Positions 1-64,000 of a stretch of 64,000 nt of DNA are shown in pieces. The first letter of the stretch is position 1; each line of letters starts with the position of its first letter. This DNA comes from Archangium lipolyticum (GTDB lineage: Bacteria > Myxococcota > Myxococcia > Myxococcales > Myxococcaceae). Position numbers and translations under genes: made by a program. A model generated the notes under the pieces. That model made no database searches and had not been told where the DNA came from. It saw only the letters and a list, made by a program, of their open reading frames with translations. The stretch covers positions 248,001-312,000 of the forward strand of contig NZ_JANKBZ010000007.1 in NCBI RefSeq assembly GCF_024623785.1. The letters are read 5' to 3'.

Positions 1-1
1 G

Positions 2-1813
2 AACGAGGCGGTGCTGGAGGGAGCCCGGGGGCTGCGCGAGCTGCTGGCCCGCTCGCCCCTGAACGCGACCCCGAAGGCCACCCGCCCCGTGATGGCCGAG
101 GTGTCTCCTGCTCCTCTTGCTCCTCCTGCTCCGGTCAGGCTCCTGGTGGACGCGGCCGTGAAGGCCATTCCCCGCCCCACGAAGGGGTCCTGGTGGGTGG
201 ATGGGAAGCGCGCCCTGTCCAGGAAGACGCGTGCCGAGGTGGACAGGCTGGCCCGTGAGGCCGACGCCTCCGGGGACGGGCAGCTCTACGTCGTGGTGGT
301 GGACAAGGTGCGCAAGCCAGAAGTGCGCGCCTTCGCCAGGCAGCTCTTCGAGCACTGGGACATCGGCCACCCCGGGAAGGGCAACGGCGCGCTCCTCTTC
401 ATCTCGACGAAGGACCGGAAGGCGGAGCTCGTCCTGGGAAGCGCGGTGGATGAACCCGAGGACCTCGCGCGCGGCGACGAGCTCATGACCGGGCGAGTCC
501 TCCCCGCCCTCCAGCGAGGCGATACGAACAAGGCGGCTGTGGAGGGAGTCCAGGGGGGGCGCGAGCTGCTGTCCGCCTCCGCCATCAACCTGCTCAGGCG
601 GCTGCCGCCAGCCCCTCCGGCGCCGGAGCCCGTGAAGGCCACGCCTCCCGCCGTCCCCGAGCCGCCACGGACCGTCACCGTCGAGAGCCCCCCACCACCT
701 CCGGAAGAGGAGTCCTTCCCGTGGTTCACGACGTTGGGCTCGGGCGGAGTGGGGTTGCTCGCGCTGCGGCGGGCGGGGAGGCGCTACTACCCGCCACGCT
801 GCACGAACTGCAAGAAGTGGTGCCAGAAGGTGAAGGACCCCGCGCGCAAGTCACGCCACCTGAACGAGGGGCAGCGGAACGAGGAGCAGCTCGGCTCGGT
901 GAGCTACGACGTCTGGGTGTGCGGGAGCACGGATTGCCAGTTCGACGCCCTCCGGCGCTTCGAGCGGTTCTTCACCCCGCATCGCGAATGCGAGAAGTGC
1001 CACTACGTGACCTCGCAGAAGTTGAGCGAGTCCGATGATGACGCACACCTCGACGGGGGACAGCGGCTCGAGGAGCGGCTCGACTCGGTGAACTACGACG
1101 TCTGGCGGTGCGCGACGTGCGAGGACGTGCGGCTCCAACGCCAGGCGAAGTCCTCCTCCCAGTACCAGGCGTGCGGACAATGCGGCTACGTGACGGTGGG
1201 GACGACGACCCGCACCCTCATCGAGGCCACCTACAACACGACCGGAGAGATGGAGGTGACGCTGACGTGCGAACACTGCTCCCACGCGAGCTCCTCCGTC
1301 CACCAGACGCCGACGAAGCCGCTGCCTCCGGGCGCGCGCCGTTGCCAGCGCTGCCAGTGGGCCAGCGTGTGCCTCGATGAGCGGGCGGACGACGCGTACC
1401 TCGACCCGGGCCAGCGCCGGGAGGAGGCACTGCGCTCGGTGGACTATTCCGTCTGGTGGTGTGAGTCGTGCCGGGACGTGGTCATCGAGCGCGACAGCAA
1501 GTGGCTCACCTCCTACGAGAGCTGCCGGAGCTGCCGCTACGTGACGGCGAGGACGACGAGCGACACGCTCGTCCACGCCGACTACGACCATGGCGGGAAG
1601 GTGAGGGTGACGACGCACTGCGAGCACTGCCACCACGAGCACTCCACCATCCGCCATACCCCCCGGCTCACGAGGCCGTCTCCGTCACGTTCCAGTGACT
1701 CCGGCTCCTCCTCGTCGAGCTCCTCCTCATCGAGCTCCTCGAGTGGGAGTTCCTCGGGCGACAGCTCCTCGGGTGGGCGCTCGTCGGGGAGTGGCTCCAG
1801 CGGGAGCTGGTAG
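2..1813 (+). CDS. TPM-domain protein with zinc-ribbon repeats (5' end outside window)
   Basis: The frame is open to the left edge, so the true start lies upstream; the GTG at 11 has no convincing ribosome binding site. Counting from that GTG, residues about 58-195 form a TPM domain (family PF04536), with the core VVVVDKV, a WDIGHPGKGNGALL stretch and a GVQGGRELL end. The first visible residues (EGARGLRELLARS) resemble that same domain end, so a second TPM domain probably precedes it. After a Pro-rich linker come about ten CxxC/CxxxC pairs arranged as repeated zinc ribbons (CEKCHYVT, CGQCGYVT, CRSCRYVT). The protein ends in a nearly pure Ser/Gly tail closing with GSSGSW, which recalls the Gly-rich ends of other TPM proteins. 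The biochemical role is unknown. TPM proteins are usually envelope-associated, but no membrane segment is visible in this part. Confidence 0.75.
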   Translation, partial: NEAVLEGARGLRELLARSPLNATPKATRPVMAEVSPAPLAPPAPVRLLVDAAVKAIPRPTKGSWWVDGKRALSRKTRAEVDRLAREADASGDGQLYVVVVDKVRKPEVRAFARQLFEHWDIGHPGKGNGALLFISTKDRKAELVLGSAVDEPEDLARGDELMTGRVLPALQRGDTNKAAVEGVQGGRELLSASAINLLRRLPPAPPAPEPVKATPPAVPEPPRTVTVESPPPPPEEESFPWFTTLGSGGVGLLALRRAGRRYYPPRCTNCKKWCQKVKDPARKSRHLNEGQRNEEQLGSVSYDVWVCGSTDCQFDALRRFERFFTPHRECEKCHYVTSQKLSESDDDAHLDGGQRLEERLDSVNYDVWRCATCEDVRLQRQAKSSSQYQACGQCGYVTVGTTTRTLIEATYNTTGEMEVTLTCEHCSHASSSVHQTPTKPLPPGARRCQRCQWASVCLDERADDAYLDPGQRREEALRSVDYSVWWCESCRDVVIERDSKWLTSYESCRSCRYVTARTTSDTLVHADYDHGGKVRVTTHCEHCHHEHSTIRHTPRLTRPSPSRSSDSGSSSSSSSSSSSSSGSSSGDSSSGGRSSGSGSSGSW

Positions 1814-1838
1814 CCCCGGCGGCGCTCGGCCGCCGGGG
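1814..1838. terminator. Bidirectional hairpin between convergent genes
   Basis: A perfect 10-bp stem (1814-1823 with 1829-1838) and a 5-base loop begin right after the stop codon of the TPM gene and lie 16 bases beyond the stop of the convergent DJ-1 gene. There is no T-tract, as is common in very G+C-rich genomes. Its role as a terminator is inferred from position and symmetry. Confidence 0.7.
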
Positions 1839-1853
1839 AGTGCGAGCGCGGGC

Positions 1854-2435
1854 TCAGTGCTGGATGCGCGTGCCCAGCACCTGGAGGAAGCCGGCGATCC
1901 ACTTCGGGTGCGCGGGCCAGGCCGGAGCGGTGACGAGGTTGCCGTCGATGACGGCGTCATCCACGGGGACCTGCACGTAGGTGCCCTTGGCGAGCGTCAC
2001 CTCGGGGCCGCAGGCGGGGTAGGCCGTGCAGCGCTTGCCCTCGAGGACGCCCGCCGCCGCGAGCACCTGGAGCCCGTGGCAGACGGCGGCGATGGGCTTG
2101 CGCGCCTCGGCGAAGTGGCGCACCACCTGGAGGACCTTCGGGTTGAGCCGCAGGTACTCGGGGGCGCGGCCGCCGGGAATCACCAGTCCGTCGTACTGGG
2201 AGGCCTCGATCTCCGCGAAGGTGGCGTTGACGGCGAAGTTGTGGCCCGGCTTCTCGCTGTACGTCTGCGCGCCATCGAAGTCGTGCACCGCGGTGCGCAC
2301 GGTGTCACCGGCCTTCTTGTCCGGGCAGACGGCGTGGACCGTGTGTCCCACGGCCTGAAGGGCCTGGAACGGCACCATCACCTCGTAGTCCTCGACGTAG
2401 TCGCCCACCAGCATCAGCAGCTTCTTGCCAGCCAT
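1854..2435 (-). CDS. DJ-1/PfpI family protein
   Basis: A 193-residue single-domain protein of the DJ-1/PfpI superfamily (class I glutamine amidotransferase fold), the usual length for the family. The nucleophile elbow AVCHG places the reactive cysteine at residue 119 with the histidine next to it. The acidic stretch DYVEDYE near the N-terminus supplies the conserved glutamate, and [16 protein letters not shown] is the typical PfpI segment. Members are annotated as intracellular proteases, glyoxalases or protein deglycases acting on carbonyl stress; the sequence does not decide which. The strong match of all motifs makes the family call secure and the exact substrate unknown. The gene is transcribed toward the TPM gene and shares a hairpin terminator with it. 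Confidence 0.9.
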
Positions 2436-2495
2436 ATGGAACCTCCGGGTTGGTGATGCTCACTGGATAGCACAGCGGGCGACCCGGATCGCTCG

Positions 2496-3149
2496 TCAGG
2501 CGCGCGGGAGCGGGGGCAGGTGCTGGAGCAGCCGCCCGAGGTCGGGCTGGATTTCATCCGGAGTGGCGGTGGCGAGCAACGCGGCGTCGTGGTTGCCCCA
2601 GGTGACGCCGTAGGTGCGCAGCCCCGCGGCCCGCCCGGCCTGCATGTCCGCGGTGGTGTCTCCCACCATCCACAGGCCCTCGGCGGCGCCGAGCGCGCCC
2701 AGGGCGCGGTGGATGACGTCCGGCGCGGGCTTGTGGGGGAAGCCATCGGTGCCCTGCACGTAGTCCACCATGGGCATCATCCCGAGCGCCTCGATGAAGC
2801 GCCGCGCCATGTCGGTGCGCTTGGTGGTGGCGATGGCCAGCTTGTAGCCGCGCTCCCGCAGCGTCCGCAGCAGCTCGAGGACGCCGGGGAAGGGGCGCGA
2901 GCGGTTGACGAAGTTGCGCGGGTAGTGCTCGCGGTAGATGGAGCACAGGCGCGTGACATCCTGTCCGGGCGCGAAGTGCTCGAACATCTCCTCCAGGGGG
3001 TGGCCGATGAGCGCGCGCACCTCCGCGTCCGTGGGCGCCGGGAGTCCCAGGCTCGTCAGGCTGTACTTGAAGCTGGCGATGATGTCCGGCAGCGAGTCCA
3101 CCAACGTGCCGTCGAGGTCGAAGACGATCGTCTTGTGCATGCGCGTCAT
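2496..3149 (-). CDS. HAD-superfamily phosphatase, phosphoglycolate phosphatase-like
   Basis: A 217-residue HAD hydrolase. Motif I is FDLDGTLVDS, with the nucleophile Asp11 and acid/base Asp13. Motif II is the Thr in ATTKRT, motif III the Lys in FPHKPAPDVI, and motif IV is MVGDTTADM. The helical cap between motifs I and II has the size seen in phosphoglycolate phosphatase (Gph) and pyrophosphatase PpaX types, so a small phosphorylated metabolite is the likely substrate. Two start codons are possible, ATG at 3149 and an in-frame ATG three codons later. The gene is divergent from the membrane glycosyltransferase at 3180 with only about 30 bases between the start codons, so the two promoters must overlap the neighbouring coding regions or each other. 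Confidence 0.9.
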   Translation of the reverse strand: MTRMHKTIVFDLDGTLVDSLPDIIASFKYSLTSLGLPAPTDAEVRALIGHPLEEMFEHFAPGQDVTRLCSIYREHYPRNFVNRSRPFPGVLELLRTLRERGYKLAIATTKRTDMARRFIEALGMMPMVDYVQGTDGFPHKPAPDVIHRALGALGAAEGLWMVGDTTADMQAGRAAGLRTYGVTWGNHDAALLATATPDEIQPDLGRLLQHLPPLPRA

Positions 3150-3179
3150 GGTTGGGGACCTGTGTTATCAGCGCCGGCC

Positions 3180-4304
3180 ATGTCGTCCAACCGCATCCTG
3201 GCCCTCGTGCTCCTGCTCCTCGCCGTCCTGGCGGCCACGTGGCAGCGCGCGCGGGCCGTGGAGCGGCTGCCCCCGGACTTCGACGAGGTCATCTACCTGC
3301 CCATCGCCTACCGCTACGCGGGGATGCTGTCTGGCGGCCAGTGGAGCGAGGTGGCGGGCTACCGGGAGAACTTCGAGCACCCACCGCTGGTGAAGCTCCT
3401 GTTCGCCTCGGAGCTGCTGGCGGCCGGTACTCCCGAGCCCGACTGGAAGACGGTGCGCGTGGGGCGGCCCATTCCGGAGCCCGCCCGGCCCACCTTCCGG
3501 CTGACGCGCTGGCTGTCCGGAGTCACCGGAATCCTTCAGGTCGCGCTCACGGGTCTGGTCCACCCGGTGGGGGCGCTGCTGCTGGCGTTCGACTCCTACC
3601 ACGCGAAGTACACCTCCCAGGCCTACCTGGAGGGAGTGCCCGGCCTCTTCGCCATCCTCGCGGTGCTGGCTTTCGAGCGCGCCCGCCGGGGGCACGCGGT
3701 GCCGGGTCGGGAGTCACCCTTCCGTGACGGACCGCTCGCGCTCTCGGGGGTGCTGCTCGGGCTCGCGGCGGCCGGCAAGTACCCGTACGCCATGGTGGTC
3801 GGGTTGGCGTTCCTTCCGTTCCTGGTCCGGGAGGGACGGGCACGGGGCAGGGTCTGGGCCGCCTTCGCCCTGCCGGCCCTGGCCACGTTCCTGCTCGCGC
3901 AACCGGCCCTCTGGCCGAACCCTCCGGTGCGGCTCTGGGAGTCCCTCACGTTCCACTGGCACTACTCGCGCGGTGAGCACGTGGTGCGCTCCGCGCTGCC
4001 CTGGTACCAGCCGCTCTACCACCTGACGCACGCGACCCCCACGCAGTGGCACGCGGGCGTCTTCGCCACCGGGGCGACGCAGTGGGTGCTGCTGCCCCTG
4101 GCCGTCATCGGGGCGCGTGCCACGCTGCGCCAGCGCCCTGTCTGGGCCGCCTGGGCCGGGGTGGGCCTGGTGTTCCTGGTGCTCTGGCCCACCAAATGGG
4201 CCCAGTACCTGCTGCTCGTCCTGCCCCCACTCTCCGTCTGTGCGGGCATGGGCGTGAGTACCCTCTACGGGCTCGTCGGGCCGGGTGCCCGGCGCCCGGG
4301 TTGA
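3180..4304 (+). CDS. Membrane glycosyltransferase of the ArnT/PMT (GT-C) type
   Basis: A 374-residue multi-pass membrane protein. An N-terminal signal-anchor segment ([16 protein letters not shown]) is followed by a first external loop carrying DFDE and then [12 protein letters not shown]. Acidic residues after the first helix and an HPPL motif are hallmarks of GT-C enzymes that use polyprenyl-phosphate sugars (dolichyl-P-mannose protein mannosyltransferase, ArnT). About seven further hydrophobic segments follow. It probably transfers a sugar from a lipid-linked donor to an acceptor outside the cytoplasmic membrane; the sugar and acceptor cannot be read from the sequence. It is shorter than ArnT (about 550 residues), lacking a large periplasmic C-terminal domain. 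The ATG at 3180 was chosen because the frame upstream is an antisense shadow of the HAD gene. Confidence 0.8.
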
Positions 4305-4372
4305 CGGGGGCCCCGGCGCTTTTTCGGACACCGGGCATTTGCATCGCGCCATCCCCAGCGGTTAGGGGAGGG

Positions 4373-6307
4373 ATGGGCACACCCATGGCCACACACTCCC
4401 GCTACTCGCACCCGTTCCTTCCCGTCACCCGCGCCGACATGCAGGCCCGGGGTTGGGAGCAGCTCGACATCATCATCGTCTCCGGGGACGCGTACGTGGA
4501 CCATCCCGCGTTCGGCCCGGTGCTCATTGCCCGCTTCCTCGAGGGCCGTGGCTTCAAGGTGGGCATCATCGCCCAGCCGGACTGGCACTCGGCCGAGCCC
4601 TTCAAGGCCCTCGGCAAGCCGAGGCTCTTCTTCGGGGTGGCCGCCGGCAACCTCGACTCGATGCTCAACCGGCTCACCGCGCAGAAGAAGAACCGCTCGG
4701 AGGACCAGTACAGCCCGGGCGGGCGCACCAACTGCCGGCCGGACCGCGCCACCATCGTCTACGCCCAGCGCTGCCGCGAGGCGTACCCGGACGTGCCCAT
4801 CGTCCTCGGGGGCATCGAGGCCTCGCTGCGGCGCATCGCGCACTACGACTACTGGAGCGACAAGGTGCGCCGCTCCATCCTCATGGACGCCAAGGCGGAC
4901 CTGCTCGTCTTCGGCATGGGGGAGCGCCCCGTCTGGGAGATCGCCGACCGCATGCGCCGGGGCGAGAAGGTGGAGGACATCCGAGACGTGCGCGGCACCG
5001 CGTACATCATCAACGACGCGGAGATGAAGGCGCACGAGGCGGACCCGGCGAAGCGGGCCGCGGACCGCAAGGTGGTGGTGTTGCCCTCGTACGAGGAGGT
5101 GGTGGAGGACAAGCTGGCCTTCGCCCGCATGTCGCGCGACTTCCAGATGGAGACCAACCCCGGCAACGGGCGGCCCCTGGCGCAGCGGCACGGCAACCGC
5201 GCCGTCTACTTCAACCCGCCGGCGCAGCCGCTGGATGACGGCGAGGCGCGCAGCGACACGGTGGCCATGGACGAGCTGTACGACCTGTCCTTCAACCGTG
5301 TCCCGCACCCCATGTACAAGGAGCGCATCCCGGCCTACGAGACGGTGAAGCACTCCATCGTGCTGATGCGCGGGTGCTTCGGCGGCTGCTCCTTCTGCTC
5401 CATCACCGAGCACGAGGGCCGCGTCATCCAGAGCCGCAGCGCGGAGAGCGTGTTGCGCGAGGTGCGGGCCCTGCGGCGCATGGGGGACTTCCGCGGCACC
5501 ATCACGGACCTCGGTGGCCCCACGGCCAACATGTACAAGCTCAAGTGCAAGAGCCCGGACATCGAGAGCAAGTGCCGCAAGCTCTCGTGCGTGCACCCCG
5601 GCGTTTGCGAGAACCTCCAGACGGACCACGGGCCGCTCATCGACCTGATGAAGCAGGTGCGCGAGGAGCCGGGCGTCAAGCACGTCTTCATCGCCAGCGG
5701 TGTGCGCTACGACCTGGCCGAGCGCTCGCCCGAGTACGTGAAGGAGCTCGCCGCGCACCACGTGGGCGGTCAGCTCTCGGTGGCGCCCGAGCACGTGTCG
5801 CCCCGGGTGCTGGAGAAGATGAAGAAGCCCGGCATCGAGAGCTTCGAGCGCTTCCAGAACATGTTCGCCTGTGCCAGCGAGGAGGCCGGCAAGGAGCAGT
5901 ACGACATCCCGTACTTCATCAGCGGCCACCCGGGTTCCACACTCGAGGACATGGTGGAGCTGGCGCTGTGGCTGAAGAAGAACGGCAAGCGCCCGCGCCA
6001 GGTGCAGGATTTCATCCCCACGCCCATGGCGATGGCCACGGCCATGTACTACTCGGGGTACGACCCCTTGAAGATGGAGCCCGTCTATACGGCCAAGGGG
6101 TTGAGGGAGAAGCGGCTGCAGAAGGCGCTGCTGCTCTACTGGAACCCCGAGCACTGGCCGCTGGCGCGCGAGGCGTTGACGCTGGCGGGCCGGGAGGATC
6201 TCATCGGCCGAGGGCCGCAGGCGCTGGTGCCTCCGGAGACCGCCGCCGAGGCCTCACGCCGCAAGCAGACCGAGGCCCGCGAGCGCCCAGAGCGCCGGAC
6301 GCGCTGA
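4373..6307 (+). CDS. ygiQ: YgiQ family radical SAM protein
   Basis: A 644-residue protein closely matching the YgiQ family from end to end. The N-terminal UPF0313 region reads [17 protein letters not shown] and VGIIAQPDW, followed by [20 protein letters not shown]. The radical SAM core carries CFGGCSFC, with Cys335, Cys339 and Cys342 (C-x3-C-x2-C) expected to bind the catalytic [4Fe-4S] cluster. Further conserved cysteines ([19 protein letters not shown]) lie downstream. The reaction performed by YgiQ is not established. Two ATGs, 4373 and 4385, share a purine-rich region at about 4364-4372; spacing favours the second, so the start is uncertain by four codons. A short Arg/Glu-rich tail after residue 620 is variable in the family. 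Confidence 0.93.
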
Positions 6308-6395
6308 GGGGCGCCTGGTCCCTCGCCCGCCTGTCCTCCGGACACCTGGACTGGAGGCCCAGGCGGTTACCGCGGCGCATCACCACCTTGGGGGA

Positions 6396-6845
6396 ATGAC
6401 GGACCTCTTCCAGCTCTTCGCGGTGGCCGCGGTGGTGATGGGAATCTCCCAGACCATCGCCAAGGAGCGCATCTTCGCGCCCCTGCGTGAGCGTCTGGGC
6501 GGCAAGGAGACGTGGTTCGGCTACCTGGTCTCCTGCCCCTACTGCGTCTCGCACTATGTGGCCTTCGTCCTGGTCCCGATCACGGGCACCTATCCCATCC
6601 GCGTGGTGGTGGGGGGCTGGCTGGGGAGCGTGCTGAGCTGGTTCCTCTCCTCCATCTTCGTCGCCGTCATCGCGGCCTTCTTCCGGGTGCTCTTCTGGTT
6701 CGTGGACGAGTCTCAGGGCCTGGTGCGCAGGCGCCAGCGGACGGAGGAGGAGGAGATCGCCACCAAGCGCGTCATTCGCAAGCAGGTGGAGCAGCAGCTT
6801 CCTCCCGAGGAGCGCACCGGACCCACGCCACCGGTCCCGCACTGA
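6396..6845 (+). CDS. Small membrane protein, DUF1360-like
   Basis: A 149-residue protein with an N-terminal hydrophobic helix, the sequence SCPYCVSHY (a CxxC pair inside or next to a membrane segment), two further hydrophobic segments (VVVGGWLGSVLSWFLSSIF and VAVIAAFFRVLFWFV) and a charged cytoplasmic tail rich in Arg and Glu. The combination of the N-terminal helix, the IFAPLRERLGG segment and the CPYC motif matches the DUF1360 family of unknown function. It begins 88 bases after the YgiQ-like gene on the same strand, so co-transcription is possible. No enzymatic role can be assigned. Confidence 0.7.
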   Translation: MTDLFQLFAVAAVVMGISQTIAKERIFAPLRERLGGKETWFGYLVSCPYCVSHYVAFVLVPITGTYPIRVVVGGWLGSVLSWFLSSIFVAVIAAFFRVLFWFVDESQGLVRRRQRTEEEEIATKRVIRKQVEQQLPPEERTGPTPPVPH

Positions 6846-6888
6846 GGCGGCGGTTGCCGCCCCGGGAGGTGGCGGTTAGGTCTGCTCC

Positions 6889-7197
6889 ATGTCCTCGCGC
6901 TCCAGGTCCCCGGACACGCCCCTCGCCATCGAAGTGGAAATGCAGTCGGAGAAGGCCTCCGCGCTCCGGCGGGTGGCTTCCCGGCTGGAGGCCCTGCTGG
7001 TGGAACTGGCGGAGACGGAGAAGGCCCTGTGGGGGTTGAGCGGACAGGCGAGGGAGCGCATCGTGGCCCGTCACCGCGAGCTGCGCGCGGAGGCGGAGAA
7101 GCAGCGCTGGTACCTCATCGTCCAGCGCGAGGCCATGGGCCTGCGGCACCACGGCGACATCTACGAGCTGTACCGCCTCCCCGGCCCCGTGGAGTAG
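6889..7197 (+). CDS. Small helical hypothetical protein
   Basis: A 102-residue protein of unrecognised family. After a short polar N-terminus, residues about 15-75 are heptad-like and rich in Ala, Leu, Glu and Arg, predicting a coiled-coil or helical hairpin. The end is more mixed (RHHGDIYELYRLPGPVE). It has no signal peptide or membrane segment. It follows the DUF1360-like gene by 43 bases on the same strand and stops 10 bases before the stop of the convergent cheR gene. Codon use is like its neighbours, which supports a real gene. Confidence 0.6.
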   Translation: MSSRSRSPDTPLAIEVEMQSEKASALRRVASRLEALLVELAETEKALWGLSGQARERIVARHRELRAEAEKQRWYLIVQREAMGLRHHGDIYELYRLPGPVE

Positions 7198-7207
7198 GGC
7201 AGGGGGC

Positions 7208-8062
7208 TCAGGCGCGGCGCCGGTACAGGCGCTCCTGGGCATCCACCTCGTCGTAGTCGTTCTCCAGCACCGTGTGGCGCAGCGTCTCGCCGCGCCCCAG
7301 GGCGAGGATGCCGAAGCGCCGCAGGGACTGGTGCAGCAGCCGGTGCACGCGCTCCTGCAGCTGCGTGCCGAAGTAGATGAGCACGTTGCGGCACAGGACG
7401 ACGTTGAACTCGTTGAAGGTGCCGTCGCTCACCAGGTTGTGCTGCGCGAAGACGATGTTCTTGCGCAGCGGGGCCTTGAAAATGGCGTGGTCGTAGTTGG
7501 CCGTGTAGTAGTCGCTGAAGGCCGCCGAGCCCCCGGCCCGCAGGTAGTTGGCGGTGTACTCGCGCATGTGCTCCAGCGGGAAGATGCCCGACTTGGCCCG
7601 CTCCACCACGGACGCGTTCATGTCCGTGGCGTAGATGCGGCTGCGCTCGTACAGGCCCGCCTCCATGAGGAGGATGGCCAGTGAGTACACCTCTTCCCCC
7701 GTCGAGCACCCCGCGTGCCAGATGCGCACGAAGGGGGCCGAGAAGAGGTGCGGCACCACCTTCTCCCGGAAGGCCGCGAAGAAGCTCGGGTCGCGGAACA
7801 TGGTGGTGGTGTTCACCGACAGGTGCTGCAGCAACAACTCCATCTTCGAGGAGTCGTGCAGCACCTGCGCCTGAAGCGCGGAGATGGTCTCCAGCTTCTG
7901 GGCGTGCACCATGTTCCACACCCGCCGCTTCAGGGACGCACGGGCGTAACCACGGAAGTCCAGTCCGTAGCGCCGCATGATCCCCTCGAGGAGCAGATCC
8001 AACTCGATCTCCTCGAGGGTCACCTCGCCCACCATCACCTCACGCGCCGCGCTCTCGCTCAT
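7208..8062 (-). CDS. cheR: CheR-type protein-glutamate O-methyltransferase
   Basis: A 284-residue CheR family enzyme that uses S-adenosylmethionine to methylate glutamate side chains of chemoreceptors or related coiled-coil proteins. The N-terminal helical domain (GLDFRGYARASLKRRV) and the linker with the typical TTMFRDPSFF are followed by the Rossmann domain motifs IWHAGCSTGEEVYSLA, IYATDMN and VLCRNVLIYF. It is the last gene of a minus-strand operon, 51 bases after the poly-HAMP kinase. Neither a chemoreceptor nor CheB is present here, so its natural substrate may be the neighbouring kinase; that is inference. Confidence 0.92.
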   Translation of the reverse strand: MSESAAREVMVGEVTLEEIELDLLLEGIMRRYGLDFRGYARASLKRRVWNMVHAQKLETISALQAQVLHDSSKMELLLQHLSVNTTTMFRDPSFFAAFREKVVPHLFSAPFVRIWHAGCSTGEEVYSLAILLMEAGLYERSRIYATDMNASVVERAKSGIFPLEHMREYTANYLRAGGSAAFSDYYTANYDHAIFKAPLRKNIVFAQHNLVSDGTFNEFNVVLCRNVLIYFGTQLQERVHRLLHQSLRRFGILALGRGETLRHTVLENDYDEVDAQERLYRRRA

Positions 8063-8113
8063 CGTCCGTGACCCGTTGTTGCGTGCCCCGTTGGTGGATG
8101 AACCGCGGGTGCA

Positions 8114-14527
<6,414 letters not shown>

Positions 14528-14637
14528 GGTGTGGGGCGTCTCCTGTGCTGCGACTGCGGGTCCGCGAGAGGGATCTCACCCGGGAGGAGGGCGAGGGGCC
14601 TGTCCGCGGTAGGGGGTTGAGAGCGGTGGGTCGGCCG

Positions 14638-16878
14638 TCAGGCCGCTGTACAGAGCTTCTTCAAGACTTGTGACAGATCATCCGAGGACACGGGCTTGAC
14701 GAGGTGGGCGTCGAAGCCGGCCTCGAGCGCGCGTTTGCGGTCCTCGGGGTGGCCGTAGCCGGTGAGGGCCACGAGCCGGGTGGTGGAGCCGCCGGCCGAG
14801 GCGCGGACGAGCTCCGCCACCTTGTAGCCGTCCAGCTCCGGCAGCCCGATGTCCACCAGGGCCACCTGGGGGTGCTGGGAGAGGACCATGTCCACCGCCG
14901 AGCGCCCGTCGCTGGCCTCCTCCACGCGGTGCCCGTGGAGCTCCAGCAGATCCTTCAGCGTCTCGCGGATGTCCGGGTTGTCCTCCACCAGGAGGATGTG
15001 GAGCGGCTGCAGCTTGTTGAGGGAGGCGGCCGCCTTCACCATGTTCGGCAGGGAGAGCGCGGCGGGGACCTCGGGAGGCAGGGGGAGGCGGACGGTGAAC
15101 TCGCTGCCCTTGGAAGGCCCCTCGCTGCGGGCGCTCACGCTGCCGCCGTGCATCTCCACCAGGCTGCGCACCAGGGTGAGACCCAGGCCGAGTCCGCCCT
15201 GGGCCCGGTCGCTGCCCGGATCCACCTGGACGAAGAGCTCGAAGACGCGGTGGAGCATCTCCGGCTTCAGGCCGATGCCGTTGTCGCGCACGCTCAGCAT
15301 CAGCTCTTCGCCCTGGCGCTCGGCGCGCAGGTGGATCTGCCCGCCAGAGGGGGTGTACTTGGCCGCGTTGTGCAGCAGGTTGGCCACCACCTGCGTCATG
15401 CGGGTGGGGTCCACGTTCAGCATCACCTGCTCGGGTGGCAGGGAGACGCTCAGCTCGTGATGGCGCTGGGTGATGATGGGCTCGCAGGCCTGGACCGCGC
15501 CCTCCACCAGATCCGTCAGCGACACGGGGAGGGGCTTGAGCTCCACCTTCCCGCGGGTGATGCGGCTGACGTCCAGCAGGTCATCCACCAGCCGCGTCAT
15601 GTGCGCCACCTGGCGATCCGCGCTGGAGATGGCCCGCTGGATGATGTCGTCCTGCCACATGCGCATCCGGAAGACCTCGAGCGCGTGGCGCACGGGGGCC
15701 AGGGGGTTGCGCAGCTCGTGGGCCAGCATGGCGAGGAACTCGTCCTTGCGGCGGTCCGCGTCGCGCAGCGCGCCGATGAGCCGCTCGCGCTCGAGCGCCA
15801 CGGCCACCTGATCGCACACGCCCTGCATGAGGGACAGCTCGTCCGGGGAGAAGACGCGCATGGAGCGCGTGCCGAAGGCCAGCGTGCCCAGCACGCGTCC
15901 CTGGCTGATCAGCGGGTAGCACGCGATCGCGGCCAGCCCCAGCTCCGGCGCGGCGTCCGGCACGGGTCCATTGGCGGCGGCGCCACCGTCGAGCACCCAG
16001 CGCTTGTTCTCCGCGACCACCCGGCCCGCGACGCCCTGTCCGGGCTCCAGGTACTCCATCCGCGGGAGCATGGCCGACGGAATGCCCGCGTGCGTCGCGA
16101 GCGAAAGCGCGCCAGGGCCCTCCTGGACGAGGTAGCCCAGGCACACCTCGAGCCCCATGTGGGCCGTGAGCTGGCCGTGGACGCCATCGAGCAGGGCGCG
16201 CCCGTCGGTGCCCTTCAGCAGGCGGCTGGCGGTGTCCGCCAGCAGCCGCAGCCGCGCGTTGCTCTCGTGCAGTGCCGACTGGGCCTGTTCCTTCTCCTGG
16301 ACCAGCCGCGCCAGCTCCTGGGCACGCTGCTCGCGGGCCTCGGACACCTTGCGCTCGCGCTCCACTTCCTGCTCCAGCAGGGAGCGCTCGTACTGCGAGC
16401 GGGCCTCGGCCAGTTGCCGCTCATGCTCGCGGTTCTCCGCCTGCCGCAGCAGCTCCGCCTGCCGCCGCACCTCCTCCTTCTTGCGGTGCAGGTCCAGGAA
16501 CACACCCACCTTCGTCCGCAGCACCTCCGGGACGATGGGCTTGAAGAGGTAGTCCACCGCGCCCAGCTCGTAGCCGCGCGTGACGTTCACCTCGCTGCGG
16601 GTGTTGGCGGTGATGAAGATGATGGGGATGTGCCGCGTGCGCTCACGCATGCGGATGAGACTGGCGGTCTCATATCCATCCATCCCCGGCATCTGCACAT
16701 CCAGGAGGATGAGGGCGAAGTCGCGATCCAACAGCAGGCGCAGGGCCTCGTCTCCGGACGAGGCGGTGACGACGTTGGCACCCAGGTCCGCCATCAGCAC
16801 CTCCAGGGAGCGGAGGTTGGCTGGGGTGTCATCAACGGTGAGCACGTCGACGCGCGGGAGCGCTGTAGGGGAAGACAT
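14638..16878 (-). CDS. Hybrid histidine kinase, REC-coiled coil-GAF-HisKA-HATPase-REC
   Basis: A 746-residue soluble signalling protein. The N-terminal receiver ([10 protein letters not shown], acceptor Asp in [11 protein letters not shown], Lys in FKPI) is followed by a long charged coiled coil (about 130-210), a GAF domain (about 215-370), a HisKA domain with LAHELRNPL (His387), a HATPase domain ([16 protein letters not shown]) and a C-terminal receiver ([23 protein letters not shown]). A receiver at each end suggests that it is phosphorylated by, or phosphorylates, another kinase in a relay. It is the first gene of the minus-strand operon, 110 bases before the poly-HAMP kinase. The 271 bases upstream (16879-17149) must hold the operon promoter; I could not assign a sigma-factor class to it. 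Confidence 0.93.
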
Positions 16879-17084
16879 GGTGGTCGAGGCCGTGGGCGCG
16901 CGAACCGTCCGAGGATCAGACGTCGCACCTCTTTACAGCCTTCTCACCTTCCAACCCAGCGTGAACGGTGCTTTGGCTGTCGGCTGACTGACGTCCAGAC
17001 GGCCAGCCGTGCCAGGGAATGTCTCGTGCACGACAGTGGGGGTGCGGAGTCCGGTGGGAAATGGCCGATGGACGACACTCCGCC

Positions 17085-17098
17085 CCGACAGATGTCGG
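17085..17098 (-). terminator. Possible terminator hairpin after the XRE gene
   Basis: A 6-bp perfect inverted repeat (CCGACA, spacer GA, TGTCGG), extendable by CTCC/GGAG across a small bulge, lies about 50 bases beyond the stop of the XRE regulator gene on the minus strand. It has no T-tract, and the assignment rests on position and symmetry only. Confidence 0.4.
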
Positions 17099-17149
17099 AG
17101 GGGGGATGACGTGAGATGACAGCTTCTACTGAGAAGGGAGTTGCCGCCT

Positions 17150-17524
17150 TCAATCCTCGTCGGGGTGGGTGATGGCCCGGAGGAGGATGCGGAACAATCG
17201 GAACCTGTCGGGGGGCAGCTCGCGCACGAGCACGGTGAGGCGCCGGACCTCGGGCGACTCGCCGGGCTCGTCCGTGGCGGGCTTCTCCAGAGGGGTGATG
17301 TCCCGGGGTTTCAAGGAGAGGAGTACATCGGCAGACAGACGCAGGGTGACGCACAGCTGCCAGAGCTTGGGGACGCTGGGCAACATGTCTCCACGCTCGA
17401 CGCGCCCGTAGACCTCCGGGGCGAAACCCACCGCCCGGGCCACCTGCTCCTGGGTGAGGTCCAGGTGCATGCGGGCCCTGCGTAGCACTGCACCGAGCTG
17501 GGGTTGCGGCGTCTCGTCCATCAT
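17150..17524 (-). CDS. XRE-family helix-turn-helix regulator
   Basis: A 124-residue protein. Residues about 10-68 are an HTH_3 (Cro/C1-type) DNA-binding domain: LGAVLRRARMHLDLTQEQVA, then VARAVGFAPEVYGRVERGDMLPS with the recognition helix around APEVYGRVERG, and LWQLCVTLRL. The remainder is a short Pro/Glu-containing tail (VRRLTVLVRELPPDRFRLF) of unknown function that could mediate dimer contacts. No ligand-binding domain is visible. An inverted repeat overlaps the start codon and ribosome binding site, suggesting autoregulation. Target genes beyond itself are unknown; the adjacent DUF2267 gene on the same strand is a candidate. Confidence 0.85.
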   Translation of the reverse strand: MMDETPQPQLGAVLRRARMHLDLTQEQVARAVGFAPEVYGRVERGDMLPSVPKLWQLCVTLRLSADVLLSLKPRDITPLEKPATDEPGESPEVRRLTVLVRELPPDRFRLFRILLRAITHPDED

Positions 17525-17548
17525 GAAGTGGGCGGACCCTACTTCATG
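17522..17548. promoter_or_regulatory. Inverted repeat over the XRE start codon (candidate operator)
   Basis: CATGAAGT (17522-17529) and ACTTCATG (17541-17548) form a perfect 8-bp inverted repeat separated by 11 bases; a further GGG/CCC pairing lies inside. It covers the ATG and the AGGG ribosome binding site of the XRE gene, so a dimer bound here would block initiation. Binding by the XRE protein is inference. Confidence 0.45.
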
Positions 17549-17591
17549 GAACGAGTGGCTGGGAACAAACCTGATTCGTGCTCACGCGGTG

Positions 17592-18056
17592 TCAGATGGC
17601 GCGGGCCCAGAGCGCGCGCAGGTCCGCGGGCAGCTCGTCGCCGACCTGCGCGGCCTCGCCCTCGCTGAGGTGGGCGCGCACCGTGGAGAAGACCGCCCGG
17701 GTGATGCACTCGGCCTGGGCCGTGTCGCCGCCGAGCTCCCCGGCCACCCGCTGGAGCAGCGCGTCCACACTGGAATTCCGCAGGGGCCGCTCCCGCTGTG
17801 GATCGCAGCCCTGGAGCGCCTCCTGGAGCTTCACCGGGAGCCGTGACCGGGGATCGCCCGCCTCGCATTGGAGGAGCCACTGCTCCAGCGTGCACAGCAC
17901 CGAGAAGAGCGCCTTCTCCGCGAGCTCGCTCGGCAGGCCGCTCTTCTCGCGCAGTCCCTCGAGGAAGAGCGAATACGTCCGCGCACGCCTCGCCTCGCGC
18001 CGCCGGGCGCGCAAGTCCTGTCCCTGTTCTCCGAAGCCTTCGGGCTCGTCCGCCAT
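17592..18056 (-). CDS. DUF2267 family protein
   Basis: A 154-residue soluble helical protein. The two halves, EKALFSVLCTLEQWL followed by a GD and SRLPVKL segment, and ITRAVFSTVRAHLSEGEAAQVGDELP ending LPADLRALW, show the repeated pattern of DUF2267: a helix pair ending in a LP-x-L-R segment. The molecular role of the family is unknown. The start is secure: a strong ribosome binding site (AGGAGGTGA read on the minus strand, at 18063-18070) sits about six bases before the ATG at 18056. It lies 67 bases upstream of the XRE gene on the same strand and could be in the same transcript. Confidence 0.8.
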   Translation of the reverse strand: MADEPEGFGEQGQDLRARRREARRARTYSLFLEGLREKSGLPSELAEKALFSVLCTLEQWLLQCEAGDPRSRLPVKLQEALQGCDPQRERPLRNSSVDALLQRVAGELGGDTAQAECITRAVFSTVRAHLSEGEAAQVGDELPADLRALWARAI

Positions 18057-18180
18057 GGGCGCTCACCTCCTGGCGGATACGGTGGGTATCCAGAGGAGGA
18101 GATGCACCCGTCGAGGGCCCGGGCATGGGGGGAGCGGGGAGGCGGGTCCCGTACTGGGGAATGGAATGGCGCCTTCCGGC

Positions 18181-18552
18181 TCAGCCCGTCTGGCGCCAGG
18201 CGGCGAGGGCGAACAACACCCAGCCCACGAGGAAGCCGACCCCGCCAAACGGCGTGATGGCGCCCAGGACGCGCACCCCGGAGAGCGCCAGCGCGTACAG
18301 GCTGCCCGAGAAGAGGACGATGCCGGCGAGCATCGCCCAGCCCGCCGCGTTCAGCAGGGGATTGGGACGCAGCTGCATCAGCAGCCCCATCGCGATCAGC
18401 CCGAGCGAGTGGTACATCTGGTAGCGCGCGCCGGTTTCGAAGATGGTCAACAGGTCCGGGGAGAGCCTTGCCTTCAGCGCGTGCGCGCCGAATGCTCCCG
18501 CCGCCACGGATATGAACGCGCTTGCCGCGCCAAGAATGAGCCACAGCCGCAT
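18181..18552 (-). CDS. DUF423 small membrane protein
   Basis: A 123-residue protein with four hydrophobic segments: LILGAASAFISVAAGAFGAH, MYHSLGLIAMGLLM, GWAMLAGIVLFSGSLYAL and GGVGFLVGWVLFALAAW. The signatures GAFGAHALK, YHSLGL, GIVLFSGSLY and ITPFGG are those of the DUF423 family (YgdD/YwdK). The function is not established. It is divergent from the SET-domain gene at 18636, with 83 bases between the start codons. Confidence 0.9.
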   Translation of the reverse strand: MRLWLILGAASAFISVAAGAFGAHALKARLSPDLLTIFETGARYQMYHSLGLIAMGLLMQLRPNPLLNAAGWAMLAGIVLFSGSLYALALSGVRVLGAITPFGGVGFLVGWVLFALAAWRQTG

Positions 18553-18635
18553 CGCCAGAGCGCCTTTCTTCCTTCAGAGGTCCGACTGAGGCACCCTACC
18601 GCGCCTTCCCTGGCGCGTCTCCACCGCACTTTCCG

Positions 18636-19304
18636 ATGCCCGCTCCCACCACCAAGAAGCCCTCCTCCCGCAAGATGCCCACCCTCTCGCCCCAGCCCTT
18701 CGTGCTCAGGCCCTCGTCCATCCAGGGCCAGGGCGCCTTCGCCACGCGGCCCATCCGCAAGGGCGCGCGCATCATCGAGTACGTCGGCCAGCGCATCTCC
18801 CAGGCCGAGGCGGACGAGCGCTACGACGACACCTCCATGTCCCGCCACCACACCTTCCTCTTCAACGTGGACGAGGACACCGTCATCGACGCCGCCTACG
18901 AGGGCAACGACGCGCGCTTCATCAACCACTCGTGCGACCCCAACTGCCAGGCCTTCCTCGAGGGAGATCGCATCTACATCTACGCCCTTCGCGCCATCTC
19001 CGAGGGCGAGGAGCTCTGCTACGACTACGCCTATGACCGCACCGAGGACATGGGCGAGGAGGAGGAGCAGCTCTATGTCTGCCGCTGCGGCGCGGCCAAC
19101 TGCCGTGGCACCATCCTCGCCCCCAGCGAGGAGCAGAAGCCGGAGCCCCGGAAGAAGGCCCCGGTGAAGGCCTCGAAGAAGAAGTCGTCCGGCTCCGCTC
19201 GTCAGCCTCCGGCGGCTACCCGGAAGGGGAAGTCCTCCTCCAGGTCCGGCCGCTCCGGGCCAGGGAAGAAGTCCCGCTCGGGGACTCGCGCCGCCCGCGG
19301 TTGA
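18636..19304 (+). CDS. SET-domain lysine methyltransferase with basic C-terminal tail
   Basis: A 222-residue protein. Residues about 22-140 are a SET domain: GQGAFATRPIRKGARIIEYV, then FINHSCDPNC (Asn97), and EELCYDYAY supplying the catalytic tyrosine region. A post-SET zinc site (CRCGAANC, Cys149, 151 and 156) follows, as in eukaryotic histone methyltransferases, whose fourth ligand is the SET cysteine in NHSC. SET enzymes transfer methyl groups from S-adenosylmethionine to lysines. The last 60 residues are almost entirely Lys, Arg, Ser, Pro and Ala, like a histone H1 tail, and could bind DNA or be the enzyme's own substrate. Only a few bacterial SET proteins have studied substrates (chlamydial and archaeal chromatin proteins, ribosomal proteins); here the substrate is unknown. 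Confidence 0.88.
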   Translation: MPAPTTKKPSSRKMPTLSPQPFVLRPSSIQGQGAFATRPIRKGARIIEYVGQRISQAEADERYDDTSMSRHHTFLFNVDEDTVIDAAYEGNDARFINHSCDPNCQAFLEGDRIYIYALRAISEGEELCYDYAYDRTEDMGEEEEQLYVCRCGAANCRGTILAPSEEQKPEPRKKAPVKASKKKSSGSARQPPAATRKGKSSSRSGRSGPGKKSRSGTRAARG

Positions 19305-19343
19305 CGCGGCGCTTCCTGGTTCACGGTGGGAGCACGGGGACGG

Positions 19344-19380
19344 CTACCCTCACCCCGTCCCTCTCCCGGTGGGAGAGGGG
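19344..19380 (+). repeat. Dispersed REP-like hairpin element, copy A
   Basis: The conserved arm TACCCTCACCCC is followed by a perfect 9-bp hairpin (CCCTCTCCC at 19359-19367, GGGAGAGGG at 19371-19379). It lies between the SET and S9 peptidase genes, and the same element occurs at about 21630 and 22891. It may act as a terminator or REP-type element. Confidence 0.75.
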
Positions 19381-19539
19381 AGGTTGACTCGGTGTATGGG
19401 TGGGGGGCCCGGGTTCGTGGCTCCTCGGCCGCTCGGGCATGAACGGTGGACAGCAACGGTTGGAACGGGCACCGTCCACCCGCCTCGCGCCCCGGCATCC
19501 GCTGGAGCCCGCGAGCGGTTGACTCCCACGGAGGCCTCT

Positions 19540-21615
<2,076 letters not shown>

Positions 21616-21629
21616 CCGTCGCCAACAAC

Positions 21630-21663
21630 CCCTCTCCCTCTGGGAGAGGGCCGGGGTGAGGGG
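21630..21663 (-). repeat. Dispersed REP-like hairpin element, copy B (inverted)
   Basis: The hairpin (21630-21638 with 21642-21650, loop TCT) is followed by CCGGGGTGAGGGG, the reverse complement of the arm seen in copies A and C. The element is therefore in the opposite orientation. It starts 14 bases after the S9 peptidase stop. Confidence 0.75.
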
Positions 21664-21741
21664 ATGTGCCTCCCCTGGCCCCGTGACGCTGGCGGCGCGT
21701 TCCCTCGCGCGGACGCGCCGCCCTGGCATGATGCGCATGCC

Positions 21742-22887
21742 ATGACCTCGCCCCTCGACCTCGACAGGTACCGCGCCGAGTTCCCCGTCGTTCAGGAGCA
21801 GCTCTACTTCAACCACGCCGGGGTCTCGCCCACGAGCGTGCGCGTCGCCACCGCCATGCGCGAGTGGTTGGACGATGTCCTCCACCACGGCGTCCGCTAC
21901 GAGCGCGGCTGGGAGGCCCGGACGGAGAAGACCCGCGAGCTCGCCGCGCGCATCATCGGCGCCTCTCCGGCGGAGATCGCCCTGGTGCGCAACACCAGTC
22001 ACGGCCTCGGGCTCATCGCCGAGGGGCTGGACTGGAAGCCGGGAGACGAGGTCGCCGTCGCCTCGTCCCTCGAGTATCCCTCCAACGTCTACCCCTGGCT
22101 CCACCTGCGCGACCGCGGCGTCTCCGTCCGGGAGATCGAACCTCGCGAGGGCGGCGTCACCCCCGAGGCCGTCGCCGCCGCGCTCACCCCGCGCACCCGG
22201 CTCGTGGCCCTCAGCTCCGTCCAGTTCGCCACCGGCTACCGCACGGACCTGGAGGCCATTGGCGCCCTCTGCGAGCGCTCGGGAGTCCTGTTCTGCGTGG
22301 ATGGCATCCAGAGCGTCGGCTGCATCCCCGTGGACGTGAAGAAGAGCCGCATCCACTTCCTCAGCGCCGACAGCCACAAGTGGATGATCGGCGTCTCCGG
22401 GATTGGCTTCCTCTACGTGGACCGCGACGTGCTCCCGCGCGTGCGCCCCGTGCTCGTCGGCTGGCGCTCCACCACCGACGCCTGGAACTTCAACCGCGCC
22501 CACTTCGAGCTGCGCCCGGACGCCACGAAGTTCGAGGAGGGGAGTCACAACTACGCCGGCACCTATGCCCTCGGCGCCGCCCTCGGCCTGCTGCTGGAAG
22601 TGGGCATGGAGAACGTCGCGGCTCGCATCCGGGAGCTGCTCGCGTACGCGGACCGCGAGCTGCGTGCCATCGGGTGCGACACCGGGCCCTCCCCCGAGCA
22701 CCGCGCCGGCATCCTGACCTTCCTGCCTCCCCAGGGGGAGGCGAGGGCGCTCGCTTCGTACCTGTCCGAGCGGAATGTCAGCTTCTCGCTGCGCCGCGGG
22801 CGCATCCGCATCTCGCCCCACTTCTACAACCAGCCCGAGGAGCTGGACCGGCTCGTGGCGATGGTGCGCGGGTTCTCCGGTAGGTGA
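21742..22887 (+). CDS. Class V aminotransferase / cysteine desulfurase-like PLP enzyme
   Basis: A 381-residue fold-type I PLP enzyme of the aminotransferase class V family (cysteine desulfurases, kynureninase-like and isopenicillin epimerase-like enzymes). The Schiff-base lysine is Lys213 in SADSHKWMIG. VDGIQSVG supplies the Asp that pairs with the pyridine nitrogen, NTSHGLGLIAEGLDW is the N-terminal cofactor loop, and FSLRRGRIRISPHFYN carries the substrate-carboxylate arginine. No conserved catalytic cysteine loop of IscS/SufS is obvious, so desulfurase activity is not assured. The ATG at 21742 is chosen because upstream codons overlap the repeat region and an earlier GTG/ATG series lacks conservation. 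It is convergent with cysK; a shared role in sulfur-amino-acid chemistry is possible. Confidence 0.85.
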   Translation: MTSPLDLDRYRAEFPVVQEQLYFNHAGVSPTSVRVATAMREWLDDVLHHGVRYERGWEARTEKTRELAARIIGASPAEIALVRNTSHGLGLIAEGLDWKPGDEVAVASSLEYPSNVYPWLHLRDRGVSVREIEPREGGVTPEAVAAALTPRTRLVALSSVQFATGYRTDLEAIGALCERSGVLFCVDGIQSVGCIPVDVKKSRIHFLSADSHKWMIGVSGIGFLYVDRDVLPRVRPVLVGWRSTTDAWNFNRAHFELRPDATKFEEGSHNYAGTYALGAALGLLLEVGMENVAARIRELLAYADRELRAIGCDTGPSPEHRAGILTFLPPQGEARALASYLSERNVSFSLRRGRIRISPHFYNQPEELDRLVAMVRGFSGR

Positions 22888-22890
22888 CGC

Positions 22891-22932
22891 ATACCCTCAC
22901 CCCGACCCTCTCCCAGAGGGAGAGGGAGGGGT
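22891..22932 (+). repeat. Dispersed REP-like hairpin element, copy C
   Basis: ATACCCTCACCCCGA is followed by the perfect hairpin CCCTCTCCC (22906-22914), loop AGA, GGGAGAGGG (22918-22926). It lies between the convergent stops of the class V aminotransferase and cysK, where it can serve as a bidirectional terminator. Confidence 0.78.
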
Positions 22933-22953
22933 TGGAGAGAGGGGGAGACGGGG

Positions 22954-23874
22954 TTACTGCGCCGGGAAGAGGCTCTCGATGGAGAGGTAGCGCTCGCCCG
23001 TGTCGTAGCAGAAGCAGAGCACCCGGCTCTTCTCGGGGACCTCCCCCAGCTTCTTGTTCACCGCCGCCAGCGCCGCTCCCGAGGAGATACCCACGAAGAT
23101 GCCCTCCTCACGCGCCGACCTCCTCGTGAAGTCGAACGCCTCCTCCTCCGTCACCTGGATGACCCCGTCCAGCGCCTCCTTGTGCAGGTTCTTCGGGATG
23201 AAGCCCGCTCCAATCCCCTGGATCGGGTGCGGCCCCGGCGCTCCTCCGCTGATGACCGGCGACTTCGCCGGCTCCACCGCGAATACCTTCAGCTTCGGCC
23301 AGTGCTGCTTCAGCACCTCCGCGCACGCCGTGATGTGTCCGCCCGTCCCCACGCCCGTGATCAGGTAGTCCAGGCCCTCGGGGAAGTCCTTGAGGATCTC
23401 CTGCGCCGTCGTGCGCTTGTGGATCTCGATGTTCGCCTCGTTCTCGAACTGCTGCGGCATCCACGCGTTCGGAATCTGCGCCACCATCTCCTGCGCCCGC
23501 GCGATGGCACCCTTCATGCCCTGCGCCCTCGGCGTCAGCTCGAACGTCGCACCGTACGCCGCCATCAGCCGGCGCCGCTCGATGCTCATCGACTCGGGCA
23601 TCACCAGGATGAGCTTGTAGCCCTTCACCGCCGCCACCATCGCCAGGCCGATTCCCGTGTTGCCCGACGTCGGCTCGATGATGACGCTGTCCTTCTTCAG
23701 CACGCCCCGCTTCTCGGCGTCCTCGATCATCGCCAGGCCGATGCGGTCCTTGATGCTGCCGCCCGGGTTGGCCCGCTCCAGCTTGATGTACACCTCGACG
23801 CTGGCGGGGAAGAGCCGGTTGACACGGACGTGCGGCGTGTTGCCGATCGTCTCCAGGATGTTGTTCGCCTTCAT
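22954..23874 (-). CDS. cysK: Cysteine synthase (O-acetylserine sulfhydrylase)
   Basis: A 306-residue PLP enzyme of the CysK/CBS family that makes cysteine from O-acetylserine and sulfide. The Schiff-base lysine is Lys42 in [21 protein letters not shown] is the substrate-binding loop, [11 protein letters not shown] binds the cofactor phosphate, and GISSGAA is the conserved C-terminal segment. The length is normal, and there is no C-terminal CBS regulatory domain. It begins 54 bases after the cysE stop on the same strand; the pair encodes the two-step route from serine to cysteine. CysM-like use of other sulfur donors cannot be excluded from sequence alone. Confidence 0.94.
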
Positions 23875-23928
23875 GGGTCGTGGGCCTCGCTGAGGAATGT
23901 CTGCTGCGGCAGATGGACCTCTGCTATA

Positions 23929-24774
23929 TCAGATGTGATACTCGAGTTCGTCGAATTCCGCACCCCCATGTCGCGGGCGGACCTCGCTGCGCCGGCTGAC
24001 GACGGACTCGGGGGGGATGCTGTGGGTGATGAAGGCGTTGCCGGCGATGACGCTGCCGCGGCCCACCACCGTCTGGCCTCCGAGGATGGTGGCGTTCGCG
24101 TACACCACCACATCGTCCTCCAGGGTCGGGTGGCGCTTCTTGTCCGCCAGATCCTTCTGGACCTGTAGGGCGCCCAGGGTGACGCCCTGGTAGATGTTGA
24201 CCCGGTCTCCGATGACGGTCGTCTCTCCAATCACCACGCCCGTGCCGTGGTCGATGACGAAGCGCCGCCCGATGGTCGCCCCCGGGTGGATGTCGACCCC
24301 CGTGCGCTGGTGCGCCAGCTCGGTGAGGAGCCGGGGCAGCAACGGGAAGCCCAGGCCGAGCAGCGCGTGGGCGATCCGATAGATGGCGATGGCGTAGAAG
24401 CCCGGGTAGGTGAGGATGACCTCGTCCACGCTGCGCGCCGCGGGGTCCGCCTCGAAGATGGCCTCAGCGTCCTGGCGCAGAAAGGCGTAGATCTCCGGGA
24501 GTTGCTCCATGAAGCGGCCGGGCAGGTCCGGTGCGAGGCCCTGGTAGCGCGACGCGAGCGTCTCCAACGTCCGCGTCAGCACCGCCTCCACCACCGCCAC
24601 CTCGGAGCGCACCGCGACCGCGCTACAGTCCAGCCGCTTGGAGAAGTGGGGGAAGAGGAGCGCGAGCACCTTGTCGATGAACTCCGGGGCCGCGTGGCGG
24701 ACGTCCGGAGGGAAGCAGTGGTGCTTGCGCGCGTCGATGAGCGTCTGGATGAGCCGGCCGTTGGGTTCTCCCAT
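23929..24774 (-). CDS. cysE: Serine O-acetyltransferase
   Basis: A 281-residue serine acetyltransferase, the first enzyme of cysteine synthesis (serine plus acetyl-CoA to O-acetylserine). An N-terminal helical domain (about 1-150) precedes a left-handed beta-helix of hexapeptide repeats with GVDIHPGATIGRRFVIDHGTG (His in IDHG is catalytic) and VIGETTVIGDRVNIYQGVTLG. The N-terminal extension is longer than in compact EpsC-type enzymes. The C-terminus ends EYHI; a terminal isoleucine is the residue CysE inserts into the active site of CysK to form the cysteine synthase complex, so complex formation with the downstream gene product is plausible. It starts 18 bases after the hypothetical gene upstream on the same strand. 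Confidence 0.93.
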   Translation of the reverse strand: MGEPNGRLIQTLIDARKHHCFPPDVRHAAPEFIDKVLALLFPHFSKRLDCSAVAVRSEVAVVEAVLTRTLETLASRYQGLAPDLPGRFMEQLPEIYAFLRQDAEAIFEADPAARSVDEVILTYPGFYAIAIYRIAHALLGLGFPLLPRLLTELAHQRTGVDIHPGATIGRRFVIDHGTGVVIGETTVIGDRVNIYQGVTLGALQVQKDLADKKRHPTLEDDVVVYANATILGGQTVVGRGSVIAGNAFITHSIPPESVVSRRSEVRPRHGGAEFDELEYHI

Positions 24775-24792
24775 GAAACGGCAGGTTAACCG

Positions 24793-25491
24793 CTAGTAGC
24801 GACCGCCGCCCAGTGCGCTGACGGCGGCCGAGAGCACCCGGTTCTCCACACCCCAGACGGCCTTGTTGAGCCCCTTGATGCCGGCCCCTCGCAGGTAGTC
24901 CGTGAAGTCGTGCAGGGCCGTGGAGCGCTGCATGCCCTCGCCCTTGGCCGCGTAGAGGAGCGGGGTGTTCGGCGCGCCCGTCATCCCCAGGTCCGGGCAG
25001 GCCTCGGACAGCTTCTGGGCGTCGATGCCCGTGGCCGCCGACAGCATGGCCACCGTGAACTTGTGCACGGGCAGCTCCCGGGCATTCGGAATCTTCTCCA
25101 GCACCTTCTTCCGCGTCTCCGGGCCGGAGTCCAGCTTGTCCAGCGTCACCCTGGACATGGCGAGCAGCTGCTCGTTCGTCACGTGCTTGTTGTCCAGGAT
25201 GGCCCGGCGGAAGAGGCTCTCCGGCGTGTCACCCTTGATGGTGATGTCGCACTTCTTGAGGCGCTCGAGCATGCCGTTGATGGCACGCCCCACCTCCGAG
25301 TCCGCCGGGCCCCGCCAGGTGCCGACGGTGGCCAGGGCCGTGGCCTTCGCCCCCACCGCCTCGAAGCCACTCTTCAGGGCGTGGCCCACCTCCCGGGCGG
25401 CGGCCGCCGTGGGCGCTGCGGGCGCGGACTCGGTCCGGGCGGGTTGGGAGGGCAGCTTGACGGCAACGGGGCGGCGGCCAATCGGGTCCAT
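24793..25491 (-). CDS. Hypothetical protein upstream of cysE
   Basis: A 232-residue protein I do not recognise. The first 35 residues are Ala/Pro-rich and disordered, and the rest is predicted mainly helical with no membrane segment or signal peptide. A short stretch (TPLLYAAKGEGMQR, then DFTDYLRGAG) is reminiscent of a single degenerate ankyrin-type helix pair but is too weak to call. It is separated from cysE by only 18 bases, so it is likely the first gene of a three-gene transcript with cysE and cysK. Its start faces the DUF6249 gene across 151 bases. Confidence 0.6.
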   Translation of the reverse strand: MDPIGRRPVAVKLPSQPARTESAPAAPTAAAAREVGHALKSGFEAVGAKATALATVGTWRGPADSEVGRAINGMLERLKKCDITIKGDTPESLFRRAILDNKHVTNEQLLAMSRVTLDKLDSGPETRKKVLEKIPNARELPVHKFTVAMLSAATGIDAQKLSEACPDLGMTGAPNTPLLYAAKGEGMQRSTALHDFTDYLRGAGIKGLNKAVWGVENRVLSAAVSALGGGRY

Positions 25492-25642
25492 GGCCGGATT
25501 ATCCGTGGTTCACGGAGAGAGTTGCTACCCGGGGGGTGGAATCCGGCGTGGGTGGGTTCCGCGCGGAAAAAATCCAGGGCTGAATCCAAGTGGCCGGGGC
25601 CGGGAGTCCTAACGCCCAGAAAACCGACGGAAGGAGTCCTTC

Positions 25643-26350
25643 ATGAAGTTCCAGCTGCTCACCCTCTGCCTCCTGGCCACCCTCGCGGGAGAGGCGCGGG
25701 CCCAGTCCGTACCCGAGGCCGAAACCCCCGCCGCCCCCTCCACGCCGCCTCCTCCCCCCATGCCGCGCTCCCCTCGGCTCGAAGCGCAGCGCCAGGAGCT
25801 GGAGGCCCGCCGGAAGGACCTCGACGCCCAGCGCCAGGCGTTGGAGGCGGATATCCAGCAATTGGAGGAGCAGGCGCGGCGGATCGATCCAGAAGGGCGG
25901 CTCAGCTCCGACCAGCTCTTCGAGCTGCTCCAGGCGCGCGAGCATCGTCGGATGTCCAACGCTGATGTCGATCCCGGCCCCTACCTCGTCAGCGTGAGCC
26001 TCTTCAGCTGCCTGCTGGTGGGCTTCCTGGCATGGCTGGTGGCCAACAACCGCAAGAGCCGTCATCTCCATGAGACGGTGCGCATGATGGTGGAGAAGGG
26101 GGCGGAGATTCCCCCCGGGCTGCTCGCGCCGCCGCCCAAGCGCAAGCCGTCCGATCTGCGGCGGGGAATCATCCTGTCCACGGCGGGCGTGGGGCTGACG
26201 ATCTTCCTGGGGGCCCTCCCTGACTCGGACGGGGCCTGGGGCGCCGGGGTGACGCTCTTCCTCATCGGCGTGGGGCACCTGCTCGTCTGGCGGCTGCAGC
26301 GAGGCCGGGGTCCCCTGGCGTCCGAGCTCTCGCCGGAGCCCCAGCTGTAA
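25643..26350 (+). CDS. DUF6249-type membrane protein with signal peptide
   Basis: A 235-residue protein. The N-terminal signal peptide (LLTLCLLATLAGEARA) precedes a Pro-rich stretch, a coiled coil of Arg/Glu/Leu/Gln repeats (about 45-85), a membrane segment (LVSVSLFSCLLVGFLAWLV), a cytoplasmic segment with HETVRMMVEKGAEIPP, and two more hydrophobic segments near the end. The last part matches the DUF6249 family, which often sits next to ECF sigma-factor genes. The start is supported by AAGGAG seven bases before the ATG. It is followed 12 bases later by the sigma-factor gene, so the protein is probably part of the same regulatory unit, for example as an envelope stress sensor (inference). Confidence 0.75.
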   Translation: MKFQLLTLCLLATLAGEARAQSVPEAETPAAPSTPPPPPMPRSPRLEAQRQELEARRKDLDAQRQALEADIQQLEEQARRIDPEGRLSSDQLFELLQAREHRRMSNADVDPGPYLVSVSLFSCLLVGFLAWLVANNRKSRHLHETVRMMVEKGAEIPPGLLAPPPKRKPSDLRRGIILSTAGVGLTIFLGALPDSDGAWGAGVTLFLIGVGHLLVWRLQRGRGPLASELSPEPQL

Positions 26351-26362
26351 CCCCCACGGCCC

Positions 26363-26911
26363 ATGTCCTCCCCTCCTGAAGCCCCTTCGGACGCCGAGCT
26401 CATCACACGGGTACTCGTGCGGGACGACCGGCGCGCGTTCGGCGAGCTGGTGGCCCGGCACCAGTCCGCGGTGCGTGGCCTGCTGCGCCGGCTGACCGGG
26501 GGGGACGTGGCACAGGCGGACGACCTGGCGCAGGAGACCTTCCTGCGCGCCCTCAGGGGACTGAGGGGGTACCGGGGGGGCGCGAAGTTCTCCTCCTGGC
26601 TCTACCGTATCGCCTGCAACGTGTACTTCAGCCACGACCGGGGCAGCCGCGACGTTCCACCGGAGCCTCCCGCCCTGGAGGAGGGGAGCGCCGGGCTCCT
26701 CCTGCCGGACACGTTCCTGGAACGGTACGATCTGGAGCGGGCGCTCGCCTCCCTCAAGCCCCGCGAGCGGGCCGCACTCGTGCTCACCTATGCCAACGAG
26801 CTGACCCATGAGGAGGCGGCGGTCGTCCTCGACTGTCCCCTGGGCACGCTCAAGACCCATGTCGCGCGCGCGAAGGAGAAGCTGCGCCGACAGCTCGAGG
26901 AGGTCCCATGA
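26363..26911 (+). CDS. ECF sigma factor
   Basis: A 182-residue extracytoplasmic-function RNA polymerase sigma factor. Region 2 is at about 15-90, with DDLAQETFLRALRGLRGY and FSSWLYRIACNVYFSHDR for core and -10 binding. Region 4 is at about 125-178, with LKPRERAALVLTYANELTHE and the HTH EEAAVVLDCPLGTLKTHVAR for -35 recognition. Regions 1.1 and 3 are absent, as expected. The gene overlaps the next one by four bases (ATGA), the typical coupling of a sigma factor to its anti-sigma factor. The target promoters are unknown; autoregulation from the region before 25643 is likely by analogy. Confidence 0.92.
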   Translation: MSSPPEAPSDAELITRVLVRDDRRAFGELVARHQSAVRGLLRRLTGGDVAQADDLAQETFLRALRGLRGYRGGAKFSSWLYRIACNVYFSHDRGSRDVPPEPPALEEGSAGLLLPDTFLERYDLERALASLKPRERAALVLTYANELTHEEAAVVLDCPLGTLKTHVARAKEKLRRQLEEVP

Positions 26912-27195
26912 ACCGCCACGATGACGAGGCCTGGCTCGATTCGCTGCTCCAGCGGCAGCTTCCCTCCGGTCTCCCGGACGATGGCTTCCAGGAGCGATTG
27001 CTCCAGCGCCTGCCCCGGCGCCCGCGGCCCGTGCAGCGCCTGCTCCTCCTTGGCGCCACGTTCGTGGTGGCCGCCACCGTTCCGCTCCTGTCCTCGGACG
27101 CGGTGGCGCTCTCCTCCACGGGCACCGCCGACCTCGCCGTGCCCTTCAGCCTCGGGACCGCCCTGCTCTGGTACCTCGCGGACTGCCTGGGGTGA
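26908..27195 (+). CDS. Small membrane protein, putative anti-sigma factor
   Basis: A 95-residue protein translated from an ATG overlapping the sigma-factor stop. The first 40 residues are polar and acidic/basic (DDEAWLDSLLQRQLP), a hydrophobic helix follows (LLLLGATFVVAATVPLL), and a second hydrophobic stretch lies at the end (FSLGTALLWYLADCLG). The layout, a short cytoplasmic N-terminal helix plus membrane helices coupled to an ECF gene, fits an anti-sigma factor. It lacks the zinc-binding HxxxCxxC motif of ZAS-type anti-sigmas, so the assignment rests on context. Confidence 0.55.
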   Translation: MNRHDDEAWLDSLLQRQLPSGLPDDGFQERLLQRLPRRPRPVQRLLLLGATFVVAATVPLLSSDAVALSSTGTADLAVPFSLGTALLWYLADCLG

Positions 27196-27201
27196 GAGGA
27201 A

Positions 27202-27232
27202 CCGGGTGGTCCCGTTCCAACGGGCCACCCGG
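27202..27232. terminator. Strong hairpin between convergent genes
   Basis: Left arm CCGGGTGGTCCCGTT (27202-27216), loop CC, right arm AACGGGCCACCCGG (27219-27232): a near-perfect stem with one bulged base. It lies between the stop of the putative anti-sigma gene (27195) and the stop of the convergent diterpene cyclase gene (27247), so it can terminate both. No T-tract is present. Confidence 0.72.
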
Positions 27233-27246
27233 GATGTCCCAGGGAC

Positions 27247-28938
27247 TCAGCGGAGCGTCATCGCGCCGTACATCGCATCCAGCACGGCCGAGGCGACCTG
27301 GAAACGGGGCGCGTACATGTTCTTGGAGATCCACAGCGCCGGCAGCTCGACTTGCGGCCGTTGCAGCTCCTGGACGAGGAAGCGGAGGGAGCCCCGGATG
27401 AGCTCCCGGACCTTCTCCGTCTCGTTGGGCAGGAGCTCCGGTTCGTACTTCAGCAGGGTGGCCAGACCGGACGCGACATAGGCGGTCTCCTCCAGGGTGG
27501 GCTCCTGTTGCCCCCAGCCGCCCTGCTTCGTCCGGTTCTCCACCTCGGTCAGCATCTGCCGCACCCGCTCCGGGTAGGTGAAGAGGATGGAGCGCAGGCT
27601 CAGCCACTTCTGCACGCCGTAGGTCCACGTGGCGTGCCACTTGTCGTGGTTGAGCTGATCGAAGTCGAAGTCCTGGGGATCCAACTGCTCCAGCAGGCTG
27701 CGGAGGATCTCCTGGTTGACGGGCTGGCTGGTGAAGGCCTCCTCGAACGTGCCCGCGGCCAGGTCCATGGACATGACCGAGTGGAGCAGGGCGGAGGGGG
27801 ACGGGTGGAGCTCGTACGGGTAGCAGAAGAAGGTGCCGTTCTTGCGCTGGAACCGTTGGAGGCTGGCGCTCGTCATGGGCTTGAGGTCGCGCACCCCCGC
27901 CTTGACGAGCACGGAGTAGAGGGCAAACGCGACCGCGGTGTCATCCAGGTCCGGCAGGTCGGCGTTGTTCGTGTCCCACGAGACGCGGCCCAGCTCGTCG
28001 ATGTTCGTCTCCTGGTAGATGCGCGTCAGCAGGGGAAGGATGGTCTCGTCCCGGACCAGATCGAAGATGTTGCCGGACACCAGCCAGGGGCGCACGTTCC
28101 ACAGCCGCCGCGAGGTGACGATGGGGTGCAGGTTGGGGAAGCCCGTCCGCTGGTAGTCCTCGAAGGTGTCGCGCAGGTACTGGTAGAGGCCGCTGGGGAC
28201 CTCGCGCCCCTGCTCGGTGAGCAGGAGGATGGTGGCGGCGGTGGCGGACGGAGACAGGCCGATGGCCCCATTGGGCAGCATCGTCCGCGGGAGCTGGCCC
28301 ACGTCATCGACGAGCCCGGGAGTGAGGGCAGCGAGCTCGGCCGTGTAGCTCAGCGTGCTGCCCGGATCGAACAGCGGGCCCAGCTGCCGCAGCTTGCCCA
28401 GCTTCATGTCTCCCTTGCGATCCAACGTCTCGATGAACTCGCGGGACCGGGCGCTGAGCGGGAAGGTGCACTGGTTGCGCTCCAGCCACTTGAGCAGCTT
28501 GGGGGCCACGAGCTCGAAGGCCACCGTGTCATGGTGGGGGTAGTCGTGACAGGCGATGATCAGCGCCTCGACGCGGGCCTCCAGCTCCCGGTGCCTGGGG
28601 AGCGGCTGGCCCACGCGCACCAGCGCCATGGTGGCCGCCAGGGTGTCCACGAGCGCCGAGTGCGGCATGTAGCTGGGATCTCCCCAGCCGCCATCGGCGT
28701 GCTGCGCGTCGAGCAGCAGGGCGAGGTTCTTCCGCTTGTCCTCTTCGTTGAAGAAGTCGCAGCAGAGCACCCAGGCCAGGTCGTAGATGGAGAGGTTCCA
28801 GTCACCCCTGTCCGAGAGCAGCGCCTGGAAGTGATGCCGGATGTGGGGACGCAATGCCGCCGCATCCGGAGCACGGGCCGCGTCCTTGAGAATGCGCAGC
28901 GAGGCGCAGGAAGGGGTCTGAGAGCCTGAAACGAGCAT
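27247..28938 (-). CDS. Class II diterpene cyclase (copalyl diphosphate synthase-like)
   Basis: A 563-residue protein of the prenyltransferase/squalene-cyclase alpha-barrel fold. The catalytic class II motif DXDD is DLDD at residues 330-333, in LPDLDDTAVAF; its middle Asp protonates the terminal double bond of geranylgeranyl diphosphate. QW-type repeats (DGGWGDPSY near the N-terminus, QGGWGQQ near the C-terminus) mark the two alpha-barrel domains. The length matches bacterial ent-copalyl and tuberculosinyl diphosphate synthases. There is no DDxxD motif, so no class I activity. The product stereochemistry cannot be read from sequence. No class I synthase, GGPP synthase or P450 adjoins it; the nearest P450 is 12 kb away. 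The 232 bases upstream are visibly AT-richer than the surroundings, which may mark a promoter or acquired DNA. Confidence 0.85.
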   Translation of the reverse strand: MLVSGSQTPSCASLRILKDAARAPDAAALRPHIRHHFQALLSDRGDWNLSIYDLAWVLCCDFFNEEDKRKNLALLLDAQHADGGWGDPSYMPHSALVDTLAATMALVRVGQPLPRHRELEARVEALIIACHDYPHHDTVAFELVAPKLLKWLERNQCTFPLSARSREFIETLDRKGDMKLGKLRQLGPLFDPGSTLSYTAELAALTPGLVDDVGQLPRTMLPNGAIGLSPSATAATILLLTEQGREVPSGLYQYLRDTFEDYQRTGFPNLHPIVTSRRLWNVRPWLVSGNIFDLVRDETILPLLTRIYQETNIDELGRVSWDTNNADLPDLDDTAVAFALYSVLVKAGVRDLKPMTSASLQRFQRKNGTFFCYPYELHPSPSALLHSVMSMDLAAGTFEEAFTSQPVNQEILRSLLEQLDPQDFDFDQLNHDKWHATWTYGVQKWLSLRSILFTYPERVRQMLTEVENRTKQGGWGQQEPTLEETAYVASGLATLLKYEPELLPNETEKVRELIRGSLRFLVQELQRPQVELPALWISKNMYAPRFQVASAVLDAMYGAMTLR

Positions 28939-29170
28939 GCCGGCCGCCTTGCAGTGGGGTTACCACATCATGGGTGAGGTCCCGCATACTCTCCTCGGAG
29001 GTAGGCCCGCAGTAAAGAAGGCAACATCATATTTCGGCTTGATTGAAATCGTGTCGGACACGGAAAGCCGGATGTCTATGATTAAGGGTTGCTCTTCAGG
29101 GCGGTGTTTGCGGTTCCCATGACCCGTGAGGCAGAGCGCCTGCCCCACGGTCGAGGCGGGATGGGGCTGG

Positions 29171-30355
29171 CTACAGGACGTCCGAGAGGTTGCGGGCCAT
29201 GGTCCAACCGTCGTGATAGACGGTGCCCACCTGCGTGATGGTGTCACTGCGATACAGACCCACCTTCAGGTAATTGACCATCCCGGAGTATTGGGTGGCG
29301 ATGTAGCGCTTGGGCAGAACGAGCTTGCCGTTGTGGTACAGCTCGACGAAGCCGACGCTCGGGTCGGGCGACCATTTCACATGGAGGATGAAGTCCTGCC
29401 ACTGTGAGCGAACCAACGGGGTCTTCCACACGATGACGCCAGGATCGCCGCCGATGTTCAGCCGTATCTCCTCGCTGTAGACGTAGAACTCCACTGGCGG
29501 TGAGCCGCTGCCGCCCTCGTGGTGCCACTGGGTGAAGAGCTGCCAGGTCTTCACACTCGGGAAGTCCGAGGCGAACATCGTGCTGAACTTGTAGTAGTAC
29601 TCCGAGCCCGTCGGCTCGCGGGTCATCCTCACCAGCTCGTTGCGGTTGCCACTGGCGTTGATGGGATCATCGCCCTGGCGCACCGTGGCCTTGAGGGCGT
29701 AGCGGCCCTGGCGCAGCGGCGAGGACACCACCTGCAGCCGGTCCGCGCTGACCATCTGCGCGCGGGTCCACTGGGAGTGGTCGCCCGTCTCGAAGTCGCC
29801 GCGCCACACCACGCCAGAGCTGGTGATGGACGTCCCGCATGCGCGGACCTCGGCGATGCTCGCCCAGTCATTCACGGTGTTGCCTTTGAAGTAGATGCGC
29901 AGGCGGCGCGCGGTTCGCGCGGCGAAGGAGTACGTCTCCGCCGCCGTCGTCGTGCCGCTGCTCTTGCCGGTGTAGACCTGGGTGTAGCTCATCCCGTCCG
30001 TGGAGACGTGCAGGGTGAAGTCATTGATGCGCTGATCTCCCTGATGCCAGGCGATGGCCGCGCCCGAGACGGAGCGTTCGGCGCCCAGGTCGAAGTCGAT
30101 CCACGAATCCCTGCCAAGGTTGCTCCAGCGCGTATCGAGCCGATCATCGAGCGTGTTGGCCGGCACGTTGCCATCATTTCCGCTGGCGATCACCGAGATG
30201 ACGGAGAGCTGCGAGCAGTTCTGCGTGGTCAGCGCCGCGGTGGCTGTCTCCAACGTCTGGGAGGGTCCCTCGATGGCTTCTTCGGTATCGGGCGCTCCGC
30301 AAGCAGCGACGCCGAGGATGAGAAATGTTCCAGCCAGGAGAAGGGTTTTCTTCAC
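29171..30355 (-). CDS. Lipoprotein with discoidin and polysaccharide-lyase domains
   Basis: A 394-residue exported lipoprotein. The GTG at 30355 (preceded by GGGAG) gives a signal peptide ending GVAAC, with lipid-modified Cys19. Residues about 45-165 look like an F5/8 type C (discoidin) carbohydrate-binding domain: NTLDDRLDTRWSN, WIDFDLGAERSVSGAAIAWH, ARRLRIYFKGNT and IAEVRACG. Residues about 175-394 fit the heparinase-I/glucuronan-lyase-like polysaccharide lyase fold (FETGDHSQW, RNELVRM, KTWQLFTQWH, WQDFILHVKWSPD, VELYHNGKLVL). It likely binds and cleaves an acidic polysaccharide on the cell surface. The substrate is unknown. A longer frame exists upstream but has no export signal, so the GTG start is preferred. 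Confidence 0.78.
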   Translation of the reverse strand: MKKTLLLAGTFLILGVAACGAPDTEEAIEGPSQTLETATAALTTQNCSQLSVISVIASGNDGNVPANTLDDRLDTRWSNLGRDSWIDFDLGAERSVSGAAIAWHQGDQRINDFTLHVSTDGMSYTQVYTGKSSGTTTAAETYSFAARTARRLRIYFKGNTVNDWASIAEVRACGTSITSSGVVWRGDFETGDHSQWTRAQMVSADRLQVVSSPLRQGRYALKATVRQGDDPINASGNRNELVRMTREPTGSEYYYKFSTMFASDFPSVKTWQLFTQWHHEGGSGSPPVEFYVYSEEIRLNIGGDPGVIVWKTPLVRSQWQDFILHVKWSPDPSVGFVELYHNGKLVLPKRYIATQYSGMVNYLKVGLYRSDTITQVGTVYHDGWTMARNLSDVL

Positions 30356-30783
30356 GTAGGGGGCTCCCGAGAAGAGTTGAAGACAGACAGGGAAATGCCG
30401 ATCCGCGTGGGGCGGCCGGTATGAGATGTTGGACTTTGTCGATACAGCCCTCCCGTTGCGCCAATCCGGGCTCATCGCCCTGGCGTTCGGAGAGGTCTTG
30501 CATGTGCTGTGAGTCGTGAGCTCCTGCTCGATGACGGTGCGCTCGGTCGTCCGACCGGTCTGCCCGAGCATCCATCAAATATATTTTGCACTCAACACAG
30601 GACCCCGACGCCTGCATGCTGGGCAGGTGGACGGACGGAACCTGCTCAATCCATTACACTGTAATTCTACACATCGGTCGTGCATCCCCCGGGGCAAGTG
30701 GGGCGTGAGAGTCATTAGAAGAGCGGCCCAAGCGCGTGGACGGATGGAGTAGGGTCTCCGGGATTGACTCGAAGGAGACCTGA
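30356..30783. other. 428-bp intergenic region with divergent promoters
   Basis: No convincing gene is present; the short frames here have atypical codon use. The region separates two divergent secreted-protein genes. It contains AT-rich patches at about 30570-30600 and 30648-30670, unusual in this G+C-rich window, and a perfect 13-base palindrome at 30653-30665. It is best read as a regulatory region for both neighbours. Confidence 0.6.
30653..30665. promoter_or_regulatory. Perfect palindrome ATTACACTGTAAT (candidate operator)
   Basis: ATTACA and TGTAAT flank a central C as a perfect inverted repeat, about 120 bases upstream of the S46 peptidase start and inside an AT-rich patch. Size and symmetry fit a dimeric repressor site. 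The binding protein is unknown. Confidence 0.4.
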
Positions 30784-32844
30784 ATGACACGGCTGCTCGC
30801 CGTCCTCCTGCTGCTCGTGGCCGGGCTCGCCCGGGCCGACGAGGGCATGTGGACCTTCAACAACTTTCCCGCGGACGTGGTGAAGGCGCGGTATGGCTTC
30901 GCGCCGGACAAGGCGTGGCTGGAGAAGGTCCGGCTCTCCGCGGCGCGCCTCGCCGGTGGGTGCTCGGCCAGCTTCGTGTCTCCCAACGGGCTGGTGATGA
31001 CCAACCACCACTGTGTGAGCGATTGCGTCCAGCAGCTCTCCACCGCGAAGAGCGACTACATCGCGAAGGGCTTCTACGCGGCCACCGCCCAGCAGGAGCG
31101 GCAGTGCCCGGCCATGGAGGTCAACAAGCTGCTGGAGATCTCCGACGTCACCGAGGCGGTGACGAAGGCCACGCAGGGCAAGGAGGGCGCGGCCTTCCGA
31201 GATGCGCAGCGGGCGGAGATCGCCCGGCTGGAGAAGGCGTGCGCCACCGCTACCGACGTCCGTTGTGACGTGGTGACGCTGTACCAGGGCGGCATGTACA
31301 ACCTCTATAAGTACCAGCGTTTCCAGGACGTGCGGTTGGTGTTCGCCCCCGAGGAGGCCATTGCCTTCTTCGGCGGAGACCCGGACAACTTCGAGTTCCC
31401 CCGCTACGCCTATGACGTGTCCTTCGTGCGCGTGTACCAGGACGGCAAGCCGGCGAAGCTGGACCACTGGCTCCGCTGGTCCCCGAAGGGCGCCCAGGAG
31501 GGCGAGCTGACCTTCGTGGCCGGGCACCCGGGCAGCACCTCGCGCCTGGCCACGGTGGCCCAGCTCCTCTTCCAGCGCGACTACTCCGTGCCCGAGCGCC
31601 TCCTCGTCCTGGCCGAGCTGCGCGGACTGCTCAACGAGTTCCAGAAACGGGGGCCGGAGCTCTCCCGCATCGCCAATGCCCTCAAGCTCGAGATGGAGAA
31701 CTCGTACAAGGCCCAGGTGGGCCGGCGCGAGGCGCTCGTCGATCGGGACTTCTTCGCGAAGAAGGTGGCCGAGGAGCAGAAGCTGCGCGACTGGGTGAAG
31801 GCGGAGCCCGGGCGGCAGAAGCGCTTTGGCCAGGCCTGGGACGAGATCGCCCGGGCCACGGACGTGCTGCGCGACATGCGCATCCGGCTGCGGTTGTTGG
31901 AGCAGCGCGCCGGGGCGGAGTCGGACCTCTTCGATTACGCGCGTCTGCTCATCCGCTCGGCCGAGGAGCGCTCCAAACCCAACGAGCAACGGCTGGAGGA
32001 GTACGCCGAGGCGCGCAGGCCCCAGCTGGAGCAGGTGCTCTTCAGCCCCGCCCCCGTCTATCCCCAGCTGGAGGAGGCGCTGCTCTCCTTCTATCTGACG
32101 AAGCTGCGCGAGCAGCTCGGGCCGGATGACCCCGTGGTGAAGAAGGTGCTGGGCAAGCAGTCGCCGGAGGCACTCGCGCGCAAGCTGGTGGCCGGTACGA
32201 AGCTGGCCAGCCCCCAGGTCCGCCGCCAGCTCTACCAGGGTGGTCCGGAGGCCCTGCGTGCCTCGAAGGATCCGATGCTGGAGCTCGTCCGCTCCCTCGA
32301 TGAGGAGGCTCGCGCCATCCGCGACCGCTACGAGCAGCAGGTGGCGTCCGTCTTCGACAGGAACGGCGAGCTGATCGCCCGCGCCCGTTTCGAGGCCTAC
32401 GGCACCAGCGCCTATCCGGATGCCACCTTCACGCTCCGTCTGTCCTTCGGTCAGGTGAAGGGCTACGTGGAGGAGGGAAGGACGGTGGAGCCCTTCACGC
32501 GGTTCGCCGGCCTCTATGAGCGCGCCACCGGCGAGGATCCCTTCCGCCTGCCCGCCTCCTGGGTCCAGGCCAGGACCCGCCTGGAGCTCCAGACGCCGTT
32601 CGACTTCGTGTCCACCAACGACATCATCGGGGGCAACTCGGGCTCGCCCATCTTCAACAAGGACGCGGAGATCGTCGGCATCGTGTTCGACGGCAACATC
32701 CAGTCCCTGGGCGGAGAGTACGGGTTCGACGAGTCCGTCAACCGCACCGTGTCCGTCCACAGCCAGGGCATCGTCGAGGGGCTGCGCGACGTCTACAACG
32801 CCCGCAGGCTGCTGGAGGAGCTTGGCCAGGGTGGGGGCGGGTAG
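30784..32844 (+). CDS. S46 family dipeptidyl-peptidase (DPP7/DPP11 type)
   Basis: A 686-residue exported serine peptidase with signal peptide LLAVLLLLVAGLARA. The chymotrypsin-like catalytic parts are split by a large helical domain (about 260-560), as in DPP7 and DPP11. The catalytic His is in TNHHC (75/76), the Asp region is in FGGDPDNFEFPR, and the Ser is Ser619 in GGNSGSP. The enzyme removes dipeptides from the N-terminus of extracellular peptides. The specificity position 18 residues after the catalytic Ser is Gly637 (FDGN), as in DPP7, which prefers hydrophobic P1 residues; DPP11 has Arg there. The length matches the family (about 700). It probably helps in predation or feeding by digesting protein prey. 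Confidence 0.92.
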   Translation: MTRLLAVLLLLVAGLARADEGMWTFNNFPADVVKARYGFAPDKAWLEKVRLSAARLAGGCSASFVSPNGLVMTNHHCVSDCVQQLSTAKSDYIAKGFYAATAQQERQCPAMEVNKLLEISDVTEAVTKATQGKEGAAFRDAQRAEIARLEKACATATDVRCDVVTLYQGGMYNLYKYQRFQDVRLVFAPEEAIAFFGGDPDNFEFPRYAYDVSFVRVYQDGKPAKLDHWLRWSPKGAQEGELTFVAGHPGSTSRLATVAQLLFQRDYSVPERLLVLAELRGLLNEFQKRGPELSRIANALKLEMENSYKAQVGRREALVDRDFFAKKVAEEQKLRDWVKAEPGRQKRFGQAWDEIARATDVLRDMRIRLRLLEQRAGAESDLFDYARLLIRSAEERSKPNEQRLEEYAEARRPQLEQVLFSPAPVYPQLEEALLSFYLTKLREQLGPDDPVVKKVLGKQSPEALARKLVAGTKLASPQVRRQLYQGGPEALRASKDPMLELVRSLDEEARAIRDRYEQQVASVFDRNGELIARARFEAYGTSAYPDATFTLRLSFGQVKGYVEEGRTVEPFTRFAGLYERATGEDPFRLPASWVQARTRLELQTPFDFVSTNDIIGGNSGSPIFNKDAEIVGIVFDGNIQSLGGEYGFDESVNRTVSVHSQGIVEGLRDVYNARRLLEELGQGGGG

Positions 32845-32917
32845 GCCGGGGAGCGCGAAAAACCCCGCGATTCCAGGCACTATGTCCGCGCGCTGGAATC
32901 GTCTGGGAGGACTTCGA

Positions 32918-34333
32918 ATGAGGCGGATGGCCTTCGGTTGCCTGTTGTTGCTCGCGGCGTTGTCGGGGTGTTCGTCACGGTTCGTGGACTTCGCCCCGGA
33001 CGAGGAGGCCGTCTACGCGCAGCCCGTCGAAGAGGTCTGGCCCCAGGTGCGCGCCTGGTTCGCGTCGAACGGCTTCACCGTCCGGGACACCGAGGGCGTG
33101 GCCTCGCTGGAGACGGAGTGGCGCGAGGAGTTCGTCGGCTCGCGGATCGCCGGCTACTGGCACCGTTACCTGGTCGTCGCCCAGCCCGAGGGCCCCCGCG
33201 GTTGCAAGGTGGTCATCACCCGGCAGACTCGCAGCGCCAACACGGCGCTGAAGGCCCCGGGGAGTCAGATCGTCTGGAGCGTGGATGGGCGCACCCAGGA
33301 CAACCCCACGGGCTTCGGCAGCGAGGCGGCCCTCACGGAGTCGCTGCGGCAGGCGGGCGGTGATGCCGCCGTCCAGGGCCAGTCCCAGCAGACCGCCCGG
33401 GACCTGGTGATGGAGTGGAAGCTGTTCCGGAAGCTCTCTCCGGTGCTCGCCCAGAATGCGAGGAAGTCCAGCGACACGCCCGAGGTGAAGGTGACGCGGG
33501 AGGCCGACATCGAGTGCGGCGTGCCCATCCTGGGGCTGGGCAAGGTGGTGCGCCCCGGCAACGTGGTGCTGATGGGCGAGCTGCACGGCACGCAGCAGGT
33601 GCCGCACTTCGTCTCCCAGGGGACGTGCCAGGCGCTCCTCCAGGGCATCCCCGTGACGGTGGGCCTGGAGGTGCCGGTGGAGAACCAGGAGCGGCTCCGG
33701 ACCTTCCTGTCCAGCGCGGGCAGGCCGGAGGACTGGGCGAAGCTGATGGAGAGCTCCTTCTGGCGCAGCCCGTACCCGGATGGCCGCAACAGCGAGGCCG
33801 TGGTCTGGCTCATCGAGTCCCTGCGCAAGCTGCGCGGCCAGGGGCTGGACGTGGAGGTCTTCGCCTTTGATCACCCGGCCCTCGACGGAGAGGCGCGTGA
33901 GGAGGCCATGGCGAAGACGGTGTTGGAGATGGCCGGTGGCGCCTCCAAGCGGGCGGTGCTGGTGCTCAGCGGCAACCTCCACCCCCGTCAGGTGAAGGGG
34001 CTGCCGTGGAGCGCGGACTACCGCCCCATGGGCCTGCGCGTGGCGGAGCGGCTGCCGAGGGTGTTCTCGCTGGACATCGCCTACAAGAGCGGCACGGCGT
34101 GGATCTGCGCCGTGGACGGGCAGCAGAAGCTGGATTGTGGCGTGAAGCCGGCCAAGGGCCAGGACAACGGGGAGCGCTACTTCGTGCACCTCTTCGACGG
34201 CCGCAACGGGCAGGGCTACCACGGCATCTTCTACGTGGGCACGGTGTCCGCCTCTCTGCCGGCGGTGTACCAGGGGGTGGAGCCCGCGGGGGACGCCCAG
34301 GCCTCCACGCCTCCGTCCCAGCCCGCCAGGTAG
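32918..34333 (+). CDS. Two-domain lipoprotein: BamC-like N-terminus, EreA/ChaN-like C-terminal domain
   Basis: A 471-residue lipoprotein. The signal peptide ends LSGC with lipidated Cys18, and GGGAGG lies just upstream of the ATG. Residues about 19-130 (EEVWPQVRAWFASNGFTVRD, ASLETEWREEF) resemble the small alpha/beta domain of BamC-type lipoproteins. After a linker, residues about 205-430 contain VVLMGELHGTQQVPHFV, VGLEVPVENQERLR, EVFAFDHPA, VLVLSGNLHPRQ and a repeated metal-ligand-like pattern of His and Glu. These resemble the erythromycin esterase/ChaN/TraB-like hydrolase superfamily, where E-x-HG motifs build the active site. The match is by motif only and the substrate is unknown. It follows the S46 gene by 73 bases and may share its promoter. 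Confidence 0.6.
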   Translation: MRRMAFGCLLLLAALSGCSSRFVDFAPDEEAVYAQPVEEVWPQVRAWFASNGFTVRDTEGVASLETEWREEFVGSRIAGYWHRYLVVAQPEGPRGCKVVITRQTRSANTALKAPGSQIVWSVDGRTQDNPTGFGSEAALTESLRQAGGDAAVQGQSQQTARDLVMEWKLFRKLSPVLAQNARKSSDTPEVKVTREADIECGVPILGLGKVVRPGNVVLMGELHGTQQVPHFVSQGTCQALLQGIPVTVGLEVPVENQERLRTFLSSAGRPEDWAKLMESSFWRSPYPDGRNSEAVVWLIESLRKLRGQGLDVEVFAFDHPALDGEAREEAMAKTVLEMAGGASKRAVLVLSGNLHPRQVKGLPWSADYRPMGLRVAERLPRVFSLDIAYKSGTAWICAVDGQQKLDCGVKPAKGQDNGERYFVHLFDGRNGQGYHGIFYVGTVSASLPAVYQGVEPAGDAQASTPPSQPAR

Positions 34334-34399
34334 ACACTCCCCGGCGGGGGCCCCGCGTTTCCTGTGGCGGGCCCCGGCGGCGGCGCTAGCCTGGAGGCG

Positions 34400-35713
34400 A
34401 TGATTCCCTCCGATACCGATGCCGCCGCCAACGACCTGCTGGCCTATATCGACGCCTCGCCCACGCCCTACCACGCGGTGCGCGAGACGATCCGCCGCCT
34501 CACCGCCCAGGGCTACCGCGCCCTGGACGAGCGCGAGTCCTGGGACCTGAAGCCCGGCGACAAGGTGTACGTCACCCGCGGGGACACCAGCATCGCCGCC
34601 TTCCACCTGGGCACCACACCCGTGGACCGCGCCGGCTTCCGCCTGGTGGGCGCCCATACCGACTCGCCCAACCTGCGCCTCAAGCCCAACGCGCAGGTGC
34701 AGCGCTCCGGCTACCACCAGCTCGGGGTCGAGGTGTACGGCGGCGTCCTCTTCAGCACCTGGCTGGACAGGGACCTGTCCCTCGCCGGCCGCCTGGTGAC
34801 GGCGAAGGACGGCCGCCTCGCGCACCACCTGGTGGACTTCCGCCGCCCCCTGCTGCGCATCCCCAACCTCGCCATCCACCTCAACCGCTCCGTCAACACC
34901 GACGGCCTCAAGCTCAACGCCCAGGACCACCTGGTGCCGGTGCTCGCCCTGGAGCGCTCGGGCGCGTTGGACCTCAAGGCGATGCTCGTCGAGGAGCTGG
35001 CCCGGGGTGGCACCCAGGTGGAGCCGGGCGACATCCTCGGGTTCGATCTGTGCCTCTACGACACGCAGCCCTCCATCCGCTCCGGCGCCTTCGGTGAGTT
35101 CCTCCACGCGCCGCGCCTGGACAACCTGGCCAGCAGCCACTCCGGCCTGTCCGCGCTGCTGGCGAAGACGGGGCCGAGCGAGGCCACGTGCGGCGTCGTG
35201 CTGTACGACCACGAGGAGTGCGGCAGCACCAGTGCCCAGGGCGCCGCGTCCCCCTTCCTGAAAGATCTGCTGGAGCGCATCACCCTGGCGCACTCGGACG
35301 GGAAGCGGGACTCGTTCCACCGGGCCATCCGCCACTCGTTCCTGGTGTCGGCGGACATGGCGCATGCGTTGCATCCCAACTACGCCTCCATGCACGAGCC
35401 CAAGCACCAGCCGCTGCTGGGGGCGGGCCCGGTCATCAAGTCCAACGTCAACCAGTCCTACGCCACCGATGGCGAGAGCTGGGCCTGGTTCGCCCTGTGC
35501 TGCCGCGAGGCGGGGGTGACGCCGCAGAACTTCGTCACCCGGACGGACCTGGGGTGTGGCAGCACCATCGGTCCCATCACCGCGGGTGAGCTGGGTATCC
35601 GCACCGTGGACGTGGGCAGCCCCATGCTGTCCATGCACTCCATCCGCGAGATGGCCGCCGCGGCGGACGTGGCGGCGATGATCTCCGTCCTCCGGAGCTT
35701 CTTCTCCCGCTGA
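34400..35713 (+). CDS. apeB: M18 family aminopeptidase
   Basis: A 437-residue metallo-aminopeptidase of family M18 (aspartyl aminopeptidase/ApeB). The zinc ligands are recognisable: His in LVGAHTDSPNLR, Asp in PRLDNLAS, the Glu pair in DHEECGS, Asp in VSADMAHA, and the C-terminal His in MHSIREMAA. These ligands are in the usual order and spacing, and the length is typical (about 430). It removes N-terminal residues, often acidic ones, from peptides in the cytoplasm; no export signal is present. It starts with an ATG preceded by TGGAGG, 66 bases after the lipoprotein gene. With the S46 peptidase it could complete breakdown of imported peptides (inference). Confidence 0.92.
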   Translation: MIPSDTDAAANDLLAYIDASPTPYHAVRETIRRLTAQGYRALDERESWDLKPGDKVYVTRGDTSIAAFHLGTTPVDRAGFRLVGAHTDSPNLRLKPNAQVQRSGYHQLGVEVYGGVLFSTWLDRDLSLAGRLVTAKDGRLAHHLVDFRRPLLRIPNLAIHLNRSVNTDGLKLNAQDHLVPVLALERSGALDLKAMLVEELARGGTQVEPGDILGFDLCLYDTQPSIRSGAFGEFLHAPRLDNLASSHSGLSALLAKTGPSEATCGVVLYDHEECGSTSAQGAASPFLKDLLERITLAHSDGKRDSFHRAIRHSFLVSADMAHALHPNYASMHEPKHQPLLGAGPVIKSNVNQSYATDGESWAWFALCCREAGVTPQNFVTRTDLGCGSTIGPITAGELGIRTVDVGSPMLSMHSIREMAAAADVAAMISVLRSFFSR

Positions 35714-35764
35714 GGGTCCGGGCTGGGGGGGCCCACGAGGTTGTTACGAGGAGCGGCTGTCCGG

Positions 35765-37384
35765 ATGCTAACGTTCCCGGTCATGCAGCTCATCATGAAT
35801 CCGGGCCAGCTGGATGAGCAGGTCTTCGAGCTTTCCGACGACGCCGTCACGATCGGGCGTACGAAGGAGAGCTCCATCTGCGTGCTTCACAAGAGCCTGT
35901 CGCGGCGGCACGCGCTGCTGCAGCGCGAGGGTGAGCGCCTCTTCCTGATCGACCTGGACAGCAAGAACGGGACGTTCGTCAACGACCTGCGCATCCAACG
36001 CTGCGAGCTGTTCGGGGGAGAGATCTTCCAGTGTGGCGAGGTGCGCTTCAAGCTCGTGCCCCTCTCCCGTGAGGTCGCCCTGGATCTGCTGCCGACGCAG
36101 GTCCAGGCGCTCCAGACCCGGTTCTCTCCCGCCTCGATGGTCGATCTGCTGGAAGCGATGCCCGAGCCCGGGAGCACCACCGCCCTGAAGGTGAAGCACG
36201 GGCGCGCGGAGGACCGGGCCCGGGACAAGCTCCAGGTGCTGCTCAAGGTGAGCCAGCTCCTCTCCTCGCCCGACTCCATCGACGCGCTGATGGAGCGCGT
36301 GCTGCAACTCGTCTTCCAGATCATGCAGGTGGACCGGGCGGCCGTGCTCCTGGTGGATCCCTCCAGCGGCCAGCTGCGTCCCCGGGTGGCGAAGTCCCTG
36401 ACAGGGGAGCTTCCCTCCGGCCAGTTCTACAGCCAGCACATCGTCGACTACGTGCGCACGCACAGCGTGGCGGCGCTCTTCTCCGACGCCCGGGTGGATC
36501 CGCGCCTGGGCAATGCCGACTCGGTCTTCCAGCAGTCCATCCGCTCGTCCATGTGCGCCCCGCTCAAGCCCCGGGACGAGCTGCTGGGGGTGTTGTACGT
36601 GGACAACCTCTCGCGGCCCCACGGCTTCTCCGAGGAGGACCTGGAGTTCCTCACCGCCTTCGCCAACCAGGCCGCCATCGCGCTCGACAACTCGCTCCTC
36701 CGCCAGCGCATCGAGGAGGAGGCCGTGCTGCGCAATACCTATCTGCGCTTCTTCCCCCCGGCCACCCTCAAGAAGCTGCAGCTCACGCGCAGCGCGCCCC
36801 TGGAGGTCATCGAGACGGAGGTGACGATCCTCTTCGCGGACATCTGCCAGTTCACCGCCCTGTCCTCCACGCTCGAGCCCCGGCAGGTGGTGGACCTGCT
36901 CAACGAATACTTCCCGGTGATGGCGGAGATCGTCTTCCGGCACGAGGGGACGTTGGAGAAGTACATCGGTGACGCGCTGATGGCGGTATGGGGGGCGCCG
37001 TTCGCGCACGCCGACGATGTCGACCGGGCCGTGCGCGCGGCGGTGGAGATGCAGCAGGCCCTGGCCGGGTTGAACGAGCGTTGGCGGGCCCAGGGCCGGC
37101 CGGAGATCCAGGTCCACGTGGGCCTCAACACGGGCCGGGTGGCGGCCGGCAACATCGGCTCCGAGCAGTACGTGCAGTACGCCACCATCGGCGACGCCAC
37201 CAACGTCGCGAGCCGGGTGTGCTCCGCCGCCGGAGCGGGGGAGATCTGCCTCACCCACACCACCCTCGAGCGCTGGGTGGAGCGGTCCATTCCCGTCTCG
37301 CCCCTGCCTCCGACGCTGGTGAAGGGCAAGCAGGAGGCGCTGACGCTCTACCGCGTGGAGTGGCGCGGATCGCCCACGGAGTGA
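35765..37384 (+). CDS. Class III adenylate cyclase with FHA and GAF domains
   Basis: A 539-residue soluble cyclase. An FHA domain (about 15-95: TIGRTKESSICVLHKSLSRRHALL, DSKNGTFVN) binds phospho-threonine; a GAF domain follows (about 155-310), then a class III nucleotide cyclase domain (about 335-500). Metal-binding aspartates are in FADICQFT and GDALMAVWG. The base-selecting Lys/Asp positions fit ATP (EKYIGDAL, YATIGDATN), and the transition-state Asn/Arg are in NVASR. It should make cAMP in response to a GAF ligand and to phosphorylated partners bound by FHA. A similar order of domains is known from Myxococcus cyclases. The ATG at 35765 is preferred; TTG 35741 and ATG 35783 are alternatives. 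Confidence 0.9.
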   Translation: MLTFPVMQLIMNPGQLDEQVFELSDDAVTIGRTKESSICVLHKSLSRRHALLQREGERLFLIDLDSKNGTFVNDLRIQRCELFGGEIFQCGEVRFKLVPLSREVALDLLPTQVQALQTRFSPASMVDLLEAMPEPGSTTALKVKHGRAEDRARDKLQVLLKVSQLLSSPDSIDALMERVLQLVFQIMQVDRAAVLLVDPSSGQLRPRVAKSLTGELPSGQFYSQHIVDYVRTHSVAALFSDARVDPRLGNADSVFQQSIRSSMCAPLKPRDELLGVLYVDNLSRPHGFSEEDLEFLTAFANQAAIALDNSLLRQRIEEEAVLRNTYLRFFPPATLKKLQLTRSAPLEVIETEVTILFADICQFTALSSTLEPRQVVDLLNEYFPVMAEIVFRHEGTLEKYIGDALMAVWGAPFAHADDVDRAVRAAVEMQQALAGLNERWRAQGRPEIQVHVGLNTGRVAAGNIGSEQYVQYATIGDATNVASRVCSAAGAGEICLTHTTLERWVERSIPVSPLPPTLVKGKQEALTLYRVEWRGSPTE

Positions 37385-37401
37385 GCCCTCGCGGGCCCTG
37401 C

Positions 37402-39336
37402 TCAACCCACGGCGGCGAGCACCTCGTGCGTCACCGCCAGCAGGGCACGCGCGTTGAAGGGCTTCTCCACCCGGCGATTGGGGACCCGCTCGAGGAAGTC
37501 CTTCGCCTGTGGGGTGAAGGCGCCACCGGTGAGGAAGATGACGCGGCCGGTGAGATCCGGGCGCAGCCGGTGCAGCGCCGCGTGGAAGTCCATCCCGTTC
37601 ATCCGCGGCATCATCAGATCGCACAGGATGAGGTCGAAGCGTTCTCCCGCCTCCAGCAGGGGGAGCACCTCGGCCGCCAGCGTGGTGAGCACCACGTCAT
37701 GGTGGGGTCTCAAGATGCGCTCCACCGCCGAGCACAGCAGGGGCTCGTCGTCGATCACCAGCACGCGGCCTCGTGGCCCTCCCGTGAGGGCCGTGGGCAG
37801 GGTCACCGGAGCGGGTGACTCCCGTAGCGGTGGCGTGGTGGCCACCGGGAGCACCACCTGGAAGGTGCTGCCCCGCCCCAGGTCGCTGTGGACGTGGAGC
37901 TCCCCGCCCATGGCGGTGATGAGGTTGTGGCAGATGGACAGCCCCAGCCCGGTGCCCACCCCTGGCGGTTTGGTGGTGAAGAAGGGATCGAAGACGCGGC
38001 CCAGCAGCTCGGGCGCGATGCCCGTGCCCGTGTCGGAGACCTCCACCGACACCCGCCCTGGCGCGCTCAGGCGCGTGGTGACGCGAATCTCATGGTGGTC
38101 CGCGTCGCCGTCGGAGGGGATGGCCTGGGTGGCGTTGACCAGCAGGTTGAGCAGCACCTGGCCCAGGCGTGAGTCGTTGCCGAGCACCGGTGGCACGTCC
38201 CCGTACTCCTTCACCAGCCGCGCCCGGTGGCGGATCTCCCCGGAGGCCAGGCTGAGCGTGGAGTCCAGCACCTTCTTCACGTCCACCGCCCGGAGCGGCT
38301 CCTGCGTCTCCCGGGAGAACGTCTTGAGGTCTCCGACGATGGTCCGCACCCGGTCCGCGCCCTGCAGCGCCTCGACGAGCGCGGTGGCCACCGACTTCAG
38401 CGGCGCCGGGGAGGGGAGTGCTTCCGCCGGCTCCGCGGGCCAGTGCTCCAGCGTCCGGGCCAGCTCCTCGTGCGCGTAGCCGAGATTCGCCGTGACGTAG
38501 GCCAGCGGGTTGTTGATCTCATGCGCCACGCCCGCCGCCAGCGTGCCCACCGAGGCCATCCGGTCCGTCAGCAGCAGCCGTGCCTGCAGCTGCTTGCGCT
38601 CGGTGACGTCCGGGAACATGGTCACGATGTGGGGTGTGCCCGCGTACTCCGCGATGCCCGTGAAGACGAGCACGTCGCGGATCTCCCCACCCTTCGTGCG
38701 CACGCGCGACTCCACCCCGCGCAGCACCCCCTGCTCCCGGAAGAGCGCGGAGAGCCGATCGTGCTCGATGGGGGTCTCCCACAGGTTCAGCTCCTTCGCG
38801 CTGCGCCAGAGCATCTCCTCGTGCGAGTAGCCAAACAGCCGCGCGCAGGCGTCGTTCACCTCCACGAAGGCACCGCTCTCGCGCGTGGTGATGCAGGTGG
38901 GCACCGGGCTCTCCCGCAGCAGCACCGCGCACAGCCCGTCCAACTCGAAGTCCTCCGGCAATGGCTCCGGGCGCTCCGCGGAACGGCGCTCGGCGAGCCG
39001 CAGCCGGAGCGCGGTCGTGGCCTCGTCCAGGGGCAGCAGCAGGAAGTCATCGGCCCCGGCGTCGAGCAGCGGCTGCAACTGGCCCAGCTGCTCGGGTCTC
39101 GCCAGCAGGAGGATGGAGGATTGCATGCCACGCGGGCAGGCCCGGAGTGCCCGGACGAGCACGAGCCTGTCTCCCCCATCCACTTCGAGCAGCACCAGCG
39201 GAAAGGGGGCCCGCCGGAAGGCGACGATGGCGGCTTCGTCATTGGAGGCCCGCGTCGGCGTCCATCCCAACTGCCGCAGCAGCGTCTCAACGGGCGAGGG
39301 CGCGTGGTTGCCAGACGGCACGAACAGGGCTCGCAT
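37402..39336 (-). CDS. Hybrid histidine kinase, pseudo-receiver-PAS-HisKA-HATPase-REC
   Basis: A 644-residue kinase. The N-terminal ~120 residues fold like a receiver, but the acceptor position reads LLEVDGG, with Glu where the Asp is expected, so it is probably not phosphorylated there. A PAS domain (about 140-250) is followed by a HisKA domain with AHEINNPLAYV (His272), a HATPase domain ([18 protein letters not shown]) and a C-terminal receiver (VIDDEPLL, LCDLMMPRMNG, EKPF). It is soluble. The ATG at 39336 is chosen over an upstream start at 39363 because GGAGAGGAG lies five bases before it. It is convergent with the cyclase gene, with only 17 bases between stops. The partner response pathway is unknown. 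Confidence 0.92.
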   Translation of the reverse strand: MRALFVPSGNHAPSPVETLLRQLGWTPTRASNDEAAIVAFRRAPFPLVLLEVDGGDRLVLVRALRACPRGMQSSILLLARPEQLGQLQPLLDAGADDFLLLPLDEATTALRLRLAERRSAERPEPLPEDFELDGLCAVLLRESPVPTCITTRESGAFVEVNDACARLFGYSHEEMLWRSAKELNLWETPIEHDRLSALFREQGVLRGVESRVRTKGGEIRDVLVFTGIAEYAGTPHIVTMFPDVTERKQLQARLLLTDRMASVGTLAAGVAHEINNPLAYVTANLGYAHEELARTLEHWPAEPAEALPSPAPLKSVATALVEALQGADRVRTIVGDLKTFSRETQEPLRAVDVKKVLDSTLSLASGEIRHRARLVKEYGDVPPVLGNDSRLGQVLLNLLVNATQAIPSDGDADHHEIRVTTRLSAPGRVSVEVSDTGTGIAPELLGRVFDPFFTTKPPGVGTGLGLSICHNLITAMGGELHVHSDLGRGSTFQVVLPVATTPPLRESPAPVTLPTALTGGPRGRVLVIDDEPLLCSAVERILRPHHDVVLTTLAAEVLPLLEAGERFDLILCDLMMPRMNGMDFHAALHRLRPDLTGRVIFLTGGAFTPQAKDFLERVPNRRVEKPFNARALLAVTHEVLAAVG

Positions 39337-39492
39337 GTGCTCCTCTCCGGGACGGGGGGTCATCGTGCTCCGGCCGTCTTACTACGAGCCAGCGGCTGTC
39401 CTGACGGGGCGAGATTCCCCTCCCGGGGAGAGCGCCTCCGAGCTGCCCGGGATGTCCTGGATTGGACGGATTCCGTGGAGTTGGGAAGCGCT

Positions 39493-40488
39493 TTATTGGA
39501 GGTACGACTTGGGAGCCGCCATGCGCGCGAAGGCGGCCTGGGCCTGGAGCCAGCGGTCGATGACATGGAGGAGCCCGTCGAAGGTGTCACGCAGGGCCCA
39601 GGCGCACGCGTCCATGTCGTCCTCGTGCTCCGCGCAGCGTTGGAGTCCGGCGCGGAGGGCCGTCAGCGCGCCGGGACAATCCGGGCGTTCCTGGAGGATC
39701 CGCTCGGCCGCGCGTGCATAGAGGCGGTAGCAGCCCTCGGGGTCTCCGCGGTTGTAGGCGGGAGCGCCGAGCTGGATGGCCTGCATGATGGCGAGGGCGA
39801 TCTCCTCGATGCCATCCGTGGGGCTGCCCTCCAACAGGGAGAGCGGGTGCGTGGGCACCTGTCGCTGGCGGGGGGCCGGAGCCTTCGCCAGGGCGAGCGC
39901 GGAGAGGGGCTGGGACTCGGGCTGGGAGAGCAGCGGCAGCAGGTAGCGCGAGGGGATGACGATGGTGACGGGCCGCCCGTCCGCGAAGGCGCAGGTGGCC
40001 ACGCCCACCAGCGCGCCCGAGGCATCCAGCACCGGACCGCCCGAGGCGTCCTCGGGGAGCGCGGCCTCCAGCTCCAGGAAGGTGAGGGACTCGTCGAGCA
40101 CCTGCACGGCGTGGACCCGCGTCTCCATCAACCCCAGCATGCCCCCGCCAGCGGGCAGGAGGATGAAGAGCGCGTCCCCCTCACCCGGGTGGGACTCGGG
40201 CGCGAGCCGCAGCGGCTCCACCTCGTGCGAGGGCAGCCGCAGCACGGCCAGGTCCCGCTTCTCGTCCAGGGCGATCACCTCTTGCACCTGGAGGAACTGC
40301 TCGTCGGCGAGCACGACGTGGACCTCGTCGGCGCCCGCCACGACGTGCAGGTTGGTGACGAGGTAGCCCTCCGGGGAGACCACGAAGCCGACCCCCTGGC
40401 GGCCCGGCATTTCCAGGATGGCGAGAGCGGGTGCTGCCCGGGCGGCGACTGCCCGAGCAGTGGTGAGATCGGTGTCGACGGTCATCAT
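39493..40488 (-). CDS. Trypsin-like serine protease with helical C-terminal domain
   Basis: A 331-residue protein. Residues about 15-190 form a DegP-type trypsin domain with His in TNLHVV, Asp in KRDLAVL and Ser in EDASGGPV. The usual GNSGGP is replaced by DASGGP, but Ser-Gly-Gly is kept. There is no signal peptide, PDZ domain or membrane segment, so it is probably cytoplasmic. The last 110 residues are helical, with a tetratricopeptide-like stretch (GDPEGCYRLYARAAERIL). It lies 104 bases downstream of the P450 gene on the same strand. Its substrate is unknown. Confidence 0.85.
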   Translation of the reverse strand: MMTVDTDLTTARAVAARAAPALAILEMPGRQGVGFVVSPEGYLVTNLHVVAGADEVHVVLADEQFLQVQEVIALDEKRDLAVLRLPSHEVEPLRLAPESHPGEGDALFILLPAGGGMLGLMETRVHAVQVLDESLTFLELEAALPEDASGGPVLDASGALVGVATCAFADGRPVTIVIPSRYLLPLLSQPESQPLSALALAKAPAPRQRQVPTHPLSLLEGSPTDGIEEIALAIMQAIQLGAPAYNRGDPEGCYRLYARAAERILQERPDCPGALTALRAGLQRCAEHEDDMDACAWALRDTFDGLLHVIDRWLQAQAAFARMAAPKSYLQ

Positions 40489-40592
40489 GGCGGGTCTCCT
40501 GCTTCCCTACAGCATGGACACGCCGGTGGGACCGGGCAGGTACGGGGCCGGGAGCGGCCCGATGGAGGCAGGGCGGGCGACCGGACTCCACC

Positions 40593-41786
40593 TCACTCCG
40601 TGTGCGCCACCAGGGGGAGCCGGATGGGGCCTCGGATGATCAGCGAGGAGTTCCACTTCACCTCTCCGTCCCCGGGAGTCAGCCGGACGAAGCGGGCGAG
40701 CAGCTCCTCCAGGGCCACCCGGGTCTCGATCCGAGACAGGTGGGCACCCAGGCAGAAGTGGGCTCCGTAGCCGAAGGGAAGATTCTGCGGGTTGGGGCGA
40801 TCCATGTCGAAGCGATCGGGATCGGGGAAGTGCGCCTCGTCGCGGTTGCCCGAGGCGATCATGAGCAGCAGCCGCGCCCCCTTGGGGATGCGCGCGCCGC
40901 CGAGCTCCACCTCCTGGGTGGTCATCCGCACGATTCCATGCGCCGGGCAGTGCAGACGCAGCGCCTCCTCGACGAAGCGGGGGATGAGCGAGACGTCCGC
41001 GCGCAGCCGGGCCAGCAGCTCCGGCTCCTCCTGCAACCGCATGAGGCTGAGGCTCAGCAGGTGCACGGTGGTCTCCAGCCCCGCGACGAGGAGCAGGAAC
41101 ATGAAGCCCATCAGCTCCGTCTCCGTCAGCGACTCGCCATCCACCTGGGCCCGCAGCAGATCGCTGAGCAAATCCTCACGGGGCTCCTTGCGGCGGGCCT
41201 CCAGCACCTCGGCGAAGTACTGCCGGGCCTCGTTCACCGTGGCGCGCATCTGCTCGTGCTTCGCGGTGTCGTTGGGGCCGATGCTGGTGAAGTGGGTGAT
41301 GACCTCCACCCACTGCCTGAAGCGCGGATGCAGGGAGGCGGGCAGGCCAGCCATCTCCCCGAGGACGGCCAGGGGGATGCGGAAGGAGAAGGCCTCCACG
41401 AAGTCGATGGACTGGCCCGGGGTCACCGCGGCGACGGCCTCCTTCGCGAGCGCGCGGATGCGCGGCTCCATCCGGCTCAGCATGGAGTGGCCGAAGGCGC
41501 GGCTGACGAGTGCCCGCAGCCGGGTGTGCTCCGGAGGATCCATGACGAGCATGGAGTCGGCGAGCGGGTAGTCGGGTATCCACGCCGGGCGGTAGGTCTG
41601 CCGGATGCCCTCCGAGGAGAAGACCTGGGGGTTCTTCATCACCGTGATGAGGTCGTCGTAGCGCGAGACGGCCCAGAACCCCGCCGGGTCCACCTGGCTC
41701 ACGGGCGCGTTGCGGCGCAGCTCGGCGTAGTAGGGGTAGGGATTGGCCCGCACCTCGGGTGCGAGCAGGTTGATTCGGCTGCTCAT
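40593..41786 (-). CDS. Cytochrome P450
   Basis: A 397-residue soluble bacterial P450. The I-helix oxygen-activation motif is LLVAGLETTVH, the K-helix ExxR is EEALRL, and the heme-binding loop is FGYGAHFCLGAHLSR with the proximal Cys345. The normal length and absence of a membrane anchor fit a class I bacterial P450 that needs a separate ferredoxin and reductase, which are not seen here. The substrate is unknown; such enzymes act on fatty acids, terpenes or polyketides. It is divergent from the uvrA-type gene, with 186 bases between start codons, and upstream of the protease gene. Confidence 0.95.
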   Translation of the reverse strand: MSSRINLLAPEVRANPYPYYAELRRNAPVSQVDPAGFWAVSRYDDLITVMKNPQVFSSEGIRQTYRPAWIPDYPLADSMLVMDPPEHTRLRALVSRAFGHSMLSRMEPRIRALAKEAVAAVTPGQSIDFVEAFSFRIPLAVLGEMAGLPASLHPRFRQWVEVITHFTSIGPNDTAKHEQMRATVNEARQYFAEVLEARRKEPREDLLSDLLRAQVDGESLTETELMGFMFLLLVAGLETTVHLLSLSLMRLQEEPELLARLRADVSLIPRFVEEALRLHCPAHGIVRMTTQEVELGGARIPKGARLLLMIASGNRDEAHFPDPDRFDMDRPNPQNLPFGYGAHFCLGAHLSRIETRVALEELLARFVRLTPGDGEVKWNSSLIIRGPIRLPLVAHTE

Positions 41787-41972
41787 CTGCCTGCCTCGTG
41801 GAGAGAAGAGACGGGGAGCATGCTAGCGCGTCGCCGGGCGCGGGAGGGCCGATTCTGGCGAGCATGGAAGGCGTCCTGACAGGACGGAAAAGGGCAGGTG
41901 GCCAGACTGCCCCGCACCACGTGACGGATTCCGTTGGCGGGCCCGACTTCCGCCGTTAAATCAGCGCCTCCC

Positions 41973-44900
41973 ATGCACAAGACGCACCTCGTTGGAGCCC
42001 GGACCCACAACCTCCAGTCCCTGTCGGTGGACCTCGCCGAGGGAGAGCTGGTGTGCCTCACCGGCGTGTCCGGCTCCGGCAAGTCCAGCCTCGCGCTGGA
42101 CACCCTGTATGCCGAGGGCCAGCGCCGCTTCGTCGAGAGCTTCAGCCCGTATGCCCGGCAGTTCCTCGAGCGGCTGGAGCGGCCCCCGATGGACAACCTG
42201 GAGCCCGTGGCGGCGGGCGTGGCGGTGGACCGGCGCGCGCCGGTGAAGAGCTCGCGCTCCACCGTGGCCACCCTGGCCGACGTGGAGGCGTACCTGTCCG
42301 CGCTCTTCACCCGTGAGGCCATGCCGGTGTGCCCCACGTGTGAGGTCGAGGCGGTGCGCACGGACGCGGGCGTGGCGGCGCGGGCCACCCTCGCCGCCGA
42401 GCCCGAGGTGCTCGCCGTGGTGGCCTTCCCCGTGCGCATCGCGGACACCGCCGAGTTCCTCGACGTGCGCGCGCGGTTGTTGAAGGAGGGCTACCACCGG
42501 CTGGTGGTGCAGGGAGAGGTGCGGGAGTTGGAGTCGCTGCGGCCCTCCGAGGCCACCGACTCCGCCGGCGTGGCGCACGTGGTGGTGGACCGGTTGAAGC
42601 TGGCCGGGTCGCAGCTGAGCCGGGTGACGGCGGCGCTGGAGTCGGCGTGGGCGATGGGCAATGGCGAGGCGGTGGCTTTCACACCCTCGGGCGTCCGGCG
42701 CATCCGCCGGGGCCTGGTGTGCCCCAGGTGCTCGCGTGAGTTCGAGCAGGCCCGGCCTGGCCTCTTCAGCTACCAGTCGCCCACCGGCGCCTGCCCCACG
42801 TGCCGGGGCTTCGGCCGCACCATTGGCATCGACTGGGACAAGGTGGTGCCCAACCCGACGCTGAGCCTGGAGAAGGGGGCCATCCGTCCCTGGTCGGGCA
42901 AGACGTCCGAGTGGGAGCGGAAGATGCTGTTCCGCTACGCGCGCGAGCACGGGATTCCGCTGGACGTGCCCTGGGAGCGGCTCACCCCCGCGCAGCGGGA
43001 GCGGGTGCTGGAAGGGGAGGGTGACTACGACGGCGGCCGTGTCTATCCAGGCGTGCGCGCGTGGTTCCGCTGGATGGAGAGCCGCACGTACAAGATGCAC
43101 GTGCGCGTGCTGCTCTCGCGCTACCGCGCCTATTCGCTGTGCGAGAGCTGCAAGGGCGCGCGTCTCAACGAGTCCGCGCGGGCCTGGCGCGTGGGCGGGC
43201 TGGATCTGGCCGCGTGGCACGGGCTGGAGCTGTCCGAGGCCCGCGAGCGCCTGGACGCCCTGCGGACGCACACCGGCCAGGGCGAGCTGGTGCGCCGCGA
43301 GCTGGCCGGCCGCCTGGGTTATCTGGAACGGGTGGGCCTGGGCTACCTCACGCTGGACCGGCCCGCGCGCACGCTGTCCGGCGGTGAGGCACAGCGTGTG
43401 TCCCTCACCGCGGCGCTGGGGACGTCGCTGACGGGGGCGCTCTTCGTCCTCGACGAGCCCACCGTGGGCCTGCACCCGGCCGACGTGGGACCCCTCACCG
43501 GTGCCATGGCCGAGCTGGCCACCCGGGGCAACATCGCCCTCGTCATCGAGCATGACCCGCTCGTCATCCGCTCCGCCCACCGCGTGTTGGAGCTGGGGCC
43601 CGGGGCCGGCAAGCACGGTGGGAAGCTGTGCTTCGACGGGACGCCGCAGGTGCTGGCGAAGCGCGCGGATCTGCCCACGGGCCGGCTGCTGGCGGGCACC
43701 GAGGACGTGAAGCGCACGCCGCGCGAGCGCACCGGCGAGATCGTGGTGCGCAACGCCCGGGCCCACAACCTCCAGGGTGTCTTCGTGCGCGTGCCGCTGG
43801 GCGTGCTGTGCGCCATCACCGGACCGAGCGGCTCGGGGAAGAGCACCCTGATGGACGAGGTGCTGTACCGCCACCTCGGACGCGCCCTGGGCGAGAAGGA
43901 CGTGGAGGTGCCCGGCGAGGCCGACGGCGTGGACGGCCTGGAGGCGGTGGAGCGCGTCACCTTCGTGGACCAGTCTCCGCTGGGGCGCACCTCGCGAGGC
44001 AACGCGGCCACGTACACCAAGGCGTGGGATCGGATCCGGGATCGCTTCTCCTCCGAGCCCGAGGCCGAGGTGCGTGGCCTCACCTCGGCGCACTTCTCCT
44101 TCAACGTGGACAAGGGTCGCTGCGAGGCCTGCTCGGGCGAGGGCTACGAGACGGTGGAGATGCAGTTCCTCGCGGACGTCTCCCTGCTGTGCCCGGTGTG
44201 CCGGGGCCGGCGCTTCAAGGAGGAGGTGCTGGCCGTCCGGCACCAGGGCCTCTCCGTGGCGGACGTGCTCGAGCTGACCGTGGACGAGGTGCTGGAGCGC
44301 TTCGCCGGTGACAAGGCGCTGGTGCGCGCGCTGGGGCCCGTGTCCCGGCTGGGCCTGGGGTACCTGCCCCTTGGCCAGCCCCTGTCCACCCTGTCCGGTG
44401 GCGAGGCCCAGCGCCTCAAGCTGGCGCGGGCCCTGGCCAGTGAGGCGAAGGGCTCGCTCTTCCTCATCGACGAGCCGAGCGCCGGCCTGCACGACGCGGA
44501 CGTGCGTCAGGTGCTCGCCGCGCTGCACGAGCTGGTGGAGCGTGGCGCGAGCGTCATCGTGGTGGACCATGACCTCGTCGTGATGCGGGGCGCGGACTGG
44601 ATCATCGACCTGGGTCCCGGTGGTGGCCGCAATGGTGGGCGCCTGGTGGCCGAGGGCACCCCGGAGCAGCTCGCCCGGGGGCAGGGCCTCACCGCGGCGG
44701 CGCTGCGCGGGGAATTGAGCACGGCGGTGGTGCCCGGGAAGCGCGGCAAGGGTGCCGCCGAGGTGCCTCCCGCCATCGAGGTGGAGCACGCGCGCGAGCA
44801 CAACCTGCAGGAGGTGTCCTGCCGGATTCCGCTGGGGAAGATGACGGTGGTGACGGGGCCGAGCGGCTCGGGCAAGAGCTCGCTCGTCTTCGACGTGGTG

Positions 44901-47273
44901 TTCGCCGAGGGCCAGCGGCGCTTCCTGGAGACGCTGACGCCGTACGCGCGCCAGTTCCTCCCCACCATGCCGCGCCCGGACGTGGAGCGCATCAGCAGCA
45001 TTCCTCCCTCGGTGGCGCTGGAGCAGCGCACCTCGCGAGCGGGTGCCACCAGCACCGTGGCCACCGTCACCGAGGTGGCCCACTACCTGCGCCTCCTCTT
45101 CGCCAAGCTGGGCCAGCCGCACTGCCCCCGGGATGGTGAGCCCATCGCCGCCACCACGCCCGAGGCCCTCTACGCGCAGCTCACCGGGATGAAGGGGGAC
45201 GGCACCGTGCTCGCCCCCGCGGTGCGTGCGCGCAAGGGCACGTACCTGGATGTCTTCACCGCCGCGGCGCGCGCGGGCATCGAGACCGCCATCGCCGACG
45301 GGAAGGTGGTCTCCACGGACCAGCCGCCGCAGCTCGTGAAGTCGCGCGAGCACGACATCGACCTCGTCATGTACCAGGGCAAGCTGGCGAAGCTGCCGCG
45401 CGAGGTGTTCGACAAGGCCCTCACCTGGGGCAAGGGCGCGCTGAAGGTGCGCAGCAGCGGCAACAAGGAGACGCTCCTGTCCAGCGAGCGCACCTGCCCC
45501 GTCTGCGGCTTCTCCGTGCCGGAGATGGACCCGCGCTGGTTTTCCTTCAATACGAAGCAGGGCCGGTGCGTGGACTGCGAGGGCACGGGCGTGGAGGGCG
45601 GCGCGGAGGCCCTGGCGGAGGGACGCACGGAGTCGTGCCGCACCTGCGAGGGCTCGCGCCTGGAGCCGGTGCCGCGCGCCGTGAAGCTGGAGGGCTCGCG
45701 CTACCACGAGGTGGTGCAGCAGTCCGTCACCGCCACGTTGGAGCAGGTGCGCGGGTGGAAGTTCAAGGGAGACCGGGCGCTGCTCGGCGAGCCGTCCCGT
45801 CAGGAGCTGCTGCGGCGCATGGAGTTCCTGGACCGCGTGGGGCTGGGCTACCTGTCGCTGGACCGGAACGCGTCCACGCTCTCGGGTGGCGAGATGCAGC
45901 GGCTGAGGCTGTCCGCGCAGCTCGGCGCGGGCCTCACCGGCGCGATGTACGTGCTGGACGAGCCCACCATCGGTCTGCACCCGCGCGACACGCACCGGCT
46001 GCTGTCCAACCTGCGTGCGCTGGTGGAGACCGGCTCCACCGTCTTGGTGGTGGAGCACGACACGGACACCATCCGCGCGGCGGACCACCTCATCGAGCTG
46101 GGGCCCACGGGCGGCCGTGGCGGCGGACGCATCCTCGCCGAGGGCTCGCCCGAGAAGGTGCTGCAGACCGAGGACGCTCCCACGGCTCGTGCGCTCCGTG
46201 AGCCCGCGGTGTTGGCGGGACCGCCCCGGGGTGAGCCGGAGAAGTGGATCGAGTTGAAGGGGGCTCGGGCCAACAACCTGAAGGGCGCGGACCTGCGCAT
46301 CCCCGTGGGCCGGCTCTCGGTGGTGTCGGGCGTGTCGGGCTCCGGGAAGAGCACCCTGGTGCGCCAGGTGCTGTACCCGGCCCTGCGCGAGAAGCTCGGG
46401 CTGGTGACGACGCGCCCGGGGCCCTTCAAGTCCCTCACGGGCGTGGAGGCCATCCGCCGCGTGCTGGCCGTGGACCAGTCGCCCATCGGGCGTACGCCGC
46501 GCTCGGTGCCGGCCACCTTCCTGGGTCTCTGGGACGAGCTGCGCCGGGCCTTCGCCGCCACTCCCGAGGCGAAGGTGCGTGGCTTCACTCCCGCGCGGTT
46601 CTCGTTCAACACCGCGTCCGGAGGCCGGTGTACGGCATGTGAAGGGCAGGGGGCCATCTCTCACGAGATGTCCTTCCTCCCGGATGTCGTCACCCCGTGC
46701 GAGGCCTGTGGTGGGGCGCGCTTCGATGCGGCCACGCTGGAGGTGCGTTACCACGGGCTGACCATCGGTGATGCGCTGCGCCTGTCGGCGGACGAGGCCA
46801 AGGACGTCTTCCACGCGCTGCCGAAGGTGGCCGCGCCACTGTCGTGCCTGTCGGATCTGGGCGTGGGTTATCTGCAGCTGGGGCAGGGATCCAATACGCT
46901 GTCGGGCGGCGAGGCCCAGCGGCTGAAGCTGGCCGCGGAGCTGACTGCTTCCACGCGCCACGAGCCCACGCTGTACGTGCTCGACGAGCCCACCACGGGT
47001 CTGCACCTGGGGGACGTATCGAAGCTGATCGCCTTCCTGCGCCGGCTGGTGGACCGGGGAGACACGCTGGTGGTCATCGAGCACCACCCGAGCGTCATCG
47101 CCTCGGCGGATCACGTGGTGGAGCTGGGACCCGAGGGCGGCGAGGCGGGCGGGAGCATCGTGGCGGAAGGGACGCCGCAGGAGGTGGCGCGGATGAAGAC
47201 GGCCACGGGCCGGGTGCTCAAGTCCGTGTTCTCCGCGGAGGAGCCCGCCCGGAAGGTGGCACGGGGGCGGTGA
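41973..47273 (+). CDS. uvrA: Tandem (double-length) UvrA excinuclease subunit
   Basis: A 1766-residue protein, nearly twice the 940 residues of normal UvrA, containing two complete UvrA copies. Four Walker A motifs lie near residues 31, 617, 962 and 1453 ([20 protein letters not shown] and so on). Four ABC signatures ([16 protein letters not shown]) and four Walker B motifs (DEPT or DEPS) follow in the usual order. Zinc-finger CxxC pairs are kept in both halves. UvrA normally works as a dimer in nucleotide excision repair, scanning DNA for damage and loading UvrB; this chain would be a built-in dimer. The fused form is known in some bacteria with a second canonical uvrA elsewhere. Whether this copy repairs DNA or protects against a DNA-binding drug is unknown. 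Confidence 0.93.
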
Positions 47274-47355
47274 GGCGGCGGATGCTCGGCTGTTCCTCGT
47301 GTATCCTTGCCATTCAGGGAGTCGATGTCCCACATTGGAAGGAAATGGTGCTTGC

Positions 47356-47583
47356 ATGAGCCAGACTCTCACTGCCCAGGATCTCTGGCCGCTCGTACAG
47401 AAACTCCCGCATGACGAGCAGGTACGTCTCGCGAAGCTTGCGCTTCGCGCCGCCGCGCAGGGTGGTTCTTCAGATGCGGAGGCCTACAAGGTGGCTCCGC
47501 CGTCCTTGGACGAGTTCTCTTCGCAGCAAGAGCCGCTGGCCTGGGAAGCGGAGGGATGGGAGGAGTTCGATGCTCCGCAGTGA
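47356..47583 (+). CDS. Putative antitoxin of a MazF/PemK-type module
   Basis: A 75-residue acidic protein. The first half is helical (AQDLWPLVQKLPHDEQVRLAKLAL) and could bind DNA or dimerise, while the C-terminal half ends PLAWEAEGWEEF, an acidic and aromatic stretch typical of toxin-neutralising tails. Its stop overlaps the start of a MazF-like reading frame by 14 bases, the standard antitoxin-first order. I do not know the formal family name. The ATG at 47356 is the only start fitting this size. It remains intact although the toxin gene is broken. It may now be an orphan, or may act on another toxin. Confidence 0.6.
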   Translation: MSQTLTAQDLWPLVQKLPHDEQVRLAKLALRAAAQGGSSDAEAYKVAPPSLDEFSSQQEPLAWEAEGWEEFDAPQ

Positions 47584-47787
47584 GGTCCGCTGGTATACGT
47601 TCGCGGCGCCGGACAAACCCTGGCGGAGGATGACGGAATGCCGACGGCCTGTGCTTTGAACTTCGATCATGTGAGCTTGGCACAGCGCTCACGCCTCGGC
47701 CCGGTGATCACCACCCTGCCTCGGGCGCGATGGCCGGAAGTCGAACGTGCGCTGCTCGTCGCATGTGGTTTCGCCAACCCAGAGTAG
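47570..47787 (+). pseudogene. Broken MazF/PemK-family toxin gene
   Basis: The 5' part reads MLRSEVRWYTFAAPDK, matching the start of MazF/PemK toxins. After residue 16 the match stops, and the 3' part resumes in another frame at 47638 with MPTACALNFDHV, then RSRLGPVITTLPRARWPEVE and a stop at 47785. Such toxins are about 110 residues; only about 70 codons remain, so an internal deletion of roughly 40 codons plus a frame change has removed the central beta strands. The frame started at 47570 ends early after 24 or so codons. The remnant cannot make an active endoribonuclease. The assignment rests on visual similarity of both ends and on the overlapping antitoxin gene. Confidence 0.65.
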
Positions 47788-47846
47788 AAGCCCGGACGAA
47801 GGGTGTACGTTGTCACCTCTCCTGCTGGGATCTAGGGTGCCCGCGC

Positions 47847-49133
47847 ATGAAACCGGGACCCCGGCAGCTTCCCGTGCTGGCCTTCGTTCTCTGCTTCGGG
47901 GTGCTCCTGCTCCGGTGCCGAGGCCGGCTTCTGTTCGCGCACCTCTGGGCGGAGGACGGATCCCTCTTCTTCTCCGATGCGCTCGCGCATGGCTTCCGCG
48001 CCACCTTTCACCAGTACGCCGGCTACTTCCACGTACTCCCCCGGCTGCTCGCCGCCACCTTCGTGCGCTTCCCCCTGGAAGCCTTCGCATCGCTCGTCAC
48101 CGTCTCCAGCCTGGCCTGCTACGCGGCCTCGGCGTCCCTGCTCGCGCGGACCTGTATGCGGGCGCTCATCCCCCATGACGCGGTGCGCGTACTGGGCGCC
48201 GTGGCGTTCTGCTTCCTTCCCGGGTTGATGGAGATCGCGGGCAATCTCGCCAACCTCCATTCCGCCGTCTTCCTCGCCGCCGTACTGTTGAGCCTCAAGG
48301 ACCTGTCCGTCCCCCTGCGGGCCTGGGAACTGGGGTTGTTGCTCGTCATCGGCTCGACCGCGGGCGAGATGGTGGTTCTCACGCCGGTGTTCGCCCTGCG
48401 CGCCTTCCTTCGCTGGCGGCGCGGCGACGAACCCCGTGCGCAGCACGCCGAGTGGCTCGCGCTCGCCATCATCCTCGGCTGGGCGGTGATCAACTCCGTG
48501 ATGTGGCGCCAGCAGGTGATCGCCGGCATGTTCAAGCCTGTGGAGCGCGCCGAGCCCCTCCACTTCGTGCTCGCCGCGATCTACGTCTTCTCCACCCGGT
48601 TCCTCGTCCACCCCCTGGCCGGGGACAAGGCCATCATGTGGCTGCATGAGACCCCGGGCCTGTTCCTCGCCGTCTCCGCGCTGCTGCTCGCGCTGCTGAT
48701 ATGGAGGCTGCGCTCCGAGCGTAGAGCCTCGGTGTTGCTGCTGGGCGCGGCCGCGCTGTGTCTCTGGGGGATGTTGCCGCTCACCTGGTTCGTGCGGCCC
48801 GGAAGCGAGGCGGAGCCCTCGTTCTGGCTCATCCACAGCGTCCACGCCTTCGGAGATCGGCACTCCTGGAGCGGGACGCCCGTGGGGCTGCTGCTCTGGC
48901 TGGTCGCCTTGCAGTCCCTCGGCCCCGTGCGCTGGCGGCCCGTGCTCGCCCTGGCACTGTGCGTGTCGGTCATCGTGCTCTCGTGGCACCGCCGCAAGCT
49001 GCGTGCCTATGGCTCCGAACAGGACTGGGCGCTCACCGTCCGGAAGCTCCGGGAGATTCCCCCGGGCCAGACGGCCAGCGTGCCCATCAACCCCAAGGGT
49101 TGGTACATCAACGCCCGGGGGCCGGTGGACTGA
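47847..49133 (+). CDS. Multi-pass membrane protein, putative GT-C glycosyltransferase
   Basis: A 428-residue integral membrane protein with about ten hydrophobic segments. After the first helix (LPVLAFVLCFGVLLL) the loop contains LWAEDGSLFF and then GYFHVLPRLLAA. The acidic ED pair in the first external loop and the following H-x-x-P-R segment resemble polyprenyl-phosphate-dependent GT-C glycosyltransferases, but no specific family could be named. The end is a short soluble domain (PINPKGWYINARG) that may lie outside the membrane. No signal peptide beyond the first helix is present. The gene follows the broken toxin by 59 bases, and 106 bases separate it from the next operon. Function is uncertain. 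Confidence 0.6.
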   Translation: MKPGPRQLPVLAFVLCFGVLLLRCRGRLLFAHLWAEDGSLFFSDALAHGFRATFHQYAGYFHVLPRLLAATFVRFPLEAFASLVTVSSLACYAASASLLARTCMRALIPHDAVRVLGAVAFCFLPGLMEIAGNLANLHSAVFLAAVLLSLKDLSVPLRAWELGLLLVIGSTAGEMVVLTPVFALRAFLRWRRGDEPRAQHAEWLALAIILGWAVINSVMWRQQVIAGMFKPVERAEPLHFVLAAIYVFSTRFLVHPLAGDKAIMWLHETPGLFLAVSALLLALLIWRLRSERRASVLLLGAAALCLWGMLPLTWFVRPGSEAEPSFWLIHSVHAFGDRHSWSGTPVGLLLWLVALQSLGPVRWRPVLALALCVSVIVLSWHRRKLRAYGSEQDWALTVRKLREIPPGQTASVPINPKGWYINARGPVD

Positions 49134-49239
49134 GACGGGGCAGGGGACCGCAATCCTTTCCCGCCTCGTTCGTAGGGACCTGGGGCCCGTCCGGCTGGAG
49201 TTTCCTCCAGAGCGTGCCCTAGAGTCGGATACGCCCCTC

Positions 49240-49977
49240 ATGCGCTGTCCTTCCTGCCAGAACGAGAATGATGCCGGTGCCGCCTACTGCGACATGTGCG
49301 GCTTCGACCTGACACCTCCCAGTCACGCTCCGGCCGCCCAGAGCGCTCCCGCGCCTCAGCCGCCCCAGCCGGCCAACCCGCATCAGAAACGGCGCACCGT
49401 CTTCGAGCCGGATCCCGCGGCTCCCCCGCCTCCGCCCGCCCCCCGGGGCGCGGACTTCTTCGCCAATCCTCCGCCTCCCCGGCCCACCTTCGATCCGCGC
49501 GACCCCTTCGCCGCCGCGTCCATCCCGCCTTCCCGGCCGGCCGCTCCTCCGCCAGCCGTCGCGCCGCCTCCGCCGGCCGCCGAGCCGCCTCCCCGCCCCA
49601 AGGCCCGGACCCTCGTGGAGACCGCCAACGAGGGCTCCGCCGTGGGGCTCATCCGGGGCGCGCTCTTCGAGTACCGCGGTCCCACGGATCCAGGACGTGT
49701 CCACCCGCTTCGCGCCGGGCGCAACGTGCTCGGGCGCAACCCCGAGTGCGATGTGGTCGTGGACGACGGGCGCGTGAGCGGCCAGCACGCCTTCCTGTTC
49801 ATCCGCGCCGAGGACGCCTCGTTCATCGACGTCTCCAGCAACGGCTCCGTCGTCAACGGCTCCGTCGTCCATGGCGAGCAGGTCATCCTGCAGAACCACG
49901 CGGTGATCACCCTCGGCGGGACGACGCTCGTGCTCGTCATCGTCCCCGAGCAGCTGCTGGCCCGCCGCTCCCCGTGA
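49240..49977 (+). CDS. Zinc-ribbon and FHA domain protein
   Basis: A 245-residue cytoplasmic protein, first gene of the tubulin-like/vWA operon. A zinc ribbon at the N-terminus (CPSCQNENDAGAAYCDMC) precedes a long Pro/Ala-rich linker and an FHA domain at about 150-235 (RNVLGRNPECDVVVDDGRVSGQHAF, SSNGSVVNGSVV). FHA domains bind phospho-threonine peptides; the residues for this (Arg in GRN, Ser in VSGQH, Asn in SSNGS) are present. The zinc-ribbon plus Pro-rich linker is common in myxobacterial FHA proteins. It ends 23 bases before the next gene, so it is likely co-transcribed. Its partner is expected to be a protein phosphorylated by a Ser/Thr kinase not seen in this window. Confidence 0.85.
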   Translation: MRCPSCQNENDAGAAYCDMCGFDLTPPSHAPAAQSAPAPQPPQPANPHQKRRTVFEPDPAAPPPPPAPRGADFFANPPPPRPTFDPRDPFAAASIPPSRPAAPPPAVAPPPPAAEPPPRPKARTLVETANEGSAVGLIRGALFEYRGPTDPGRVHPLRAGRNVLGRNPECDVVVDDGRVSGQHAFLFIRAEDASFIDVSSNGSVVNGSVVHGEQVILQNHAVITLGGTTLVLVIVPEQLLARRSP

Positions 49978-50000
49978 CCTGGTTCAGAGGGGGGATGCCC

Positions 50001-51944
50001 ATGCATCGCACAGTCGTCGTGACCGCGGGGTTGCTCACCGCGCTCCTCCTGGGTGCGCCCGCATCCGCCGCGGACAATGGACTCACCGTGCTCACGGCTC
50101 CGCCCGCGGCCCAGGGGAAGACCCGGCTCCAGGTCGAGGTCAGGGACGCCGCCCTCCAGAAGGAGCTCCGGTCGGCCGGGGCCTCGCCGGATCGCTTCCG
50201 CATCGCCGTGGAGCAGGCCGGCGCCCAGGTGACGGCGGTGCGCCGCATGGCCGACTCCGGGGAGGGCCGCTACACGGTCCTCGCCTTCGACCAGTCCAGG
50301 TCCTTCTCCACCTATTGGCCACGCGCCTTCGAGCTCGCCAGGGCCTACGTGGACGCGCTCGGCGCCCGGCCCCGGAACCACACCGTGGCGGTCATGACCT
50401 TCGGGCAGGGCAAGACCACCCACTGCGAGGAGACCACCGCCGCCAGACTCGAGGCCTGCCTGGACAAGGTCCAGCAGCTCGGCACCCATCAGCTCGTCAC
50501 CCGGCTCAAGTTCTACATCCGCGATGCCGTGCGCGAGGCCGCGCGCGAGCAACCGCTCACCCGGGGGGGCTCGCGCGAGGTCATCGTCTTCACGGATGCC
50601 GGTGAGGAGTCGGCCGCGCTCAAGGTGAAGGACCTCGCGAGCGAGGCACGCGAGCGGGGCGTGCGCATCCACCTGGTCGTCTTCAGTGGCAGGGGCAGCG
50701 GCAAGGGCATCGCCCAGCGGCTCGATGAGATGTCCCAGCTCGCCGAGGGCTCCGGAGGCCGCTACATCCAGGAGGGGGACGTCGATGCCCGGCAGGCGCT
50801 CACCGGGCTCGTGAGCGCGTTGGAGCACATCTACTGGCTGGACGTGGCCTTCTGTGGCGTGAAGCCCGGACAGCGCTCGGACCGGCTCTCCATCGAGGCG
50901 CTTTCGGGCAGTGCTCCCGTTGCGTGGAGCGATGCCGTCTCCTTCCGTCAGAGCGCCGAGGGCGGTGCGACGGCCGCCTGCCCCAGTACGGTCGCCACGG
51001 GCTCCTCTCCGGTGCATCCGGGGACGGCGTCCAGGCCCGGTACTCCGGGGAAGGGCACCTCCGGGTCCGCCTCGCGACCTGGCACCACGGCAGCGGGCAA
51101 CCCTGGGGCCTCGACGCAGCCGGGGTCGGCGACCGGCAGCCCTGGAATGGCGACGCAACCCGGGGGCATGACGGGGACTCCTGGCGGCACGCCCCAGCCG
51201 GGTACAGCGGCGGGTGCGCCCGGAGCGACGACGCAACCGGGTGGCTCGGGGACGCCCGGGGTCGAGCAGGCGTCGCGAGCGTTTCCCTGGTGGCTGATCG
51301 CGCTGCTCCTCGCTCTGGGGCTGATCCTGCTGCTCACGATCATCGCGATACTCACCCGGCGCCGCTCGGAGCCCGCTCCCGCTCCCCAGGTAGCTCCGCC
51401 CGTGGCCGCGCCGCCTCCCGCTCCTCCAATGCAGGCCGAGCCGCCTCCAGCCGCTCCGGCGGTGTGGAAGGATCCGTTCGCCACCCTGCCGGAGACCCGG
51501 CTGGTGGTGACCCGGGGTCCCGCCGGACTCGAGCCCTTCTACCGGGTGCACAAGTCCTCGTTCACCATCGGCGCCCGGCCGGGAGAGATGGACCTCGTCA
51601 TCGAGCTGCCGCAGCTCAGCGGCCATCACGCGACCGTGCAACTCTTCAAGGCGGGCAATGTCTTCATCAAGGACGAGAACTCCACCAACGGCACCTTCGT
51701 GGACGGGCGCCGCCTCAACCCGGGCGAGCGCGTCCAGGTGAAACCCGGCCAGCGCATCCTCCTGTCGCAGCACCTGGAGCTCACCCTGGAGCAGCCTGGA
51801 CTCCAGCCGGCTGCGGAGCCTGCCCCGGCCGGTGCACCCCTCGTCGAGGCGCCTCCGTCCGCGCCCGCCGCTCCACAGCCCGCGGAAGCCCCCCGGCCGA
51901 AGTCCCGGACCCTCTACTCACCCGCGAGAGGAGATGACGAATGA
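50001..51944 (+). CDS. Exported vWA protein with transmembrane segment and cytoplasmic FHA domain
   Basis: A 647-residue protein with signal peptide VVVTAGLLTALLLGAPASA. A von Willebrand A domain (about 85-290) carries the metal site DQSRS (Asp97, Ser99, Ser101) and VFTDAGEES. A Gly/Pro/Thr-rich linker (about 340-425) contains repeated TQPG and GTPG units. A single membrane helix (WWLIALLLALGLILLLTIIAIL, about 430-451) and a cytoplasmic FHA domain (about 510-600: SFTIGARPG, LSGHHATVQL, STNGTFVDG) follow. The domain order links an external metal-dependent binding domain to a phospho-peptide reader inside. The start may be ATG 49995 or 50001; spacing to the purine-rich site favours 50001. It overlaps the next gene by four bases. 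The external ligand is unknown. Confidence 0.85.
   Translation: MHRTVVVTAGLLTALLLGAPASAADNGLTVLTAPPAAQGKTRLQVEVRDAALQKELRSAGASPDRFRIAVEQAGAQVTAVRRMADSGEGRYTVLAFDQSRSFSTYWPRAFELARAYVDALGARPRNHTVAVMTFGQGKTTHCEETTAARLEACLDKVQQLGTHQLVTRLKFYIRDAVREAAREQPLTRGGSREVIVFTDAGEESAALKVKDLASEARERGVRIHLVVFSGRGSGKGIAQRLDEMSQLAEGSGGRYIQEGDVDARQALTGLVSALEHIYWLDVAFCGVKPGQRSDRLSIEALSGSAPVAWSDAVSFRQSAEGGATAACPSTVATGSSPVHPGTASRPGTPGKGTSGSASRPGTTAAGNPGASTQPGSATGSPGMATQPGGMTGTPGGTPQPGTAAGAPGATTQPGGSGTPGVEQASRAFPWWLIALLLALGLILLLTIIAILTRRRSEPAPAPQVAPPVAAPPPAPPMQAEPPPAAPAVWKDPFATLPETRLVVTRGPAGLEPFYRVHKSSFTIGARPGEMDLVIELPQLSGHHATVQLFKAGNVFIKDENSTNGTFVDGRRLNPGERVQVKPGQRILLSQHLELTLEQPGLQPAAEPAPAGAPLVEAPPSAPAAPQPAEAPRPKSRTLYSPARGDDE
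51000..51270 (+). repeat. Low-complexity Gly/Pro/Thr-coding repeats (linker of vWA-FHA protein)
   Basis: Irregular in-frame repeats encode units such as ATQPGG, SRPGT and GTPGG. They form a flexible linker between the periplasmic vWA domain and the membrane helix. Base composition is biased but in frame throughout. Confidence 0.7.
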
Positions 51945-53017
51945 GCCTCCCGCTCTACATCCACGGAAATTCCGATGTCGGCCGCCAGCGCGCGCAGAAC
52001 GAGGACTCCTTCCGTGTGGCCGCCCATCCGGATGGTTCCCGGCTGCTCCTCGTTTGTGACGGCATGGGCGGGCACGAGGCCGGTGAGGTGGCCAGCCAGG
52101 TGGCCAGCGATCGCATCGTCGAGGTCATCGCCGCCAGCTCGCCCGACAACCCGCCCCGCGCCCTCTACCAGGCGTTCGTCGAGGCCAACCAGGCCGTCCT
52201 CGACGCCGTGAGCACCCGGGGCGCGGAGGGCATGGGGACCACGGGGGTCGCCGCCTGGGTGCTGGGCTCGCGCTGCTATGTGGGGTGGGTGGGCGACAGC
52301 CGCCTCTATCAGTTCCGGGACGGCGCGCCGATCGAGCGCACGCGAGACCACACACGCGTCGCCCAGATGGTCAGCCAGGGCATCCTCACGGCCGAGGAGG
52401 CCCGGCACCATCCCGAGGCGCACGTGCTCGTGATGGCGCTGGGAGGAAGCCCGGGCGTCCAGAAGATCTTCAAGCCCGAGGTGTGGACGGACCCGCTGGA
52501 GCTGCGGTCCGGCGACGTGGTGCTGCTGTGCAGCGATGGGCTGTACGACCTCATCGAGGACCACGAGCTGTATCCGCTCATCGAGGGCCGCGACTACCAG
52601 GAGGCGGTGGAGCGGCTCATCCATACCGCCAACGAGCGCGGGGGAACCGACAACATCTCGGTCATCCTGCTCGTGGTGGGCCAGCCCGAGGTGCCGCGCG
52701 TGGCGAATGGCCCGCGGGCGTCTCGGCGGGAGACGCTCCCGGATGGGATGCCGATGCTCGCGCCGGTGTCCCCGGTGCGGCCCGAGCCCGAGGAGCGCGC
52801 CACGCGGCTTCCCGAGCCCCTCAAGGTGGAGCCCCTCGCTCCGGTGGTGCCCGCGAGCCCGGATACGCCCGTACAGGCGGGGCGCACCGGGCGCCGTGTT
52901 CCCCTGTGGTGGTTGCTCGCGACGGGCCTCGTGGCCCTGGGTTTGGGCATTGGTCTGGGACTGAGGGCCTCCAGCAAGACGCCGCCCGACAATTCCGGGC
53001 AGGCCGAGGGCAAGTGA
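51941..53017 (+). CDS. PP2C-type Ser/Thr protein phosphatase with C-terminal membrane anchor
   Basis: A 358-residue metal-dependent protein phosphatase. Residues about 5-240 show the PP2C motifs NEDSF, VCDGMGGHEAGE, GTTGV, VGDSRLYQ, CSDGLYDLI and GGTDNISV; the metal-binding Asp residues are in CDG, SDG and GTDN. A Pro-rich linker and a single membrane helix (LWWLLATGLVALGLGIGLGL, about 321-341) anchor the catalytic domain on the cytoplasmic side, with a short tail outside. It likely removes phosphates that FHA domains in the same operon read. It starts within the end of the vWA-FHA gene and its stop overlaps the start of the next gene, so its translation is coupled to both. Confidence 0.93.
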   Translation: MSLPLYIHGNSDVGRQRAQNEDSFRVAAHPDGSRLLLVCDGMGGHEAGEVASQVASDRIVEVIAASSPDNPPRALYQAFVEANQAVLDAVSTRGAEGMGTTGVAAWVLGSRCYVGWVGDSRLYQFRDGAPIERTRDHTRVAQMVSQGILTAEEARHHPEAHVLVMALGGSPGVQKIFKPEVWTDPLELRSGDVVLLCSDGLYDLIEDHELYPLIEGRDYQEAVERLIHTANERGGTDNISVILLVVGQPEVPRVANGPRASRRETLPDGMPMLAPVSPVRPEPEERATRLPEPLKVEPLAPVVPASPDTPVQAGRTGRRVPLWWLLATGLVALGLGIGLGLRASSKTPPDNSGQAEGK

Positions 53018-55203
53018 TGCACCGTGCGCTCCCGGTGCTGCTCGCCGTGGTCTCGCTGCTGCTGCGAGCCGCTCCCGCCCGGGCCGCGGAGACCTACTGC
53101 GTCGGCGGGTACGATGGGTTTCCGCCGAACGTGGTGGCCGCGTGCGACCAGCCCGCCATCCGGGCGCTGCACCCGCGCTGGCACGATCACATCTACGTCT
53201 TCGACGGCAAGGAGTGCTCCCTCTGCTACGACGAGGTGGACGACACCTGTGAGACGGTGTTCCTCGCCCGGAATCCCCGCTACCAGTCGATCGACGAGTA
53301 CGACTGCGCCCGCCTGGGCGAGAGCCACCGGTCCGGTGAGCTGCTTGCCCACGTCATCGATGGCAAGCCTGTTGTGCCTCCTCCGCCGCCTCCTCCGGTG
53401 CAGCTCGAAGCCCGGGTGGAGCGCATCACCCCTGGCCCCTATACCGCAGGGGACAAGCTCTCCGTGGTGGGGGCCGTTCGCGACGACACGGGCCTGTTGC
53501 GCCGGATTTCCGGAGGACTCTTCCGCGTCGTGGACGCCAGCGGGAAGAGCACCGAGTACCGTGGGACCGTACAGCCTGATGGCACGGTGGTGGCCGACTT
53601 CATCCTTCCGCCCACCGCATCCGCCCGCATCGAGTTCGTTCCCGACATGCCTCCGCTCGCCCAGGGGGAGACGCTTCGCGCCGCGGCCTCCGAGGCCCAG
53701 GAACTGAAGGTGGAGGTCTGCGGCTTCCGGGCTCGCATCGTCCAGCCGGGGGTGAGCGAGTCACTCGTCTCTGGACAATCCACGCCGCTGCGCGCGGCAC
53801 TCTTCGACGCCGCGGGGCAGGTGCCCGTGACGGCTCCGCCTCCAGGGCTTGCTCTCTCGTTCACCCTGCAGGTGGAGGGGGCGCCGGAGCTGAATCTCGC
53901 CGCGGACAAGGACCTCTCGGCGGCCTGGACGCCACCCGCTTCCCCCCAGCCTCGCGAGGTACGGATCAGCGCGGGAGGGCGCATGGGGGACCGTGTGGTG
54001 TGTCCCGCCGCCGGTGAAGTGACCGTCACGGTGAGTGACCTCGGGTTGGGCCTGGACACCTCCGAAATGCCGTCCACCTGCTACGTCGGGCTCCCGTGCT
54101 CCGTCGTGATGAAACTGCGACGGCCGGAGCCAGGGCCCGGGCGGCAACGGGTGGACGCGCTCCTGACGGACCCCCAGGTGGTGGCCCGCATGGTGGACAA
54201 CGGGGAGGAGCGCTACCGCGGGCCGACTCGTGTGGACGACCGGTACGCGTTCGTCGTGACCTACGACAAGCCCAAGTCCGCGAGCTGGTCGCTCGTGTTC
54301 GAGACGCCTCGGGGGCTCGTCTCCCTGCCTACGCAGGAGGTGCGGGTGCGCCCCCAATTGAAACTGGAGCTGCCGGCGGAGCTGGACTTCGGCACCGTCA
54401 ACGCGGGCACCTCCGTGGAGCGGACCTGCCACGAGCTGGACTTCAGCCAATCCCAGGCCGTCGAGGAGCAAGGCTTCCTCCTCCGTGCCGAGGGGCTCGA
54501 CGGGTGCCAGGCGCGGCCCGTGACTCCCTTCGTCAACGCGGCGGGAGGGACGGAGTGGCCGGCTCTGGTGCCCGCGTCTGGTGGCGAGGGGCTGACGCTC
54601 ACGGTGTCGGACCCGAGGGCGCGCTCGCTCGACATCTGCCTCGAGGTGCCCCGGTGTGCCGGAGAGGTGTCACCGGACTCGGCCGTGCTGCGCGTGGTGC
54701 CGCTCACCTCCGAGTTCAAGGCCCAGGAGAAGACGGTGCGCCTGCGCTGGAAGGTCGAGGGCCGCGGCTTCCTCGGCTGTCATGGCGCTTGGGTGTGGTC
54801 CTCCCTGGGGCTGCTCGGCTTCGGAGTCCTCCTCGCGGGTTTCACGCAGCCCGCGCGCTTCCCGTCCGGTGCGTCCATCCGCGTGGCCGGGAGCGAGCGC
54901 GGCATCCGTCAATCCTCCGCCATCCTCCTGCGGGACTGTCCCGGCAGCAGCCCCGGCTTCTACCGTGACGCCCGGTTGGGATTGCACGGCGATGGCGAGG
55001 TGAACGGCCGCACCCGGAACGCGGTCATCCTCCTGCGCGCCACCCGGGGTGCTGGCGTGGTGCTGACGGGCATGGGTCCCCTGGAGCAGCAGGACCGCCG
55101 CACCCTCAAGTGGGAGCCGGTGGCCGACCTCGCTCAGGGGCACGTTCCTTCCCCCTCGGTGCTGTACCGGGCCGGGGGCACGTACTTCAAGGTGGAGCTC
55201 TAA
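53017..55203 (+). CDS. Exported protein with single membrane span and shared C-terminal domain
   Basis: A 728-residue protein with signal peptide PVLLAVVSLLLRAAPARA. A cysteine-containing N-terminal part (about 25-110) precedes a Pro-rich stretch and several beta-rich, immunoglobulin-like segments (ITPGPYTAGDKLSVVGAVRD, LDFGTVNAGTSVE) to about 585, all expected outside the cytoplasmic membrane. A membrane helix (WVWSSLGLLGFGVLLAGF, about 591-608) leads into a cytoplasmic C-terminal domain of about 110 residues (619-728) with VAGSERGIR, GFYRDAR, KWEPV and LYRAGGTYFK. The same domain ends the next protein. I know no family name for it. The ATG at 53017 overlaps the phosphatase stop by one base. 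Confidence 0.75.
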   Translation: MHRALPVLLAVVSLLLRAAPARAAETYCVGGYDGFPPNVVAACDQPAIRALHPRWHDHIYVFDGKECSLCYDEVDDTCETVFLARNPRYQSIDEYDCARLGESHRSGELLAHVIDGKPVVPPPPPPPVQLEARVERITPGPYTAGDKLSVVGAVRDDTGLLRRISGGLFRVVDASGKSTEYRGTVQPDGTVVADFILPPTASARIEFVPDMPPLAQGETLRAAASEAQELKVEVCGFRARIVQPGVSESLVSGQSTPLRAALFDAAGQVPVTAPPPGLALSFTLQVEGAPELNLAADKDLSAAWTPPASPQPREVRISAGGRMGDRVVCPAAGEVTVTVSDLGLGLDTSEMPSTCYVGLPCSVVMKLRRPEPGPGRQRVDALLTDPQVVARMVDNGEERYRGPTRVDDRYAFVVTYDKPKSASWSLVFETPRGLVSLPTQEVRVRPQLKLELPAELDFGTVNAGTSVERTCHELDFSQSQAVEEQGFLLRAEGLDGCQARPVTPFVNAAGGTEWPALVPASGGEGLTLTVSDPRARSLDICLEVPRCAGEVSPDSAVLRVVPLTSEFKAQEKTVRLRWKVEGRGFLGCHGAWVWSSLGLLGFGVLLAGFTQPARFPSGASIRVAGSERGIRQSSAILLRDCPGSSPGFYRDARLGLHGDGEVNGRTRNAVILLRATRGAGVVLTGMGPLEQQDRRTLKWEPVADLAQGHVPSPSVLYRAGGTYFKVEL

Positions 55204-55204
55204 G

Positions 55205-57283
55205 ATGATGCTCGCGCAGCTCGTCCTGCCCCTGCTCCTCACCAGCGCGGCTGGCAGTGGCAACGAGATCGTCCTCATCCTCGACAACTCGTGCTCCATG
55301 GGCGTGGAGGCTCGGGACCAGACGACAGGCCGCCGGGTTCCGCCCAATGACCCCGAGCGCGCCGCGGTGCTCGGCACACTCGTCGTCGAGGGGCTGGCGC
55401 GTGGTTCGGCCGACCGGGTCAGCGTGCTGGCCTTCGGCGATGGCAAGGAGGCCCCGCCCCGCCCGGCCCAGAGCGCGGACGACATCCGCGCGCTGCCGTA
55501 CTCCAATGGCACCTACTTCCGCCGCCCGCTGGAAGAGGCGGGCAACCGGCTGCGGGGCTCGGCGCTCCAGAACCGGCTGTTCCTCTTCTTCACCGATGGC
55601 ATTCCCGAAGACCTCCGAGACCCCGCCGAGGGTCCTCGCGCCCTGGGACTCTCCGAATCGGCGGACTTCGAGACGCTGGTCATCGGCCTGTTCGGTAGCG
55701 ACGAGGTCCGTCAGACGGGCGAGCAGTTCCTCCAGCCGCTGGCGCGCAACCCGCAGGATCTCGTCTTCGTCCAGACGCCGCGCGAGGTGATTGGCGCCTT
55801 CACACGAGGCTATGCCCGAGTGCTGGGCTCGCGGCCGGAGACGGGCTCGCTGTCTTCCGGAGAGTCGAAGACGTTCGAGGTGGGCAAGTACGTGGTGGAG
55901 GTGCTGGTGGCCACCGCGTCCGCCTCTCCCGGGCCCGCGTATACCGCGAAGCTGGACGGTCCCCAGGGCGACGTTCCGTCCCAGGCCTCTGGTAACAACG
56001 GCTGCCCGCCCGGCATCCGCTATTCGGGCGCGCCCAGGCTGTGCCAGCCGCCGCACCGCCACTATCAGGTCTTCCGCGCGCCCAACTCGCCGGACCAGCG
56101 CAGCCAGTGGACGCTGTCTCTGCCTCGGGGCTCGGGTCCCATCGATTACGGTCTCATCCTCCGCTATGACCTCGAGGCCTCCCTGGCCGTGCCGTCCACC
56201 GCGCGGGTGGGCGAGCCGGTGCAACTCGACGCGCGGCTGCTCTTCCGTGGGAAGACCTTCGACGACGAGACCTTCTTCCAGGCCGACGGCTTCACGGCCG
56301 TGGCCACCCTCGAAGGCCAGGAGGTGCCCCTGCGCCACGCCGGGGGAGGGCGCTTCGTGGCGGACTGGACGCCTTCACAGCCCTCGGTGGACGGCGCCGC
56401 GACGCCCGTGCGGGTGACGTTCCGCAACGCGTGGATGGAGCAGTCCGCGCGCCGGACCGTGCAGGTGGAGGGCTTCATCGACTTCGCCCTGGTGCCGGAC
56501 CCGGCCTCGCTCGACCTCGGCGAGTGGCGGGGCGAGCGTCGTGAGACACAGCGATGCTCCACGGTGGACCTGTCCCGCTCCACCAACGCGGACCGCATCC
56601 CCATCACCTGCGTCTCTGAGGGGAGCGTGGAGGGCGGTGTGCTCTCCTGTTCTCCCGTGGCGGGCTCGGAGGCGGATCTGGGCAATGGCCGCAAGGGACA
56701 GCCTCTCAAGTACCAGGTGTGTTTCGCCGCCGAGGGCTGCTGCGGCCAATTGGCTCCGCCAGGGCTCGGGGTGCGCTTCGCCGCGACCCACCCGCACTAC
56801 GCGGGCGCTGCCGTGCTCGTTCCGACGCGCGCGAAGGTGGGCGAGACGGGCTGGCTGCGCTGCTGGTGGCCCTGGCTCGCCCTGGCTGGAGGGATGCTTT
56901 TCTTCGGCTGGGTGGTCATGGGCTTCGTCCGGCCGAACAACTTCGACCCGGCGGCCAGCGTCTACGTGGCCGGCTCGGAGCTGGGGCTCAAGCGCGCCTC
57001 GGCGCTCGTGCTGAACGAGACACCGGGAGGCCGGCGCGGCTTCTATCGCAACGCTCGAATGTGCCTGAACGCGGGAGGTGACTTCGTCCGTGCTCCGCGT
57101 GCGGCCGTGCTCGTACTCGAAGCGGGGCCCGGTGGCTCCACGCGTTTCGTCACCGCCGCGGGCCTCGAGCGCAAGGTGCAGAGGACCGGGAAGTGGGAGC
57201 CCGTTCCGGCCGAGGAGCTGGCCCTCGGGTACACGCCCAACGTGCTATATCGGATTGGCAATCTCTACATGAAGTGGAGCTGA
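55205..57283 (+). CDS. Exported vWA protein with single membrane span and shared C-terminal domain
   Basis: A 692-residue protein. A short hydrophobic N-terminus (MMLAQLVLPLLLTSAAG) serves as signal or anchor. A von Willebrand A domain (about 20-200) has the metal site DNSCS (Asp27, Ser29, Ser31) and FFTDG. Beta-rich segments follow to about 550, including a cysteine-rich stretch (FAAEGCCGQ). A membrane helix (WWPWLALAGGMLFFGWVVMGF) lies at about 555-575, and a cytoplasmic domain (583-692) is clearly related to that of the preceding protein: VAGSELGLK, GFYRNAR, KWEPV and LYRIGNLYMK. It starts one base after the preceding stop. The two proteins are likely partners; vWA domains often bind another protein through a metal ion. 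Confidence 0.82.
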   Translation: MMLAQLVLPLLLTSAAGSGNEIVLILDNSCSMGVEARDQTTGRRVPPNDPERAAVLGTLVVEGLARGSADRVSVLAFGDGKEAPPRPAQSADDIRALPYSNGTYFRRPLEEAGNRLRGSALQNRLFLFFTDGIPEDLRDPAEGPRALGLSESADFETLVIGLFGSDEVRQTGEQFLQPLARNPQDLVFVQTPREVIGAFTRGYARVLGSRPETGSLSSGESKTFEVGKYVVEVLVATASASPGPAYTAKLDGPQGDVPSQASGNNGCPPGIRYSGAPRLCQPPHRHYQVFRAPNSPDQRSQWTLSLPRGSGPIDYGLILRYDLEASLAVPSTARVGEPVQLDARLLFRGKTFDDETFFQADGFTAVATLEGQEVPLRHAGGGRFVADWTPSQPSVDGAATPVRVTFRNAWMEQSARRTVQVEGFIDFALVPDPASLDLGEWRGERRETQRCSTVDLSRSTNADRIPITCVSEGSVEGGVLSCSPVAGSEADLGNGRKGQPLKYQVCFAAEGCCGQLAPPGLGVRFAATHPHYAGAAVLVPTRAKVGETGWLRCWWPWLALAGGMLFFGWVVMGFVRPNNFDPAASVYVAGSELGLKRASALVLNETPGGRRGFYRNARMCLNAGGDFVRAPRAAVLVLEAGPGGSTRFVTAAGLERKVQRTGKWEPVPAEELALGYTPNVLYRIGNLYMKWS

Positions 57284-57298
57284 ATCGGAGGGGGAGCC

Positions 57299-60200
57299 TT
57301 GGGGCTGCTCGCGACGGAGAAGTTCAACCCGACCTTGTTCGTGGGTCTCGGTGGTAACGGCGGGAAGATCGTCCAACTGCTCGCCGGCCGGTTGCGCCGT
57401 CATCCCAACTGGGAGCGCATCAAGTCGATGACCCACTTCGTGGCCATCGACACCAACAAGGACGACCTGGACAAGCTCAAGGACGTCCCGGTGGAGAACC
57501 GCTTCCTCGTCTCCGCCTTCGATGCGCGCGCCTATATCGAGCGCAAGCGCGGCCAGCGTGAGCTCCAGGAGGATCCGCTCGTCACCCAGTGGGTCCCCTC
57601 CAGCTACCAGTTCCGCTCCACCCAGGGCGCCGGCGCCGGGCAGATCCGCATGGAGAGCCGCCTGCGCCTCTACTACAACCTCGAGGAGGACCGGCGCGGC
57701 ATCCGCAAGGCCCTCCAGAAGCTGCTCGATGAGTCCACCCGCCGTGAGAACCCCTGGCGCGACAACGAGAACCGCGTCGTCCGGGTGATGCTCTATGGCT
57801 CGGTCGCTGGCGGCACGGGCTCGGGCGGCTTCCTGCCCATGGCCTACCTGCTGCGCCGCATGGTGCTCGACGCGGGCTGGGGCCGGCCCAACGTGGTCGG
57901 TGTGCTCACCCTGCCCACCGCCTTCCTCGACAAGGTGAAGCCCCAGCTCCACCCGGACATCCTCGCCAACGGCTATGCCGCCCTCAAGGAACTGGAGTAC
58001 CTCAACCGCCAGCTCGACTACGCGGGCGGCGTGAGCGAGCTCGAGTTCCACTACGACCCGGGCACCCAGGACCGCAGCCGCCAGACCGTCGCCGAGCGGC
58101 CCTTCACGCTCACCTACCTCATCGACCGGCCCGACCAGCTCTCCATCGAGAAGTACGAGAACGCGGTGGCCGACGCCTGCTACCTGCAGATCTTCTCGCC
58201 GCTGCTCGGCGCGCAGGCCGGCGAGTACGACAACTACGAGAAGCACCAGAAGAAGCTCGCCCTGGGCCACTTCTCCGTGCACTACGGCTCGTTCGGCACC
58301 GCGCTGCTGCAACTGCCCCGCCGTGACCTCCTCAAGTACGCGGGCCTGCGCTACGTGGCGAGCGCCTTCCGGCAGTTCCTCTGCTTCGGCGCGGACCACC
58401 CGGACTTCCAGGTGCCCTACGGCGACCCGGCCTTCCAGCGGCTGGAGCCCAACGAGAAGAACCGCCGCATCGACGAGAAGTTCAAGGGCTACGTCGCCTT
58501 CCGCGCGGGCGAGGAGGAGCGCCGCGACGAGAAGGGCCAGTTCTACGGAATCCAGCAGCAGATCGGTAAGGGCGGGAAGAACCTCGCCGAGGCCTTCCGC
58601 GAGAAGCTCGAGGCCATCTTCGGGAAGCTGGACGAGCAGATCGACATCCCCGACGTGGAGAAGCAGTCCATCAACCCGGGCAACCCGTCGTTGAGCCGCG
58701 CCATCGCGGTGCTGCGCCGGGCCAAGGACGAGTCGCGCGCCCGCGTGTGCGGCGAATACCTGGAGGCCCAGCGCGGCGACGTGCGCACCGGCCGCTTCTT
58801 CGAGTCCTTCTTCAAGGAGTACGAGGTCAACCCCATCTCCCAGCGGCTCTTCCTCATCCGCCTGCTGGAGCAGTCCTTCATCGTCCCCTTCAAGGACCCG
58901 GAGGAGGGCGCCTACCTCAAGGCCGACGGTTCTCCGCCCGACCTGGACAGCCCGGAGCTGCGCCAGGAGATTGCCCGGCTCGACGCGGAGATGGCCCGGC
59001 AGGCCAACCCCGGTTTCCTGCAGAGCCTCACGGACCGCGACAACAAGGCCTTCGCCACCGCGAAGCTGCGCTCCGTGGCCAAGGTGGAGAGCTGGGCCAA
59101 CGAGTTCCGCGACGAGATCAAGCGCTTCTTCTGGAAGTCCTTCGAGAGCGAGCTGCGCAAGGACGCCGAGGCCCGGCTGGAGTCCTTCCGCAAGGTGGCC
59201 CAGGTGGCCGACGAGCGCGCTCGTGACTCCGAGTCCCAGGCCGAGCGTTTCCGCAAGGATCCGGCCGCCGTGGACGCGGGCTCGGACGTGGCCCAGTACT
59301 ACCTGGACGCCGAGGTGCTCCGCGATGACCGGCGCCGCGAGCGGCTGTGGAAGGAGTTCTACGCCCACAAGCTCGACAGCGACGCCAACTTCCGCGCGGC
59401 CGACATCTTCGACGCCGTCACCGAGGCCTTCACCCCGGTGAGAGACCCCAGCGGCCAGCTCCGCGCCCGTGACGCCAACGAGATCGTCCAGCACGTGCGC
59501 GGCAAGCTGGAGACCCAGGCCCTCCAGGTCTACGGCCGGGTGATGGAGGAGATGGGGCTCGACCTGGCCACGGGGCTCGACCTGGAGCAGCGCTACATCG
59601 CCCTGCACAAGGCCGGGAAGGACCTCGAGGAGCTGCGCCGCAAGGGCAAGCTGGAGGAGGAGCTGCGCGCCGTGTCCGCCACCGAGGTGCGCCGCGGCAT
59701 CGAGGACCGGCTCAAGCGCCTGTCCGACGAGTGCGTGCTCCTGGCCCACGTCGACGCCACGCGCCGGGACGATCCCACGGTGACGCCCGCGGACGTCTTC
59801 TACGCCGGGCTGCACGACAAGTACGCCAGTGACGAGGAGGGCTCGCTGTGGAGCATCCTCAAGGGCGTGGTGTCCGGCTCCAACCGCGTGACGGGCTGGG
59901 AGGAGCGGGACTCGCTGGTGCTCTACCGCGCGCTGCTCGGCGTGCCCGTGTACTGGTTCAAGAACGTCCAGTCCGAGCTGTACGCCGGCTACAAGCGCGT
60001 GCGCGACGACAAGAACCGCAGCTACCCGCTGCACATCGAGGCCGCCTGGGAGTCCCAGCCGGGTCTGCCGGATCTGGATCCGGTGGAGCAGAAGCGGGCC
60101 GACGAGCGCCGCGCCGCCGAGCGCGCCGCCCAGTCCACCCGCGAGGCCCGCGACTCCCGCCTGCGCGCCTTCACCCTGTGCGCCCTGTTCGGCGGCATCT

Positions 60201-60523
60201 CGCGCGACGAGGAGGGCTACCACTGGAGCTTCGCCGGCACGAAGAACAAGCTGGCGCCGGACCGCGCGCGTGCCTTCGAGGCCTTCGAGGCCCTTGATCC
60301 GGTGCTCCGCGACGACCTGGAGAAGAGCGCCCGTGACTCGTGGGTGAACGCGACGGCGGAGCGGCCCTCGCGCAACAAGCTGCTGGAGGAGGTGCAGGCC
60401 CACCAGCGCCGCCTCACCGAGGCCTACGCACGCGCCGTCGCCGAGCAGAAGGACGCCGAGCGCCGCTTCATCCAGGACGAGCGCACCGTGGTGGAGGCAC
60501 TCGCCGCCGAGCTGAGGAGCTAG
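57299..60523 (+). CDS. Tubulin/FtsZ-superfamily protein with long helical extension
   Basis: A 1074-residue cytoplasmic protein. Residues about 8-350 match the tubulin-like family (PF13809 type): a nucleotide-binding glycine loop GLGGNGGK at residue 16, and the tubulin signature GGTGSGG at 171-177 in LYGSVAGGTGSGGFLP, followed by GVLTLPTAF. This suggests GTP binding and possible filament formation. I found no clear NxDxxD catalytic loop as in FtsZ. The remaining 700 residues are mainly helical and charged (EEERRDEKGQFYG, EIARLDAEMAR, EEVQAHQRRL), probably coiled-coil arms linking to other parts. It is three times the length of FtsZ (about 380). It starts with TTG after GGAGGGGGAG, 15 bases behind the vWA gene. 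Confidence 0.85.
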   Translation: MGLLATEKFNPTLFVGLGGNGGKIVQLLAGRLRRHPNWERIKSMTHFVAIDTNKDDLDKLKDVPVENRFLVSAFDARAYIERKRGQRELQEDPLVTQWVPSSYQFRSTQGAGAGQIRMESRLRLYYNLEEDRRGIRKALQKLLDESTRRENPWRDNENRVVRVMLYGSVAGGTGSGGFLPMAYLLRRMVLDAGWGRPNVVGVLTLPTAFLDKVKPQLHPDILANGYAALKELEYLNRQLDYAGGVSELEFHYDPGTQDRSRQTVAERPFTLTYLIDRPDQLSIEKYENAVADACYLQIFSPLLGAQAGEYDNYEKHQKKLALGHFSVHYGSFGTALLQLPRRDLLKYAGLRYVASAFRQFLCFGADHPDFQVPYGDPAFQRLEPNEKNRRIDEKFKGYVAFRAGEEERRDEKGQFYGIQQQIGKGGKNLAEAFREKLEAIFGKLDEQIDIPDVEKQSINPGNPSLSRAIAVLRRAKDESRARVCGEYLEAQRGDVRTGRFFESFFKEYEVNPISQRLFLIRLLEQSFIVPFKDPEEGAYLKADGSPPDLDSPELRQEIARLDAEMARQANPGFLQSLTDRDNKAFATAKLRSVAKVESWANEFRDEIKRFFWKSFESELRKDAEARLESFRKVAQVADERARDSESQAERFRKDPAAVDAGSDVAQYYLDAEVLRDDRRRERLWKEFYAHKLDSDANFRAADIFDAVTEAFTPVRDPSGQLRARDANEIVQHVRGKLETQALQVYGRVMEEMGLDLATGLDLEQRYIALHKAGKDLEELRRKGKLEEELRAVSATEVRRGIEDRLKRLSDECVLLAHVDATRRDDPTVTPADVFYAGLHDKYASDEEGSLWSILKGVVSGSNRVTGWEERDSLVLYRALLGVPVYWFKNVQSELYAGYKRVRDDKNRSYPLHIEAAWESQPGLPDLDPVEQKRADERRAAERAAQSTREARDSRLRAFTLCALFGGISRDEEGYHWSFAGTKNKLAPDRARAFEAFEALDPVLRDDLEKSARDSWVNATAERPSRNKLLEEVQAHQRRLTEAYARAVAEQKDAERRFIQDERTVVEALAAELRS

Positions 60524-60524
60524 C

Positions 60525-62918
60525 TTGGACGCCGCCGTCTCGTACCCCACCGTCCTCCTCGGGCTGGGGCGCTTCGGCCACGAGGTCATCGGCCGCGCCC
60601 TCCAGTCCCTGGAGGCCTCTTCGCCGCTGCTGGGTGTGCTGCGCTGCGAGCCCTCGGGCGTGGCCGCGGGGCTCCAGCCCCTGTTGGAGGATCTGCTGCG
60701 CGCGGGCCGTGGTTCGGGCGAGCGGCGCGACCAACGGTTGGACATCGTCGCCTTCGCCGCCGCGCTGCAGGGCGGCGGCGAGGACCTGCTCACCGCGTGC
60801 GAGCAGGCCGCGCGGCTGCTCGCCGAGGGCTATGGCGCCATGTTCCCTCCGGATCGGCCTCCGGAGCAGCGCACCGCCACGTTGCACCTCGTGGTGCAGG
60901 TGCCGGCGCTGTCCAACCCCCGCGCGTCCGTGGCCCTCTCTCGACTCGCCGCCCTGGAGAGCTGGGCCCGCGCCCGCCCCGTGTTCCCCCTGGTGGCCCG
61001 CATCTGGCTCGTGTCCCAGCAGACCGCCGCTGGCACCCTCACCTCCGAGGAGATGGTGTCCTCGTGCGCTTCCTTCGCGCTCGGCATGGTGGCCTCGGGG
61101 CTGCGCACCGAGGATGAGGTGTCCCGCCGCATGGCCCACCCGGCGCGTGACGAGGGGCTCGTGGGCTTCGTCTCGCTGGCCTCGGTGGAGCTGCCCGAGT
61201 CCCGCCTGCGTGCCTATGCCGCCGCCCGTGCCGCCTATGACGGACTGGGCGTGCTGGTGACGCGCGTGCAGGAGCCCGTGGCCGACGCCACCCTGGCCAT
61301 GGGGGCCGTCTCCGCGCTTCAACATGACCGCTGGCTCGCGCCCTTCGTCGAGGGCCAGGCCGCGCAGCTCTCCCGGCGCCTCGCCGCCGAGCTGTCCCGC
61401 TCGCCGGTGGATCTGCCCGCCGACATCCGCGTGGGGCCCCTCGATACCCCCGAGGAGATCCGCGCCAACCACTCCGGGCTCTTCAAACCGGCCTCGGTGG
61501 AGGCCGCGCCCACCACCGTGGACCAGGCCCGCACCGACGAGACCTTCCGCGCGCTCGACCGCGCCGAGGCCGAGGTGGCCGCCTCGGTGGAGCAGGGCAT
61601 CCAGGCGGTGTTCGATGCCTCGCTCGGGCCCACCTCGGGCCTGTTCCAGCTCCCCGCCGTCGAGCAGGGGCTGAAGCGCGTCATCGCTCATCTCCACGAC
61701 GAGCAGGCCCAGGAGGAGGCGACCCTGCGGAAGTTGGACCCCTCCCAGCCTCCGGGCCCTCCTCCGGATCCGCACCGCGAGGAGCTGGAGCACGCCCTGC
61801 TGGAGCTGCCCTCGAAGCGGCTGGCGCTCGCGGCCGCCGCGGCGCTCGCGCTGGCCGTGCTGCTGGGCGTCTCCTTCGGGACGCTGTCCCTCATGACTCC
61901 GGCCGTGGTGCCCGCGGGTGGCACGCCCTCGCTCCAGGTAGCCGCGCCCACCGCTCCGGCCGCCACCGGCTTCGACTGGCGCGAGGCCCTGCCGTGGATT
62001 CTCGGGGCGCTCGCCGCGCTGGGCACCGGGGGCGGGTGGCTCTACTTCGTCGGCAACCACACCCGCAAGGAAGTGCGCCGTGTGCTGAAGCTCCGGCGCG
62101 ATGCGCTGGAGTCGCTCGTCAGCCGCGGTGGGGGAGGGCGGCGCGCGAAGCAGGCGGAGTTGCAGCTCGTGGTGCGCCGCAAGCGTGCCCGCCGGGGTGC
62201 CATCCTCGCCCTGGAGAACGCCGTGGCCCGGTTGCAGGCCGTTCGCCGCGCGCTCCTGGAGGCGAGGGATCGCAAGCGCCAGGAGCTTCAGGCGCTCGGG
62301 GTGAACCCGGCCGCCGAGGCCCGGTTGGATGACCTCGGGCCGCTGCTCGGCGCGGGGGGACTGCTCCATGGCTCGCTCATGCCTCCGGAGGTCCTCAGCC
62401 GGTGGATCGCCGCCCGCCGGGAGATCTCCGAGGACCGTGTCTGGGCCGACCGGCTCCTCGAAGGTGCCTGGCCCGAGGGCGGGCTGCTCGAGGACGTCCC
62501 GTGCGGCGACCCCGAGCGCATCACCGAGCTGAGCCGCCGTCAGGTACGGCCTCTCGCCGAGCGCAGCGTGCTGGATGACGCCGAGGGCGGACAGCAGGCG
62601 GCGGACGTGCTGCGGGACTTCGGCTCGCGGATGGGGGCGATGCTCGCTCCTCCGTGCCAGCCGTTGAACGCCCATGGAGATCCGGTGCTCGGCATCCGTC
62701 CCGGCGAGGGTTTCGTCATCGCTCCGTCGGCGGGGCGCGAGTCGCTCGACGCCGGGCTGCGGGACGTGCCCACCCGGCTCCCCGTGCTCTGGTCTCCCTC
62801 GAAGGCCGCGCGCGTCATCTTCCTCCGCACCTGGGAGGGCCTCTCCGTGGAGGAGGTCGTTCGAGGCGCTCGTTCCATGCCGCAGCCGGCCGTGGCGGCC
62901 CCGCGAGGTACGCGATGA
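60525..62918 (+). CDS. Membrane protein with Rossmann-like N-terminus related to the tubulin-like partner
   Basis: A 797-residue protein. Residues about 8-240 look like a Rossmann-type nucleotide fold with the loop GLGRFGHEV at residue 13, similar to the start of the preceding tubulin-like protein, but a GGTGSG signature is missing (the nearest text is ALQGGGEDLL). Two membrane helices lie near residues 428-455 (LALAVLLGVSFGTLSLM) and 488-510 (ILGALAALGTGGGWLYF), flanked by helical, Arg-rich segments (RRAKQAELQLVVRRKRAR). The remaining C-terminal part is soluble. It may be a degenerate tubulin-like subunit that tethers the polymer to the membrane (inference). The start is TTG, with GAGGAG inside the end of the previous gene, one base away. 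Confidence 0.65.
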   Translation: MDAAVSYPTVLLGLGRFGHEVIGRALQSLEASSPLLGVLRCEPSGVAAGLQPLLEDLLRAGRGSGERRDQRLDIVAFAAALQGGGEDLLTACEQAARLLAEGYGAMFPPDRPPEQRTATLHLVVQVPALSNPRASVALSRLAALESWARARPVFPLVARIWLVSQQTAAGTLTSEEMVSSCASFALGMVASGLRTEDEVSRRMAHPARDEGLVGFVSLASVELPESRLRAYAAARAAYDGLGVLVTRVQEPVADATLAMGAVSALQHDRWLAPFVEGQAAQLSRRLAAELSRSPVDLPADIRVGPLDTPEEIRANHSGLFKPASVEAAPTTVDQARTDETFRALDRAEAEVAASVEQGIQAVFDASLGPTSGLFQLPAVEQGLKRVIAHLHDEQAQEEATLRKLDPSQPPGPPPDPHREELEHALLELPSKRLALAAAAALALAVLLGVSFGTLSLMTPAVVPAGGTPSLQVAAPTAPAATGFDWREALPWILGALAALGTGGGWLYFVGNHTRKEVRRVLKLRRDALESLVSRGGGGRRAKQAELQLVVRRKRARRGAILALENAVARLQAVRRALLEARDRKRQELQALGVNPAAEARLDDLGPLLGAGGLLHGSLMPPEVLSRWIAARREISEDRVWADRLLEGAWPEGGLLEDVPCGDPERITELSRRQVRPLAERSVLDDAEGGQQAADVLRDFGSRMGAMLAPPCQPLNAHGDPVLGIRPGEGFVIAPSAGRESLDAGLRDVPTRLPVLWSPSKAARVIFLRTWEGLSVEEVVRGARSMPQPAVAAPRGTR

Positions 62919-64000
62919 CCTTGCAACTCCCCCATCCGGCCGTCCTGGCGACGGTCGCCTATCTGATGGTGTGGGGCCTCGTGCTCATCACGCCCGTGTT
63001 CGCCTGGGCCCTGGCGGCGCTGGTGGTGGGTCCCGGTCCCAACTCCCGCTGGCGCCGTGCCGCCCTTCCCGTGGGCAAGGGCGTCCTCTTCTCCCTGGCC
63101 CTGGTGCTCGCCACCCGGCTGGTGGAGGCCGCCAGTGCCTCCATGCATGACGGGCCGCTCGGCTGGCTCTCCGCGCTCGAGCAGGCGCTGACCCACGGCG
63201 CCACCGCGATGACGTGGTTCCCCGTGGATGCCGTCCTGCTGCTGGCACTGCCTCATGCCGCCCTCTTCCTGCTCGCGGTGGCGGTGTTCGCGTTCCAGGA
63301 GGCGAACCGCAAGTTCGGCATACCCTTCCGTGTGCCGCTCGCGGATCCGCTGGCGTTGGTCCTGGTCGTGGTGCCGGTGCTGGCCCTCATCGCCGTGGAC
63401 GGAGCGTGGCGGCAGGCACGGCCTCGCGCGCTGCTCGACGTGGCCGCCGTGTTGCCCATGCTGTGCATGGCGCTCGCGGTGTGGACGCGCGCCGAGCGTC
63501 TCTCGCCTCCTCCCGTGAAGGAAGAGGCTCCCCGTCCGCAGGTGCCCGCTCCCGTGCGCGCGGATGTCCCGGCGCTCTGGCGGAAGCTGGGGGCCCTCGA
63601 CGCCAGCGCGCGCCCGCTGCTCGCGACACAGGGCGCGAGCAACGCGGATGCCGCTCCGGCCTGGAGCGCCGCCGCGTGGCGGGATGCCGGTGCACTCGGG
63701 GCTCCTCCCCGGGCGCTGGAGGAGATCGCCAGTGCCTGGGGGTCGCCCCAGCAGGGCTGGCTGGTGGGCGACCTGCCCGATCCGACGGAGCGGCACTTCC
63801 TCACCTCGTGCGTGCTGCTCGCGCTCCAGCGCGAGGGTCTGCCGTGCCTCGTCATCAGCGATGAGCCGGAGGCCCTGCGCGACGCGGTGCTCGAGGCCAT
63901 CTCGCGCAGTGGCTCGTGGCCCTCGGGGCCGTTGCTGGCCGGCGAGGCGGCGATGCGTGAGGCCTTCGCGGGCAACCGGATGCCGGCCGCCGTCTTCCTG
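62915..64000 (+). CDS. Multi-pass membrane protein with soluble domain (3' end outside window)
   Basis: A partial gene of 362 codons running off the window. The ATG overlaps the previous stop by four bases (ATGA). About five hydrophobic segments lie within residues 8-183 (VLATVAYLMVWGLVLITPVF, VLFSLALVLATRLVE, VLLLALPHAALFLLAVAVF, LVLVVVPVLALIAV, VLPMLCMALAVW), followed by a soluble domain. The visible soluble part (FLTSCVLLALQREGLPCLVISDEPEALRD begins near residue 292) is loosely like the start of a nucleotide-dependent DEAD-type helicase domain, but no Walker A motif is present in the visible portion. The assignment is therefore left open. As the last visible gene of the operon it is expected to work at the membrane with the vWA and tubulin-like proteins. 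Confidence 0.6.
   Translation, partial: MTLQLPHPAVLATVAYLMVWGLVLITPVFAWALAALVVGPGPNSRWRRAALPVGKGVLFSLALVLATRLVEAASASMHDGPLGWLSALEQALTHGATAMTWFPVDAVLLLALPHAALFLLAVAVFAFQEANRKFGIPFRVPLADPLALVLVVVPVLALIAVDGAWRQARPRALLDVAAVLPMLCMALAVWTRAERLSPPPVKEEAPRPQVPAPVRADVPALWRKLGALDASARPLLATQGASNADAAPAWSAAAWRDAGALGAPPRALEEIASAWGSPQQGWLVGDLPDPTERHFLTSCVLLALQREGLPCLVISDEPEALRDAVLEAISRSGSWPSGPLLAGEAAMREAFAGNRMPAAVFL

Follow-up and report, generated by a model that had tools for sequence, protein, structure and literature searches.

A probable stand-alone class II diterpene cyclase in Archangium lipolyticum, from a small, isolated clade

Introduction

According to PMC9814783, few bacterial class II cyclases had been characterised by 2022, covering three diterpene skeletons; PtmT2 (5bp8), an ent-copalyl diphosphate synthase, belongs to the platensimycin/platencin pathway, and the role of its base Asp is described there. 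Other enzymes of this kind are Tpn2 (7xkx), a clerodienyl diphosphate synthase, and Rv3377c (6vpt), a halimadienyl (tuberculosinyl) diphosphate synthase. In the organism group considered here, the same family is represented by other Archangium copies and, possibly, by sora8 and sora12 of the sorangiadenosine cluster. The latter appear in the tables of PMC7321100 as "eudesmadiene transferases" of 518 and 509 aa, and table 3 of that paper counts two type II cyclases; their length and neighbours in these tables suggest that they may be class II cyclases.

A preliminary description of a 64,000-nucleotide stretch (the window) of the genome of Archangium lipolyticum, a myxobacterium from soil, proposed a class II diterpene cyclase (DTC) gene at 27247..28938, on the (-) strand. 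Among enzymes of solved structure, its product resembles Rv3377c most, both in sequence and in fold, and shares with it the acid Asp, the His (H341), the Lys, the equivalent of Tyr479 (Y542), and a nonacidic residue at position 475 (538 in the window protein). However, the two are only 22-24% identical, DLDD stands against DCDT, Tyr198 is aligned with a Phe, and no transferase-like Pfam match exists among the ten neighbours of the window cyclase. The likeness to PtmT2 embraces the two-barrel fold (Z 32.3), the DxDD, the Lys, the His, and the metal motif, but the identity is 22% and the base Asp502 is replaced by Ser538. Tpn2 shares the fold (Z 31.7), the D-xxxx-E metal motif, and a neutral residue (Gly485, Ser538 in the window protein) in place of the base Asp; it differs in having His180 (position inferred from the passages of PMC9814783) where the window protein has Tyr198, with 20-21% identity. 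Lastly, Archangium has other class II copies, L027 and L165 being the two that belong to this same genome. Their identity to the window protein amounts to 24-27%, and their neighbourhoods contain genes of class I, P450, HAD, or chemoreceptor-like type; in the tree, L027 and L165 fall together with the rhizobial gibberellin CPS, apart from the clade of the window protein.

Results

The Cyclase Gene and Its Predicted Structure

The open reading frame at 27247-28938 (-) is intact, starts with ATG, and encodes 563 aa; its GC3 (0.93) is similar to that of the neighbouring genes. When the protein was compared with PDB sequences using phmmer, the top match was Rv3377c (E 6.1e-13, residues 49-556), far beyond chance, followed by labda-7,13E-dienyl-PP synthase (9b99) and abietadiene synthase (3s9v), and all of the five best matches were diterpene enzymes. 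Scores against general profiles remained below the cut-offs, both for Pfam SQHop_cyclase_C (PF13243; 13.8 bits versus a curated 26.1) and for NCBIfam squalene_cyclas (18.7 versus 322.7), and none of the PHROGs profiles was matched. A 61-codon frame overlaps the gene in another frame, starting at 28987 (-), 49 bases upstream of the cyclase ATG, and is preceded by GAGGAG; both this start and the GAGGAG site are kept in G006, another genome of the genus.

The AlphaFold model, built on a 73-row alignment, reached a pLDDT of 93.3 and a pTM of 0.94, only residues 1-7 falling below 50. Fold comparison by Foldseek and VIA-align again returned 6vpt as the best match (Z 36.1, rmsd 2.6, 471 residues aligned), followed by PtmT2 (Z 32.3), Tpn2 (Z 31.7), and the copalyl-PP cyclase domain of a fungal enzyme (9q3i, Z 30.7). 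Plant DTCs scored between 26.8 and 29.0, with the exception of the Grindelia enzyme 9b99 (20.8), while drimenyl-PP synthase (23.0 at best) and squalene-hopene cyclase (22.9) came lower. The model has the beta-gamma double alpha-barrel fold, since 6vpt, 5bp8, and 7xkx cover 462-471 of its residues with Z 31.7-36.1. On the basis of homology and predicted fold, the product of this gene is very probably a class II DTC. Two solved structures from Archangium gephyra (8paj, Z 23.7) and Cystobacter fuscus (8pak, Z 23.6), named "squalene-hopene cyclases" and about 345 residues long, matched over 294 residues, showing that a class II cyclase of another, shorter type exists in these bacteria.

Active-Site Residues

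Residue positions were transferred from the phmmer alignments and from three multiple alignments (A1, A3, and the 73-row A4), and residue roles were taken from the pertinent passages of PMC9814783 and PMC11795633. The DLDD general-acid motif (aa 330-333; 27940..27951, (-) strand), read from the translation and the A4 columns, conforms to DxDD; its central D332 is Asp in 73/73 rows, while D330 and D333 are kept in 71/73 and 53/73, respectively. The D-xxxx-E motif proposed in PMC9814783 for metal/diphosphate binding corresponds to D137-TVAF-E142 (28513..28530, (-) strand), whose first column is loosely conserved (Asp in 17/73 rows, Glu in 25, Ala in 22) and whose last one is Glu in 61/73. In DKWH (aa 432-435; 27634..27645, (-) strand), where W434 is present, K433 is found in all 73 rows and matches Tpn2 K383, to which the same source assigns a role in diphosphate binding. 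H386, aligned with Rv3377c H341, is His in 58/73 rows and Arg in 15/73; we infer that it is the equivalent of Tpn2 H342, i.e., of the His activating the acid Asp. The window protein thus possesses the diphosphate/metal residues (D-xxxx-E, Lys) as well as the putative Asp-activating His. The class II assignment, the DLDD motif, and the alpha-barrel repeats of the preliminary description are therefore in agreement with the reading frame, the homology, the model, and its fold matches.

A different picture emerges from the residues that terminate the reaction. According to PMC11795633, the catalytic base for ent-copalyl formation is a His-Asn pair. In the window protein, Asn269 is present but H263 is replaced by Y198, so that this gibberellin-type pair is incomplete; Y198 also stands where the CPS of the R. 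tropici gibberellin operon has His (column composition: Phe 35, His 22, Tyr 9 of 73), and the window protein has PNL versus PNV in that enzyme. Likewise, the base Asp of PtmT2 (D502), which precedes the conserved tyrosine (Tpn2 Y489) by four residues, is replaced by S538 in a column that contains Gly in 52, Asp in 6, Ser in 5, and Glu in 5 of 73 rows. All five Ser538 rows also have Tyr198, and they form three separate groups (the window protein with its Chloroflexi relative HyVt-442; L053 with L073; L074). Abietadiene synthase has a Tyr at the position of Y198 and a normal CPP product; that Tyr is paired with the base His, which is L270 here, and the adjacent H271 might represent an alternative base. 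As for the effect of Y198, the AtCPS variant H263Y makes ent-kolavenyl-PP (PMC11795633, section 8), while Tpn2 makes a clerodane with a His at the matching position, and its authors state that the plant rule is not transferable to bacteria (passages of PMC9814783). Both Y542, equivalent to Tyr479, and the non-basic S538 fit the halimadienyl type of Rv3377c; Y542 is not diagnostic of this type, since that Tyr is kept in 67/73 rows. The term "copalyl-type" that had been applied to this enzyme finds no support in view of the replacement of both the AtCPS and the PtmT2 base residues (Y198 for H263, S538 for D502), which favours, with modest confidence, a rearranged (clerodane/halimane) or water-captured bicyclic diphosphate as the product.

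Relatives and Phylogeny

Matches at 1e-5 were found in 11 out of 96 genomes of the family, but close orthologues are harbored by only three of them, i.e., the window genome (G000), G006 (95% identity), and G031 (65%), the next best match being 31%. The same three were again the only close ones among the 6 genomes matched at 1e-10 in a set of 195 genomes of the phylum. A wider contig search disclosed 326 confirmed relatives; the best 80 of these include one more close relative (51%), from the single Chloroflexi MAG HyVt-442, for which a binning error is possible, and the next one reaches 29%. The HyVt-442 protein had no Pfam match whatever. An earlier contig scan with three orthologues had returned no relative; both contig scans may omit genomes near the window's own.

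Within the best 80 loci, L099 was dropped, having no full reading frame, and L077, L082, L101, L115, L119, L120, and L123 were left out of A4. The first tree was constructed without L077, L101, L119, and L123, and the second one also without L043, L089, L114, and L115; Rv3377c, PtmT2, and Tpn2 themselves are not part of either tree. Two Archangium-genus genomes (G000 and G006), one genome of the same family (G031), and HyVt-442 form a four-member clade, which is fully supported in both trees, its stem measuring 2.38 changes per site in the first and 2.64 in the second. In the first tree, the clade was weakly joined by two further rows (support 34); after their removal for the second tree, it still stands apart. 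Over the aligned columns of A4, none of the 71 rows outside the clade exceeds 27.6% identity to the window protein, and the clade departs from the other rows at 23 otherwise conserved columns. As far as these sequences can tell, the clade is a small branch within a known enzyme family, and a deeply isolated one.

No match to the cyclase was found in the phage search, nor any relative in viral contigs. Plasmids yielded 49 records, all below 60% identity (the 20 listed ones at 23.9-25.9%), and a plasmid search with a G080 paralogue yielded 137 records, likewise all below 60%. In the open-licence literature, the titles and abstract openings of the matches listed mentioned neither a DTC of this clade nor one characterised from Archangium.

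In HyVt-442, the orthologous cyclase gene (L044:5015-6712) is overlapped by four bases by a deoxynucleoside kinase gene (PF01712; L044:4344-5018). A nucleoside-kinase link was considered and set aside, since kinase relatives occur in 92/96 family genomes, which makes the co-occurrence of the two genes uninformative.

Genomic Context and Acquisition

The cyclase gene faces two convergent neighbours, one encoding an ECF sigma factor and the other a 95-aa protein that has no Pfam match; the upstream neighbour, which has the same orientation as the cyclase gene, is a polysaccharide lyase gene with an F5/8 domain. In G006, the gene order is identical from the PALP gene to the lyase, and the S46 peptidase gene was not seen. 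In three other genomes of the genus (G005, G003, and G002), the place of the cyclase between the 95-aa gene and the lyase is taken by a thioredoxin-like gene; this gene matches Pfam AhpC-TSA in G005, whereas the G003 and G002 copies were judged by sequence likeness. The lyase of G003 is short, and the more distant markers are separated by other DNA in both G003 and G002. No trace of a cyclase was detected by tblastn in these three slots. For G004, G031, G033, and G034, the 16 kb that were read did not include the slot, and G032 was without the marker; these five were not counted. The block standing in place of the thioredoxin-like gene spans 27215..29174 (no strand assigned), with approximate edges (27199-27214 and 29168-29175). 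Since the slot holds a thioredoxin-like gene in three same-genus genomes, a gain by replacement in the G000/G006 lineage would be the simplest reading of this comparison.

The acquisition suggested in the preliminary description is thus sustained by the slot comparison, but not by the AT-rich upstream DNA to which it had appealed. The 232 bp intergenic stretch upstream of the cyclase (28939..29170, no strand assigned), a presumed promoter region that can be aligned in G006, has 59.5% GC versus 69.3% for the window; however, the gap at 30572-30783, beyond the lyase gene, is lower still (56.6%), and G005 and G002 keep the lyase gene without the cyclase. Base composition is neutral on acquisition, speaking neither for nor against it.

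The G031 copy has neighbours unrelated to those in G000. Its flank has two matches in G000, each 1.0-1.2 kb long and 85-86% identical (a cupin-type gene stretch, L026:12507-13628), with scattered shorter matches in the 6 genomes searched, in which an empty site for this copy was not found. A recent transfer between the G000 and G031 lineages is not supported, since the cyclase has a dS of 0.593, while the values for three neighbour genes are lower (0.339-0.492).

The cyclase gene is under purifying selection, its dN/dS being 0.197 between G000 and G006 (0.086-0.489 for six neighbour genes) and 0.468 between G000 and G031.

Other Terpenoid Genes in the Genome

Pfam found nothing terpenoid in the ten neighbouring ORFs, and neither class I (PF19086) nor prenyl-synthase (PF00348) domains occur on the 408 kb contig harboring the window (C7), in keeping with the earlier remark that no such gene adjoins the cyclase. 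The genome search for class I partners that had been suggested with it revealed four PF19086 domains, all on other contigs (two on C3, one each on C4 and C1), and the six PF00348 domains lie on C44, C3, C1, C3, C1, and C9. The two C3 class I domains belong to one 774-aa frame, the layout of geosmin synthase. Two candidate partners were rejected: besides G000 and G006, the C4 class I gene also occurs in G004, G005, G033, and G034 (6/44 genomes drawn, G031 not being among the 44), and nothing ties the P450 gene at 40593-41786, about 12 kb away, to the cyclase.

A class II gene is clustered with class I, P450, and MCP-domain genes on C1 (L165) and another one lies on C25 (L027), so that, with the window gene, the genome contains at least three class II genes of DTC type, the window copy being the odd one out. 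Of the two halves of one refuting condition named beforehand, a terpene cluster elsewhere with its own class II enzyme does exist (L165), whereas nothing shows that the window copy is silent.

Some features of these and related loci may be recorded. The C25 cyclase gene is directly adjoined by a HAD-type hydrolase gene (L027:8373-9032), a possible phosphatase partner. In the paralogous cyclases L027:9041-10600 and L033:9038-10579, DxDD is replaced by DGDL and DGDI, respectively. In several genomes of Archangium and its relatives, proteins of about 600-650 aa adjoin class II genes (L027:6527-8365 and L165:7743-9614, with relatives likewise beside class II genes in L028, L029, L033, L035, L079, and L084); both those tested contain an MCP signalling domain (PF00015), and their size and place recall the sora11 "sensory transducer" in the tables of PMC7321100. 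A pairing of terpenoid and chemoreceptor genes at class II loci would be unusual. The 518-aa class II cyclase gene L034:9051-10607 lies near MetH-like (1171 aa, 4390-7905) and MetE-like (363 aa, 12494-13585) genes, so called from length and sequence, in the layout given for the sorangiadenosine cluster in the same tables. Finally, a 997-aa ORF of C1 (L167:8135-11128, at about 480-483 kb) appears to be a three-domain fusion, in which a squalene/phytoene synthase domain (45-288) is combined with two stretches of polyprenyl synthetase type.

Discussion

The homology, the predicted fold, the complete set of acid-initiation and diphosphate-binding residues, the purifying selection, and the orphan position together make it probable, with good confidence, that the product of this gene is a class II diterpene cyclase, active and stand-alone, with geranylgeranyl diphosphate (GGPP) as its substrate. 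The enzyme would bind GGPP, probably supplied by one of the genome's own prenyl synthases; D332 would protonate its terminal alkene, with a decalin cation forming in the cavity that lies between the two alpha-barrels. As neither copalyl-type base is present (Y198, S538), hydride/methyl shifts might precede the quenching of this cation, or water might capture it, and the resulting diphosphate would be of clerodane, halimane, or hydroxylabdane type; it could be finished by an enzyme encoded elsewhere, be it a phosphatase, a transferase, or an unlinked class I synthase. The gene itself would have reached the G000/G006 lineage by replacing the thioredoxin-like gene.

As regards the product, the active-site comparison gives a non-copalyl one about an even chance, and an ordinary copalyl diphosphate synthase (of any stereoisomer) using another base, e.g., Tyr198/His271 or Ser538 with water, is a substantial though lesser possibility. 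Several characterised bacterial DTCs are CPP synthases (passages of PMC9814783), abietadiene synthase, which also has a Tyr where the window protein has Y198, makes CPP, and the Asn of the PNV-type pair persists in PNL; on the other hand, the window protein has neither the His of the gibberellin type nor that of the abietadiene type (L270 here), nor the Asp of the PtmT2 type (S538). The departure of the clade at 23 otherwise conserved columns implies that the reaction could differ more than assumed.

It is unlikely that farnesyl diphosphate (drimenyl-type) or a longer chain is cyclised instead of GGPP. Drimenyl-PP synthase belongs to the same fold family, but DTC folds are closer to the model (Z 26.8-36.1, bar 20.8 for 9b99, versus 23.0 at most), although fold alone does not fix chain length, and the five best sequence matches are diterpene enzymes. 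A silent, decaying remnant of a lost cluster, which the lack of partner genes among the neighbours and the close orthologues in only 3/96 family genomes might recall, is very unlikely in view of the open frame in 4/4 clade members, the catalytic residues kept, and the dN/dS of 0.20. Returning to an active GGPP cyclase, a more speculative and rather doubtful extension is that the clade might represent a separate functional subfamily, making a rearranged or new bicyclic diterpenyl diphosphate that would bypass a class I synthase and be hydrolysed or joined to another molecule (e.g., a nucleoside).

What appears new here, from the sequence comparisons, is an isolated four-member clade with altered base residues and an apparent replacement gain at a thioredoxin-like slot. 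Since the clade falls below the Pfam cut-off, mining that relies on that profile would overlook it, and its unusual base residues provide a directly testable prediction on product control. In Archangium, the window cyclase looks like the gain of a single terpene cyclase gene at a defined slot.
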